A stretch of 46,762 nt of DNA from a virus: the IMG/VR virus record IMGVR_UViG_3300037247_000787, positions 1-46,762 of that record; one strand, written 5' to 3'. Of the stretch, positions 1-46,762 are shown one piece after another; position 1 is the stretch's first letter, and each line of letters begins with the position of its first letter. A program made the translations under genes and the position numbers. The notes under the pieces were generated by a model. That model was not told where the DNA came from. It searched no databases and saw only the letters and a program-made list of their open reading frames with translations.

Positions 1-127
1 GTGATGCTAATTTGGAGGGTGCTGATTTGGAGGGTGCTGATTTGGAGGGTGCTAATTTGAGGGGTGCTAATTTGAGTGATGCTAATTTGAGGGGTGCTAA
101 TTTGAGGGGTGCTAATTTGAGGGGGTG
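1..127. repeat. 127-bp terminal direct repeat (circular contig closure), left copy
   Basis: Positions 1-127 are identical to 46636-46762. A repeat of exactly 127 bases is the usual signature of a circular molecule assembled with k=127, so it is most likely an assembly overlap rather than a biological terminal repeat. It falls inside the 15-bp repeats of a pentapeptide-repeat gene, which is where a graph would break. Confidence 0.9.
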
Positions 128-189
128 CTAATTTGGAGGATGCTAGCTTTAGAGATATTCAACCGGCTGGAACAGAAGGCTCAATTTAG
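1..189 (+). pseudogene. 3' end of pentapeptide-repeat protein gene, frameshifted
   Basis: This is the continuation, across the circular junction, of the gene that starts at 46383. The frame runs from base 3 with repeats of the form A(N/D)LxG. All LRG repeats are coded by a run of four G after TTGA, but the last one (121-125) has five G. That shifts the frame and gives a stop at 129-131. With one G less, the frame would continue through more pentapeptides ([13 protein letters not shown]) and end at the TAG at 187-189. Pentapeptide-repeat proteins fold as a right-handed quadrilateral beta-helix, and some members are DNA mimics that bind gyrase. The extra G may be real slippage in a repeat tract or an assembly fault at the contig end. 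Confidence 0.75.
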
Positions 190-216
190 TCTAGTTCACA
201 GAATTAAGGAGAGATA
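185..216 (+). repeat. 32-bp leader repeat with ribosome binding site, copy 1
   Basis: This segment matches 46349-46380 at 31 of 32 bases and contains the core agttcacagaattaagg followed by agagata. Both copies place an AGGAGA ribosome binding site just before a start codon, GTG of the pentapeptide gene at 46383 and ATG of the ArdA-like gene at 219. On the circular map the two copies are direct repeats that exactly bracket the pentapeptide gene. Confidence 0.85.
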
Positions 217-218
217 AA

Positions 219-719
219 ATGGAAACCGGAAACTACTACGCACAACCAGTTAATCCGTCAGAAAATGGATTCTATTTCAATAATTTCCGTGAGTACCAAA
301 CCAGCTTTTTCAAGTTCTCTAGACAAATCCATGGCATACCTATTGAAGAGTATGAAATCCAAATGATTGATCAATCCGAACTATTCGGAGTTTGCGGGAT
401 CGACGCGGGTACTCTGGAACTTTGGTTTGATGAGCTAGAGGATCTTGATAAAGAGGAGGCGGTGAAACTAACATACCTTATGGATAATGGTTATAGTGAT
501 GTGAATCTCGCTCTGGGCGATATTGATGATGTTATCGTATTTGAGGGCACAGTTGAGGCGTGGGCGGAGGAACGACTGAATGATACTTGTTTAGCCAACG
601 TCCCGGACGATCTTAAAATCGAAATACATTTTAAACAGTGGGATGATGACACGCTAGCGAATATTGGAGGGTCTGAGGTGACCATCAACGGGGTTGATTA
701 TATCATTGAGCACCCATAA
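219..719 (+). CDS. ArdA-like antirestriction protein
   Basis: The 166-residue product is strongly acidic and has the layout of ArdA-family antirestriction proteins. It starts with a GFYFNNFREY segment, then EEYEIQMID, a middle LEDLDKEEAVKLTYLMDNGY, and a C-terminal SEVTINGVDYIIEHP. ArdA proteins mimic bent B-form DNA and block type I restriction-modification enzymes soon after DNA entry. The ATG has a good ribosome binding site (AAGGAGAGATAAA). It is the first gene of the small-gene cluster, next to the pentapeptide-repeat gene, so the two may form a DNA-mimic defence pair. The family call rests on remembered layout, not on an alignment; an unrelated acidic protein is the main alternative. 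Confidence 0.7.
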   Translation: METGNYYAQPVNPSENGFYFNNFREYQTSFFKFSRQIHGIPIEEYEIQMIDQSELFGVCGIDAGTLELWFDELEDLDKEEAVKLTYLMDNGYSDVNLALGDIDDVIVFEGTVEAWAEERLNDTCLANVPDDLKIEIHFKQWDDDTLANIGGSEVTINGVDYIIEHP

Positions 720-895
720 TGTCCCCTACACCGCTTCAAACCATGACCAAAATTAACAACGAGCTCCAACAACTGATTAGCGCCCTATCGCAAGATTACC
801 AACTCGATGAATGGCGTTATGGATTCGTAATAATGCTTAAAGAAGCACAGAGCAACGTTATTGCAGCTCAAAAATTGCTTGCTTCGTTTCGATAA
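719..895 (+). CDS. small hypothetical protein
   Basis: A 58-residue protein whose ATG overlaps the stop of the ArdA-like gene (TAATG), suggesting translational coupling. The sequence begins MSPTPLQTMTKINNELQQL and looks largely helical and hydrophilic, without a membrane segment. No family recognised. Its place directly behind an antirestriction gene hints at an early role, but this is inference only. Confidence 0.6.
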   Translation: MSPTPLQTMTKINNELQQLISALSQDYQLDEWRYGFVIMLKEAQSNVIAAQKLLASFR

Positions 896-917
896 GTTAG
901 TTCCACGAGGAGTTGTT

Positions 918-1178
918 ATGTATAAGAGAATCAGCAGGAAACAAGCCTTTTCAAGATTTATCAAGGATCTGGAAGTTGAGTTTTGCCCAAGTAAATCTTA
1001 CCCGTCTAGGTCGCCTTTTAACCTGTCTATAGTGATTGACAGTTACCAAACCAGAAAAGACTTACGCTTGATTGAAGACATCCTGAGAGAAGAGTGGAAC
1101 GCGATTGTGAATAACTTCAAATACTACAACTGTACCAGCGAGACCGGGTTAATTGTTCACTTCTACAAGAAAACGTAA
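918..1178 (+). CDS. hypothetical protein
   Basis: An 86-residue basic protein (MYKRISRKQAFSRFIKDLE...). The start at 918 is preferred over an upstream in-frame ATG at 861 because CGAGGAG lies eight bases before it and the upstream start would overlap the previous gene by 35 bases with no ribosome binding site. The middle has an alternating hydrophobic strand (PFNLSIVIDSY) followed by a charged helix, compatible with a small alpha/beta fold. No known family recognised. Confidence 0.65.
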   Translation: MYKRISRKQAFSRFIKDLEVEFCPSKSYPSRSPFNLSIVIDSYQTRKDLRLIEDILREEWNAIVNNFKYYNCTSETGLIVHFYKKT

Positions 1179-1190
1179 TTAGGGGCCATC

Positions 1191-1412
1191 ATGAAAGATC
1201 TTTCCATACACGCAAAGTTGGTTAAAGCTAACCAGCCAATTGATAACCACCATTCGGATCTATACACCCCTGTAAACTCAACTACGGAACGGATAGTAAG
1301 GAAGTACCAACATCGGCGGAATGTCGAAACTTTTCGTAATACCATTGACGGTGGTATTTGGTATGATATTCCATTTGCGTTCGATCCATATTGGAGTAGT
1401 AGAAATGGATGA
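1191..1412 (+). CDS. hypothetical protein
   Basis: A 73-residue protein beginning MKDLSIHAKLVKANQPIDNH, with a start after TTAGGGGCCATC. It has no membrane segment or cysteine motif. Its last 8 bases overlap the start of the next gene (1405), so the genes are packed as a translationally coupled string. Function unknown. Confidence 0.55.
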   Translation: MKDLSIHAKLVKANQPIDNHHSDLYTPVNSTTERIVRKYQHRRNVETFRNTIDGGIWYDIPFAFDPYWSSRNG

Positions 1413-1509
1413 TACCGGAAAGATTGTTCTATGGGGTATGAGATTCTTCGCTTGGGTGTGTTATGCCGCCTTACTCAGGTTGTTCCTAATACAGATTGGA
1501 GTATTTTGA
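1405..1509 (+). CDS. small membrane protein
   Basis: A 34-residue protein, MDDTGKIVLWGMRFFAWVCY followed by a hydrophobic leucine-rich stretch, that is nearly all one transmembrane segment. The ATG at 1405 overlaps the end of the previous gene, and its TGA overlaps the ATG of the next gene (TGATG at 1507-1511). Both overlaps support it as real despite its size. It is one of several tiny membrane proteins in this phage (3804, 4005, 5365, 7237). Possible roles include membrane modification or lysis control, but nothing in the sequence decides this. Confidence 0.55.
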   Translation: MDDTGKIVLWGMRFFAWVCYAALLRLFLIQIGVF

Positions 1510-1679
1510 TGGATATTGATAAAATGGATACTAGATGGTTAGCTCAAGAGATTTTGTCTCTAAGACAAGGGATTGTAACCCTCAGGCAGGATCTTTTTAT
1601 AAGTAGAGAGTATATTAAACGGGCCAAGGAAAAAAGCTGGCGACGCAGTCTGAAAGCCTACCGACAAGGCATTAGCTAA
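1509..1679 (+). CDS. small basic hypothetical protein
   Basis: A 56-residue protein starting MDIDKMDTRWLAQEILSLRQ, predicted helical, with a basic C-terminus (KRAKEKSWRRSLKAYRQG). Start and stop overlap neighbouring genes by one base on each side (TGATG and TAATG). No family recognised. The SLKAY element recalls the (L/V)RxAY element of the small proteins at 1679, 2541 and 3334. Confidence 0.6.
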   Translation: MDIDKMDTRWLAQEILSLRQGIVTLRQDLFISREYIKRAKEKSWRRSLKAYRQGIS

Positions 1680-1825
1680 TGGCGTTTAAAGCGTTGAGAA
1701 AGGCGTACCTGGACCGGACCATGGATCGATTGGTGAATATCGCACAAGAATCTCAAAAGAGGAGTGGTGCAGTGATTGGTGAATATCGCACAAGAATCTC
1801 AAAAGAGGAGTGGTGCAGTGATTGA
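1679..1825 (+). pseudogene. 5' fragment of a gene split by a 46-bp tandem duplication
   Basis: As the sequence stands, this frame codes for 48 residues (MAFKALRKAYLDRTMDRLVN...) and stops at 1823-1825. The last 15 residues lie in the second copy of a 46-bp tandem duplication and are read out of frame. If one copy is removed, the frame runs straight into the gene ending at 2285, giving one protein of about 187 residues. The LRKAY element is shared with the small protein at 2541. The duplication is either a recent mutation or an assembly error. Confidence 0.6.
1728..1824 (+). repeat. 46-bp perfect tandem duplication
   Basis: The unit starting ATTGGTGAATATCGCACAAG occurs twice back to back, at 1729-1774 and 1775-1820. 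Because 46 is not a multiple of 3, the duplication shifts the frame of the gene that begins at 1679. Each copy carries a GAGGAG ribosome binding site seven bases before a GTG. Confidence 0.95.
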
Positions 1826-2285
1826 ACCGTATGCTCTAAAACTAGAAACCAAGTTGTTCATTGAAATTATGCTTAATAAATTTCTGGCTGATTGGCCAAC
1901 GCAAGTCAGTAGAAACTTATCGGAGGAGCTAACGAAAAGAGTACAGACGAGTTTTAGTCATACGATGTTAAACGGGTTCGATGAGCGTTATCTTGATCAG
2001 AGAGATAGAGGGCGTATTAGTTTAACGTGTCAGGAATTTTCAAAGATTATGAATAGTGAGTTTTCTAGCGCATTGACAGAATTTATTAATGGGGTTATGT
2101 CAGATTCGCTAAATAAGCCATGGTCCGCTTGCCGTGCTGATATTAGTAGCTCTACAACGGTTCGTGATTTCCGCGACGCAGCTTTTTTTGTGGACCTTAT
2201 GGCTAACGTTAAGCAGGAACCGTGGTTGGTTGGGGTTGATGATGTTGCTGGCGTTAAGCGAGCATTAAATTATGAAAAGATCTGA
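1818..2285 (+). CDS. hypothetical protein (3' part of the split gene)
   Basis: This frame codes for 155 residues from a GTG at 1818 that has GAGGAG seven bases upstream. A longer reading from TTG at 1776 adds 14 residues from the duplicated unit. The sequence is mixed helical (ETKLFIEIMLNKFLADW, LSEELTKRVQTSF, SSALTEFINGVMSDSL) with no known family. Without the 46-bp duplication it would be the C-terminal part of one protein starting at 1679. The internal ribosome binding site could still give this part as a separate product. Confidence 0.6.
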   Translation: MIEPYALKLETKLFIEIMLNKFLADWPTQVSRNLSEELTKRVQTSFSHTMLNGFDERYLDQRDRGRISLTCQEFSKIMNSEFSSALTEFINGVMSDSLNKPWSACRADISSSTTVRDFRDAAFFVDLMANVKQEPWLVGVDDVAGVKRALNYEKI

Positions 2286-2541
2286 AATTATCCGGTGGGC
2301 TGAACTATCGGGTTTTGTCGATGCTAGGACTGGATATGGTTATGAGCGTCACAAAAGGGGCCAAGCCAGCCATAGGCTGCACCTATACAATAATAATGCA
2401 ACTATGGACGTTTTCTGGGGTGAGTGGCGCGGGTTGTGGTATGCATACTATACGGATCTAACGTTGATTGGTGGCGGGAACGGGGAGTTGACGGGATTCA
2501 CAAATATTGAAGAGAATGGATTTGCTGGAGGGAACATCTAA
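2272..2541 (+). CDS. small hypothetical protein, paralogue of the 2706 gene
   Basis: An 89-residue protein that overlaps the previous gene by 14 bases. It opens with MKRSEIIRWAELSGFVDART, matching the pattern R(S/E)(E/Q)I(I/V)xWAxxxG(F/Y) at the start of the protein at 2706-2921. Both have a mid-protein strand of the type RLHLY or TLSIY, so the two are likely diverged paralogues. It is rich in Trp, Tyr and Gly near the end. Function unknown. Confidence 0.65.
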   Translation: MKRSEIIRWAELSGFVDARTGYGYERHKRGQASHRLHLYNNNATMDVFWGEWRGLWYAYYTDLTLIGGGNGELTGFTNIEENGFAGGNI

Positions 2542-2705
2542 TGGCCGATGATGTAAAGCAAGAAACAAACATTAAAACTCGTGTATTGTTTAGTTCCCTG
2601 CGAAAAGCTTACAACGCCAACAGGCAAACTAATGAGCGTCGGGATCTGTTATTTACTGAACACGCCAATACAACCGACTCAATCGGTAAGCTTAGGAGAT
2701 TTTAG
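2541..2705 (+). CDS. small basic hypothetical protein
   Basis: A 54-residue protein (MADDVKQETNIKTRVLFSSL...) whose ATG overlaps the previous stop (TAATG) and whose TAG abuts the next ATG. The segment SSLRKAYNANRQTNERRDLL resembles KALRKAYLDRTMDRLVN at 1679 and QAVRGAYKDKIYSRKYSK at 3334. This suggests a small family of related proteins scattered in this cluster. No known function. Confidence 0.6.
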   Translation: MADDVKQETNIKTRVLFSSLRKAYNANRQTNERRDLLFTEHANTTDSIGKLRRF

Positions 2706-2921
2706 ATGGCTATGACAAGAGAACAGATTGTTAATTGGGCATTGAGAAATGGTTATAAAGAATCTTTAGGATTCGTTCAAATTGGTAGAGATGTATTTAT
2801 CCACCGAACAGGCGAAGATAAATCAAGAACCCTGTCTATCTACAAGTCTGTAGTTCAGTTAACCGAGTTTGTGGTTCGGGAAGCTAGCGAACGGAACCTG
2901 TGGGGCGGCGCATATGTATGA
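2706..2921 (+). CDS. small hypothetical protein, paralogue of the 2272 gene
   Basis: A 71-residue protein starting MAMTREQIVNWALRNGYKES, directly after the previous stop, with TAGGAGATTTTAG as ribosome binding site. Its first 20 residues match the start of the protein at 2272 in pattern. The last part (ASERNLWGGAYV) is short where the paralogue is extended. Function unknown. Confidence 0.6.
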   Translation: MAMTREQIVNWALRNGYKESLGFVQIGRDVFIHRTGEDKSRTLSIYKSVVQLTEFVVREASERNLWGGAYV

Positions 2922-2922
2922 A

Positions 2923-2976
2923 ATGGAGAGGATAAACGATAGCGGTGAGTTGATATTATCCACTAAAGAGGAGTGA
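2923..2976 (+). CDS. possible 17-residue peptide
   Basis: ATG at 2923 opens MERINDSGELILSTKEE and stops at TGA 2974-2976, inside the ribosome binding site of the next gene. It fills the gap between two genes, but lacks a clear ribosome binding site of its own. It may simply be spacer. Confidence 0.25.
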   Translation: MERINDSGELILSTKEE

Positions 2977-2978
2977 AA

Positions 2979-3347
2979 ATGCCACTTACAGTTGATATAA
3001 CAGAGATCCAGAAACGCACGATAATTCGGGTTATGGAGTCAACCGTTGCGGGGTTTGAGGAGGAGAAATCCCAAGGAGCGCCGATTGAGCACGATATTCG
3101 CACGTTTAACCTACTCCTCCACCACATCACCGAGATTCATCAAAAGGAAGGATCCTTAAATACTTTTACTCTTGAATTGTCCGATGAGCAGTGCCAAACG
3201 CTGGGTCTTTCTATATTCAAGAATTTATGGAATCTTAAGACATCTAAAACCGATAGCAAAAAGGATCTGAACGAAATTGAGGAGCTACGTAACTTAAATA
3301 AATTTCTGAGAATAGCCTACTACGGGAGTGAAAATGCCAACCAATAA
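2979..3347 (+). CDS. hypothetical protein
   Basis: A 122-residue protein beginning MPLTVDITEIQKRTIIRVME. The start at 2979 is preferred over GTG 2973 because GAGGAG at 2968-2973 is the ribosome binding site, five bases before this ATG, and the GTG lies inside it. The sequence is helical and charged, with the segment TFTLELSDEQCQTLGLSIFK in the middle. Its last bases overlap the next gene (ATG 3334). No family recognised. Confidence 0.65.
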   Translation: MPLTVDITEIQKRTIIRVMESTVAGFEEEKSQGAPIEHDIRTFNLLLHHITEIHQKEGSLNTFTLELSDEQCQTLGLSIFKNLWNLKTSKTDSKKDLNEIEELRNLNKFLRIAYYGSENANQ

Positions 3348-3636
3348 CATGATAATCGTACCTCACGAAACGGATAAGCTGTTCCAGGCAGTGCGTGGAG
3401 CCTATAAAGATAAAATCTATTCGCGGAAATATAGTAAAACTCTGGAGAACCAGCTTTTTGCACAGCAGGGTTTTGTAGTCAACGAAGAACTGGTTGAGAA
3501 CCATCGAAAGTCTGTAGTAGCCGTATACGAGGCTGAGGAGGAATTCCGTATAGCTTTGCAAGCTTGGGAGGAGCACAAAGAAACCAGTAAAAAGTCTGAG
3601 AGGGAAATCTTGGATACTTTGAACTACAGTATTTAG
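3334..3636 (+). CDS. hypothetical coiled-coil-like protein
   Basis: A 100-residue protein, MPTNNMIIVPHETDKLFQAV..., started at 3334 because GGGAG sits five bases before it, in the same arrangement as the gene at 2979. The C-terminal half is a long charged helix (YEAEEEFRIALQAWEEHKET). The segment KLFQAVRGAYKDKIYSRKYS has the (L/V)RxAY element seen at 1679 and 2541. Function unknown. Confidence 0.65.
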   Translation: MPTNNMIIVPHETDKLFQAVRGAYKDKIYSRKYSKTLENQLFAQQGFVVNEELVENHRKSVVAVYEAEEEFRIALQAWEEHKETSKKSEREILDTLNYSI

Positions 3637-3670
3637 TTCCAGAAATTCCCTTTAGGAGAGAGATAAAAAC

Positions 3671-3823
3671 GATCTAAAATCTCATATTAACGCCGTGTGG
3701 AAGGAATTGACTGATACGTATGATCACAAGAGCACGGAATGGTTAGCCGCTATGACGGCGGACCGGTGCAGGTGTGAGGATTCGGACGTATACGAAGCTC
3801 TGTGTGCCGATAGCGACGAATAA
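3671..3823 (+). pseudogene. small open frame with ribosome binding site but no start codon
   Basis: An open frame beginning DLKSHINAVWKELTDTYDHK runs 50 codons to TAA at 3821-3823. It follows a good ribosome binding site (TTTAGGAGAGAGATAAAAACG, positions 3651-3671) but lacks ATG, GTG or TTG at the expected place. The bases AAAACGAT look like a start codon lost by a small deletion. The next possible start is GTG at 3695, which has no ribosome binding site. It is either inactivated or started at a non-standard codon. Confidence 0.4.
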
Positions 3824-3902
3824 TTGGGGCAAAATAAGATTACTATTTGGGATTGTGTTAGTCGGGGCAGGTATTTGGTTAGCAGCCAAATACCTCCACT
3901 AA
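3804..3902 (+). CDS. tiny membrane protein
   Basis: GTG at 3804 opens 32 residues, VPIATNNWGKIRLLFGIVLV followed by GAGIWLAAKYLH, with one clear transmembrane helix and a basic residue on each side. It overlaps the end of the preceding frame. A 10-bp hairpin lies inside it (3869-3895). No good ribosome binding site is visible, so translation would depend on coupling. Confidence 0.4.
   Translation: MPIATNNWGKIRLLFGIVLVGAGIWLAAKYLH
3869..3895 (+). other. perfect 10-bp hairpin
   Basis: AGGTATTTGG and CCAAATACCT pair over 10 bp around the loop TTAGCAG. No T-run follows, so it is not a typical intrinsic terminator. It may stabilise or attenuate the transcript ahead of the candidate promoter near 3924. 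It overlaps the tiny membrane protein frame. Confidence 0.5.
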
Positions 3903-3920
3903 CAGCATTTAAGCTTATTG

Positions 3921-3929
3921 TGGTAAAAT
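3921..3929 (+). promoter_or_regulatory. candidate extended -10 promoter
   Basis: TGGTAAAAT fits the extended -10 form TGnTATAAT in eight of nine bases. No clear -35 box is present. It lies upstream of the genes at 4005 and 4129 in a gap between gene clusters. Confidence 0.35.
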
Positions 3930-4004
3930 AAGATTACATACACTTATTTGTTAGTAAACTTGTGCAGAATCCACTAATTTGCCATTTTATTGTTAGAGGA
4001 GCAT

Positions 4005-4094
4005 ATGATAGATAAATGTAACAGAATTGCACTTGCTATCACAGTATTGTGGGCTGTGGTTGGATGGGGTTTGGTTAATCTTGTCTTATATTAG
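4005..4094 (+). CDS. tiny membrane protein
   Basis: ATG at 4005, after a good ribosome binding site (TTAGAGGAGCAT), codes for 29 residues: MIDKCNRIALAITVLWAVVG followed by WGLVNLVLY. Nearly the whole protein is one transmembrane helix with a short polar N-terminus. The strong ribosome binding site makes it more credible than its size suggests. Function unknown. Confidence 0.55.
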   Translation: MIDKCNRIALAITVLWAVVGWGLVNLVLY

Positions 4095-4128
4095 TATGCA
4101 TATTAACTAATTAGAGTAGGAGAACTAA

Positions 4129-4701
4129 GTGGGTGATCATGCGATGGATGCCGTAGCTGACTGCTTTGCTGCGGATGCCGAATTCCTGGAAGATGAAATG
4201 TCTTTTGCGGACCCTATGGGAGTAGTGCCGTATGAAAGGTTAGAATATAGCGACTTGATAGGGAATTTGCTTGGATTGGATGACATGCCGGATATGCAAG
4301 GTCTTGAGTATAACACAAGACAGTTAGTTCCAGGTTCGTGCTCACCTTGCTCACTAGGCTCGCGTAAGAAGATTACACCAAAAACTAGGGTAGAGGAGTA
4401 TGCGTTGCGGGAGCCTGGAGACGTTGTTAGCAAGCCACAAGGATTGCAGAGTGTTGATTTCAGCTACAGGTTGAGTAGTCGTGACTTCAGAGCTAACAGT
4501 GGTGTGGAAAGAAAGTTTGTCATGCTTCTGGGTATGGCAGAGTTCTTTCTCGACAGAGAATTCTTGTCTGTTAAACAATGTAACTGGTTAGCTTCCAACT
4601 GGGTTGGAGGGAGCGAGAAATTCAAGATTGACTGTGTTGGGCAGCCGAAAGAGATTGTAGAGAGACTGCATAGAGTTGTGACTTCTTTGAGATTTGTTTA
4701 A
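4129..4701 (+). CDS. hypothetical protein
   Basis: A 190-residue protein from GTG 4129, with TAGGAG seven bases upstream; the first ATG (4144) lacks such a site. The N-terminal third is acidic (MGDHAMDAVADCFAADAEFL), the centre has a cysteine pair in GSCSPCSLGSRKK, and the C-terminal third is mixed helical (VMLLGMAEFFLDREFLSV). The TAA overlaps the ATG of the next gene. I recognise no family. The acidic start and Cys-rich turn do not by themselves indicate a role. Confidence 0.65.
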   Translation: MGDHAMDAVADCFAADAEFLEDEMSFADPMGVVPYERLEYSDLIGNLLGLDDMPDMQGLEYNTRQLVPGSCSPCSLGSRKKITPKTRVEEYALREPGDVVSKPQGLQSVDFSYRLSSRDFRANSGVERKFVMLLGMAEFFLDREFLSVKQCNWLASNWVGGSEKFKIDCVGQPKEIVERLHRVVTSLRFV

Positions 4702-5345
4702 TGACTAAGCGGCGGGATAAAATCAGAAAAGCCGCCAAGGAGCTAGGTATAACTGAATTTAGTTTACTTAGTAGAATAGCTCGTGGAGCCAGTGTGGAGG
4801 AGGCGTGCATTATACCGAGACATAACCCAGGACTCTTTAGTGACGATTTAACTGGAATCATTGTACCATATGTGGCAGTGATAAAACGGCTCAATAGGGC
4901 CAGTCAAGGATATATGTGGCTGTGTAAGTGCAAGCTATGTGGGGACTTCTTTTCCAGAACCAGTAGGAGCATTACCAAACAAAGAGCGCGTTGCGGCTGT
5001 TTAGTTCGCGCAAATAGGGATAGTAGAAAACTAGATATAAAAGAGAAAAAGAGGAATAAAAGGCCGCTCGCTACGTTAACATTCGATGGTAGAACACAAC
5101 CCGTAATCACATGGGCCAAGGAATGGAATATATCTTCAAGTTGTCTTAGGAATAGGCTAAGGCTGGGGCATACGGAAAAGAAATATTTATCTATGTGTGT
5201 TTGGGCTGTCAGTAGCGTCAAGCAACATAAATTGATGGAGGCAAAAATGCTAGAGCGTAGGGGAAGGATCAGAAAAGCTGCTGTAACGTTAGGCGTTTGT
5301 GGTTTGGGGAAGAGCTATGATTGCGATAAATCAACTGGCAAGTGA
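4701..5345 (+). CDS. homing-endonuclease-like zinc-finger/NUMOD protein
   Basis: A 214-residue basic protein. Residues about 55-105 form a phage zinc-finger module of the kind found at the N-terminus of HNH or GIY-YIG homing endonucleases: GYMWLCKCKLCGDFFSR...ARCGCL, with the pattern CxCxxC plus CGC. Residues about 130-165 (ITWAKEWNISSSCLRNRLRL) match the NUMOD-type DNA-binding helix that recognises target DNA. I see no HNH or GIY-YIG catalytic block. It may therefore be a nuclease remnant or a DNA-binding protein. The ends repeat a basic element (RDKIRKAAKELG and RGRIRKAAVTLG). It overlaps the preceding stop by one base. Confidence 0.6.
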   Translation: MTKRRDKIRKAAKELGITEFSLLSRIARGASVEEACIIPRHNPGLFSDDLTGIIVPYVAVIKRLNRASQGYMWLCKCKLCGDFFSRTSRSITKQRARCGCLVRANRDSRKLDIKEKKRNKRPLATLTFDGRTQPVITWAKEWNISSSCLRNRLRLGHTEKKYLSMCVWAVSSVKQHKLMEAKMLERRGRIRKAAVTLGVCGLGKSYDCDKSTGK

Positions 5346-5364
5346 ATGTAATAAGGAGTAAATT

Positions 5365-5520
5365 ATGTATAACCCACTCAAAGAAAAGATTTTTGACTTG
5401 TGTTGTGAGTTGAGAAGGGTGCAAGAATTTAACAAGACGTTAATAACGAACAATCGGATCCTAGCAGGTATTGTAGACGCTTTGGTGGTGTATATAGCGA
5501 TTGACTTTTTCTACAAATAA
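5365..5520 (+). CDS. small membrane-anchored protein
   Basis: A 51-residue protein starting MYNPLKEKIFDLCCELRRVQ, after AATAAGGAGTAAATT. The first 30 residues are a charged helix, and the rest (ILAGIVDALVVYIAIDFFYK) is one transmembrane helix at the C-terminus. This tail-anchored layout occurs in some small holin-like and regulatory proteins, but no family is recognised. Confidence 0.55.
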   Translation: MYNPLKEKIFDLCCELRRVQEFNKTLITNNRILAGIVDALVVYIAIDFFYK

Positions 5521-5541
5521 CTTCTTACGGAGTAACGAAAA

Positions 5542-5916
5542 ATGAGCGGATCTGCCAGAACAAGTATTGCAGTTCTAACCTTGTGGACCGAAGCTGTGGG
5601 TACTGTAAAGGAATCGAGAGCAGTTAGCTTCAATGGCAACCAGCGTGGGATTAACAGCCAGAAAGTTTTGGGTATTGCCATGGATAGTGGAGTTCACAAA
5701 GATCGGGTTAATGTTACTGTTATTGGAACAGCAGTTGCTGAAACTGGATCAGCCGTGGCCATAGGAGACTCTTTGGTGGTTGATGATCGTGGGCGTGTTA
5801 TTCCTGAAAAGAGCAGCGTAGTTCCTGTTGGGTGCGACCATAAGCAGGTATTTGGAGATGCCTTACAAGGAGCAGAGAAAAAAGGAGAATTTATCGAAGT
5901 TTTATTGCGCCGATAG
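5542..5916 (+). CDS. DUF2190-like capsid decoration (cement) protein
   Basis: A 124-residue protein with the layout of the DUF2190/capsid-cement family: an early strand-rich part, then KVLGIAMDSG, VTVIGTAVAETGSAVAIGDS, LVVDDRGRVIP, and a final part ending in a hydrophobic strand (EFIEVLLRR). Family members bind the outer capsid surface and stabilise the filled head. The gene is far from the minus-strand head operon, in the plus-strand early region and just upstream of a strong promoter. The ribosome binding site is CGGAG. Confidence comes from the recognisable alternation of G(T/I)A and GD motifs, not from an alignment. Confidence 0.6.
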   Translation: MSGSARTSIAVLTLWTEAVGTVKESRAVSFNGNQRGINSQKVLGIAMDSGVHKDRVNVTVIGTAVAETGSAVAIGDSLVVDDRGRVIPEKSSVVPVGCDHKQVFGDALQGAEKKGEFIEVLLRR

Positions 5917-5927
5917 TAGATAATTGG

Positions 5928-5956
5928 TTTACTCGCGTCAATAGATGTGCTACAAT
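5928..5956 (+). promoter_or_regulatory. strong sigma70-type promoter
   Basis: TTTACT at 5928-5933, a 17-bp spacer and TACAAT at 5951-5956, with TGC directly before the -10 (extended -10). Transcription would begin near 5963 and give a 40-base leader before the gene at 6003. It probably also transcribes the RNA region downstream. Confidence 0.75.
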
Positions 5957-6002
5957 CAATTTAGATTAAAAATTCAGTTTCACAACTCGATAGGATAAAA
6001 CA

Positions 6003-6527
6003 ATGCCCGCTCAAGAAGTTCGTAAAACGTTTGTGCCGATGATTGATTTTCTGAATGCCAATGCCAATAAGCGGGTTTCCACCCTTCTCCCGACCTTGCT
6101 TGAGATGGCCAGTTCCCGTACCGCCCAAAACGATCATGTCTTCTATGACGCCATTACCGGTGAAGTTTATGCCGTCCTCTGCTACTATCATCAGAAGTAT
6201 GAGATTGTCGGCACCGAAAAAGGTCAGGCGGATTATGGCAACAAGGCTGGATCGGTCACCGGTTTGAATAACCAGTGCAAGGAAGGAACGAATGCCTACT
6301 CCAAACGCAATCGTGAATACAAGGCGGCTAACACCGAATTGATGAACCAACTCCTGTCTGGAAAGTTGACCGGAGAAGAGGGACCAGCTCAGAAAGCGGC
6401 CATTGACGCGGCCTTCCTCGTCGTTATCCCTCGGGAAGATAAGGTTGGATTCGCCTCGAAGGATGAACTTCACGCTGGTGCTGGCAAAGAGTTGACCACG
6501 GTTAAGCCTGTCATTGTTGCCAAGTAA
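6003..6527 (+). CDS. conserved-looking unknown protein, probably highly expressed
   Basis: A 174-residue soluble protein (MPAQEVRKTFVPMIDFLNAN...) with its own strong promoter. Its codon use is richer in G and C and favours codons such as GCC, ACC and AAG, like the capsid gene and the SSB-like gene. That suggests high expression rather than foreign origin, though transfer cannot be excluded. There is a helical N-terminal part and a lysine-rich centre (GQADYGNKAGSVTGLNNQCK). The end, AKQ-free and strand-like, is GKELTTVKPVIVAK. No family recognised. It is followed by structured RNA and a tRNA rather than by another gene. Confidence 0.75.
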   Translation: MPAQEVRKTFVPMIDFLNANANKRVSTLLPTLLEMASSRTAQNDHVFYDAITGEVYAVLCYYHQKYEIVGTEKGQADYGNKAGSVTGLNNQCKEGTNAYSKRNREYKAANTELMNQLLSGKLTGEEGPAQKAAIDAAFLVVIPREDKVGFASKDELHAGAGKELTTVKPVIVAK

Positions 6528-6539
6528 TCAACACCGGAA

Positions 6540-6667
6540 AGGTCTTATCAATTGTAGCCCTTGCGTATGGGCGCTTGCAAATAGGCCGTTTGTAGCTAAG
6601 TGTAGACCTAGACAGTGCGTTCTCCCCGAGAGGTTCACTGCGACGCTTGTGGATGGTGATAAGACCT
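6540..6667 (+). ncRNA. candidate multi-stem structured RNA
   Basis: A closed fold can be drawn by eye. P1 is 11 perfect bp (6540-6550 with 6657-6667, AGGTCTTATCA and TGATAAGACCT). Inside are P2 (6557-6560 with 6569-6572), P3 (6576-6582 with 6588-6594), P4 (6598-6603 with 6643-6648) and P5 (6613-6617 with 6636-6640) carrying an inner TCTC/GAGA hairpin at 6621-6631. Almost all bases fall in or between helices, and no coding frame fits. The region lies between a highly expressed gene and tRNA-Trp. It does not match a class I know. Confidence 0.6.
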
Positions 6668-6704
6668 GTGTAGTATCTCCTTGGGGGAGATACTACACCA
6701 TTTT
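6668..6704 (+). terminator. hairpin terminator or processing hairpin before tRNA-Trp
   Basis: GTGTAGTATCTCC (6668-6680) and its exact complement (6686-6698) form a 13-bp stem with the loop TTGGG, followed by CATTTT. The short T-run makes it a plausible intrinsic terminator. It could also be an RNA processing site that frees the 5' end of the tRNA, which begins at 6705. Confidence 0.6.
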
Positions 6705-6780
6705 AGGGCATTAGCTCAATTGGTAGAGCATCGGTCTCCAAAACCGGAGGTTGAGGGTTCAAGTCCCTCGTGTCCTGCCA
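6705..6780 (+). tRNA. tRNA-Trp (anticodon CCA)
   Basis: A complete 76-base cloverleaf. Acceptor AGGGCAT pairs with GTGTCCT, the D-arm is GCTC/GAGC, the anticodon stem TCGGT/ACCGG holds the loop CTCCAAA with anticodon CCA, and the T-arm is GAGGG/CCCTC with loop TTCAAGT. The terminal CCA is encoded. It reads UGG, so it is not a stop-codon suppressor. It is the only tRNA found in the window. Confidence 0.95.
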
Positions 6781-7072
6781 GTAGGCCCCGCTTATTGCCC
6801 GTTCCCGCCAACGGTAAGTGAGCGGACCTTGCAGCGTCGTCAACCCCCAGGCGGCGCTGCACCAATTTACAGTAGCACTGAGTTAGGGCAGTGTGCTGGG
6901 ATGGTTTCCTTTCCTTTCCTAGCCCAGCACACTGTTCTGCGGTATCGTCTTGGTGGACGGTACTGCCCCCGTGGCACCGTCCGATAAGGCGGTGCCACAC
7001 CCTCTAACCACTTAGCTTAGGTCTATGATGTTCAAGACATATACCGTTCTAATCGCGCTCAGAGGGGTTTTT
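6781..7072 (+). ncRNA. candidate structured RNA downstream of tRNA-Trp
   Basis: The 292 bases after the tRNA contain no convincing gene but many helices. H1 is 6788-6794 with 6819-6825, with an inner stem 6799-6803/6810-6814. H2 is 6831-6839 with 6852-6860. H3 is 12 perfect bp, 6889-6900 with 6923-6934. H4 is 9 perfect bp, 6971-6979 with 6990-6998. CCCTCT at 7000-7005 pairs with AGAGGG at 7061-7066 just before a T-run at 7068-7072, which may be the terminator. The segment 6976-6982 can instead pair with 6955-6961, which is incompatible with H4. Large phage RNAs such as GOLLD and ROOL are also found beside tRNAs, but I cannot show membership. Confidence 0.5.
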
Positions 7073-7142
7073 GTTAGTGCCGCTATTTGGTGCCTGTCCT
7101 GGTGGGCTATAGCAAAACTTACGGGATGGTGAATTTTTACCC

Positions 7143-7180
7143 TTGATTTTAAATTTTTATTCGGTATACTTAGGTATAAT
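7143..7180 (+). promoter_or_regulatory. candidate promoter for the replication gene block
   Basis: TTGATT (7143-7148), 16 bases, then TATACT (7165-7170). A second -10-like TATAAT lies at 7175-7180. It follows the RNA region and precedes the small membrane gene at 7237 and the nucleotide-metabolism gene at 7373. Confidence 0.55.
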
Positions 7181-7236
7181 AGAATTGGAATTTTCCCAAG
7201 CTGCCCGCACAAGGTTTTAGAAAGGTATACGATAAC

Positions 7237-7362
7237 GTGACTAATAACAAGCAAGAGAAACGAGCTGGTTGGACTTTCACACACTATATTTTGGCGTTAA
7301 TTCTTTGTGTGGAAATTGCCATAGTTGTAGTTGGAATTCAGATACTAAATAAACTTCCATAG
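7237..7362 (+). CDS. small membrane protein
   Basis: GTG at 7237 opens 41 residues: a polar start (VTNNKQEKRAGW) followed by a long hydrophobic helix (YILALILCVEIAIVVVGIQI) and a short tail. An AAAGG element lies about ten bases upstream. The next gene starts 10 bases after its stop. Function unknown. It belongs to the group of tiny membrane proteins of this phage. Confidence 0.5.
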   Translation: MTNNKQEKRAGWTFTHYILALILCVEIAIVVVGIQILNKLP

Positions 7363-7372
7363 AGGATTAGCC

Positions 7373-8302
7373 ATGTTATATTCAAGAATGCTGAAACCTT
7401 ACGTGGACGTTCTAATGAGTAAAACGACTTTCGACCCAAGTTCGCAGTATCTGGTGTGTATGGACTATAACGGTAAAATATTGATGGTTAATACTAAAGA
7501 AAAAAGTATAAGGCGTACCTGGGAGAACATGAGGGATGGTATGTTAGAGTTTGGTGTACCTTTCATAACGTTCATAGCTAACGAAGCACTGGCCAGAGTT
7601 GACAGGCAAGATGTAAAATATACCTACATCGCTATGAATCAAATATCGAGAACACCGGCCAAGGTATTCACAAAGAAAACCTGCTTGACTGGAATTCCAG
7701 TCACTGACCCTGGAATTCAGGTATGTTTGAATTGTCTGGATGAAGTAGATTGGGAACTAATAAAGGATAACAATAGCGATGCAGCACAAGATAATTCGGC
7801 AGAGATTGGTATACTCCCGACCCCTAGCAGGAAAGAAACAATTGATAAAGCGCACCGGCATGGGACTATACAAACCCCATATGTACCTGCTGCACCATGT
7901 GCCGAAGAAAACATCACCTGCAAGCAGTGTGGACAGAGTGTGGGAGAAATGCTGGAGAGTACTGGCCAGGGTAGCTCTAATTCCTCTGAAGATAACCAGT
8001 CCATTAAAGCGGATTTTGGGAAAACTAACTTCTTGTTGGTCCCACCAAAAGCCATAGAGGGAATAGCTGTAGTGCGTAAGTATGGAGTAGAGAAATACGG
8101 CCAGGATTCTTGGCGAGAGGTCGAACCGGAGAGATTTTTAGCCGCTGCTTTACGTCACCTGGACCAATATCGCCGGGGTGAAGAATACGATGAAGAATCG
8201 GGAAGTCCGCATATTGATCACGCTCTAACTAATTTGGCCCTTCTCCGTGAGATGGACTACACGCCAAGATCGTGGGATGATTTAACCTGCAAAGATAGTT
8301 AA
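7373..8302 (+). CDS. dATP/dGTP diphosphohydrolase-like protein (MazG/MazZ-type C-terminal domain)
   Basis: A 309-residue protein with at least two parts. Residues about 215-300 match the phage dATP/dGTP diphosphohydrolase N-terminal domain family (DUF5664): KADFGKTNFLLVPPKAI, KYGQDSWREV, FLAAALRHLDQYRRGEEYDE, SGSPHIDHALTNLALL. The acidic and histidine residues typical of metal binding are present. Such enzymes hydrolyse purine dNTPs to dNMP plus pyrophosphate. The first 210 residues are unfamiliar and hold two Cys pairs (CLNC near 118, CKQC near 184) that may bind zinc. The start at 7373 has GAGGA upstream. MazZ partners PurZ in 2-aminoadenine phages, but no PurZ is seen here, so pool control is the simpler view. 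Confidence 0.7.
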   Translation: MLYSRMLKPYVDVLMSKTTFDPSSQYLVCMDYNGKILMVNTKEKSIRRTWENMRDGMLEFGVPFITFIANEALARVDRQDVKYTYIAMNQISRTPAKVFTKKTCLTGIPVTDPGIQVCLNCLDEVDWELIKDNNSDAAQDNSAEIGILPTPSRKETIDKAHRHGTIQTPYVPAAPCAEENITCKQCGQSVGEMLESTGQGSSNSSEDNQSIKADFGKTNFLLVPPKAIEGIAVVRKYGVEKYGQDSWREVEPERFLAAALRHLDQYRRGEEYDEESGSPHIDHALTNLALLREMDYTPRSWDDLTCKDS

Positions 8303-8397
8303 CCCAATAATAAAATATGTGTAACATTGCAAATTTTGTTAGTTTGCATCAGGTTATCTGTACCTATACACTAGCGGAGTACTCACAGGAGATAGAC

Positions 8398-8769
8398 ATG
8401 AAGGCGGAACTCAGATTGAAACTTCTTCAACCTAACCTGCGTAGAAAAAGGAAACTAATTCCACGCAAACAAATGGAGGAGCTACACAGAAAATACATTG
8501 AAGGGGTTCCTCTCGCTGCTCTTACAAGAGAGTTAAATAACAATATTGCGGTATCAACGCTGAAGGCATTGCTGATAATTTATGATGAGTATCGTGGATT
8601 ATCTATTAAGAATTCTGAGGCGTGGGCATTAACTGGATCTGGCTTATTTCCTGCTTGGCTGAAAAATGCTGAGGATATGAAAGATGCCGTGCAACAATGC
8701 CCAAACGGGGTGACCTATTCAGGCACGTTTCCAACAGGGCAATGGGTCTACCATGGCGAAAATAAATGA
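8398..8769 (+). CDS. hypothetical protein, possibly DNA-binding
   Basis: A 123-residue protein started at 8398, which has CAGGAGATAGAC before it; an upstream in-frame ATG at 8317 has no ribosome binding site. The N-terminal half is very basic (KAELRLKLLQPNLRRKRKLI) and then has a helix-turn-helix-like pattern (QMEELHRKYIEGVPLAALTR). The end is Trp/Gly-rich (WALTGSGLFPAWL). It overlaps the primase-helicase gene by 17 bases. That position suggests a replication accessory role, by context only. Confidence 0.6.
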   Translation: MKAELRLKLLQPNLRRKRKLIPRKQMEELHRKYIEGVPLAALTRELNNNIAVSTLKALLIIYDEYRGLSIKNSEAWALTGSGLFPAWLKNAEDMKDAVQQCPNGVTYSGTFPTGQWVYHGENK

Positions 8770-11020
8770 TATTCAGCCGTTCATTGATTTAGGTTGGTAT
8801 ACTGTACCTTTAAAGGGAGAACTAAAAAGACTTGGGAGCGGCAAGAAAACTATCCCAATTTATGAAAACAACTGGAAAGCTAAGTACACGAAAGAAAAAA
8901 ACACAAACGCCTCAAGAATTGGCGGAGTTTTAACTGGAGCCTTGAGCGGTATCATAGCCATAGACTGTGATAACGAAGACACTTATCTAATGTTCAGAGC
9001 TTTGGATCCAGAGTATAATTTCGTTTTCGTATCTTCCGGTAAAAAAGGTGGAACGATAATCTACAAAATGCCTGAAGATAACGGACTATCAAAATCCTTT
9101 AGTTTAGTAACGGAGAATATCAAGCTTGATTTCTTCTCAACCTCTGGATTTGTGTATTTGCCGACCGAAGACAATACATCGAAAGAGTCTTGGGAGGGTG
9201 TACCTGAATTAGCTCCGACGCCGAAAGCGGTAATAACACTGCTCAAGTTATTTAACGAGCACTATTCTTTGAGCAAGGGCCATGCAGCTAAAAATTATGG
9301 CTCAACAACGACGTACAGCTTTTCATTAGCTCCATTGTTAAGGTCTTTTGTGCGAAAGAAGATTTTTTTGTCGGCTTTATTTCGAGTTATTACCCCAAAA
9401 GATTTTCGTCATCTTTCACAGTACGCTGAGTGCGGGTTTTTACATCCTCACAATGTTCCAGACGGAAGAGGTAGTGAGTATCTATCAAGAGTGAGTGCTA
9501 TATTAGGGGCAGATAAATCAGTTGATGAGGAGTTGTACGATAAAGCAATACGATTGATAAATTCTTTTTGGGATAAGCCAATGGAATTGGATCGATTGAA
9601 CAAAACGATAATTACACCAATGCTGGATAATACTGCTAGTGTTGATGGTGTAGCGATATGGCAATATAACCCAAAATGGGAGAATGGAGAGTATTACCTA
9701 GAAACGAAGAAGGGTGAGGTGGTGGAGATATTTTTTGATGACCACACCACGTTGAGCTATATAGTCAATCAGAGCACTGGGGTATTTAACTCATATAAAA
9801 GGGTAACTGATTGTTTTTCTGTGGCTGAAACTATAAGCTCTATTCCACTTAAAAAACCTGCTTTTGTTAGGAACTTACCGCTTATTGTGGCGAATGTTAA
9901 GCCTGAGTTAGCTTCAGGAATGTATACAATTGACACCATAGACGGACCGAAAAAAGCTTTTAACTTATTCAGGCAGTCCAGGGCTCTGAGTATCCTAAAT
10001 AATCCTGACTTGTACTTGCAGTATAAAAGACCTGACAATATGCTTCAGTTTTTAGAGTCTTTAATTCCGGATAATGATATCAGAGAGTATGTGATTAGGT
10101 TCATAAAAACTAAACTAACGACTTTTGGGTACTCACCGGTAGTGCTCTACTTTTTGGGTATTTCAGGCTCTGGAAAAGACACGTTTGTAGAGCTTCTAAA
10201 TAAAATTCTTGGGGAGGAGTATGCATATTTAGCAAAGCCTACGGCTGACCATTTTGTAGAGAAACATAATGGTTGGATGAAGGACATATTTTTTGCTCAC
10301 CTTGATGAATTTGGGAACCAATTGAGCTCATTAGCGGACAAAAACGAAGCATTGGGCAAGATAAAAACATACACAGGGAGCCCATACGTTCAAATCCGTG
10401 AAATGCGTAGCGATAGTACGCCTAGAAAACATTCTGTCACTTTCATAATGACGGCAAATAAAAACCCATTGATTTTGGATGCGGAGGATAGAAGATTCGT
10501 TATTATTAAAACTCCAAATATACTCAAGGAAGAAGAGTGGGTTCAAGCTAACGGAGGAATGTCCGTAACACGAGATAAGATGTGGGGTGAGTTGAACGAC
10601 TTCTGTTACTATTTAGCTACCGAGGTTAAATCTCTGTCTTCTGATGAGTACACAGCCCCTCCAAACAATCCAGATAAGCTGGGGTTGATAGCTGACATGC
10701 TGAACCCAGTTGATTATGTCGTGTTCTGTTTGATGCATGGTATGGTGGATAGGATTAAGCAGATAATAGAGATAGCTCACTATTACCCATTCACAGTACT
10801 GCGTACGGATAGTGTTTATGAATCTAGATTGCGTGCTTTAGTTGATGCTTATGACCCTGAAGCGTATAGTATCAAGTATCTAAATGCATCATTACGTAAA
10901 TACAACATAAAAAAGATTCCGACGACTCTTGACGGAGACCGCGACAATCACTGTGTGTTTTCGGTCCCTGTTGAGTTTAGGAAGGCTGTAGATTTTGAAG
11001 TAACTCAACCAATTTTGTAA
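8753..11020 (+). CDS. primase-helicase (prim-pol plus D5/SF3-like ATPase)
   Basis: A 755-residue protein with two recognisable halves. Residues about 1-170 resemble a bifunctional primase-polymerase (AEP) domain, with GGVLTGALSGIIAIDCDNED carrying the metal-binding acidic residues and KKGGTIIYK as the following motif. Residues about 440-640 are a helicase ATPase of the D5/SF3 type: Walker A LGISGSGKDTF near 466-476, Walker B FFAHLDEFGN near 511-520, and the sensor block TANKNPLILDAEDRRFVII. It would prime and unwind DNA for the polymerase at 12862. No separate DnaB or DnaG-type gene is seen, so this is probably the sole replicative primase and helicase. Confidence 0.85.
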   Translation: MAKINDIQPFIDLGWYTVPLKGELKRLGSGKKTIPIYENNWKAKYTKEKNTNASRIGGVLTGALSGIIAIDCDNEDTYLMFRALDPEYNFVFVSSGKKGGTIIYKMPEDNGLSKSFSLVTENIKLDFFSTSGFVYLPTEDNTSKESWEGVPELAPTPKAVITLLKLFNEHYSLSKGHAAKNYGSTTTYSFSLAPLLRSFVRKKIFLSALFRVITPKDFRHLSQYAECGFLHPHNVPDGRGSEYLSRVSAILGADKSVDEELYDKAIRLINSFWDKPMELDRLNKTIITPMLDNTASVDGVAIWQYNPKWENGEYYLETKKGEVVEIFFDDHTTLSYIVNQSTGVFNSYKRVTDCFSVAETISSIPLKKPAFVRNLPLIVANVKPELASGMYTIDTIDGPKKAFNLFRQSRALSILNNPDLYLQYKRPDNMLQFLESLIPDNDIREYVIRFIKTKLTTFGYSPVVLYFLGISGSGKDTFVELLNKILGEEYAYLAKPTADHFVEKHNGWMKDIFFAHLDEFGNQLSSLADKNEALGKIKTYTGSPYVQIREMRSDSTPRKHSVTFIMTANKNPLILDAEDRRFVIIKTPNILKEEEWVQANGGMSVTRDKMWGELNDFCYYLATEVKSLSSDEYTAPPNNPDKLGLIADMLNPVDYVVFCLMHGMVDRIKQIIEIAHYYPFTVLRTDSVYESRLRALVDAYDPEAYSIKYLNASLRKYNIKKIPTTLDGDRDNHCVFSVPVEFRKAVDFEVTQPIL

Positions 11021-11040
11021 CACCACAAAGGAGAGATACC

Positions 11041-11316
11041 ATGGATTTTCCCCCTCCACTAGGAGCCCCTGTGGCCCCTGAAGAGAAACCAACTTTCGTC
11101 AGATTCAATGTCGATTATGATACGTGTATCGAGGTGGAATTTGAAGACGATTGCCAAGACCGTCGAGAGCAATTTATCCGGGAGTTGTTTCGAGCTAAGT
11201 GCTTTAAATCAACATACAACGAAGGAGACTCCAAGGAATTTAAAGTACTAAATACGGATAACAGCGTTACGTTATCTAAAACCAGCCTTTTTAATAATCA
11301 AACAGAGGATTACTAA
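11041..11316 (+). CDS. hypothetical acidic protein
   Basis: A 91-residue protein (MDFPPPLGAPVAPEEKPTFV...) with a good ribosome binding site (AAAGGAGAGATACC). The first 18 residues are proline-rich, then strands with acidic clusters follow (VDYDTCIEVEFEDDCQDRRE). It lies between the primase-helicase and the SSB-like gene, so a replication role is possible. A short hairpin with CACCA/TGGTG arms follows its stop at about 11319-11339. No family recognised. Confidence 0.65.
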   Translation: MDFPPPLGAPVAPEEKPTFVRFNVDYDTCIEVEFEDDCQDRREQFIRELFRAKCFKSTYNEGDSKEFKVLNTDNSVTLSKTSLFNNQTEDY

Positions 11317-11361
11317 TCACCACGCATGTGCGTTGGTGTCTCTAACTAATAGGATAAGATA

Positions 11362-12012
11362 ATGTCAAGAGTATCTACAATACCATTCCAGTCAGTAAAT
11401 GGCAAAATTAGCTGGGTAGTTATCGAAGGTGAAGGAGCGGACAATTACAAAAAGAATGGCAAGGTTTTCAAGGCAACGGCTTATGCCAAGAAAGGGTCGC
11501 CCCAAGAAAAGATCATGATTGATGCGATTATGGATTATTGGGAGGATAATAAACCGAGCAGGAAAATGGAGCCTAAATCTCTCGGTTTCAAACCAGAAAC
11601 CATCAAGAATGACGAGGGTGACAATGTATTGACTGGCCGGACTGCCTTCACCTTTACCACGCGGACAACGTTTAAAGATGGCAACAAGGTGAAGATCGCT
11701 GTCCTCAACCGCGAAGGTGTTCGTGTTCACCTTCAAGGCAAGAGAATCGGCAACGGTTCTAAAGGTGTCATCCACGGGAACATGGGTATGTATGGTGACA
11801 ATTCGGAAGCTGGAGTAACACTATACTTGAAAGCTGTCCAGTTGGTCAAGCTTGTCGAGTACGATAGCATCGATGCCAAGGTGCTTGAAGTGGATGAGGA
11901 TGAGGAAGATCAAGAAGGTTTCATGGGTGTTGACACTACGCTGGAAGCGGGTAGTGAGAGCGCCACGGGTGACAAACCTACCGAGGAGGCATCAGCACGA
12001 CCAAGTTTGTGA
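11362..12012 (+). CDS. single-stranded DNA-binding-like protein
   Basis: A 216-residue protein whose first 160 residues look like an OB-fold phage SSB/DUF2815-type domain: VFKATAYAKKGSPQEKIMID, RTAFTFTTRTTFKDGNKVKI, GSKGVIHGNMGMYGDNSEAG, VTLYLKAVQLVKLVEYDS. The C-terminal 50 residues are acidic and disordered (LEVDEDEEDQEG...), like the tails by which SSBs recruit replication partners. Codon use resembles the highly expressed genes, as expected for a stoichiometric protein. It is placed between primase-helicase and polymerase. The SSB call rests on fold-like features and context. Confidence 0.65.
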   Translation: MSRVSTIPFQSVNGKISWVVIEGEGADNYKKNGKVFKATAYAKKGSPQEKIMIDAIMDYWEDNKPSRKMEPKSLGFKPETIKNDEGDNVLTGRTAFTFTTRTTFKDGNKVKIAVLNREGVRVHLQGKRIGNGSKGVIHGNMGMYGDNSEAGVTLYLKAVQLVKLVEYDSIDAKVLEVDEDEEDQEGFMGVDTTLEAGSESATGDKPTEEASARPSL

Positions 12013-12599
12013 ACTTCTTAGATAAATATCTTAAGGCTGCTGAAAATGCAGACTTTATGGTAAGTAGAAGTCTAATGTATGCATTACTCAACTTGCCTGA
12101 AAGTCTAGGAGACGGTGTATATGAACTACCTCTACCGAAAACGGGTATGATAATCTACGGAGTAGAACCAGGAGAAAAATGCAACCGGCCATTTGCTAGC
12201 CATCCTGATGTATGTACCGGGGTGATTGAAGCTCCTGGAGACTGTGAGTGTAGCGCAGTTCGAGCACCTTGCGGAAAATGTGAGACTGGGTACCTCCAAT
12301 GTCCCGTTTGTGGGATTGATAAGGAGCACCCAGAATTTTATACCCAACCTAAGACAAAGGAACAGAAAATGCCGAAGAACAAAGATGAAGCTTATGTGGT
12401 GATTATGGGCTCCAAGATCAAACGTTTCCGCACTCTAGAAAAGGCCGAAAAATACGCAAACAAGCGTATCACCATGAGCATTCTCAAGGGCAAACCGACC
12501 AAAGCTGTTATCTGCAAGCCAGCTATTACCGCTCAACCCGCTGGTTTGGTTAATTTTGTTCCGATTGTTGGCGTAGCCTCCACTGCCCCCCGTCCTTAG
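12009..12599 (+). CDS. zinc-ribbon protein with possible internal second gene
   Basis: From GTG 12009, overlapping the previous TGA, this frame codes for 196 residues. Residues about 55-105 contain many cysteines ending in CGKCETGYLQCPVCG, a likely zinc ribbon. From codon 121 (ATG 12369) base composition changes to the GC-richer style of the highly expressed genes, and AAGGA lies seven bases upstream. The 76-residue part MPKNKDEAYVVIMGSKIKRF... may therefore be made separately. A shorter product from the same frame or a fusion of two older genes are both possible. Function unknown for either part. Confidence 0.6.
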   Translation: MNFLDKYLKAAENADFMVSRSLMYALLNLPESLGDGVYELPLPKTGMIIYGVEPGEKCNRPFASHPDVCTGVIEAPGDCECSAVRAPCGKCETGYLQCPVCGIDKEHPEFYTQPKTKEQKMPKNKDEAYVVIMGSKIKRFRTLEKAEKYANKRITMSILKGKPTKAVICKPAITAQPAGLVNFVPIVGVASTAPRP

Positions 12600-12616
12600 T
12601 TGTAACCTGTAACCAG

Positions 12617-12648
12617 GGACTGTCAGATTCTTGTTGGTCTGGCAGTCC
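12617..12648 (+). terminator. 11-bp hairpin after the zinc-ribbon gene
   Basis: GGACTGTCAGA (12617-12627) pairs with TCTGGCAGTCC (12638-12648) over 11 bp with one G-U pair and a 10-base loop. It lies 18 bases after the stop. There is no T-run, so it may slow or protect the transcript rather than end it. Confidence 0.45.
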
Positions 12649-12671
12649 ACTCTGATAAATGGAGGTTTGAA

Positions 12672-12860
12672 ATGACAATTAATCCATGTAAGTGCGTGGA
12701 CAGTACGCCAGCGGTGTGTATAATTCATTTTCTAGGTCTTGGAGAAAGGTTCGGAGTTAGGTGTAGGATCTGCGGTACTGATGGTGAACACGGTAGCACG
12801 CCCATTGAAGCCGTAAAGTATTGGAATAACACATTCCCAGCTAATAAGCCGGGGAACTAA
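12672..12860 (+). CDS. Lar-like restriction alleviation / zinc-finger protein
   Basis: A 62-residue protein with the layout of the Lar restriction-alleviation family. It has an N-terminal Cys pair (NPCKCVD), a central strand ending in RFGVRCRICGTDGEH, and a C-terminal helix TPIEAVKYWNN, comparable to the usual PCPFCG, CxxCG and AxxxWN elements. Lar-like proteins moderate host type I restriction, but many phage relatives are only small zinc proteins of unknown role. The ribosome binding site is TGGAGG. It sits just upstream of the DNA polymerase gene. Confidence 0.6.
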   Translation: MTINPCKCVDSTPAVCIIHFLGLGERFGVRCRICGTDGEHGSTPIEAVKYWNNTFPANKPGN

Positions 12861-12861
12861 A

Positions 12862-14547
12862 ATGATTAGCCAAGAAGAAAAAATTAAAAGTAAGTTCTAC
12901 AGTGTGGAGGAGATACACGAGGTATTGGACCCGGCAGAGACGGTATTTTTCGATACAGAAACTGATGGATTGTACGGGCCAATTATGCTGGCCCAGCTTT
13001 ACCAGACACATCTCGATTTTGTGATTCTCCTCAAAAAACCTGATGCTTTTGAACTCGCTATAGCTTTGAGTAATTATCATTTGGTAATGCATTATGCGAG
13101 CTATGATATCTCAACCATCCAGAGGCAGTCATCCACAGCATGGGTTCCCGCACAGTTTGATTGTACTTTTTACCTATCCAGATTAGCTTTCTGGAAAGAA
13201 GACTCATTCAAGTTAACTGACGTATTGCGGTATGTATTCGGGTACGATCCGTACACGAAAATAATGTTAGACAAATCAGAGTTACAAACTTCTGACTGGA
13301 GCGGGGAGCTAACAGAAGAGCAGGTACAGTATGCATGCATGGATGTGTACTTTCTGAGAGATTTGTACGAAGCCGTAAAGAAAATGAAGACAAGCTGGCC
13401 CTACGAATTGGATATGACAACTCTCAGGTGCTGCCTAGAATTCCAAAATAACGGAATGCCAACACTACCAGAGGCTGTTGAGAGCACAATCGAAACTAAT
13501 TTAGCTCGAATAGATGAAATAGCTCTCCCTGTTAACTGTAACAGTTATCAGCAGGTTCGTAAGTACATTGGCGAAACAGAATCTGATGGGTTAGCTTTAG
13601 CTAAGTTTGGTCTGGCAGGGAATCAAAAAGCTAATGATGTTCGTGAAGTTAGATCTCTACTGAAACAGATTAATTATGTAGAGAAGTACAGAACCGAGAG
13701 AGTATTTGGGTTGTTTGCCCCAGCCGCTCGTAGCGGACGGTTAACCTGTGTTAAACACAATTTACAGCAAATTCCTCGCAAGCTAAAACACTGTTTTGGT
13801 TTTGAGGTTGGTGGGGATCGGGTCTTAGTTTACGCGGATTACCCTACGATAGAACTAAGAACCATAGCCGCCATAACCGGCGAACACAGAATGGCCAAAC
13901 TGTTTTCGCAAGGTGTTGATATTCATGGCTACACAGCAACAGATTTTTTTGGCCCTAATTTTACCAAAGACCAGCGCCATTTTGCTAAGACACTAAATTT
14001 CGGTCTGTTGTATGGAGGCGGAGCTTCAATGGCTAGGAATATCCTAATCAAGGACGCTGGGATGTTAATACCGCTATTTGAGATGGAAGAGAAAAAACGT
14101 CGGTGGCTTAGATTATGGCCAGCTATTAATGCATGGCAAAAAAGAATGACGAAAAGCTGGCGTAACGGAGACGCTGCCTCCACTCCAGGACAGAGAAAAT
14201 ATTTCGGGGAGCGTCTTACAGATTATTTGAACATACAGAATCAGGGATTTGCTGCCGAGATTAACAAGCTGGCTATCCATCACCTAATGCCCGCGCTCAA
14301 AAAGTTAGATAGTAGAATCCTCCTGATTAATTTTGTTCATGATAGTTTCCTACTAGAGTGCCCAAACGAACCTGAGCTTTATCAGGAAGCTGCCATAATC
14401 CTGTCATTGACAATGCAGGAGGCTTGGTACGATTCGCAAATCAACGTCAAGATTGATTCTATTCCAATCAACATCGAAGCTTTTGTTGGGTACGATTGGG
14501 GTAGTATCGAGGACAATTCACTTTTCCATTTCAAAGGTACCCAGTAA
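12862..14547 (+). CDS. family A DNA polymerase with 3'-5' exonuclease
   Basis: A 561-residue PolA-type polymerase without a 5' nuclease domain. Exonuclease motifs: Exo I VFFDTETDG near 28-36, Exo II HYASYD near 76, Exo III YACMDVYFL near 156. Polymerase motifs: motif A DYPTIELR near 325 (usual DYSQIELR), motif B RHFAKTLNFGLLYG near 371 with the key K and a Phe at the sugar-selecting position, and motif C VHDS near 491 where most relatives have VHDE. This is the replicative polymerase. The next gene starts on its stop codon (TAATG). The motif C Ser is the notable deviation; the metal-binding Asp is kept. Confidence 0.95.
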   Translation: MISQEEKIKSKFYSVEEIHEVLDPAETVFFDTETDGLYGPIMLAQLYQTHLDFVILLKKPDAFELAIALSNYHLVMHYASYDISTIQRQSSTAWVPAQFDCTFYLSRLAFWKEDSFKLTDVLRYVFGYDPYTKIMLDKSELQTSDWSGELTEEQVQYACMDVYFLRDLYEAVKKMKTSWPYELDMTTLRCCLEFQNNGMPTLPEAVESTIETNLARIDEIALPVNCNSYQQVRKYIGETESDGLALAKFGLAGNQKANDVREVRSLLKQINYVEKYRTERVFGLFAPAARSGRLTCVKHNLQQIPRKLKHCFGFEVGGDRVLVYADYPTIELRTIAAITGEHRMAKLFSQGVDIHGYTATDFFGPNFTKDQRHFAKTLNFGLLYGGGASMARNILIKDAGMLIPLFEMEEKKRRWLRLWPAINAWQKRMTKSWRNGDAASTPGQRKYFGERLTDYLNIQNQGFAAEINKLAIHHLMPALKKLDSRILLINFVHDSFLLECPNEPELYQEAAIILSLTMQEAWYDSQINVKIDSIPINIEAFVGYDWGSIEDNSLFHFKGTQ

Positions 14548-15362
14548 TGTCTGTTGAACGCCACTACAAAAAACTTGTTGAGAAAGTAACCTTCCACGGT
14601 GAGAGAAGACAAATAAGGAACGGGTCTGCTAACTCAATTTTCGCTGTAAAGTTCGGAATTGATTGTCTATCCTCTGGCCATTTTCCACTACTGCTGGGCA
14701 GGAGAATATTCTACAAAGGTGTATTTGGTGAGCTTGCTGCTTTTCTACGTGGGCCAGATAAGGTAAGTGATTTCACAGCACAAGGTTGCAATTATTGGGG
14801 AGATTGGGCAGATACTGATGGTTCACTACGAGTCGATTATGGTAATAAATGGCTGAACTTCAATGGTGTTAATCAGCTTGATTCGTTAAGAGAAAAGCTG
14901 GTGAACAACCCCACTGATAGACGACTAATAATCTCATCATGGGATCCAGGTAGCTTAGATAGTCTAAGTTTACCCTGTTGCCATCTTCTGTACCAATGGT
15001 ATGTCAGGGGAGGAAAACATCTTGATATGATTTGGTACCAACGATCAGTAGACCTAATGGTCGGTCTGCCATCTAACATAGTTCTAGCTTCAGCTTTTAA
15101 CATCCTACTGGCTAACAATGTTGGTCTGCTTCCTGGTAAGATTAGCATGATGCTTGGGGATGTTCACATTTATGACGAGCATAAAAACTCTGTCCAGAAG
15201 TACCTGACTCAAGCTAATAAAACTTTGCATTACAATGATTCATACCCTGAATATACAGTTGAATTAAAGAAAGGAACTGCCATAGAAAAGATGACCAGTA
15301 ACAGCATCAATATTAACAAGTACTACCCACAAAAACCAATAAAATTTGAGCTAATACCGTGA
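14547..15362 (+). CDS. thyA: thymidylate synthase-family protein
   Basis: A 271-residue member of the thymidylate synthase/pyrimidine hydroxymethylase family. Visible elements: phosphate-binding NPTDRRLIISSWD, catalytic Cys in SLPCCHLLYQWYV (C145), YQRSVDLMVGLPSNI with the Arg, Ser, Asp and the Asn that selects a uracil base, and LGDVHIYDEH. The Arg of the N-terminal loop (RNGSAN) and the Glu of GELAAFL are kept, but the usual Trp after that Glu is missing. The enzyme would make dTMP from dUMP, or hydroxymethyl-dUMP if it is a hydroxymethylase. It overlaps DHFR by four bases, which favours the folate-oxidising thymidylate synthase reaction. Confidence 0.85.
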   Translation: MSVERHYKKLVEKVTFHGERRQIRNGSANSIFAVKFGIDCLSSGHFPLLLGRRIFYKGVFGELAAFLRGPDKVSDFTAQGCNYWGDWADTDGSLRVDYGNKWLNFNGVNQLDSLREKLVNNPTDRRLIISSWDPGSLDSLSLPCCHLLYQWYVRGGKHLDMIWYQRSVDLMVGLPSNIVLASAFNILLANNVGLLPGKISMMLGDVHIYDEHKNSVQKYLTQANKTLHYNDSYPEYTVELKKGTAIEKMTSNSININKYYPQKPIKFELIP

Positions 15363-15772
15363 TTATCGGTGTGTTGTTGTTGTCTAAAGACGGGTATTAT
15401 GTAGGAAGAGACGGCCAATTACCGGACAGAGCTGAGTGGGATAAACACTTTCTGACTGATTTGATTAGAAATCAGTATGTTCTGTGCTCAGAGAATACCC
15501 TCAAGAAAATTCCTCGAAGTATGCACAAATCTGCCAAGTTGGTGACTGATAACCCAATGCGGATAGATTCTTGCAGCTTTGTAAATTTTGGTATCTGTAC
15601 ATTCGCGTCACACCCTCCACACCTACTACTGGTATCCAAGAGCACAAAAAATCTAAATGGAGGTAATAGGTTCGATCTTACCCGATTGAACATGTACAAC
15701 GAATACAGGGTAGCAGATACGCTGTCAATGTATGTCAAGGCGCGGGATCGGTTTGAATCCACACTATTCTAG
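15359..15772 (+). CDS. folA: dihydrofolate reductase-like protein
   Basis: A 137-residue divergent DHFR. The start MIIGVLLLSKDGYYVGRDGQ matches the first strand and Met20-type loop of DHFR, followed by LPDRAEWDKHFLTDLIRNQY and VLCSENTLKKIP, comparable to the strand with MGRxTxxSI. It is shorter than the usual 160 residues. The GTG start overlaps the TGA of the thymidylate synthase gene, so the pair is co-translated. The product would regenerate tetrahydrofolate spent by thymidylate synthase. The divergence leaves some doubt about activity. Confidence 0.75.
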   Translation: MIIGVLLLSKDGYYVGRDGQLPDRAEWDKHFLTDLIRNQYVLCSENTLKKIPRSMHKSAKLVTDNPMRIDSCSFVNFGICTFASHPPHLLLVSKSTKNLNGGNRFDLTRLNMYNEYRVADTLSMYVKARDRFESTLF

Positions 15773-15782
15773 GAGAGTTGAT

Positions 15783-16030
15783 ATGGATGAGGTTGTAAAC
15801 GGTATCGGGATAAAAGTAGAAGGGTGTAGAGGAGCTGTAGCCAGTTTAGTTTACCAATCTGTACCCAAAAACCTGAGACAGTTGTTGCATGTAAGATAAC
15901 TAAATCAGTCTGGGTGGAAACTGTAAGGGGTGCGGTCGAGTTTAAGGCTGGCGACTATTTAGTTGTTGGTGGGATTCCACTAAACAATGCTGATGCGCTT
16001 GAGCTATCATATGAGGACAAAATAGCATGA
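15783..16030 (+). pseudogene. frameshifted paralogue of the 16027 gene
   Basis: ATG 15783 opens a frame of 38 codons ending at 15899. A -1 shift at the A-run 15867-15871 opens a second frame that reads PETVVACKITKSVWVETVRG and on to TGA 16028-16030. With one extra A the junction would read SVPKKPETVVACKIT, which lines up with HHVTKKPVKVRACRMT in the next gene, and AGDYLVVGG lines up with AGDYLVLFD. It is thus a paralogue broken by one missing A, or a gene that uses -1 frameshifting at CCCAAAAAC, or a sequencing error. Confidence 0.7.
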
Positions 16031-16350
16031 CTACATCTGACTCGGAAATTACTGTAGTATTGAGAGAAGGTTGCGAGATTGTTGACGGAGAGGTTAAACT
16101 GAACAGGGTTACCCGTAACGAATACGAGGTGCGAGTAGAGACAAATAGTGGGATCCTTAAAAATCTAACTTTTCACCATGTGACGAAAAAACCTGTAAAA
16201 GTTCGAGCGTGTAGAATGACTGAGCCGTTTTCAGTGTGGACTATGCAAGGTGTAAAAGCTGGAAATGCCGGGGATTATTTGGTTCTTTTTGATAACGGAA
16301 CACTTTATCCCTGTGATGTAGACACTTTTAATAAACATTACTCTGTCTGA
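16027..16350 (+). CDS. conserved small phage protein (GDYL / YPC domain)
   Basis: A 107-residue protein. The last 50 residues have the pattern common in phage accessory proteins: VRACRMTEPFSVWTMQGVK, GNAGDYLVLFDNG, LYPCDVDTFNKHY. The first half is strand-rich (ITVVLREGCEIVDGEVKL). Its start overlaps the stop of the broken paralogue (ATGA). The domain is widespread beside phage replication genes, but its role is not known to me. Confidence 0.6.
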   Translation: MTTSDSEITVVLREGCEIVDGEVKLNRVTRNEYEVRVETNSGILKNLTFHHVTKKPVKVRACRMTEPFSVWTMQGVKAGNAGDYLVLFDNGTLYPCDVDTFNKHYSV

Positions 16351-16365
16351 TTCTGGAGAACTAAT

Positions 16366-17202
16366 ATGGACTCAATCAAACTAAACAAAACTGATATAAC
16401 CATTCGGCCATCTTCAATTGTCTCGTTTCAACAGTGTAGTAGGAAATGGGCTCTGACTCACTTGGAGGGGCACACTTCCCAAACCGGATCGAGGGCGGCT
16501 GTAGGTACCGCAATCCACAAAGCCGCTGAAGTTATCTGGACCAATGCTATACAAACCGGCAAGAAAGACCTAAACATAACCAAAGCTCAGGATGCCGCTG
16601 TTGCCGAGTTCGACGAAAACTGTAAGAAGGAGCCACCAAAATACTTAAACAGTGATACAGAAAACAGCTCCAGAAAGTTGGTGTCTGATGGGGCTGGAGT
16701 TTTCGTTGACCAGATAGCGGAGTTTACGGATATCCCAAGATTCGTCGAAAAACGCTACGCCGTCCCGATCTCCGATCACCCTATTGTAAAGGAGATTGGC
16801 GGTACTTTGGACTACATAAGCGACAATACAATTGCTGATTTAAAGACCAGCAAGAGAGCGATACAGACGCAAAATCACGTGTTGCAACAGTCGATATACA
16901 AGTTTCTTGCCGAGGCTAACGGCCATAAGATCGACTACACACTGATACAAGGGATTATTTTCACCAAGGTGCCACGCGGGGATATAAGCGCACTTGATCA
17001 TAACGTGCCTCAAGCTAAATACGGAGTGAATGTTATCCTCGATACCTTGCGGGCATTTTATGAGGGTACGAATCCTGACGTACTGTTTCCAGGAAACACA
17101 GGGTATTTTCTCTGTTCGCCGCAATACTGCGATTTTCACCCAACCTGCAAATTTGTCCAAGGAGATATCGTAATTCCGGTACAAGATAAACCAGTACTAT
17201 GA
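16366..17202 (+). CDS. RecB/Cas4-like PD-(D/E)XK exonuclease with Fe-S cysteines
   Basis: A 278-residue nuclease. The N-terminal Cys lies in IVSFQQCSRKWAL (near 25). The core motifs are H in TAIHKAAE, GGTLDYI with the metal Asp, IADLKTSKR with the DxK pair, and QQSIYKFL with the conserved Gln and Tyr. Three more Cys lie at the C-terminus in CSPQYCDFHPTC. This 1+3 Cys arrangement binds an Fe-S cluster in AddB and Cas4 proteins. It probably acts as a recombination or end-processing exonuclease. It overlaps the helicase gene by four bases, so the two likely work together. Confidence 0.85.
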   Translation: MDSIKLNKTDITIRPSSIVSFQQCSRKWALTHLEGHTSQTGSRAAVGTAIHKAAEVIWTNAIQTGKKDLNITKAQDAAVAEFDENCKKEPPKYLNSDTENSSRKLVSDGAGVFVDQIAEFTDIPRFVEKRYAVPISDHPIVKEIGGTLDYISDNTIADLKTSKRAIQTQNHVLQQSIYKFLAEANGHKIDYTLIQGIIFTKVPRGDISALDHNVPQAKYGVNVILDTLRAFYEGTNPDVLFPGNTGYFLCSPQYCDFHPTCKFVQGDIVIPVQDKPVL

Positions 17203-18392
17203 TGATTCCAAGGGACTACCAGCTTATCTTAGCTAAAGAAGCTTTTAGCATCCTGAAAGAAAACTTGATAGTTTACTTGGCTATGGAGGAGAGAACAGGA
17301 AAAACACTGACTGCAATATTGGCCGCTGAACTAACTAACAGAAATGTAAAAACAGTTAACGTTCTCACGACGAAGAAAGCTCTAGGTGGGTGGATAGACA
17401 CCTTGTCTAAATTCAATACAGATAAGGTGTTTCATGTCACTAACTACCATAAAGCTAAAATCCTGACTAAGAGTGACATTCTGATTTTGGACGAAGCTCA
17501 CAATTATATTAGCAGTTATCCAAAAACTTCAAATATATGGAGAGCAGTTAAGAGACTGTCTGCTGGTGTTCCGATAATCTATCTTTCGGCTACCCCGAAC
17601 GCCCAAAGCCTATCTCTACTATTTCACCAGTTTCACCTTAGCTCATGGTCTCCATGGAAGGAGTACACCAACTTCTACGACTGGTTCAGAGTTTTTGGGG
17701 TGCCTGGGTCTATCTATGTCGGCCAACGCCGTGTTAGTGTGTATAACTCAACGAAAGAGGAAAAATTAAGAGCTAGTGTCAATCACTTGTTTATAACGAT
17801 GACCAGGAAGGAGTTGGGATTTAAACACGAGCCGGTAGATAAAGCCCACACAATAACCCTGAAACCAGAAACTAAGGTGGCTTATCACACTATCCAGAAG
17901 AAGTCATTATATGAATTTACAGTAGGTACACTGGTAGCGGACACCATAGCCAAACGAAACCACGCACTATATTGTTTAGAGGGTGGGACGATCATCATTG
18001 ATGGTGTTAGTTACGTTTTATCTAACACTGAGAAGATTGACTACATTTTAAAAACTTGGGGCGATACTAAGAATATTGCCATCATGTACAACTATGTTGG
18101 GGAGCTAAAAAAATTACAGCAGTATTTTAAACGAGCTAGACTTCTTCAGGCTACAAGCAACGCCGAGGGGATTGAGCTCGCTGACGTAGAACACCTAATC
18201 ATCTACAGCCACGATTACCGAGTGTCCAAACACACTCAACGTAGGGCTAGGCAAGCGAGTAAGGCCAGAGAAACCCCAATCGCGGTGAACTTCTTGATTG
18301 TCCCTAATGCTATGTCGGATCAGGTTTACACATCTGTAGTGATAAAAAAGAAGAGCTTCGTTGACCGAGTGTACCAAGGGATATCAATATGA
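17199..18392 (+). CDS. SF2/SNF2-type DNA helicase
   Basis: A 397-residue superfamily 2 ATPase. Q-motif-like IPRDYQLILAKEAF opens the protein, then Walker A MEERTGKTLTA near 28-38, Walker B ILDEAHNY (DEAH) near 95-102 and motif III YLSATPNAQS near 127-136. The second lobe ends with motif VI HTQRRARQASKARETPI near 347-363. The form fits the phage SNF2-like helicases placed beside RecB/Cas4 nucleases. It likely remodels DNA during replication or recombination. The ATG overlaps the nuclease gene, and its own TGA overlaps the next ATG. Confidence 0.85.
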   Translation: MMIPRDYQLILAKEAFSILKENLIVYLAMEERTGKTLTAILAAELTNRNVKTVNVLTTKKALGGWIDTLSKFNTDKVFHVTNYHKAKILTKSDILILDEAHNYISSYPKTSNIWRAVKRLSAGVPIIYLSATPNAQSLSLLFHQFHLSSWSPWKEYTNFYDWFRVFGVPGSIYVGQRRVSVYNSTKEEKLRASVNHLFITMTRKELGFKHEPVDKAHTITLKPETKVAYHTIQKKSLYEFTVGTLVADTIAKRNHALYCLEGGTIIIDGVSYVLSNTEKIDYILKTWGDTKNIAIMYNYVGELKKLQQYFKRARLLQATSNAEGIELADVEHLIIYSHDYRVSKHTQRRARQASKARETPIAVNFLIVPNAMSDQVYTSVVIKKKSFVDRVYQGISI

Positions 18393-18565
18393 AGAGGTTT
18401 GACGTTAAGCTGAGTGCAAAGATAGAGCAGTTTTGGACTGTAGAGGCAGAAGATGAAGCAGACGCAGAGTTTAAAGCGTTATCTGAGCCGCCGAAGTTTG
18501 AAAACGTTATAGAGTCGGAAATCGACATTGATGAAGTTGAACCGAACACTGAGGAAACACCATGA
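18389..18565 (+). CDS. small acidic hypothetical protein
   Basis: A 58-residue very acidic protein (MKRFDVKLSAKIEQFWTVEA...), packed between helicase and ligase with ATGA overlaps on both sides. The pattern of two strands followed by DEADAEFKAL is typical of small DpnD/PcfM-like proteins, but I do not assign a family. Its co-translation with replication genes suggests an accessory role. Confidence 0.6.
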   Translation: MKRFDVKLSAKIEQFWTVEAEDEADAEFKALSEPPKFENVIESEIDIDEVEPNTEETP

Positions 18566-19773
18566 AACTTTTAGAAGATTTAGCCAGTACCAATAAAGCG
18601 AACAAAAAGAGACTTCTTCGTGCGGCCAATGACCTAGAGAAGATGGTGTTTCTTTATGCCCTAAACCCTTACTACACATATGGCGTGTCTAGCTCTTTTG
18701 ATACCTCCATTTTCGATACCGAAGAACCAACACCAGAACTGTTTAAGTTGCTTGATTCTCTGCGAACCAGAGAGATTTCTGGTAATGAAGCTAAAAGAGC
18801 GGTTAGTCGGTTCGCTGAGGATAATGGAGAACTAATCTTTCTGATATTGTCCAGACGTCTATCTTGCGGAACGGCAGTTAATACGTTTAACCAAGTACAT
18901 AAGGGTTATATCCCAACGTTTAAAATTCAGTTAGCAAAAGAAGTTCCACTGAGCGAAGTGAAGTTTCCGGTGTTGGCTCAAACAAAGTTCGATGGCGTTC
19001 GTATCATAACAGTCATAAGGGATAAAGTGGTTAAATTCTACACACGTGGTGGAAACGTTCTACCAATGCCTAAGTTATCGGCGTTATTGTCTGAGCGAGG
19101 GAATATGATGTTGGATGGTGAGTTGATGCTCCGCCCAACGGCAACGGTTAGACAAACACGCTCAACACTAGCAGGTATGGTAAATTCAGCGATACACGGG
19201 GGTGAGATTGATGAGTTGCAAATCACGTATAAGATGTTTGACGTACTGCTTCTGGACGAATGGGATAACAAAAACTGCCCCCGTACCGAGCACCAACGCG
19301 CAGTTAATAGGCTCTCATTTCTTTACGGAAAAAAACCTGTAGAAGAGATTAGCGTCATTGTCGGCCTCACGCTAGACAACAAGGAAGATGTAATTAAGCT
19401 GTATAACGAAGTGATTGAAGAAGGCGGGGAAGGGTTAGTACTAAAAGATCCTGAAGCTAAGTATGAATTTAAACGATCCACCAACTGGATAAAGATGGTA
19501 CCAACCAAAAAAGCTTACCTTACCTGTATCGATACAGTTGATGGAAAGAATAACTTCACTGGCATGATAGGATCGTTGGTCTGCGAAGGGGTGATTGAAG
19601 GAAACAACACGTACGTAAACGTTGGATCTGGTCTCACAGAACGCGATAGGAAACGTCCAACAAACTGCTACCTTGCAAGAACTATCGAGGTGAAATATAA
19701 CGAAACCACAAAGAACGCAAAAGGTACTTGGTCCCTACTGTTCCCACGCTTTGTTAAGGTGATCAGTGGCTAA
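18562..19773 (+). CDS. ATP-dependent DNA ligase
   Basis: A 403-residue ligase. Motif I with the nucleotide-accepting Lys is LAQTKFDGVRIITV (K near 143), motif III is YKMFDVLLLDEW, motif IV EGLVLKDPEAKYE and motif V NWIKMVPT. An N-terminal helical domain and a C-terminal OB-fold-like part (GMIGSLVCEGVIEGNNTYVN) complete the protein, as in T7-like and other phage ligases. It seals nicks in replication and repair. It overlaps the VRR-NUC gene by eight bases. Confidence 0.9.
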   Translation: MKLLEDLASTNKANKKRLLRAANDLEKMVFLYALNPYYTYGVSSSFDTSIFDTEEPTPELFKLLDSLRTREISGNEAKRAVSRFAEDNGELIFLILSRRLSCGTAVNTFNQVHKGYIPTFKIQLAKEVPLSEVKFPVLAQTKFDGVRIITVIRDKVVKFYTRGGNVLPMPKLSALLSERGNMMLDGELMLRPTATVRQTRSTLAGMVNSAIHGGEIDELQITYKMFDVLLLDEWDNKNCPRTEHQRAVNRLSFLYGKKPVEEISVIVGLTLDNKEDVIKLYNEVIEEGGEGLVLKDPEAKYEFKRSTNWIKMVPTKKAYLTCIDTVDGKNNFTGMIGSLVCEGVIEGNNTYVNVGSGLTERDRKRPTNCYLARTIEVKYNETTKNAKGTWSLLFPRFVKVISG

Positions 19774-20041
19774 TCTACAAACCAAACTAATACGCACGTT
19801 GGAAGATGCGGGGTGTTATGTGGTTAACATAACCTCTGCATCTAAAAACGGGGTAGCTGATATTCTTGGTTGCCTCCCTAGTGGTAGATTCTTTGCGGTA
19901 GAGAGCAAGGAAAAAAGCGACCGCCTAAAACCACTACAGAAGTATAATTTGGATCAGGTCAAGAAAAGTAATGGGTTAGCTATCGAAGCTCGTTCCGTTG
20001 AGGATTTAGCTCCACTGTTAGCGCATATCAATCGAACATAG
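19766..20041 (+). CDS. VRR-NUC domain nuclease
   Basis: A 91-residue protein covering one VRR-NUC domain. The layout is an N-terminal helix with Cys, ASKNGVADILGCLPSGRFFA with the metal-binding Asp, VESKEKSDRLKPLQ with the ExK pair and the Gln, and a final helix. Such stand-alone phage domains are related to Holliday-junction resolvases and cut branched or flap DNA. It is the last gene of the plus-strand replication block. Its last 14 bases overlap the end of the opposing virion operon. Confidence 0.85.
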   Translation: MANLQTKLIRTLEDAGCYVVNITSASKNGVADILGCLPSGRFFAVESKEKSDRLKPLQKYNLDQVKKSNGLAIEARSVEDLAPLLAHINRT

Positions 20042-23000
20042 GTGTCTTGGCTCCTTTTGGGCTAAACATGAATACAGCACCATCTCCAAGCGTTACGCCG
20101 TCATATTCCTTCATCAGATTGTGTGTGGCGACTCTATCTTTGATCATCGCTTGAGTTATTTCAACATCTTCTGCTAGACCTAACACCGCCCGAACATCTT
20201 CAGAGGTAGCGATACGTCGTGGGTCAACAGAAACTTCTTTAACTGACCCACTGCGTGACGCTGCTTTTGCTTCCTGCTGGTTTTCATGTGCCGGGACTAC
20301 ACGTCCGATATCAAGAGTTTTAACCGCTCCTGTAGTAAATAACGTAGCTTTCGGCGTATTCGGATTAAACTCAACAGACGCTATCCCTAACCGTCTAACA
20401 GTCTCAGGATCTCCTCCTTCTCTTATGTAGTCTTGTATGGCTTTGGGTTTTCGTGGATTCTCTAATACCTTTACTATTGTGCGAGTCATTCTCTCAATTC
20501 GCCCAGACTGGGTGGGTAATAGACGTTCCATCTGCTTCAGGGCCATACCCATAAGGGTTAGTTGAGCTACCGCTACAGGCTCTGTTGAGAGTCGTCTGTA
20601 AGTATTAGCCTTAGAGATGACGCCGGTTAATCCCAACCTACTAACATCGTGCTTGTGTACATCAGCCATTTTTCCTATAGCTTTTTTCAGTGCTTTTGAT
20701 CTCGGCGACTTAAAAGTCATATCAGTAAGTGCTTCTCTTAGACCAAAGAAATTAGTTGCACTTATTTCCTCTCCAGGGTTAAGGGAATTCTCCTTAATCA
20801 GTTTTTTTATTATCACCCCTTCAACAACGTCTCGCTCTTTTTTAGGCATAGCATGCATGACTGACTTGAAAGTGTCGTCAAACGAAGACACATATGTATC
20901 TAACGCTTTTACAGTTCTCTCTCTATCAACCCCTGGGGCTGTTAGCGCCTTAAACAGAACATTTTTCTTGAGGGCCAACATTTTCCGGTAGTCTTTATTA
21001 GCCCCACGCCACGCACTTAGCCATTCATCACCCTTTGGCATGTGCGTTTTTGCAAGAGAGGCTATCTTTTTATCTACCTTACTCAGAACAGAAGCCCCAC
21101 CAGCCTTAGTGAACATCTTAGACGTTGAGGTAGCAAATTTTAGCTCGTTAAGCAACCTTCGGAAACCAAGCAAGGATCTAAAGTCTCTTGGAGGTTCAAC
21201 TAAATCAACAGAGGTTCCAACAGGAGTTATACGCCCACTGATTAAATCTTCAGCAACCGGTTTCACTTCAGTTTCTGTTATTCCGACTGGTTTCGTCACA
21301 GTCTTTACTTTGTGTACTTCTTTTCCGGCAGGGGTTGTCGTAGCAGGAACAGTGCGAGATGTTATTACAGTTTCTTTAGCTGGCTCTGAGATGACCTTTA
21401 AGCGCGGCACTGTTACGGTTTTAGTTACTGCTTTAGTTGCTGGAGTAGTTACATACTTTGTTGCTTCGGTACCAGCTAAGCCATACGTAGCTAACCGGCG
21501 ACGAAACTGCTCTACAGCCGCTGGTTCAAGTATACCAGACTCAATCTTATCCATCAGCGGTTTAATAGCTATATCTCTAAACTCGTACGTCGCCCCTTTA
21601 GCAGCAGCTACTCCGCTCTCCAAAACTTTTCCGAAATTTTTACCCACTGCCTTATTATGTTTTGTTAGGGCAGGAGCTAACTTTGACGGATCCCCTCTAC
21701 GGATTAGTTCCTCAGCGGCTTCCATTACCTCATCTGCACGCAAAGAAACAGCCTCCTTTGTTTTCGTAGAAGCTAACGGGCTCCTTCCAATAGCAGCTTT
21801 CACTGACGGATCCATCATTTTTGTCGATCCGATAACAGCTTCTACTGTCTCCTCCCACTTAGTTCGTCCAGAGACTGGTGTGGAGTAGAGAGAAAAATTA
21901 TCTACTATCCCCTGAATCTTTTCTGGGGAGTACCCAGTCATAACTTTCAGAGTCTTTTTTGCTAAAGTTAGATTCCCGTTCTTGACCGCATTATACGCCT
22001 TAGATATGGCTACACCACCAACCTTAAACAGTGGCGCAAATAAGACGCTATATGTCGCGTCATCCATTCCGGCGGAGTGCATTTGACTCAATGTCTTCTT
22101 TACATCTAATGCTTCTTTCGTGTCCAACAAGACACGCATTTCCATTAAATCCAAACCGCGTCCTGTAGCTGAACCAGCATAACCACCAGCTATTGTAGAC
22201 GCAGTGATAACGGCAGCCTTCGCCAAAGAACCCCATACTCCAGGCAGTGCCACTTGTCGAGCAGCCTTCACGCCCCTTTCAAATCCAGCGAAACCTCCAG
22301 CAACCCCGATACCTATTTCGTTTACCTGAGTTACCAAATCATCTATAGTACTTGAATCTATTGGGTACGCGCTATTATCTGAACTAACTCTGAACAGCGA
22401 ATCAGTTCTAGGTGAGTAATAAGCGTTAACACCATTATCGCGGAGAGCTTTTACGATATGCGTATTCACATCCAGCGAATCTTTAGATACTTGTTCCTTA
22501 GCGCCTTCTGAGAATAATCCTCTCATTAATACAGCTAAAGGTTGGGATGAACGATTTAGATTCCGTACCCTAGCGATAGATTTAGACATGTCATAATCGC
22601 CACTAGGAGTACCTAACTGCATGTATGTACCGACTGGCTTGTCTGGATCTTTATCATAAGGTAACTGCGGACTGGGAGGAATACCAGGATACTCCGATCC
22701 TTCAGAGTCGTCTACATCAGCTCTAAGTACAGCGGCTTCCGCTTGCTCTGGCGTGTGTCCTAATGTAGTGATGAAATGAGCTATCAGTTGATCTTTGGTG
22801 GCTCCGCTGTTCAATGCGGCAGTAACAGCTTGTGAATCTATCGCTGGCATCTTATCTTGAGCTAACTCATCGGCATCTTCACGATTTAAGTTTGGGTCCA
22901 CGACAGTGGCTGTTTGGGGCGCACCAGAAAACGTTGGGTCAATTGTAGCAGGTTCTGAGGCTCCAAGTACAGCAGCTTCAGCTTCCTCCTGCGAGTGCTC

Positions 23001-23090
23001 TAGCTGGTTAACAAAATGAGTTATTAGCTGCTCTGAAGTAGCTCCATTATTCAGCGCATCTGTAACAGCTTGAGAATTTATCTGAGGCAT
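20028..23090 (-). CDS. large internal virion / DNA ejection protein
   Basis: A 1020-residue protein, last in the virion operon. The N-terminus has two related repeats of about 40 residues (VTDALNNGATSEQLITHFVN near 8 and VTAALNSGATKDQLIAHFIT near 85), each ending in EAEAAVL. Near 270-300 a Gly/Ala-rich hydrophobic stretch (AAVITASTIAGGYAGSATGR) could insert into a membrane. Around 545-610 there is a Thr/Val/Lys/Pro repeat linker. Size, low-complexity parts and position next to the portal fit the large ejection proteins of podoviruses. I see no lytic transglycosylase motif. Function by context. Confidence 0.65.
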   Translation of the reverse strand: MPQINSQAVTDALNNGATSEQLITHFVNQLEHSQEEAEAAVLGASEPATIDPTFSGAPQTATVVDPNLNREDADELAQDKMPAIDSQAVTAALNSGATKDQLIAHFITTLGHTPEQAEAAVLRADVDDSEGSEYPGIPPSPQLPYDKDPDKPVGTYMQLGTPSGDYDMSKSIARVRNLNRSSQPLAVLMRGLFSEGAKEQVSKDSLDVNTHIVKALRDNGVNAYYSPRTDSLFRVSSDNSAYPIDSSTIDDLVTQVNEIGIGVAGGFAGFERGVKAARQVALPGVWGSLAKAAVITASTIAGGYAGSATGRGLDLMEMRVLLDTKEALDVKKTLSQMHSAGMDDATYSVLFAPLFKVGGVAISKAYNAVKNGNLTLAKKTLKVMTGYSPEKIQGIVDNFSLYSTPVSGRTKWEETVEAVIGSTKMMDPSVKAAIGRSPLASTKTKEAVSLRADEVMEAAEELIRRGDPSKLAPALTKHNKAVGKNFGKVLESGVAAAKGATYEFRDIAIKPLMDKIESGILEPAAVEQFRRRLATYGLAGTEATKYVTTPATKAVTKTVTVPRLKVISEPAKETVITSRTVPATTTPAGKEVHKVKTVTKPVGITETEVKPVAEDLISGRITPVGTSVDLVEPPRDFRSLLGFRRLLNELKFATSTSKMFTKAGGASVLSKVDKKIASLAKTHMPKGDEWLSAWRGANKDYRKMLALKKNVLFKALTAPGVDRERTVKALDTYVSSFDDTFKSVMHAMPKKERDVVEGVIIKKLIKENSLNPGEEISATNFFGLREALTDMTFKSPRSKALKKAIGKMADVHKHDVSRLGLTGVISKANTYRRLSTEPVAVAQLTLMGMALKQMERLLPTQSGRIERMTRTIVKVLENPRKPKAIQDYIREGGDPETVRRLGIASVEFNPNTPKATLFTTGAVKTLDIGRVVPAHENQQEAKAASRSGSVKEVSVDPRRIATSEDVRAVLGLAEDVEITQAMIKDRVATHNLMKEYDGVTLGDGAVFMFSPKGAKTPMFD

Positions 23091-23099
23091 CTTGTATAC

Positions 23100-24959
23100 C
23101 TAAAATGGTACTTCGTTAGTATTTTGTGGTAATTTCAAATCTTTGCTAGTGGATCCAGCACCGTTAAATTGCCCTTGCTGTCCCTGCTGTCCGCTCTGAT
23201 TTGCAATAGCTTGCTGTTGAGCTTCAGGATCCTGAGATAATCTTTCTGCTGCCCGCTTATAGATATTAGCGAGCTCTGTACTGTATCGAGTTCTCGTGGT
23301 TGCTAGCGCCAGACTAGCTGCTTGTAGGAAACCTGCCGGGTCAACCTGAGCTAACATACTCCCTATCGGCCCGGCTAATGATGTCTCAAGCATTAACTGA
23401 GTTGCCTCGTCCTCATTGTTGTAGTTTACAGCATGGACTGTAACATCAAATTCTGTAAATGAAATCTCGGTCTCCGCCGTTGGCACAGGAGCAATAATTA
23501 TATTCCCTTCGGCATCCAACATAGGTTCCCCTGTGGCTGGATCTAATACCTCTTCCCATACATACGATACAGAAGGTTGCCCAGTCTCAGGATCAATACC
23601 ACCAGTTAGTTGCAATAGCGGCTGATTTATCTCCACCCAACGTTCACCGGTTACTTCATTAGCAATTCTCATGGCTTGCGAAGCTGTGTAAAACTGCTTG
23701 ATGAGGTTTATAACATCAGTTCCCAACAATCGGTAAAAATTGTTTATGCGGCTGGTGACATAACCCAAGGACATAGCTGTAGCGCCTTGCTGCAACTTCA
23801 CCTTTCTCCCCGAATCGGCGGCAAATGCCTGCCCGAGGAAGCTGTCATTAATACCAAGAACTTGCTGGATTCTATCAAAACCGTTATTGATGATAGTATA
23901 CTGATTAGCTATCTCAGAAGTCATATTTTCAACTTTAATTCCGGACAACTGCAATACCGGAATAACCCCTGTGACACGGCCCATTGAGTTTATGAACTCG
24001 TTTAAATCCCTTACTGCCCCCTCCTGAACTAACACTTTGTGTGTGTTGACAGTAAGTTGTATAGTGAGTAACGCTTGGTTGATAGCTTTTTGTGTTTCTA
24101 TAATCTCACGGAAAATGCCATAATATTCAGTTCTGATTGACGTATTGAGTTTCTGAACCCGGTAAGGTGATATAACCTCTTTATAGGTTAACGCCACCTT
24201 TTCCAGTATATCATCACCAGACCAGTATACAGACCAAGCCACACCATCGTCATCACGTAAGATTGAATGAACAATCAAAAAATTCTTGTGCTGCCGGTAA
24301 ATACCAGTAAATTCAGTTACATTAGAGAACGTAAATTCAGCCTCTTCAATATTTAAATGATTTTCGTAAGCAGACAGTTTAGTCACTGCTGCCTTGCCAA
24401 ACATCTTTTCTGTCTGTTCCTCACTCAACCACTTGAATCTGTGAATATAAGCAGCGTCAGAGTAGTCCGCTTGCTTACTACCTGGATCAAGAACTATCTC
24501 GTGAGATGGTACATGGTGGATATTCACATGTCGCATATTTCGACCGAATTCATCTACTTGGCCAGTATCCACAACATCCACGTAAGTAACCATTAGACCA
24601 GTCAACAAACCATCCAACTTGATATCGTTACCCTCAGACCTGAAATTATTCTTTTCAAACACCTGCTTTACGATATCATTCAGAAGACTCGCTAACGGTA
24701 TATCTTCCTCTTGAGCCGGGGTCACCTGGACAGTATTATTCACCGTCTCGTAATACCCGATCAGCATTCTTGCAAATAGCTTTATTACATTGAACGTTTC
24801 TGCTGGCTGCCCCCTCGCTCTCAAACTAGCTATCTGAGCGTCAGTGTACTGCCTGTTATGGTATGCATCGTATATCTCAATAGCCTCAACACGAGACTCT
24901 TCAAACGCTGCGTACCCGATCTGAAACGTGTCCTGTAGATTTTCTATCGTGATTTTCAT
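23100..24959 (-). CDS. portal protein (P22-like)
   Basis: A 619-residue portal protein. The N-terminal block EIYDAYHNRQYTDAQIASLR, ARGQPAETFNVIKLFARMLI is characteristic of P22-type portals, where a dodecamer forms the DNA gate in the capsid vertex. The middle has strand-rich wing segments (VHSILRDDDGVAWSVYWSGD) and the end is Gln/Gly-rich (QQAIANQSGQQGQQGQ). It lies downstream of the internal proteins, far from terminase, which is an unusual order. ATG start near GATTTTCATCG on the plus strand, two bases after the previous stop. Confidence 0.85.
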   Translation of the reverse strand: MKITIENLQDTFQIGYAAFEESRVEAIEIYDAYHNRQYTDAQIASLRARGQPAETFNVIKLFARMLIGYYETVNNTVQVTPAQEEDIPLASLLNDIVKQVFEKNNFRSEGNDIKLDGLLTGLMVTYVDVVDTGQVDEFGRNMRHVNIHHVPSHEIVLDPGSKQADYSDAAYIHRFKWLSEEQTEKMFGKAAVTKLSAYENHLNIEEAEFTFSNVTEFTGIYRQHKNFLIVHSILRDDDGVAWSVYWSGDDILEKVALTYKEVISPYRVQKLNTSIRTEYYGIFREIIETQKAINQALLTIQLTVNTHKVLVQEGAVRDLNEFINSMGRVTGVIPVLQLSGIKVENMTSEIANQYTIINNGFDRIQQVLGINDSFLGQAFAADSGRKVKLQQGATAMSLGYVTSRINNFYRLLGTDVINLIKQFYTASQAMRIANEVTGERWVEINQPLLQLTGGIDPETGQPSVSYVWEEVLDPATGEPMLDAEGNIIIAPVPTAETEISFTEFDVTVHAVNYNNEDEATQLMLETSLAGPIGSMLAQVDPAGFLQAASLALATTRTRYSTELANIYKRAAERLSQDPEAQQQAIANQSGQQGQQGQFNGAGSTSKDLKLPQNTNEVPF

Positions 24960-24961
24960 CG

Positions 24962-26623
24962 TTATCTCGGAGGAGCGTAAAAGTTGAATGTATTCAAGTC
25001 AACTGGTTTCTGTTGACTGGCCCCAGCTTTGGCCCTACCTTCATAACCTTCCATCCAAGAAAGTCTTTCTGTGATAGATTCAATGATTCTATCTAGTTTA
25101 TTCGCATCCACACCAAGTCGAAACTTTAAAACTATCGGGTCGTTTAAACGCTGAATAGCCTTTAATTTAGCTCTATCATGCTCCAAAGAAACCTTAAACT
25201 TAGCCAATACAGGGCCTACTTGATTTCCTAGAGTACCTAACTGAGCATCTAATCTACTTTGCTCGTTTGGTGTAAAAGCAGCTCCGAATAATGCATGCCC
25301 TTTTATGTTCTTATAAGTGGCGAAAGCTGCTGAAGCTGCTACACCTGATAGATTATCCGTCAAGAACTGCTTTACTTTGTGCATACTACTACCGATAGGG
25401 CCAACTTGAGCACTAGATAAATCTTTAGCTACCGAAGCAGCTTGTATCTGCGTGCTTAGTTCTTTTATGTCCTTAATATCATTAGTGGATAAGCTAACCT
25501 TTCCAGCAACCTCAAGAGCTTTTACTAGAGGAGCGAACTTCCTGTAATTATTAGCATCGTCGAAGTCCATTTCGTAAAAACTATCTTCGCCACCTGCCGC
25601 TGCGTGTATCTTAGTTCTTACTTTGTTCGCTTCATTCAAAAGTTTCATGGCGGTGGGTGTGGCTCTATATTTCGTCACTTCCAGTCGCTTTTCTGCAAAT
25701 TGGCGCTTACTCTCAGAAAGTTCCTCAGCTTGAGATAGTCTGTCCCTGGCTATCCCCAATCTCTGTTGCTTGATAGCTAAATTCTCTTGGTATCTTTTTT
25801 CTTCTCTTTCTTCATCAGAAATTAATTGCTCAAAATAAGTGATACCTACTGCGTCGGCTCTCTCTTGCGTTGCCTGTCTACGGGCAGAAAAAGCTGGATC
25901 ACCTCTGAATTTCTGCTCTATTTTATCTAAGGCTTCTTTTCTTGATATCCCATACACCTCAGTGTATGTATTAATCTTACTCTCCAGTGCATTAACGTGT
26001 TGGCGGCGTTTGGATTTTGAAAAGTGATCCAGCAGAATATCCCTTTTCTTAGTATTTAGACGTTGTAAAATACCAGTCTGCTTCATTAATGACTCAGCAG
26101 AAACTATCTTGTGTTCCCTTCCTGTAAATACTTTAAAATACTCTCTACTAAGAGCCTTTCTATCTTCTTCAGTATCCATCTGCTCGGCACCAAATCCGGC
26201 TTGTGCTACTAAAGCCTTATCGTTCTGCCAATCAATATTGGATACACCTTGAACTCCTCTTGACTTCCATACATTCCGTAAATTCTCATTCTTATTGAGA
26301 GCACTTTGAAATACGTTAGCGTCGCCATCAGTAACAAATTCTTGGAGAGCACTGTCAGAATCAGCTAGAGCCAACGCTCTTTCAGTATTTTTAACTCGTT
26401 GAGTCAAAAAATCAAATTGTTGGCGTTGCTTCTGTTGAGCTACATCAGCAGAACCCCCAGGAACTAATGAAACACCACCCGCGTCATCTCGCTGATAGCC
26501 AGTCTGAGCTAATCTTAGAGCCAATCGAGTGTTCTGGTTAGCTACTTGTTGTTGAGCTATCTTGCGCCGCGCTCTTGCTCCCACAGCACCAGCACCGGCA
26601 GAGAAACCACTTGCAAAAGACAT
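24962..26623 (-). CDS. internal virion protein, coiled-coil rich
   Basis: A 553-residue protein with a Gly/Ala-rich start (MSFASGFSAGAGAVGARARR) and long charged helices (ISDEEREEKRYQENLAIKQQ). The Gly/Ala start followed by a long helical body resembles podovirus internal or ejection proteins that pass through the tail with the DNA. It sits between another Gly-rich internal protein and the portal. No enzymatic motif seen. The assignment is by composition and position. Confidence 0.55.
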   Translation of the reverse strand: MSFASGFSAGAGAVGARARRKIAQQQVANQNTRLALRLAQTGYQRDDAGGVSLVPGGSADVAQQKQRQQFDFLTQRVKNTERALALADSDSALQEFVTDGDANVFQSALNKNENLRNVWKSRGVQGVSNIDWQNDKALVAQAGFGAEQMDTEEDRKALSREYFKVFTGREHKIVSAESLMKQTGILQRLNTKKRDILLDHFSKSKRRQHVNALESKINTYTEVYGISRKEALDKIEQKFRGDPAFSARRQATQERADAVGITYFEQLISDEEREEKRYQENLAIKQQRLGIARDRLSQAEELSESKRQFAEKRLEVTKYRATPTAMKLLNEANKVRTKIHAAAGGEDSFYEMDFDDANNYRKFAPLVKALEVAGKVSLSTNDIKDIKELSTQIQAASVAKDLSSAQVGPIGSSMHKVKQFLTDNLSGVAASAAFATYKNIKGHALFGAAFTPNEQSRLDAQLGTLGNQVGPVLAKFKVSLEHDRAKLKAIQRLNDPIVLKFRLGVDANKLDRIIESITERLSWMEGYEGRAKAGASQQKPVDLNTFNFYAPPR

Positions 26624-26634
26624 AATAAATTCCC

Positions 26635-27429
26635 TTAACCGAACAGTAAGCCAGCACCAACACCGAGAATATCTCCAAACAAACTACTTTCTCTTTGTTG
26701 CGCTTGATTATAAGATTGCAAGTAACTTCCTGATATATTAGCCTGATTCTGAGCTTGATTTGTAAAAGCTCCAACCTGTTGACCATAAGCAGTACCTACG
26801 TTACCATAAGTAGAACCTACACGCCCAAATGCGGTATTCACATTACCATATGCGGTTTGTGTTTGCCCTGTAGTCTGAGCTAACGTGCCGAGGTAATTAG
26901 CTCCCTGACCTAAACCAATACCCAAGAAACCTTGTTTTTGTTCGACAACTCTCTGCTCGGCAGTAGCGCGTACATTAGCTCTGCCAACATAGCGTTGATT
27001 CTCTAATTGCGTTATGGCTTCTGCTTCAATACCACTACCGCTTAATCCTCGTTGAGCTAACGACTTGGTTATATTCGCTCTCGTACTTTGAAACTCTTTT
27101 TGTTCTGCTTCCAACCCCTGAGAAATGATTCTTTCTGGCCCTAAAGCTTCATAATATTCGCCGATGTTCGTTTGCAGGTCGCCATACACATCTTTCCAGT
27201 CCTGATATTGGGAGCGTTGGAATTCGGCATCCTCTCTCGATAATACTACACCTTCACGAGCGATATCGATACCTTCTCTAACAACGCCCAGACCCTCGCG
27301 CTGGAACTCGATGTTTTCTCTCGCTACCTCAGCAGCAATTCTAGTGGATTCTACACTAGCCGCTGATTGTGCTTGGGCAGCCGCTAGTTGTTGACCACCT
27401 CCACCACCTCCACCGAATAATCCACCCAT
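26635..27429 (-). CDS. internal virion protein (Gly/Gln-rich)
   Basis: A 264-residue protein starting MGGLFGGGGGGGQQLAAAQA. A helical middle (VARENIEFQREGLGVVREGI, repeated as DIAREGVVLSREDAEFQR) and a C-terminal half with YGNV(N/G)TA repeats follow. Podovirus internal proteins of about this size often show the Gly-rich start and QxxG-type repeats. It is translationally coupled to the upstream GNAT-like gene (one-base overlap). Predicted role in DNA ejection, by context. Confidence 0.55.
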   Translation of the reverse strand: MGGLFGGGGGGGQQLAAAQAQSAASVESTRIAAEVARENIEFQREGLGVVREGIDIAREGVVLSREDAEFQRSQYQDWKDVYGDLQTNIGEYYEALGPERIISQGLEAEQKEFQSTRANITKSLAQRGLSGSGIEAEAITQLENQRYVGRANVRATAEQRVVEQKQGFLGIGLGQGANYLGTLAQTTGQTQTAYGNVNTAFGRVGSTYGNVGTAYGQQVGAFTNQAQNQANISGSYLQSYNQAQQRESSLFGDILGVGAGLLFG

Positions 27430-27866
27430 TATAGTTCCTTATTTAAAACAGTGTAAAGTGTGATGAATCCGAGTTTACTTAGTACCTGTAAACTATGTGG
27501 GTTATTCGCAACACACCGAAGAGTGGTTACCTTGTAATCTTTAACAGCTACTTCATTCGCTGTATCAAAGAACATTTTAGCCTGCAATCTATGGGATTCT
27601 TCCACATACCAACAAGAACAGTAGCGAATCCCTTCTACAATTGTGTAGCTTACGATACATCCCACTAATTCATCTTCAAAATACAGGCCATACTCTAAAT
27701 ATTCTTTTTTGGTAGTTTTGTCGTCTATATACTCTTTAATGGTTGCAGTCTCTGAAGGGTAGAGGCTAAACTTCTGTGCCGCCGCTATTACCATCTGTAT
27801 AACAGCAACAGACTCAGATTCTTTGATAAACCTACAGGAGTATGAACTATTCATTACGCATACCAT
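27429..27866 (-). CDS. GNAT-fold acetyltransferase-like protein
   Basis: A 145-residue protein with the layout of a GNAT domain: a central YGLYFEDELVGCIVSY strand pair, YCSCWYVEESHRLQAKMFFD, and a C-terminal TTLRCVANNPHSLQVLSKLG ending in GFITLYT. The NPHSLQVLSKLGF stretch is the typical GNAT motif near the C-terminus. Tail-gene clusters of podoviruses often include such a protein, thought to help virion assembly rather than acetylate host proteins. Starts at ATG 27866 or, four codons later, at ATG 27854. It overlaps the next gene upstream. Confidence 0.65.
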   Translation of the reverse strand: MVCVMNSSYSCRFIKESESVAVIQMVIAAAQKFSLYPSETATIKEYIDDKTTKKEYLEYGLYFEDELVGCIVSYTIVEGIRYCSCWYVEESHRLQAKMFFDTANEVAVKDYKVTTLRCVANNPHSLQVLSKLGFITLYTVLNKEL

Positions 27867-28044
27867 TCAAAGTATCGGCTAGAGATTTAACATCATCAGA
27901 ACTTCCAGGATCCATAATAAGTTCACCAAAATCATGCTTAGAACTAAGTCGATCAAGTTCATTCACAATCTGAACTAATACTCTCCTTAATGTATCTGGA
28001 TCATCTATACCTGATGGTATAGTGAACTGTGACTTAACGCTCAT
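27847..28044 (-). CDS. small virion-operon protein
   Basis: A 65-residue protein starting MSVKSQFTIPSGIDDPDTLR. I choose 28044 because GAGGG lies eight bases before this ATG; a longer frame from 28071 has no ribosome binding site. It is helical, acidic at the end, and overlaps both neighbours. In related clusters such short helical proteins sit between tail and internal genes as possible assembly factors. Function unknown. Confidence 0.55.
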   Translation of the reverse strand: MSVKSQFTIPSGIDDPDTLRRVLVQIVNELDRLSSKHDFGELIMDPGSSDDVKSLADTLNGMRNE

Positions 28045-29533
28045 TAGATCTACCCTCAACTTTCCACTCAATTTCTTTCAACACGCCCCTGCCCTTCACA
28101 TGGAATTGAATTGAGTAACCATCTTGATGTTCTTGTGGAATAAATATCTCAGTGATTCCAAAATTAACTAATGGTAAAAACTGCACAGACCTACCATCAA
28201 TTAATAACTCTACTGTCAGTCTGCCTACAGAGTTGAAATATATCCCATAATACTTCTTCTTGTGGGACATTGCGCCTTCGCTAAACTCGGCTGATAACCA
28301 GCTAAAATCTTCTACATCATCAGCGGTGAATAACGAGTACACGAAGCCTTCACTCACTCCGTATAGGGTATCCTCGAACATACCGAGACGGTCAAACTGC
28401 AAATCAAATTCCTTAAACATTAAACCAAATCGAGCATCCATTGCAAGGATTTTATCTTCAAGCTGCAAATAATATATATCGTCATGAACAACAGCATTCA
28501 CAGTTGTTGGCAGCTTGCTTAAGACCGGTAGAGAGATAACAGTAACTCTGCCTCCTACGATAGTGCAGATACCATCGCTAGATACCCAGGTCACTGTTCC
28601 TTTCAATTTCGCTATTGTATGGTGATTCACACAGCCTTGTGAGCCATCAAATAACTGCTTATTGTAAGTCGAATAATCGGTACCTGTAACAATGTACGTT
28701 GATCTTTCAGTGAAAACCAACAAACCTATGGGCGTAGAGCTAATACCAGTCACAGTATTAGGGAACAAAAAATAGTCAAGTATCGGCCAAGCATTTGGTG
28801 TAGCGATGGGGGTGAAATACACCTTAGCATCTACTGCCCCAACCAACCCACTATTGTGTTCTGCTATGTGAATTAAGCCGTCTGGCGCTTTGTCATACGT
28901 TTCAGAGTCCATTATATAGCCATCAACATCATTATCAGCTATATTATCTATGTACACAACCGTACCATTAGCTACTTCAGTTACTAACGTACGAGCGGTG
29001 AGGGTTCCACCTATCCTATATATTCGAACTAAATCAACTTGAGGGTCCGCTGAAGTAGGTAACGCAGCCAAGTTAACCTTAGACAGAGGGGGCACTACAA
29101 GTTCTGCTGGTAATAGTAGTAGTGGCTTAGATTCGATACCTATGCTATCATTATAGTACGTTATGTAGTAAGTGTATGTTCCTTCAAGTATTCCGGCACT
29201 GCCCACAGCCACCGTTGGAGATCCAGCGGGGCCTTCTATCCCTAGCTCAGTAGTCTCCCCCTCGAAATACTTCTTGGCAGTGTCTCCTACTTCCGACCAA
29301 TATAACGTACTCTGAAGCTCTGCATAGGATCGTTCAGCGGCGGAACTAAGCCAATCAGACTTGAACCAGTAAAAATAAGCATCACTTGGGATATCTAGAT
29401 TAGTAGGTAGATTAGTAGGGGCCAGCACTCCGGTGTCATTGTTTATGTTAGAGTACTCCACAGCAGACGCAGGATGTAATAAATGCGGAGCTAACCGAGT
29501 ATTGAGCCCTTTACTAAAATCGTTAACTAACAC
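28034..29533 (-). CDS. tail hub/nozzle or stabilisation protein (P22 gp10-like)
   Basis: A 499-residue, strand-rich protein. It opens MLVNDFSKGLNTRLAPHLLH, typical of tail proteins that plug the portal-adaptor channel, and contains an Ig-like part (GTYTYYITYYNDSIGIESKP), then TERSTYIVTG and repeated strand pairs suggesting a beta-propeller (VTWVSSDGICTIVGGRVTVI). P22 gp10 and T7 gp12-like nozzles share this build. It follows the lysis genes and precedes the internal proteins. The exact family is inferred from layout. Confidence 0.65.
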   Translation of the reverse strand: MLVNDFSKGLNTRLAPHLLHPASAVEYSNINNDTGVLAPTNLPTNLDIPSDAYFYWFKSDWLSSAAERSYAELQSTLYWSEVGDTAKKYFEGETTELGIEGPAGSPTVAVGSAGILEGTYTYYITYYNDSIGIESKPLLLLPAELVVPPLSKVNLAALPTSADPQVDLVRIYRIGGTLTARTLVTEVANGTVVYIDNIADNDVDGYIMDSETYDKAPDGLIHIAEHNSGLVGAVDAKVYFTPIATPNAWPILDYFLFPNTVTGISSTPIGLLVFTERSTYIVTGTDYSTYNKQLFDGSQGCVNHHTIAKLKGTVTWVSSDGICTIVGGRVTVISLPVLSKLPTTVNAVVHDDIYYLQLEDKILAMDARFGLMFKEFDLQFDRLGMFEDTLYGVSEGFVYSLFTADDVEDFSWLSAEFSEGAMSHKKKYYGIYFNSVGRLTVELLIDGRSVQFLPLVNFGITEIFIPQEHQDGYSIQFHVKGRGVLKEIEWKVEGRSNER

Positions 29534-29554
29534 AGATACTCTCCTGACTGCAAA

Positions 29555-30079
29555 TTACCGGCGGAACTCGTTAGCTCTCCTGAGCCATCCCTTCAGAAAA
29601 ACATGCTGCGATGGATTCTTTTCTACGATCCTGTTGTAGAAGGCTACTCGCGTATCCACAAGCATGTTGGATAGATCACTGCCAGAATTTTTAACTGCAT
29701 CTCTACAGGCTTGGGCTGATTGCAGGCCAAGGATTCCGTCAACTGAGACAGGGTAACCAGAATTTTTCAGGGTGTCCTGCAAGAGTTTGATTGCTCGTCG
29801 AGAACCATGGTTTATCGAACAGTCGAACACCTGCCCCTGCAGTTCCCTCGGAATGATGTTTATCTGCGGAGTGTAGAAATAGTTGTAAGTGTAGATACGT
29901 TTGGCGGTAGCCTTACGCATATTTTTCACTTCAAGCGCAGTTACTTTACGATCTTCCCACGAACTAAGAGTGCGTTGGGTGATGCCGAAATTGGTCGGTC
30001 CTCCTTTATCGTCAGGGTGATTAACATAGCCACCTTCACGTTTCAAAATATCTTCGACAAGTTTATCAATAAAGCTCAT
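29555..30079 (-). CDS. endolysin, GH108 family N-acetylmuramidase
   Basis: A 174-residue glycosyl hydrolase 108 endolysin. The catalytic Glu is in LKREGGYVNHPDDKGGPTNF (EGGY near 15-18), followed by GITQRTLSSW, the central IYTYNYFYTPQINIIP and the C-terminal NHGSRRAIKLLQ and VDGILGLQSAQAC peptidoglycan-binding part. It cleaves the glycan backbone at the end of infection. There is no signal peptide or N-terminal membrane anchor, so a holin should be needed; the likely one is encoded just upstream. Confidence 0.9.
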   Translation of the reverse strand: MSFIDKLVEDILKREGGYVNHPDDKGGPTNFGITQRTLSSWEDRKVTALEVKNMRKATAKRIYTYNYFYTPQINIIPRELQGQVFDCSINHGSRRAIKLLQDTLKNSGYPVSVDGILGLQSAQACRDAVKNSGSDLSNMLVDTRVAFYNRIVEKNPSQHVFLKGWLRRANEFRR

Positions 30080-30095
30080 CCTATATACTCCTATG

Positions 30096-30371
30096 TTAGT
30101 TAATGAGAAGGTTTAGTAAGCCGGTAGATATAGCCCCAATACATACAACTACGCCAGTTCCCAATAAAATAAAAAATCCTTTGTGTTGAGATAGATAATT
30201 CTCAGCAGTGCGAAGTCTTTCAGAATATTGTTCCATTCGTAAGGCGTTCTCTTCAGTTTTTTTTAGTGATTCTTCCTGCTTGCTAGCTAATACTGTTATG
30301 GCAGTATTTAGCATAGCAACATTCTCATGTAGTTTAGTGAGTGAAGTGAAAATAGCATCTATGTGCTCCAC
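30096..30371 (-). CDS. XhlA-type holin-like protein
   Basis: A 91-residue protein. Residues 1-60 form a charged coiled coil (SLTKLHENVAMLNTAITVLA, KTEENALRMEQYSERLRTAE), and residues about 66-90 are one transmembrane helix (FFILLGTGVVVCIGAISTGL). The soluble helix plus C-terminal membrane anchor is the XhlA layout, and the gene lies directly upstream of the endolysin. The GTG start follows an exceptionally long ribosome binding site of six AGG repeats. It could instead be an inner-membrane spanin-like protein. No separate spanin gene is recognised. Confidence 0.65.
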   Translation of the reverse strand: MEHIDAIFTSLTKLHENVAMLNTAITVLASKQEESLKKTEENALRMEQYSERLRTAENYLSQHKGFFILLGTGVVVCIGAISTGLLNLLIN

Positions 30372-30375
30372 GTAA

Positions 30376-30395
30376 CCCCTCCTCCTCCTCCTCCT
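30376..30395 (-). promoter_or_regulatory. six-fold AGG ribosome binding tract
   Basis: On the minus strand the leader of the holin-like gene reads AGG six times in a row followed by GG, four bases before the GTG start. Each register offers a full AGGAGG match to the 3' end of 16S rRNA. The tract may strengthen, or by off-register binding limit, translation of a protein whose amount sets lysis time. Confidence 0.85.
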
Positions 30396-30444
30396 AGTTT
30401 AATATGTAGATACAAGCAATTAATACACCTATATCACTGATAAA

Positions 30445-31608
30445 CTATCTAAAAGCTATAGGTAGAGTTGTTAGATTACTCCATTTTTTGTTAAAATTAG
30501 CTCTACCATCAGCGAATAGTTTAAATTCTGTGTCTTGGAAAGTCGCATGTCGAGTAATCAACCATACAGCAGAAGATTCTAATGAACCTGGTTGGGCTAG
30601 ACCAAAATAAACTAGGTCAAACACACAGGATTTCATAACTCGATTATTAATACCTGAGCTAGCTACAGCTATAAAAATACCTCTTCCATAAATGACAGCT
30701 ATCCAACTACTATCTATTGCGCTGGCTTTAGATACCCAGGTTTCGCCGTCATCATCCGAGACCATAACTCGATCTCCGGTTCCTGTAAGTGATACAGCTA
30801 CAAAAGTGTTGTTTCCGTATGTTATGCCTCGCCAATCATAATCTGCCGCACTGACTTTAGATACCCAGGTTTCTCCATCATCAATCGAAGTCATAACACG
30901 ATTTGCTGTTCCTGTACTTGATACAGCTACAAATACACCATTACCAAAGGTTATGGAACGCCAGCCGTTATCAACAGCACTTACTTTAGATACCCAGGTT
31001 TCGCCATCATCAATCGAAGTCATAACTCGATCTCCGGTTCCTGAATATGCTACAGCTACAAATACACCATTACCAAAAGCTATGGAAAACCAATTATTAT
31101 CGGTGGCGCTAACTTTAGATACCCAAGTTTCACCGTTATTAATCGAAGTCATAACTCGATTTCCGGTTCCTGAGCTAGCTACAGCTACAAATACACCATT
31201 ACCGAAGGCTATTGAACGCCATTCAATATCTGCCGCACTATTTTTTAATACCCATGTCTCGCCATTATCAGCGGAGACCATTACTCGATCTCCGGTTCCT
31301 GAATACGCTACAGCTACAAATACACCATTACCAAAGGTTACGGAACGCCAGTTATTATCAGAGGCGCTTACCTTAGACACCCAGGTTTCTCCGTCGTCAA
31401 TCGAGACCATAACTCGATTTCCAACACCGGTATTAGATATAGCTACCCAAACGTTATTTCCATAAGCAACAGATACCCAACTATTATCAGAAGCGCTAAC
31501 TTTAGATAACCATGTTTCGTTAGCTGCTAGTGTGAGTGTTCTTGTGGTTAATAAGTCCTCACTTCTTAATTGTGCAGTGGTTGAACTAATATTACCTGGT
31601 ATTGGCAT
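30445..31608 (-). CDS. seven-bladed beta-propeller tail fiber protein (BNR repeats)
   Basis: A 387-residue protein. A 25-residue N-terminus is followed by seven repeats of 43 residues, each with GETWVSK, NNWRSVTFGNGVFVAV and GDRVMVS(I/D)DD, the Asp-box pattern of BNR/sialidase-type propellers. Seven copies fit one closed propeller. The C-terminal 60 residues (GLAQPGSLESSAVWLITRHA...NFNKKWSNLTTL) match a small domain often found at the end of phage structural proteins. It probably binds a cell-surface glycan. The repeats make this DNA prone to recombination with the neighbouring propeller gene. Confidence 0.7.
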   Translation of the reverse strand: MPIPGNISSTTAQLRSEDLLTTRTLTLAANETWLSKVSASDNSWVSVAYGNNVWVAISNTGVGNRVMVSIDDGETWVSKVSASDNNWRSVTFGNGVFVAVAYSGTGDRVMVSADNGETWVLKNSAADIEWRSIAFGNGVFVAVASSGTGNRVMTSINNGETWVSKVSATDNNWFSIAFGNGVFVAVAYSGTGDRVMTSIDDGETWVSKVSAVDNGWRSITFGNGVFVAVSSTGTANRVMTSIDDGETWVSKVSAADYDWRGITYGNNTFVAVSLTGTGDRVMVSDDDGETWVSKASAIDSSWIAVIYGRGIFIAVASSGINNRVMKSCVFDLVYFGLAQPGSLESSAVWLITRHATFQDTEFKLFADGRANFNKKWSNLTTLPIAFR

Positions 31609-31624
31609 GATAAAGACTCCAAAT

Positions 31625-33223
31625 TTACTGTATGTATCGAGAGGTTAAATTAGCGCTGGCTGAATAATTTGCGCTACTTATAGACATAATAATACCAACC
31701 TGAGCCGCATATAAAGATAAATGCTCAATAGCCACTACAGAGTTTGTGGTACCTGCATTACCTGCATTACCCATCATGGCTTTATACACCACAAAATGTA
31801 CCATGGCTTGATCAAAAGACATTGGAACTTCAAGTATGTCACTAATTAGCGTGACTGGTGTTGGTAACCTTGTATACCACAATTTGTAGGAGGTAGTTTC
31901 TGGGGCAGTAGGAATCGGATAAAACCTGAAGCGAAGCGGAGACCCGTCATCGAACAAAACTCGCTCTACTACAGCGCCAGTATCTCCCTCCCAAGAAACA
32001 TCCGAGTTCATTCCATCGAAGGTGTAAGCTGTGATCCGCTTACCCGCTATCGTAATCTGCTTTAGGATGATACTATCAGCAGGAGCGGAATAAGTAGCTA
32101 CACCAGTGAGGATAGTGCCGACGATCTCAGTAGACAACAACCCAGCATCAGCAACAACCTGCCGTTGAGCGTCGTCGAGATGATCAAGAAGTACTTCATC
32201 GTTATACCTGTCAGATTGTTTGTCAGTGAGTATATGTTTCGCTTTACGCAGAATATTATCTATCCTACCGGATTCAAGACCGTTAGGATCTGGCGGCTCA
32301 GGATCAGGGGTGCCAGATAACATAATTCGATCACCAGCACCTGAGCTAGATACAGCTACAAAGATGCCGTTACCATAAGCTACACCACGCCAATCATTAT
32401 TAGCTGGTGTGACCCTGGTTATCCATGTTTCTCCGTCATCATACGAGGTCATAGCTCGGTTGTTTAGACCTGAGTATGCGACTGCCACAAAAGTAGCATT
32501 TCCAAACGTTATCCCGCGCCAATACTCGTCTGATGCACTAGCTTTAGATGCCCAAGTCTCACCGTTATCGGTGGACTTCATAACTTGATCACCATCTGAC
32601 GCTACAGGAGCTATAGCAACAAAAGTACCATTACCGAAAGCAACAGAATACCAGCTATTATCTCCTGAACTGATTTTAGATGTCCAAGTCTCGGCATCAT
32701 CATTCGAGACCATTACCCGATTACCGGAACCTGTTGAGGATACAGCTACCCAAGTATTATTTCCATAAACAACAGAATACCAATTGTTATCGGCTGCGCT
32801 TGCTTTAGTAGCCCAAGTTTCGCCATCATCATTCGAGACCATGACGCGGTTACCGGAACCGGATTCGGCTACTGCTACAAAGACCCCATTACCATATGCT
32901 ACCCCTAACCAATCGTTATCTGCTGCGCTGGGTTTTAGAGCCCATGTTTCGCCATTATCATTCGAAACCTGTACCCGATCACCAGTACCTGAATTAGCTA
33001 CAGCTACAAAAACCCCATTTCCGAAGGCTACGGACCGCCAATTATTATCGGAGGCGCTTACCTTAGATACCCAGGTTTCGCCATCGTCGTCCGAAACTTC
33101 GATTCGGTTTCCGGTGCCTGTTGCGGCTACGGCTACCCAAACCCCGTTGCCATAAGCAATAGACCGCCAGTTTAGATCAGCCGCACTATCTCTTGATTCC
33201 CATAGTTCGCCGACATCAGCCAT
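31625..33223 (-). CDS. beta-propeller fused to a tail adaptor domain
   Basis: A 532-residue protein with two parts. Residues about 5-305 are seven Asp-box repeats of 43-44 residues (GETWATKASAADNNWYSV, GNRVMVSNDD), forming one propeller. After the linker DPEPPDPNGLESG, residues about 318-532 are a full second copy of the adaptor encoded at 35140-35796, sharing RILRKAKH-type starts, AYTFDGMNS and FYPIPTAPETTSYKLWYTR. I start it at ATG 33223, which has GGAG eight bases upstream, rather than GTG 33226. It may attach propellers directly at the portal-tail joint. The fusion is unusual. Confidence 0.75.
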   Translation of the reverse strand: MADVGELWESRDSAADLNWRSIAYGNGVWVAVAATGTGNRIEVSDDDGETWVSKVSASDNNWRSVAFGNGVFVAVANSGTGDRVQVSNDNGETWALKPSAADNDWLGVAYGNGVFVAVAESGSGNRVMVSNDDGETWATKASAADNNWYSVVYGNNTWVAVSSTGSGNRVMVSNDDAETWTSKISSGDNSWYSVAFGNGTFVAIAPVASDGDQVMKSTDNGETWASKASASDEYWRGITFGNATFVAVAYSGLNNRAMTSYDDGETWITRVTPANNDWRGVAYGNGIFVAVSSSGAGDRIMLSGTPDPEPPDPNGLESGRIDNILRKAKHILTDKQSDRYNDEVLLDHLDDAQRQVVADAGLLSTEIVGTILTGVATYSAPADSIILKQITIAGKRITAYTFDGMNSDVSWEGDTGAVVERVLFDDGSPLRFRFYPIPTAPETTSYKLWYTRLPTPVTLISDILEVPMSFDQAMVHFVVYKAMMGNAGNAGTTNSVVAIEHLSLYAAQVGIIMSISSANYSASANLTSRYIQ

Positions 33224-33265
33224 CACTCAATCTCCATCAAATATACTCTTGGCGATGTAAATTCT

Positions 33266-34177
33266 TTAATAGTAACTTTTAATCCGTACCGAACCGTTCT
33301 GTCCTGGGTATGCATCAGCTAATCCAGTGCCTCCAGGTCCGGCTGACCCACCAGAACCAACAGCATATGCCTCTGTTGCTCCAAGACCAGAAGTCTTAAA
33401 CACTACTGCGTGGCTGCCATAAGCGCCACTACCACCACCCATGCCTCCAGTTACCCCACCACCACCAGCGCCCCCGCCTCCACCTCCATCGCTAATCAGT
33501 CCAGCAAACCCTGGTCCACCGTTTGTGCCACCCCAGCCGTTAACACCATTATATGCTCCACGAACCCCAGAAGTGGCTCCCCAAGCGAGATCACAACCCA
33601 AACTCCCAGTAGCAGTTCCACCTTCTCCAGGAACATCGCCAGTACCTTCGCCGCCTTTACCAGAATTTCCTCCGCCAGCGATAACGCCAGCGAATGTGGA
33701 AGACCCTCCAGCAACTCCCTGGCTACCGTCTACATCTGGACCTCCCCCAAAACCACCACCACCACCACCACCACCTCCACCTATACACTCAACGTCAAAC
33801 TTTGTAGCCCCAGCGGGTTTATTCCATGTACCTGATCCAGAAGTAAAGGTTTGTATATCAATTAATCCACCTTTTATACCAAAATCTGAAGCAAAAATAG
33901 CTTGGTATGCTGGAGAAGAAGAAGGAAAATCTTGTGCCGCTGTTCCACCTAGTCCACGAACAACTCCAGTCAACTCCCAGAAGGTGCCATTATCAGTGAG
34001 GCCAGTATAGCTGATAATTTCCAGTTGAGTAGCTGCATATAGACTATCAGCTATTGTTAAATAACCATCTGTTGGAGGATTTTGAAAAGGAGCAGCAGCT
34101 TTCCAGATTTGTATATCTGTGCTTCCTGAAGTGATTGCAGCGTACAAAGACGTCTGCACATGATTATTATAGCTCAT
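33266..34177 (-). CDS. glycine-rich tail fiber adhesin
   Basis: A 303-residue protein. Residues 1-105 are an ordinary mixed domain (QIWKAAAPFQNPPTDGYLTI). From TFTSGSGTWNKPAGATKFDV onward, the protein turns into a glycine-rich domain with long Gly runs (GGGGGGGGGGFGGG near 135, GGGGGGAGGGG near 235). The entry sequence followed by IGGGGGGG is typical of phage glycine-rich domains that form polyglycine-II helix sandwiches and display variable receptor-binding loops. A four-base overlap links it to the gene upstream. It is probably a receptor-binding protein. Confidence 0.75.
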   Translation of the reverse strand: MSYNNHVQTSLYAAITSGSTDIQIWKAAAPFQNPPTDGYLTIADSLYAATQLEIISYTGLTDNGTFWELTGVVRGLGGTAAQDFPSSSPAYQAIFASDFGIKGGLIDIQTFTSGSGTWNKPAGATKFDVECIGGGGGGGGGGFGGGPDVDGSQGVAGGSSTFAGVIAGGGNSGKGGEGTGDVPGEGGTATGSLGCDLAWGATSGVRGAYNGVNGWGGTNGGPGFAGLISDGGGGGGAGGGGVTGGMGGGSGAYGSHAVVFKTSGLGATEAYAVGSGGSAGPGGTGLADAYPGQNGSVRIKSYY

Positions 34178-34746
34178 TGAGATATCACCTTCACTATGAA
34201 GTCAACTTCTTTGACCCTGCTTGAGGCTGTGGTAACTAACACAGTTACTTTGTAAGCTACTCCATCTTCTCCACCATAACACCATACTTTTGGTTTAGTT
34301 GATGCGCCGCCTGAAACTGCAACATCTAAATCCACTGTTTCTGGAGGAGCATCTGGAGTATAAGGCACAGAAGTCGCAGTAGTACTGATGACGTTATCAT
34401 TTTCTGGTACCCAAGAAGATAAATCAATTAAATAATCAATACGTTCAGCAGGTTGTTGAGAATATACGTCCACTCTATAATATGCTCCTACAAATATTTC
34501 CCGTTTATCTCGTCTAATACAAATAATCTTATTAGACAGATCACCAACTAAGATGAGGAAACTAACATTTACCGTTGCTGTGGCGGCGAAGCCATCAGCA
34601 ACAGCGGCCTGTTTATCAGTAGCAGAGACTGATAAAGCCATTGGTAACCCTAAACCAACAGTACCTGCTGCTGATAACCCAATAGCTCCAGATTTTGCTA
34701 ATATCCTACCAATATCACGAGTTGCACTTATCTGAATTATAGCCAT
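34174..34746 (-). CDS. tail-associated protein, Ig-like C-terminus
   Basis: A 190-residue protein. The N-terminus is hydrophobic and Gly/Ala-rich (IGLSAAGTVGLGLPMALSVS), and the C-terminal 80 residues (SGGASTKPKVWCYGGEDGVA YKVTVLVTTASSRVKEVDFI) have the strand pattern of a small Ig-like domain found in phage tail fiber assemblies. The stop-start overlaps with both neighbours place it in the fiber module. Role in fiber attachment inferred. Confidence 0.55.
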   Translation of the reverse strand: MAIIQISATRDIGRILAKSGAIGLSAAGTVGLGLPMALSVSATDKQAAVADGFAATATVNVSFLILVGDLSNKIICIRRDKREIFVGAYYRVDVYSQQPAERIDYLIDLSSWVPENDNVISTTATSVPYTPDAPPETVDLDVAVSGGASTKPKVWCYGGEDGVAYKVTVLVTTASSRVKEVDFIVKVISQ

Positions 34747-35132
34747 CAGTCAAGTATGATGGTCATTTGTCCAGCCATTAGGGAGGCTGTATCAGAGGCG
34801 TTCAACGTTGCCGGTACATCCAACGCTGTGTGATACATAAGGTTCCCACCAACTTCTGCATCATAAACAGCGATGTGAGTTACCTGAACAGTAGCACCAA
34901 CTATTGGAGGGAATATTACCTCAGTTAGGTTTTGTGTTACGCCATTAGTAGGAGACAGAAATTGACCTTCTTGGCGCATATACCCTGTCCAGCTACACTC
35001 GGTACCGGTACCATTATCCAACGGATCGGACTCAAATAACGCAATGAACGGCGCAGCTACTGTATAAGCTGCGCCGCCTCGAAGCGTCACATCGATAATC
35101 TTGTTTTCCAGGTAAGTAGAAAATTCAGACAT
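34746..35132 (-). CDS. phage tail fiber-like protein
   Basis: A 128-residue protein matching the common phage tail-fiber family in which the protein opens with YLENKIIDVTLRGGAAYTVA, continues PFIALFESDPLDNGTGTECS and YMRQ, and ends with THIAVYDAEVGGNLMYHTAL and an acidic-tipped strand. Members are short virion proteins near receptor-binding genes. It lies between the adaptor and the glycine-rich adhesin. The exact place in the virion is not known to me. Confidence 0.7.
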   Translation of the reverse strand: MSEFSTYLENKIIDVTLRGGAAYTVAAPFIALFESDPLDNGTGTECSWTGYMRQEGQFLSPTNGVTQNLTEVIFPPIVGATVQVTHIAVYDAEVGGNLMYHTALDVPATLNASDTASLMAGQMTIILD

Positions 35133-35139
35133 ATCGTCG

Positions 35140-35796
35140 TTATGCCGGTTGAGCGTACGTCGTATTCAAGTTGGCAGTAGACGAAAAGTTAGCACTTGCC
35201 ATAGACGTAATGTTACGAATTTGAGCAGAATACAAGAGCAAATGTTCAGCAGCCATCGCACGATTCGCATTATCGGCATTACTGAACAAAGCTTTGTAGA
35301 CGATGTAATGCACCAAAGCTGCATCAAAAGCCATGGGGATTTCGAGTTCGTCACTGATTAAGGTGACAGTTGCGGGGAGTCGAGTGTACCACAACTTGTA
35401 AGAAGTCGTCTCAGGAGCAGTTGGAATTGGATAGAATCTAAACAGAAGAGGCGACCCATCATTAAACAAAACTCGCTCAACTACACTACCTGTGTCTGTC
35501 TCCCACGAAGTGTTGGAATTCATACCATCAAAGGTGTAAGCCGTGATCTTCTTTCCGGCTATTGTTACCAGCTTAAGAATTATACTGTCTATCGGTGCTG
35601 AATAGGACGACACACCATCGAGAATAGTCCCGATAATCGAGGTGGACAATAATCTGGCGTCAGTGACAACCTGCTTCTGGGCATCATCGAGATGGTCCAT
35701 AAGAATTTCATCACTGTATCTATCTGATTGCTTATCGGTCAGGGTGTGTTTTGCTTTACGCAAAATCCGATCTACCCTACCTACTATTTGAGCCAT
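35140..35796 (-). CDS. head-to-tail adaptor protein
   Basis: A 218-residue protein. The helical start (GRVDRILRKAKHTLTDKQSD, DHLDDAQKQVVTDARLLST) and the following strand part (YSAPIDSIILK, RFYPIPTAPETTSYKLW) resemble the adaptor family (DUF6682/P22 gp4-like) that forms a ring under the portal. A paralogous copy is fused to the propeller protein at 31625-33223. It lies just downstream of the capsid genes. I infer that it forms the ring, alone or mixed with the fused paralogue. Confidence 0.65.
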   Translation of the reverse strand: MAQIVGRVDRILRKAKHTLTDKQSDRYSDEILMDHLDDAQKQVVTDARLLSTSIIGTILDGVSSYSAPIDSIILKLVTIAGKKITAYTFDGMNSNTSWETDTGSVVERVLFNDGSPLLFRFYPIPTAPETTSYKLWYTRLPATVTLISDELEIPMAFDAALVHYIVYKALFSNADNANRAMAAEHLLLYSAQIRNITSMASANFSSTANLNTTYAQPA

Positions 35797-35812
35797 TTTA
35801 CGTCACCTCGAA

Positions 35813-36208
35813 TTAAGTGATATACGCGGTAAATTCACCGTTGTTCAGGGTGTATTCAATGTATTCGATAATGACCTGGAACGAACCGCTGGTCAGAATC
35901 GCACTCGGAGTAACCGTAATTACCGCTCCAGTTCCAGTAAGCACACCAACCGTATCGGTATCAACAGCGACCGTAGCAATATCGGCAGTGCTGATGGTCG
36001 CTCCACCCTCAATATCGATATCCATGGTAGTAGCGGCTTGACCGGCAATGGTGACGATAACGTGAGTGGTAATGATCAGGCATTTGGCAGGAAGCTGGAA
36101 CAACTGATAAGCTTCAGCAGTTGGAATGTCGGTGAAGAGAAGCCGGGCCGAAGAAATACTGGTTTTCTTTTTTTCGTTCGCCCTGCCAAAACGGGTCAAA
36201 TTAGGCAT
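35813..36208 (-). CDS. small head/virion protein
   Basis: A 131-residue protein starting MPNLTRFGRANEKKKTSISS, then strand-rich and poor in charged residues (IVTIAGQAATTMDIDIEGGA, GVLTGTGAVITVTPSAILTS). The codon use is GC-richer, like the adjacent major capsid gene, so a high copy number is likely. It may be a head decoration or head-completion protein. No precise family recognised. Confidence 0.55.
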   Translation of the reverse strand: MPNLTRFGRANEKKKTSISSARLLFTDIPTAEAYQLFQLPAKCLIITTHVIVTIAGQAATTMDIDIEGGATISTADIATVAVDTDTVGVLTGTGAVITVTPSAILTSGSFQVIIEYIEYTLNNGEFTAYIT

Positions 36209-36254
36209 AATTTAATTTCCTTACGTGAACTAACTAATGGGAACTAAGTAGATA

Positions 36255-37385
36255 TCAGATTTCAACATCTACCACTACAACGCCCCAATCAATCCCGGCA
36301 ACCTTGGCCTCGTTGTAGTCAGAAACTTCGGTCGTCATGACAGTCTTCTGAATCTTCAACCAAGTCTCCAACGCGGATTCGGACTTAATGCCGAAGTCAG
36401 AGGAGAGCTGGATTTTGTAGTCGGGCTCCTTACCCATGGCGAATTGTAGCGCACCGGAACCGAGCAACAGACCCCGCGAATGTAGGGCATCCCCGCTAAC
36501 ATCAAAACCTTCTTGACCAGACCAGATAGCGGTGGTGGGGTCTGCCCCTTTATACTGTCGAAGGCCACTGATTTCGATATCGGAACTGTTTAGATCCCAA
36601 CCATAGTCGGTGCCGTCAGTCAGACCAAAGAAGTGATCAGCTTCAACGATCAAGAGATGACCGATTTTTCCCAGCTTTCCCTTGATTACCCGGTTACTAT
36701 CGCCACGAGTATCCGCTCGGGACATAGCTACCTGAAAATTTGAATCCTGCTTAAGTTTGGTCAACATTGTGCTGTCACACACGAATAACCAAACCGGATC
36801 CTCTCCAGCGTGTTGATAGGGCTTGAGGGGGATTCTGACGCCGCCAGTGGTATACTGCGATATTTTAATCGAGTTTTCGATATCGGTCAAGCTATTCAGG
36901 GTGAGCGTAGAACCAAGATCGATAGTATGGGAGGCCGGTTGACCAGTCAAAAGACCCTGGGCGGAATCGAACATGCCCTGATCCTTGAACCGGATAAATA
37001 CATCGCTGAGTTTCGATCGAGAATCGGAATGTTGAGTAATAGCGAGATTCCCGATCTCAACACCATCAAACGTATCACCGTTGTCCACAGTATGACGCCA
37101 GCGTTCTACGGTAACCCTGCTGCTGAAAAGCTTTTTGACTTCGCCTGTACCGAACGCGGTGTCTTTCCCCTTAATAGCACGGCCAGAGAGGTTTCCGCTG
37201 TAATCGAAGATGATAGTGTGTCCGTCTTCAGCGTTGCTGGTGTTCTTTTGGTAGACGATGGACTCATCGGTATTTCCGGTGAGTCTGTTGAAAAAAGACT
37301 TAGACGCTTTTTGAACAAGACCTTCTCTGGTCCATTTATTACGAATAAGCTGTGAATTAATATCGAGTGAACCAGTTCCGGCCAT
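36255..37385 (-). CDS. major capsid protein, N4-gp56/DUF4043 family
   Basis: A 376-residue capsid protein. The N-terminus (IRNKWTREGLVQKASKSFFN) and the following GHTIIFDYSGNLSGRAIKGK are characteristic of the N4 gp56/DUF4043 group of HK97-fold capsid proteins. Later elements include VTVERWRHTVDNGD, PVWLFVCDSTMLTKLKQDS and LLIVEADHFFGL. The gene has the GC-richer, highly expressed codon style and follows the scaffold gene with an eight-base gap. Ribosome binding site GAGAGG. Confidence 0.85.
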   Translation of the reverse strand: MAGTGSLDINSQLIRNKWTREGLVQKASKSFFNRLTGNTDESIVYQKNTSNAEDGHTIIFDYSGNLSGRAIKGKDTAFGTGEVKKLFSSRVTVERWRHTVDNGDTFDGVEIGNLAITQHSDSRSKLSDVFIRFKDQGMFDSAQGLLTGQPASHTIDLGSTLTLNSLTDIENSIKISQYTTGGVRIPLKPYQHAGEDPVWLFVCDSTMLTKLKQDSNFQVAMSRADTRGDSNRVIKGKLGKIGHLLIVEADHFFGLTDGTDYGWDLNSSDIEISGLRQYKGADPTTAIWSGQEGFDVSGDALHSRGLLLGSGALQFAMGKEPDYKIQLSSDFGIKSESALETWLKIQKTVMTTEVSDYNEAKVAGIDWGVVVVDVEI

Positions 37386-37393
37386 GATACCTC

Positions 37394-38209
37394 TCAGATT
37401 ATGAAGTTTGCGTAGGAAGTGTCATCTTGAGCGGATGAACTACCCGAGGAACCCCCTACAGAGTTGAATTTCTTGGTCTTAGGTACGTCAGATTGACTCA
37501 CCTTTTTATCCTTGGCGGCATAGGCAGTTACTTCAACCAAAAAGGCAGAAAAATCAATTTTGCCTTTAGCCAATTTGTTCTTGATGCGATTCGGAATATC
37601 ATTATCGATCAAGTCTTGAGTGATGGGGTTGTCGGGATTAGCCGCATTATGCTCTTTCAGGAGCTCTTTTCTGGCAACAATAGCGGCGGCGGTCTCGGCC
37701 TCGGTTAATGCTTGAGACAAACCTTTATCAGTTACAGTTTTTTTCTCAAGTGTATTCATCTCCTCCCGCCAAGCGTCAGGGTCGGAAGTTTTCAATTCCT
37801 CCATACGTGCTTGATCATCATCGGTCAACGTGTCAAAAGCGCCCTTAGAAAGTAAAGCCTGGACTTTCTTCATCAGCACTTCGTTTTTGGCGTTCGCTAC
37901 GGCCAGGGACTGTTGCCCTTTTGTGTAGCTGCCTTGAGTTTTACGTTGCCGAAGCATCAATTTGATGGCGAATGCGGCCTCTTTTGAGGTACCATCAGGT
38001 ACAACAAAATCGCCATTGTCCGCAAACTTAGCGGACTTCACCAAACCATTCACTACATCTTCAAACGTATTGCCTTCCTTGGCGGCTGTTTCAGTAGCTG
38101 GAGGTGATTGACCCTCTTTTGGTGCTGTAGTAGAGTCAGTTGATTGTGGCTCGGCTACATCTCCTGATTTCGTTTCTTCGGTATTCGTTTGAGTGTCTGT
38201 GGTATCCAC
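37394..38209 (-). CDS. scaffolding protein
   Basis: A 271-residue acidic, helical protein, first in the virion operon. Residues 1-45 are Thr/Glu/Ser-rich and disordered (TDTQTNTEETKSGDVAEPQS), the middle has long charged helices (LTDDDQARMEELKTSDPDAW), and the end is polar (TKKFNSVGGSSGSSSAQDDT). Composition and position directly before the major capsid gene are typical of scaffolds, which guide procapsid assembly and then leave. The GTG start has AAGGAG seven bases upstream. The leader from the divergent promoter is about 80 bases long. Confidence 0.75.
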   Translation of the reverse strand: MDTTDTQTNTEETKSGDVAEPQSTDSTTAPKEGQSPPATETAAKEGNTFEDVVNGLVKSAKFADNGDFVVPDGTSKEAAFAIKLMLRQRKTQGSYTKGQQSLAVANAKNEVLMKKVQALLSKGAFDTLTDDDQARMEELKTSDPDAWREEMNTLEKKTVTDKGLSQALTEAETAAAIVARKELLKEHNAANPDNPITQDLIDNDIPNRIKNKLAKGKIDFSAFLVEVTAYAAKDKKVSQSDVPKTKKFNSVGGSSGSSSAQDDTSYANFII

Positions 38210-38293
38210 AGGAGTACTCCTTAGTATTTAGATAGGATTAACTGCAAGGTGTCTCCGAGGAGGAATACCAGACAGACAAAAATAATTATTACT

Positions 38294-38340
38294 ATTATAC
38301 CAGAAAAAGGTTTACAACGGTATAGCTTTTCTGGTATAAT
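38294..38340. promoter_or_regulatory. palindromic divergent promoter/operator
   Basis: ATTATACCAGAAAA (38294-38307) and its perfect inverted copy (38327-38340) surround a 19-bp spacer. Each arm gives an extended -10, TGGTATAAT, on its own strand: outward to the virion operon on the minus strand and to the regulator-terminase genes on the plus strand. On the plus strand TTTACA at 38311-38316 can serve as -35 with an 18-bp spacer. The minus strand has no clear -35. The symmetry suggests that one dimeric regulator, or RNA stem formation, controls both directions. Confidence 0.7.
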
Positions 38341-38392
38341 GACAAATAATAACAGTAATAAAAGTAATACTATGTTAGATAGGGAACTAACA

Positions 38393-38578
38393 GTGACTAC
38401 TAAACTTAAACGATATAGTATATCCACAAACGAAGCTAAATCTATCGCTATGTTAGATGAACTAAAGAGAGAATGTAAGAAAAACGGTCGTTCCTTTAGT
38501 TTCGCTATCATTAAAGCGGTTTCATCCGCCAACAATAAAGAGAAAACTAATGAGCCTACCGACATCGCTGCTATCTAA
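38393..38578 (+). CDS. small putative regulator (possible ribbon-helix-helix)
   Basis: A 61-residue protein starting VTTKLKRYSISTNEAKSIAM. I choose GTG 38393 because AGGGA lies seven bases upstream. Earlier in-frame ATGs at 38339 and 38372 are inside the promoter or lack a ribosome binding site. A short basic strand followed by two helices (AKSIAMLDELKRECKKNG, RSFSFAIIKAVSSANNK) is the ribbon-helix-helix pattern. It is the first gene after the palindromic promoter, so it may bind that operator. This is inference. It overlaps the next gene by 29 bases. Confidence 0.5.
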   Translation: MTTKLKRYSISTNEAKSIAMLDELKRECKKNGRSFSFAIIKAVSSANNKEKTNEPTDIAAI

Positions 38579-39077
38579 TAGAGTAGAATCAGCAGACATA
38601 TTGGCTCGTCTTAACGAGGGGCAAACTCCGCAACAAATAGCAGAAGAAACAGAATTCACATTTGCTAAGATTCTGCGTATGAAACGAGAATTTGATAGTG
38701 GGGATGCAGAGGATTCAGCGGCATCAAATTTAGGAACTCATATAGGTTCAAGTGGAGCTAAAGGTGGTACTGTGAAGTATACAGACCTAGTAGAGGCTGC
38801 CGCGCATCACGCAGGAGTTAATACAGATCTCACCAACGAAGTATTCGGATCAACGCAATCGAGCCTTGAGAAATGCTTAGAAGGAACAGCACTAACCGTA
38901 CTTTCCAGGATATCTCAAGTCGCGGCGTTTACTGACCTTATTGAACCTGCGGAACTAGGTATATTGGCTGCCGCCACCGCTAAATTACGTGATGCTTTTA
39001 CCACAAAAGAAGAAAAACCACAGCTACTACAAGCTGAAGTAGGGCTATCGCAATTCGCAGACCTAATGAGAGATTAG
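38550..39077 (+). CDS. terS: terminase small subunit (putative)
   Basis: A 175-residue protein immediately before the large terminase. The N-terminus has a helix-turn-helix-like pattern (ADILARLNEGQTPQQIAEET, EFTFAKILRMKREFD), as expected for recognition of the packaging site. A Gly/Ser linker and a helical C-terminal part (TALTVLSRISQVAAFTDLIE, LGILAAATAKLRDAF) follow, fitting oligomerisation. The identification relies on position and on the HTH-like start; no strong sequence match is claimed. Confidence 0.6.
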   Translation: MSLPTSLLSNRVESADILARLNEGQTPQQIAEETEFTFAKILRMKREFDSGDAEDSAASNLGTHIGSSGAKGGTVKYTDLVEAAAHHAGVNTDLTNEVFGSTQSSLEKCLEGTALTVLSRISQVAAFTDLIEPAELGILAAATAKLRDAFTTKEEKPQLLQAEVGLSQFADLMRD

Positions 39078-39081
39078 TATT

Positions 39082-40668
39082 GTGCTCATAAAAAAAGATG
39101 AACTAATTAAAATGTACCCGTCTGCTGTCCCGTATGTGGATATATTCTACACTCGACCTAAATCAGACAAGAAGCTAATTAAAAAATATCTCCCTTCCAA
39201 ACTGTGGAGGTTGAACAATCTATACACGATCACTGATATTAATGCTAATCGTATCCCATTCAAGATGCGGTATAACCAGCACTATGTCTATTCCAGGTCA
39301 CTAATCCATCCAAGATTGATAATCCTCAAAAGCCGCCAGCAGGGTATTTCCACGTTATGGCTCATAAGCTTTCTGGATGATGTTCTGTTTAACTCAGATC
39401 TAAAAGCCGGGTTGATGGCGCAAGGAACTGACGAAGCGTCTACACTCTTAACTAAAGTGAAATTAGCCTGGGAGGAATTTCCTGAATCACTGAAGAAATT
39501 TCTTAAGGTGAAGAAAACCTTTGATAACCGCTCAGAATTCGCTTTCAGCAATGGCTCCATTATCTATGTCAGAACTTCCTTCAGGTCCGCTACTTTACAG
39601 AGGTTGCACGTCTCAGAATTAGCCAAAATCGCTAATCTATCCCCTAAGCGGGCACAAGAAGTTAAAACAGGATCACTGCAAGCTCTCCACCCTGGAAATA
39701 CCGGAATTGTAGAATCAACAGCCGAGGGAGAGAATGAATTTAAATATATGTGGGAGTCGGCTACTTTATATAAAGGTAAACTAACTCCAAAGGATTTTAT
39801 GCCGGTATTTCTTTCTTGGTTAGATGATCCAAAATGCCGGTTTGAGCAAACTCAAGATATCACACCAACTCACGAGAAGTATTTCGATTCCATAGAAGCT
39901 GAACTAAATGTTACCATCAGCGCGGAGCAAAAGAATTTCTGGATTGCTCAATACAGAGAGCTCGGAGATTACATTTATCAAGAGTATCCGGCAACGCCCG
40001 AAGAAGCGTTCCGCAAGAATCTTGATGGAGCTTACTATGCTAGAGCTTATACTTCGTATGTTATCAAGCAAGGCAGGGAATTAGATAACCTGTACGACCG
40101 TAATTTAGATGTTCATATCGCATTCGATCTAGGAATGCGGGATTCAATGGTTGTTATTTTCTTTCAGGTCCATCATGGGGATGCGGGCCGCGAATACAGA
40201 ATCATTCATGACTTTAAAAATTCCGGGGAGCCTATTAAATACTATACGGACTATATTCACGAAAGGAGGAAAAAGCTGAATTACACTCTAGGATATCTAC
40301 TACTCCCTCACGATTCTAAGGTAACTGAATTAATATCGGGAGAGGATCGGGTATCCGAGTTTAGGAGGCGAGGGTTCGATAAAATCCGGGTTGTTGAGCG
40401 TATTAAACACGACGAAGGTATTGAATTAGTACGTCAAATGATCAAGATTCTGTGGATAGATCGTACCTGTGTCTATTCTATAGCCTGCTTTAAGAATTAT
40501 TCAAAAGAATGGGATAGTGCAACGCAGGTATGGAAAAAAACACCAATACATGACCGCTTCTCTCATGGGGCTGATGCCATACGATACATGTCCATAGGTT
40601 CTGAAGCGTTGTTTGCAACTAACGAGAAGTATAAAACTGGTGTTATAGATGGCATTTCTATGTATTAA
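39082..40668 (+). CDS. terL: terminase large subunit
   Basis: A 528-residue packaging ATPase and nuclease. Walker A-like LIILKSRQQGISTLW (near 80-94), Walker B-like RLHVSELAKI, and the coupling block GIVESTAEGENEFKYM precede the RNase H-fold nuclease with HIAFDLGMRDSMVVIFF (near 344-360), the mid motif YLLLPHDSKV and the C-terminal FSHGADAIRYMS with its metal ligand. It starts at GTG 39082 four bases after the small subunit. It is transcribed opposite to the portal and capsid genes. Confidence 0.9.
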   Translation: MLIKKDELIKMYPSAVPYVDIFYTRPKSDKKLIKKYLPSKLWRLNNLYTITDINANRIPFKMRYNQHYVYSRSLIHPRLIILKSRQQGISTLWLISFLDDVLFNSDLKAGLMAQGTDEASTLLTKVKLAWEEFPESLKKFLKVKKTFDNRSEFAFSNGSIIYVRTSFRSATLQRLHVSELAKIANLSPKRAQEVKTGSLQALHPGNTGIVESTAEGENEFKYMWESATLYKGKLTPKDFMPVFLSWLDDPKCRFEQTQDITPTHEKYFDSIEAELNVTISAEQKNFWIAQYRELGDYIYQEYPATPEEAFRKNLDGAYYARAYTSYVIKQGRELDNLYDRNLDVHIAFDLGMRDSMVVIFFQVHHGDAGREYRIIHDFKNSGEPIKYYTDYIHERRKKLNYTLGYLLLPHDSKVTELISGEDRVSEFRRRGFDKIRVVERIKHDEGIELVRQMIKILWIDRTCVYSIACFKNYSKEWDSATQVWKKTPIHDRFSHGADAIRYMSIGSEALFATNEKYKTGVIDGISMY

Positions 40669-40693
40669 AAATTTTTAGAAAATTTTTAAGGGA

Positions 40694-40910
40694 TTCTAAG
40701 AGATTCTAAGAAATTTTATTGTATTCTAAGAGATTCTAAGAAATTTTATTGTATTCTAAGAGATTCTAAGAAATTTTATTGTATTCTAAGAGATTAGTAG
40801 TAATAAAAATAATAAATGTAACTTTTATGGATTCTAAGAGATTCTAAGAAATTTTATTGTATTCTAAGAGATTAGTAGTAATAAAAATAATAAATGTAAC
40901 TTTTTATGGA
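40694..40910 (+). repeat. AT-rich direct repeat array after the terminase gene
   Basis: A 30-bp unit starting TTCTAAGAGATTCTAAGAAA occurs at 40694-40723, 40724-40753, 40754-40783 and 40832-40861. It alternates with a longer relative that ends in AATAAATGTAAC at 40784-40831 and 40862-40910, so 40754-40831 is itself duplicated. Within units the heptamer TTCTAAG is repeated. No gene is present. Such arrays can be replication origins, packaging sites or assembly-prone spacers. Confidence 0.85.
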
Positions 40911-41237
40911 TTCTCTTATACTCTCTTGACCGGGCGCACCATATATAGTCTCCGATGCCCCTACCCGCCCCGGCGGAGCTAATTGAGAATCATTATCATT
41001 ATCACATAGGTCTCAAATAGGTCTCAGATCTAAACAATAATCATTATCACCCGCCACCACATCATTTCCACCCATCTAAGTAACGCGCGAATAACACACA
41101 AGACGCTACAAAGCAAGGATAAATTATCTCCAAAATTAAATTAGCTCATCTAACACTTTATCCTGTACTAATCCAGCACACCCTGCTACTATCTACTCAT
41201 CGAATTAAAGGGAACTAACATCAATTGGAGGTTTAAA
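40911..41237 (+). other. noncoding stretch with Fur-box-like sites
   Basis: About 330 bases without a gene. A site at 40985-41003 (GAGAATCATTATCATTATC) matches the Fur consensus GATAATGATAATCATTATC at 16 of 19 positions, and a partial copy (AATAATCATTATCAC) lies at 41036-41050. Direct repeats of ATAGGTCTCA follow in between. A GC-rich patch (CCTACCCGCCCCGGCGG) occurs at about 40961-40977. The end carries the ribosome binding site TGGAGG for the gene at 41238. No clear promoter. Confidence 0.5.
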
Positions 41238-41504
41238 ATGGCAACTAACAAGAACAAATTTGTACATATGAAATCTTATCGGATATCAGATATCAGAGCC
41301 ATCTATGAGCGTTTGCAGCCTGACGGGCATTTCTTCGACTATAAGACCCTAAAATTCTTCGGAGATACATCTAAGAATTTCGGAGTGTGCAAGATCAATG
41401 CCGATGGTCTTGTAGAGTTTTATCGGAAAAAGCCAGTGAAGCACGGATTGACCGGCTCTTGGATGTTCTGCCCACGTACAGGAAAAATCAACACGGTACA
41501 TTAG
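41238..41504 (+). CDS. small conserved-type phage protein
   Basis: An 88-residue protein with a strong ribosome binding site (TTGGAGGTTTAAA). The segment DGHFFDYKTLKFFGDTSKNF is like a small phage family with the pattern hFFdxxTxxFFgs, of unknown role, and a C-terminal part (GSWMFCPRTGKINTVH) follows. It stands alone between two noncoding stretches, so it is probably transcribed separately. A 23-residue frame (MEDAGDYPKFYEFYAFIGLW...) from 41509 to 41580 follows without a good ribosome binding site. Confidence 0.65.
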   Translation: MATNKNKFVHMKSYRISDIRAIYERLQPDGHFFDYKTLKFFGDTSKNFGVCKINADGLVEFYRKKPVKHGLTGSWMFCPRTGKINTVH

Positions 41505-42721
41505 AAATATGGAAGATGCCGGAGATTATCCGAAATTCTATGAGTTTTACGCCTTCATCGGTCTATGGATTGTAAACTAGCGTTTGGCTAGGAGACAAAT
41601 GATTGATTGATGAAGGCGGGTTTGCCCATCTAATATCGAATAGTGCCCGAAAATAAATAGCTTGACAACATTAATTAGGCGAGTTTTTACCTATATATTA
41701 CTTAAAGAATTGATAAGTTTCTCCTATTTAAGCTTAAAGTGATTAAAGTCATTAAAATAATCAGAACCTGGATAAGCTCGACCGAAACCTCCAAATACTG
41801 AGCATCGGATTGTAAGGGGGTCTAGGAGCGCTTAAAAAAGTTAAACATGCTAGGGCTAGGGTCCAATGCCTAAAATGGACTGGGAGATGATGAGAGAGGG
41901 CTGGAGAGGATTTTAAACTATGTGAAAAGAGGTGGGTTGAGCTGAAATTCTAAGGCCCGCATACGAATATATTAAATGGTGGGGTTTGTCAAGCTAAATA
42001 GAGTGGGAGTGTGCACTTATTTCAACTAATATGGGGCTAATATGGGGCTAATTTCTACTAACACCTAAATGGGGCCTTATCTAACGTATAAAATTCTTTA
42101 GAGGTTCCATATAATGCCCAATAACCTAACCCTATTTTATTATAATTCAATTTAACATAACGTAGAGGGCATATAAACGGGGAGAACCCAGACAAAAGGG
42201 ATTCCAGGTTCGAGAGCCATTAAGAGATCTTGTGCTAATTCACTAATTTTGGCTACTTTCTGTTAGTAAAGTCCCAGATAATACCCAAAATGGCCAAAAC
42301 AGGGCATTAGTAACATGTTTTATCGAGCTAGATATCAAAAAGTCTATGGATATCTTTTGACTTACCTAATTCCAATAAGCTTGAATAGTTTAAACAGCTA
42401 TATAAATCAATCACTTAAACGATAAAAAAATGTGTGAATCTATATAAATCAATCACTTAACAGTTTAGGGTACATTTCACCCAAAGCTAAATTTATACAT
42501 TAGATAGGAAACTTCTAGCGAATTTCACTCACCTTAACCTAATTAATAGGTAGGATAAACTAAGCTAGGGCACCACCGAACATCAAAAACACACAAGACT
42601 TTAACCAACCTGTCAAGGGGAAATATTATGGCCACCCCTTGAGTTATATTGTTAGACTAGAATCAGCGTCTAAAACAAAATCAATCGAATAACATTTTAA
42701 CCTTCCATAACGCCGAAACTG

Positions 42722-42730
42722 TGGTATAGT
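42722..42730 (+). promoter_or_regulatory. candidate extended -10 promoter
   Basis: TGGTATAGT at 42722-42730 matches the extended -10 form at eight of nine bases. There is no clear -35. It would start transcription near 42737, just before the 9-bp repeats and the genes from 42880 on. Confidence 0.55.
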
Positions 42731-42742
42731 TAATCAACATTA

Positions 42743-42776
42743 GAGAACAGGGAGAACAGGGAGAACAGGGAGAACA
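42743..42776 (+). repeat. 9-bp tandem repeats, ribosome-binding-site-like
   Basis: GAGAACAGG occurs three times in a row and then partly a fourth time, ending just before ATG 42779. That ATG opens an 8-residue peptide, MDWQSGEI, ending at 42805. Repeated GGGAGAA motifs could load several ribosomes or act as a leader element. The peptide may be a leader for the gene at 42880. Confidence 0.6.
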
Positions 42777-42879
42777 TAATGGACTGGCAAAGTGGTGAGA
42801 TTTGAATAACCCGCGCGGCCTTCGGATAAACTCCCAATTTACCTTAGTTTAAGAGTTTTGCCCCGAATAGGAGAAAATA

Positions 42880-43083
42880 ATGCCGATAGATAAGAAGAGT
42901 ATCCCTGCGCGAGAACTGTTCAAAGAGCTTTATGGTGTGGATGGTGATTTTGATTCTTTCAACGTTAAACCACCCACTAAAGAGGAAAAGGAAAAGAGTC
43001 TGGCCGACTTTCGTGCCGGTCTGAAGGAAGTAGAGAAATGGATCGATAAGGGACCATTTAGCGGACGATTTTCTGCCAAGTAA
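42880..43083 (+). CDS. small hypothetical protein
   Basis: A 67-residue charged protein starting MPIDKKSIPARELFKELYGV, with ribosome binding site ATAGGAG. The later part is helical and lysine/glutamate-rich (KEEKEKSLADFRAGLKEVEK). Codon use is somewhat GC-rich compared with the surrounding region. It is the first full gene after the promoter at 42722. Function unknown. Confidence 0.65.
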   Translation: MPIDKKSIPARELFKELYGVDGDFDSFNVKPPTKEEKEKSLADFRAGLKEVEKWIDKGPFSGRFSAK

Positions 43084-43106
43084 ATGGAAATGAAGGAGAA
43101 AATTAA

Positions 43107-43358
43107 ATGGTTATGACACCAAAGGAACTAGCCCAACACAGACGGATGCAAGAAGCGGATGAGGCGTTGGATGATGGGGAGTTGGAGGCCGCCGCCACGA
43201 TTATGAAAAACCTTCGGAATGGAACGCACTATAGCAATGAGGCGAACATTCTGGAAGAGTGGAGAGCGAGATCCAGCACGCCAGAAGCCAGAGCGAAATT
43301 CTCCGCTGAATGGGAACGCCTGGATAAACTGCCCCGTTACATTGGCCCGAATCACTAA
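43107..43358 (+). CDS. small hypothetical protein
   Basis: An 83-residue helical protein (MVMTPKELAQHRRMQEADEA...). Ribosome binding site GAAGGAGAAAA; a second ATG two codons later is also possible. Middle part LDDGELEAAATIMKNLRNG and an Arg-rich helix (EEWRARSSTPEARAKFSAEW). Unknown family. It probably shares one transcript with 42880. Confidence 0.65.
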   Translation: MVMTPKELAQHRRMQEADEALDDGELEAAATIMKNLRNGTHYSNEANILEEWRARSSTPEARAKFSAEWERLDKLPRYIGPNH

Positions 43359-43373
43359 CGATAGGAGAACATC

Positions 43374-43673
43374 ATGGATCGTGAAGAGACTAAACTACCG
43401 CTTGGCTGCGAGAACAATACACCAGGATCTGAGAAGTTCAAACAGCTCATGGGATATTCTGAACACTTGTTATCGTGTAGGGGAAGCGGCGAGAAACACT
43501 ACCCGGAAGACGCCACCGATCCCCAGATAACCACAGCGACGCGGGTTTGTGCGAAATATAACCAATTTATTAATTGGGACAGGGTTTACCACGTTGGTGA
43601 TGATGGTTGTATTGGTCTACTGCTGCGGGCTGGTCCGGCCATTCACATTTACCCTAACGGGGATTTTGATTAA
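43374..43673 (+). CDS. hypothetical protein, paralogue of the next gene
   Basis: A 99-residue protein with good ribosome binding site (GATAGGAGAACATC). The segment HYPEDATDPQITTATRVCAK followed by YNQFINWDRVYHVGDDGCIG matches HFPEDATPAQIVSATRFCSR and YNEYVDWSAVNSFGDDGWIG of the next gene, so the two are tandem paralogues. Conserved Asp, Gly and Tyr-Asn positions suggest a shared fold. Function unknown. Confidence 0.7.
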   Translation: MDREETKLPLGCENNTPGSEKFKQLMGYSEHLLSCRGSGEKHYPEDATDPQITTATRVCAKYNQFINWDRVYHVGDDGCIGLLLRAGPAIHIYPNGDFD

Positions 43674-43684
43674 AGGAGGAACCA

Positions 43685-43990
43685 ATGAATAAATCAAGCG
43701 ATAAATCAAGCGATAAATCAAGCGATAAATCAAACGATAAAAACTCTGTAGCGCTCCTAGCACGTGCAACATATCGCAATCGCGTAGATTCGTGTAAGAG
43801 GAGAAACAAGCCTCACTTTCCAGAAGATGCCACACCGGCTCAAATTGTTTCAGCAACGCGGTTTTGCTCTCGCTACAACGAGTATGTAGACTGGAGCGCC
43901 GTTAACAGCTTTGGTGACGACGGTTGGATAGGAATCCAGACGTGGGGAACGTTCGCGGTCATTTCACCAGACGGAGGTATTAGTTCCTAA
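43685..43990 (+). CDS. hypothetical protein with SSDK repeats, paralogue of the previous gene
   Basis: A 101-residue protein. It starts with four units of a 12-bp repeat (AAA TCA AGC GAT, 43691-43738), giving KSSDKSSDKSSDKSNDK, a flexible charged tail whose length could vary by slippage in steps of four residues without changing frame. The rest is the same domain as at 43374. Ribosome binding site AAAGGAGGA. Role unknown. Confidence 0.7.
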   Translation: MNKSSDKSSDKSSDKSNDKNSVALLARATYRNRVDSCKRRNKPHFPEDATPAQIVSATRFCSRYNEYVDWSAVNSFGDDGWIGIQTWGTFAVISPDGGISS

Positions 43991-44081
43991 AAGTTCGGCC
44001 TTGTGTTAGCTCCAAAGTATTCGGTACCTCAGCAAAGAATAAAAGAAATTAGTTTAAAATCCTTCTCTAAAGCCGAATACG

Positions 44082-44090
44082 TGTTATAAT
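44082..44090 (+). promoter_or_regulatory. extended -10 promoter
   Basis: TGTTATAAT at 44082-44090 is a perfect TGnTATAAT. No good -35 is present, which extended -10 promoters tolerate. The start would be near 44097, so the transcript carries the hammerhead about 170 bases from its 5' end. Confidence 0.65.
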
Positions 44091-44269
44091 GGTTTCAACG
44101 TTAGACAACAAAGGAGAGATCATGGTAAACGGTAGCGACGTTATCCTACCGTAAAACACCAACTGAAATGAGGAAATGTAGAACAGACACCAAGAGACTA
44201 CAATAGCCACACTGGGAGAGAAATCATGCTAAACGGGTAACGCCGTAAAAATATTATCTAGTTTATCAC

Positions 44270-44362
44270 TTATAACCCGCTGATGAGTTCTAACCTTTAG
44301 GTTCGGATGCCGTAGGCATTCAAATAGGACGAAACCGCCAGAAGATGGCGGTCCGGGTATAA
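44270..44362 (+). ncRNA. hammerhead ribozyme, type I, with branched stem II
   Basis: The core is complete: CTGATGA at 44280-44286, GAAA at 44332-44335 and the cleavage triplet GTC at 44351-44353. Stem I is CCCG/CGGG extended by TTATA/TATAA past one bulged A; both ends of the motif are here, so it is type I. Stem III is CCGCCA/TGGCGG with loop GAAGA. Stem II (GTTCT/AGGAC) encloses 34 bases that can form two further hairpins, AACC/GGTT and GGATGCC/GGCATTC. Self-cleavage would leave a 5'-OH RNA starting at 44354, 66 bases before the gene at 44420. Confidence 0.93.
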
Positions 44363-44390
44363 CCTCTTAAACATTTACTTAAGGAGTATC

Positions 44391-44423
44391 ATGAGTTATA
44401 AAATGCGACTATTGAAAGAGTGA
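44391..44423 (+). CDS. 10-residue leader peptide
   Basis: ATG 44391, after a good AAGGAGTATC ribosome binding site, opens MSYKMRLLKE and ends at TGA 44421-44423, which overlaps the GTG start of the next gene. Translation of this peptide probably feeds ribosomes to that gene, which has no good site of its own. Confidence 0.5.
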   Translation: MSYKMRLLKE

Positions 44424-44917
44424 TTAACCCATGGGACTCTAAACTTGAGATTGCCATACAAGAAAAAGATCTAGAGACATTGTTAGATATGGTCGGACGC
44501 CCATATCCTCATAATCTAGAGACTAAAAAAAGCTTCACCCGGTTGACTGGTGTTTATCTACACAGAACTAAAAAGGAATCAATCCGAAGAATACTTAAAT
44601 TCACGGGGAAAACGTCCATTGATGTAGCAATACTAAATGAAAAAAAGCGCCTTGCTTTTGAGGCTGAAAATAAGATAATCAGTGACAAGGTTGACATTGA
44701 AAAAGCGGAAAATGAGTTAGTTTGTGTTGATGGCGATAAAGTGGTGTCAAGTAAAGTATTCATTGACACGGCTATTAAACGTGGATATGTGCATCTAAAA
44801 CAATTCCACGTTTACTATTATTTGCAATGTGCCGCCCACCGAGGAAACAGAGAAGGCTACCGTCTCAGTAAAAAACAAAGGCAGTACGCGAAAATTGTTC
44901 TAACTACACTTAGCTAG
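44420..44917 (+). CDS. hypothetical protein
   Basis: A 165-residue protein from GTG 44420 (MINPWDSKLEIAIQEKDLET...), coupled to the leader peptide by a stop-start overlap. It is mostly helical and basic. A middle element (RRILKFTGKTSIDVAILNEK) and a Tyr-rich part near the end (GYVHLKQFHVYYYLQCAAHR) stand out, and the C-terminus is RLSKKQRQYAKIVLTTLS. No family recognised. It is the first normal gene on the RNA released by the ribozyme upstream. Confidence 0.6.
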   Translation: MINPWDSKLEIAIQEKDLETLLDMVGRPYPHNLETKKSFTRLTGVYLHRTKKESIRRILKFTGKTSIDVAILNEKKRLAFEAENKIISDKVDIEKAENELVCVDGDKVVSSKVFIDTAIKRGYVHLKQFHVYYYLQCAAHRGNREGYRLSKKQRQYAKIVLTTLS

Positions 44918-44974
44918 GGTTACGAAACCGCCAGTATCAAGAAATTAGGAACAACCAGCCATAGGAGAAACATC

Positions 44975-45289
44975 ATGGGTTTCGCACATATTACAAACTT
45001 CCATCCCGCCGGAATTCGTCTGTTTGATGACGATGAGGATTTTATTGTTGAAAAAGAAGGGTTCGAACGTCTCCTGATCATGATCAAAGATCGTGCTAAT
45101 ACGGTTGAAGGGATTGCCGAAACTCTTGATCCTGATGATGTGGATTGGCAGGCTATTCAAGAAGAGCTACCTTTGATTACACAGATGGCGGAGAGATATG
45201 CAAACGAAGGTTACTTTGATGATGCGGGAAGCCATTTGCGGTGGGCGTGTAGGGTGGTGAGCGATGTGGATAATCAAGTCAGCCTGTGA
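44975..45289 (+). CDS. acidic hypothetical protein
   Basis: A 104-residue strongly acidic protein (MGFAHITNFHPAGIRLFDDD...). Ribosome binding site ATAGGAGAAACATC. The composition (DPDDVDW, IQEELPLITQMAERY) and helical pattern resemble DNA-mimic or regulator proteins, but this is not enough to name a function. It lies between the two hammerhead ribozymes. Confidence 0.65.
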   Translation: MGFAHITNFHPAGIRLFDDDEDFIVEKEGFERLLIMIKDRANTVEGIAETLDPDDVDWQAIQEELPLITQMAERYANEGYFDDAGSHLRWACRVVSDVDNQVSL

Positions 45290-45328
45290 AATTCAATATT
45301 ACCGCTCGCACATAAGGAGCCAATATAA

Positions 45329-45580
45329 ATGCAATTCTTTGATGTCTTAGTAACCGCAGTTGCTCTGTAGTTACTGTTAACCATATCCACCGTTAAGCAC
45401 ACAAGAAAAAAGATGTCAGGTAGCTTGACTCGTAGGGGCTCAGATCCAGCCAGTACCCATCATTTTTTACTGATTAGAGAGGAGATATGCACATTGCGAG
45501 CGGAAGTATGTAATTCCCTTGTAGCGGGTGGAGACTCTCGCAACATGAAGGACCAAAAGGCGAATTGTTTGATAACTTGA
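45329..45580 (+). pseudogene. small membrane protein gene interrupted by an amber codon
   Basis: After AAGGAG, ATG 45329 opens MQFFDVLVTAVAL and meets TAG at 45368-45370. The same frame then stays open for 69 more codons (LLLTISTVKHTRKKMSGSLT...) to TGA 45578-45580. Read through, residues 1-20 form a membrane segment followed by basic residues, a normal signal-anchor layout, so the TAG looks like a CAG-to-TAG mutation. Suppression by a host amber suppressor is also possible. It overlaps the next gene. Confidence 0.55.
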
Positions 45581-45951
45581 CGAAAAGCATAGAACTCTTT
45601 GAGGAATACTACTTTAAAAATCCAGCTGCAGGATTTTCCACTAACCATAAGGTGGAGTGCATGGAGATTATAGCAAGAAGGCTAACATCGTTAAATTGGA
45701 AACTAAACAAAGTTCTTGATGATCTTAACCAGCGTAGAAACGAGTACAGCTATGCCTCAAAACTTAATTTCCGTAACTCTTTGATAGAGTTGAAACGCCA
45801 TGCAAAGGCAATTGAGGCAGGTTTAAAGGTTAACGGGTTTAGTAGAAGAGAAAGAAAGTTAACCTTTATAAGATTAAGCAGTGACATCGAAGCCACATAT
45901 AAAGGCGTTAGTTTTGCGCTTAATGAGCTTTCACGATCAAAGAACAACTAA
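45565..45951 (+). CDS. helical hypothetical protein
   Basis: A 128-residue protein from TTG 45565, with AAAGG four bases upstream; an ATG at 45660 would give a shorter form. Long helices (HKVECMEIIARRLTSLNWKL, FRNSLIELKRHAKAIEAGLK) dominate, with many basic residues. No membrane segment. Unknown family. Part of the gene set between the two ribozymes. Confidence 0.6.
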   Translation: MFDNLTKSIELFEEYYFKNPAAGFSTNHKVECMEIIARRLTSLNWKLNKVLDDLNQRRNEYSYASKLNFRNSLIELKRHAKAIEAGLKVNGFSRRERKLTFIRLSSDIEATYKGVSFALNELSRSKNN

Positions 45952-45969
45952 CAATTAAGGAGAAATACC

Positions 45970-46191
45970 ATGGAAATGGATAAAACTAAATATTTAACCA
46001 AGGATCTCATCAAGAGCTTGAAAGGGCACTGGTTCATAACCATTAAGGGCACGGAAACACACCTAAGAATTTCAAGAGCTGAATTGATCTACGTGTTGCG
46101 TTGTCAACCCAAAAAGTCGGTGATGTTCGTAACCCTCGGGAGTACGACCAACCATTTTGTAGAGGTTGATCCGTTCAAGAGAGCCATTTGA
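45970..46191 (+). CDS. small hypothetical protein
   Basis: A 73-residue protein (MEMDKTKYLTKDLIKSLKGH...) with ribosome binding site TTAAGGAGAAATACC. Strand-rich middle (HWFITIKGTETHLRISRAEL) and C-terminal SVMFVTLGSTTNHFVEVDPF. It is the last gene before the second hammerhead ribozyme, whose cleavage site lies about 100 bases downstream. Function unknown. Confidence 0.65.
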   Translation: MEMDKTKYLTKDLIKSLKGHWFITIKGTETHLRISRAELIYVLRCQPKKSVMFVTLGSTTNHFVEVDPFKRAI

Positions 46192-46241
46192 AGGAAAACA
46201 TCAAGAAAGCCGTGCGAGGCCAATCTCTTGTAGCAAGTTTA

Positions 46242-46297
46242 TAACCCGCTGATGAGTCTGAATAGACGAAACCGCCAGAAGATGGCGGTCCGGGATT
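46242..46297 (+). ncRNA. hammerhead ribozyme, type I, compact form
   Basis: CTGATGA at 46249-46255, stem II GTCT/AGAC with loop GAAT, GAAA at 46268-46271, stem III CCGCCA/TGGCGG with loop GAAGA, and GTC at 46288-46290. Stem I is CCCG (46245-46248) with CGGG (46291-46294) and carries both ends, so type I. Core, stem I and stem III are identical to the copy at 44270; only stem II differs. Cleavage after C46290 would remove everything upstream from the mRNA of the pentapeptide gene. Confidence 0.94.
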
Positions 46298-46323
46298 TTC
46301 CACTAACCACCAACAGAGGAGTA

Positions 46324-46353
46324 ATGGTAAACGTAGCAAAAGGCTTAGTTTAG
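46324..46353 (+). CDS. 9-residue leader peptide
   Basis: ATG 46324 after AGAGGAGTA opens MVNVAKGLV and ends at TAG 46351-46353. Its first bases (ATGGTAAACG) equal those of the mini-ORF at 44122, which also accompanies a hammerhead. It is either a leader peptide of the pentapeptide gene or a gene remnant. Confidence 0.4.
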   Translation: MVNVAKGLV

Positions 46354-46380
46354 TTTAGTTCACAGAATTAAGGAGAGATA
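46349..46380 (+). repeat. 32-bp leader repeat with ribosome binding site, copy 2
   Basis: Matches 185-216 at 31 of 32 bases. Here it supplies AGGAGAGATACC before GTG 46383. Together the copies flank the pentapeptide-repeat gene as direct repeats on the circular map. Confidence 0.85.
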
Positions 46381-46382
46381 CC

Positions 46383-46762
46383 GTGCAAATAATCAACCGT
46401 AAAACTGGTGAAGTGATTTTTGAGGCCCAAGCTGACACAATTAAGCAATTGTTGGAGATGGCGGTATCAAAAAGTATCGATTTGGAGGGGGCTGATTTGG
46501 AGTATGCTGATTTGAGTGGTGCTAATTTGAGTGATGCTAATTTGGAGGGTGCTGATTTGGAGTATGCTAATTTGAGTGGTGCTAATTTGAGTGATGCTAA
46601 TTTGGAGTATGCTAATTTGAGTGGTGCTAATTTGAGTGATGCTAATTTGGAGGGTGCTGATTTGGAGGGTGCTGATTTGGAGGGTGCTAATTTGAGGGGT
46701 GCTAATTTGAGTGATGCTAATTTGAGGGGTGCTAATTTGAGGGGTGCTAATTTGAGGGGGTG
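46383..46762 (+). CDS. pentapeptide-repeat protein (5' part, continues at base 128)
   Basis: GTG 46383 opens [20 protein letters not shown], a short cap, then [13 protein letters not shown] and at least 18 pentapeptides of the form (L)xxA(N/D): [25 protein letters not shown]. At the DNA level the units are 15-bp near-perfect repeats, so the tract length can change by recombination. The protein should form a right-handed quadrilateral beta-helix, a DNA-like rod; relatives such as MfpA and Qnr bind gyrase. As the sequence stands, a G-run one base too long ends it at circular position 131. Placed beside the ArdA-like gene, a DNA-mimic role is plausible. Confidence 0.8.
46636..46762. repeat. 127-bp terminal direct repeat, right copy
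   Basis: Identical to 1-127. See the left copy: most likely an assembly overlap showing that the contig is circular or circularly permuted. Confidence 0.9.

Follow-up and report, generated by a model that had tools for sequence, protein, structure and literature searches.

Prokaryotic hammerhead ribozymes are tied to phages, as set out in the 2017 and 2020 reviews by de la Pena and colleagues (PMC6155905; PMC7761336), and reports of tandem hammerheads in phages go back to 2011. Perreault et al. (2011; PMC3088659) found multiple hammerheads around single genes or short blocks of genes in prophages "on many occasions", and proposed that they process long phage transcripts. Cleavage was demonstrated for three phage hammerhead arrays in vitro and for one in E. 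coli, and in the haloarchaeal viruses HF1/HF2 a mapped early-transcript 5'-end lies no more than 3 nucleotides from the hammerhead cut (PMC3088659). Also assayed in that work was the hammerhead of Pseudomonas phage PaP3 (NC_004466, 44120–44032, minus strand, 35.3 bits), published as a core-variant hammerhead.

The window analysed here is a whole virus record of 46,762 bases, IMGVR_UViG_3300037247_000787, with genes for phage portal, capsid, DNA polymerase, ligase and terminase. The capsid and terminase share 44–59% identity with their counterparts in Edwardsiella phage KF-1 (Kafunavirus), and the same range covers Pseudoalteromonas phage PH1, Vibrio phage VPMS1, Dickeya phage Amaethon and two Manatee Spring podoviruses. 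Directly past the terminase gene, at 40682–40897, are AT-rich imperfect direct repeats (D1) of 30 and 78 nt. Like the arrays of Perreault et al. (Agrobacterium ardA array, Clostridium scindens, Azorhizobium; PMC3088659), the window has more than one hammerhead flanking single genes or small gene blocks in phage DNA, and the processing into gene-length mRNAs proposed there is proposed for the present pair as well. What sets it apart is the phage itself, flanking genes without homology to theirs, and the two-hairpin insertion that one copy carries in loop II. PaP3 resembles it in being a podophage of ~45 kb with a hammerhead among small ORFs near one genome end, whereas the PaP3 hammerhead is a single copy in an unrelated genus (Bruynoghevirus). 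With at least two hammerheads on one strand flanking small phage genes, the locus is a clustered phage array, and its arrangement is of a known kind. A sequence-only reading of the window had called such a matched pair uncommon; this is contradicted by the prophage clusters reported in 2011 (PMC3088659) and by 32 viral loci, independent of one another, that carry two to eight same-strand copies, a count obtained here by pattern scans alone. That reading was thus largely right in kind, though not new.

Our interpretation, which we consider highly probable, is that two paralogous type I hammerheads cut an early polycistronic phage transcript on their own strand. In a search over the record, both motifs fall below the gathering score of Rfam model RF00163 (34), a database cut-off and not a biological criterion, and a covariance model, R1, was therefore built from 39 viral hammerheads that pattern and structure searches had identified, the 46,762-base record being left out. 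The features are as follows.

44082–44090, + strand: extended -10-like sequence TGTTATAAT upstream of copy 1 (sequence match)
44266–44362, + strand: hammerhead copy 1, type I (R1 43.0 bits, rough E 3.3e-10; RF00163 28 bits, E 1.9e-6; MFE fold)
44280–44351, + strand: parts of copy 1, with core CUGAUGA 44280–44286, stem II 44287–44330, GAAA 44331–44334 and stem III 44335–44351
44292–44321, + strand: loop II insertion of copy 1, 30 nt (sequence, fold and RF00163 alignment, which treats it as an insert)
44354–44390, + strand: leader left by predicted cut 1, 37 nt, with Shine-Dalgarno AAGGAG at 44381–44386 (sequence)
44391–44423, + strand: micro-ORF MSYKMRLLKE, 10 codons (sequence)
44420–46191, + strand: block of genes between the ribozymes (44420–44917, 44975–45289, 45565–45951, 45970–46191)
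46235–46299, + strand: hammerhead copy 2, type I (R1 49.9 bits, rough E 2.5e-12; RF00163 24 bits, E 3.8e-5; RAGATH-1 32.5 bits)
46249–46288, + strand: parts of copy 2, with core 46249–46255, stem II GUCU-GAAU-AGAC 46256–46267, GAAA 46268–46271 and stem III 46272–46288
46291–46323, + strand: leader left by predicted cut 2, 33 nt, with Shine-Dalgarno GAGGAG at 46316–46321 (sequence)
46324–46353, + strand: micro-ORF MVNVAKGLV, 9 codons, upstream of the pentapeptide-repeat gene (sequence)
GTG at 46383 to past the contig end, + strand: pentapeptide-repeat gene (Pfam Pentapeptide E 2.6e-59)

The covariance search bore out the motif calls made from sequence. Across the whole record R1 returned nothing below E 1 beyond these two copies, the next best site having E 1.1, all R1 E-values being rough owing to a shortened calibration; the covariation in R1 is inflated because its member sequences were picked for pairing. 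A structural scan of 1.09 Mb of Markov-shuffled loci, on both strands, yielded zero such motifs. Rfam at its gathering score likewise overlooks the PaP3 hammerhead as well as the eight hammerheads of locus L139 (described below); considering this together with the R1 scores of the two copies, we did not take the RF00163 gathering score as a defining feature.

Both copies carry the conserved type I core of CUGANGA, GAAA and UH at the cut site, here an intact CTGATGA, GAAA and GTC, as had been noted from the sequence, and in the folds and the R1 alignment three helices surround the core with stem I open-ended. The MFE fold of copy 1 shows the three helices at a z of -3.2. It is very likely that these are two real, well-formed type I hammerheads. 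Copy 1 runs in the order ACCCG-CUGAUGA-(stem II)-GAAA-CCGCCAGAAGAUGGCGG-UC^CGGGU. As the earlier reading had stated, stem III and the stem I core are identical between the copies and stem II is different; the sharing of stem I holds for that core only, since its extent differs, with 5 bp in copy 1 (ACCCG/CGGGU) and four pairs in copy 2 (CCCG/CGGG), where the fifth pair is an A-A mismatch. Stem II of copy 1 reads GUUC-U(30 nt)AAAUA-GGAC, in which the insertion forms two small hairpins (AACC-UUUA-GGUU and GGAUGCC-GUA-GGCAUUC) and the surrounding loop is an ordinary U-AAAUA. A UAUAA element before stem I and an A-rich loop II, the parts between which a type I tertiary contact would form, are found in both copies, as in other viral hammerheads. 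RAGATH-1 (RF03152) likewise has UAUAA before stem I, and copy 2 has a small upstream hairpin in common with it, but both copies score under its gathering score (32.5 bits for copy 2 and 21.1 for copy 1 vs 56.3). Both hammerheads are probably active; the four-pair stem I of copy 2 or the bulky loop II insertion of copy 1 could slow cutting.

The two copies have in common an exact 19-nt repeat (44270–44288 = 46239–46257) and an exact 30-nt repeat (44328–44357 = 46265–46294) and differ almost only in stem II; hence, one copy derives from the other. A duplication would have produced the second copy, with stem II afterwards exchanged or grown. A separate exact 17-nt repeat, GGATTTTCCACTAACCA, lies at 45631–45647 within ORF 45565–45951 and at 46293–46309 across the 3'-edge of copy 2, which suggests recombination near copy 2.

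The predicted cuts, 44353/44354 in copy 1 and 46290/46291 in copy 2, agree with the cleavage positions named in the sequence-only reading, which had also placed the motifs in leaders of small genes. That placement is confirmed in that a micro-ORF of 9–10 codons, led by a Shine-Dalgarno sequence, follows 33–37 nt past each cut. The stop of the first micro-ORF and the GTG start (44420) of ORF 44420–44917, which encodes 165 aa, overlap, and from this overlap the two are likely to be translationally coupled. All genes of 43685–46762 lie on the + strand, and no terminator-like site was found on that strand between the copies. A family search with the four ORFs between the ribozymes gave no convincing match, and two of the four, when searched in phage and viral collections, had no relatives. 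As for the extended -10 promoter that had been proposed, the sequence TGTTATAAT does exist at 44082–44090, but it has no matching -35 and is absent from the promoter-scan list; promoter-like sites in that scan were fewer than in shuffles. Two repeats were seen in the same region: (i) three copies of a ribosome-binding site with micro-ORF start (D4; SD-ATGGTAAACG / ATGCTAAACG), two upstream of hammerhead copy 1 (44106–44131 and 44210–44235) and one downstream of copy 2 (46308–46333); and (ii) a tandem 12-nt repeat at 43693–43740 that opens ORF 43685–43990 and gives a KSSD repeat in the protein.

Cutting of mRNA is the most likely role of the hammerheads; catalysis, co-transcription and any effect on expression are inferred. 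Cut 1 would take the leader off the four-gene block, and cut 2 would part this block from the pentapeptide-repeat gene. The downstream product of each cut would be an mRNA bearing a 5'-hydroxyl, a short leader and a ribosome-binding site; the upstream product would be an RNA ending in ribozyme hairpins with a 2',3'-cyclic phosphate. Processing is supported by the distance of 33–37 nt between each cut and an SD-led start, and by the published phage and HF1/HF2 precedents described above. Of 223 hammerheads in viral contigs, 154 precede an SD-led ATG ORF of at least 30 aa by 150 nt or less, the median being 41.5 nt; the same was true of 140 of 669 random same-strand positions.

The motifs might instead be what an invading element left behind, decaying or inactive and retained by chance. 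The nearest relatives do lack them and the surroundings are mosaic, with the repeats D4 and D17, but relics would be expected to show core mutations, and the core and helices of both copies are intact, including the UAUAA element and the A-rich loop II; we consider this account very unlikely. Copy 1 could also be imagined as a natural ligand-controlled hammerhead with its structured, two-hairpin loop II insertion of 30 nt acting as the sensor. No relative carrying the insertion was found, and in a scan for long stem II hammerheads (22 stretches) L021 alone had a long stem II, with an extension different from that of copy 1; control by a ligand is extremely improbable.

A third possibility is raised by the shared stem I, through which the cut ends could cross-pair, so that the 1937-nt RNA between the cuts would be circularised, or spliced out so that the leader is joined to the downstream gene, either through the reverse (ligation) reaction or through a host RNA ligase. 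Indeed, the 5'-strand of copy 2 forms 5 pairs with the 3'-strand of copy 1 but 4 with its own. Ordered cross pairs in the 32 multi-copy loci reach four or more contiguous stem I pairs in 61% of cases, compared with 12% when copies were exchanged among loci (0 of 2000 shuffles as high), and in 19 of the loci all copies are cross-compatible. Identity per stem I position is 0.57–0.90 within a locus vs 0.29–0.46 between loci and falls to background within a few bases, identity just outside stem I being at background; within loci, sharing is much greater for stem I than for stems II and III. Against this, stem I is also the slowest to change between orthologous hammerheads of different phages (0.90 vs 0.50 for stem II and 0.68 for stem III, in a set of 45–70% protein identity dominated by a few families), and hence its sharing may reflect only slow change after duplication, which in our view explains much of it. 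The same orthologue control weakens shared stem I as a proof of trans-ligation. Furthermore, sharing of stem III is likewise above chance (0.37 vs 0.10), several loci, L145, L152 and L156 among them, have unrelated stem I, and Perreault et al. (2011; PMC3088659) sought spliced or circular products of phage arrays and detected none. Circularisation or splicing at the present locus is accordingly very unlikely. It is likewise highly improbable that multi-hammerhead phages in general keep one genome-specific stem I to make all cut ends interchangeable, and that they use these ends to turn transcript gene blocks into circles or to join the blocks again. In a comparison for concerted change, one orthologous hammerhead reads ACCTA in one of two phage groups and ACCAA in the other; the second copy in each follows the version of its own group, these second copies not being orthologous. 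The choice between slow change of stem I and a requirement for interchangeable ends has a bearing on the function of phage hammerheads.

Returning to the proposed mRNA processing, the distribution of the motif was examined among relatives and in viral contigs at large. None of nine related records has a hammerhead, six of these being named phage genomes searched whole and two being short contigs that end before the hammerhead region; L003, a second contig with an identical terminase, stops short of it and is uninformative. Complete genomes of the closest named relatives lack the motifs, which are therefore not essential to this phage group. A candidate in phage Amaethon (4987–5044, 14.2 bits) was rejected as a chance match, having neither GAAA nor stem III when read by eye, and a scan of genome contigs for TATAACCCGCTGATGAG gave 13 stretches with no hammerhead by R1. 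Conservation in related phages, lack of which the sequence-only reading had named among its refuting outcomes, thus fails for the nearest relatives, but the motif recurs in many unrelated phages, and absence from the former is therefore no refutation of the ribozyme. The sequenced relatives in this podophage group are without hammerheads; the window is a clear example with two copies, and a gain in this lineage is thereby favoured.

Hammerheads were common in viral contigs: a few patterns gave 223 on 164 locus-strands, 153 of them unique. Multi-copy sets of phage hammerheads prove to be common in this survey, and copies within one genome usually share stem I. Locus L139 (1341–6900, corresponding to IMGVR_UViG_3300041956_000313, 79259–84831), on a viral contig of 92.7 kb, holds eight type I hammerheads in 5.5 kb, with nearly one stem I among the copies and a varying stem III. 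It resembles the present pair in its stem I, ACCCG/CGGGU, and in that a ribosome-binding site and start codon follow most copies at a short distance; it differs in its eight copies, other stems II and III, and a loop II of the GUGAGAUU type. L139 is a better test case than the present record. At another locus, L016, hammerheads with differing stem I share a downstream GTCGAACAYA, part of the leader being kept despite the difference in stem I.
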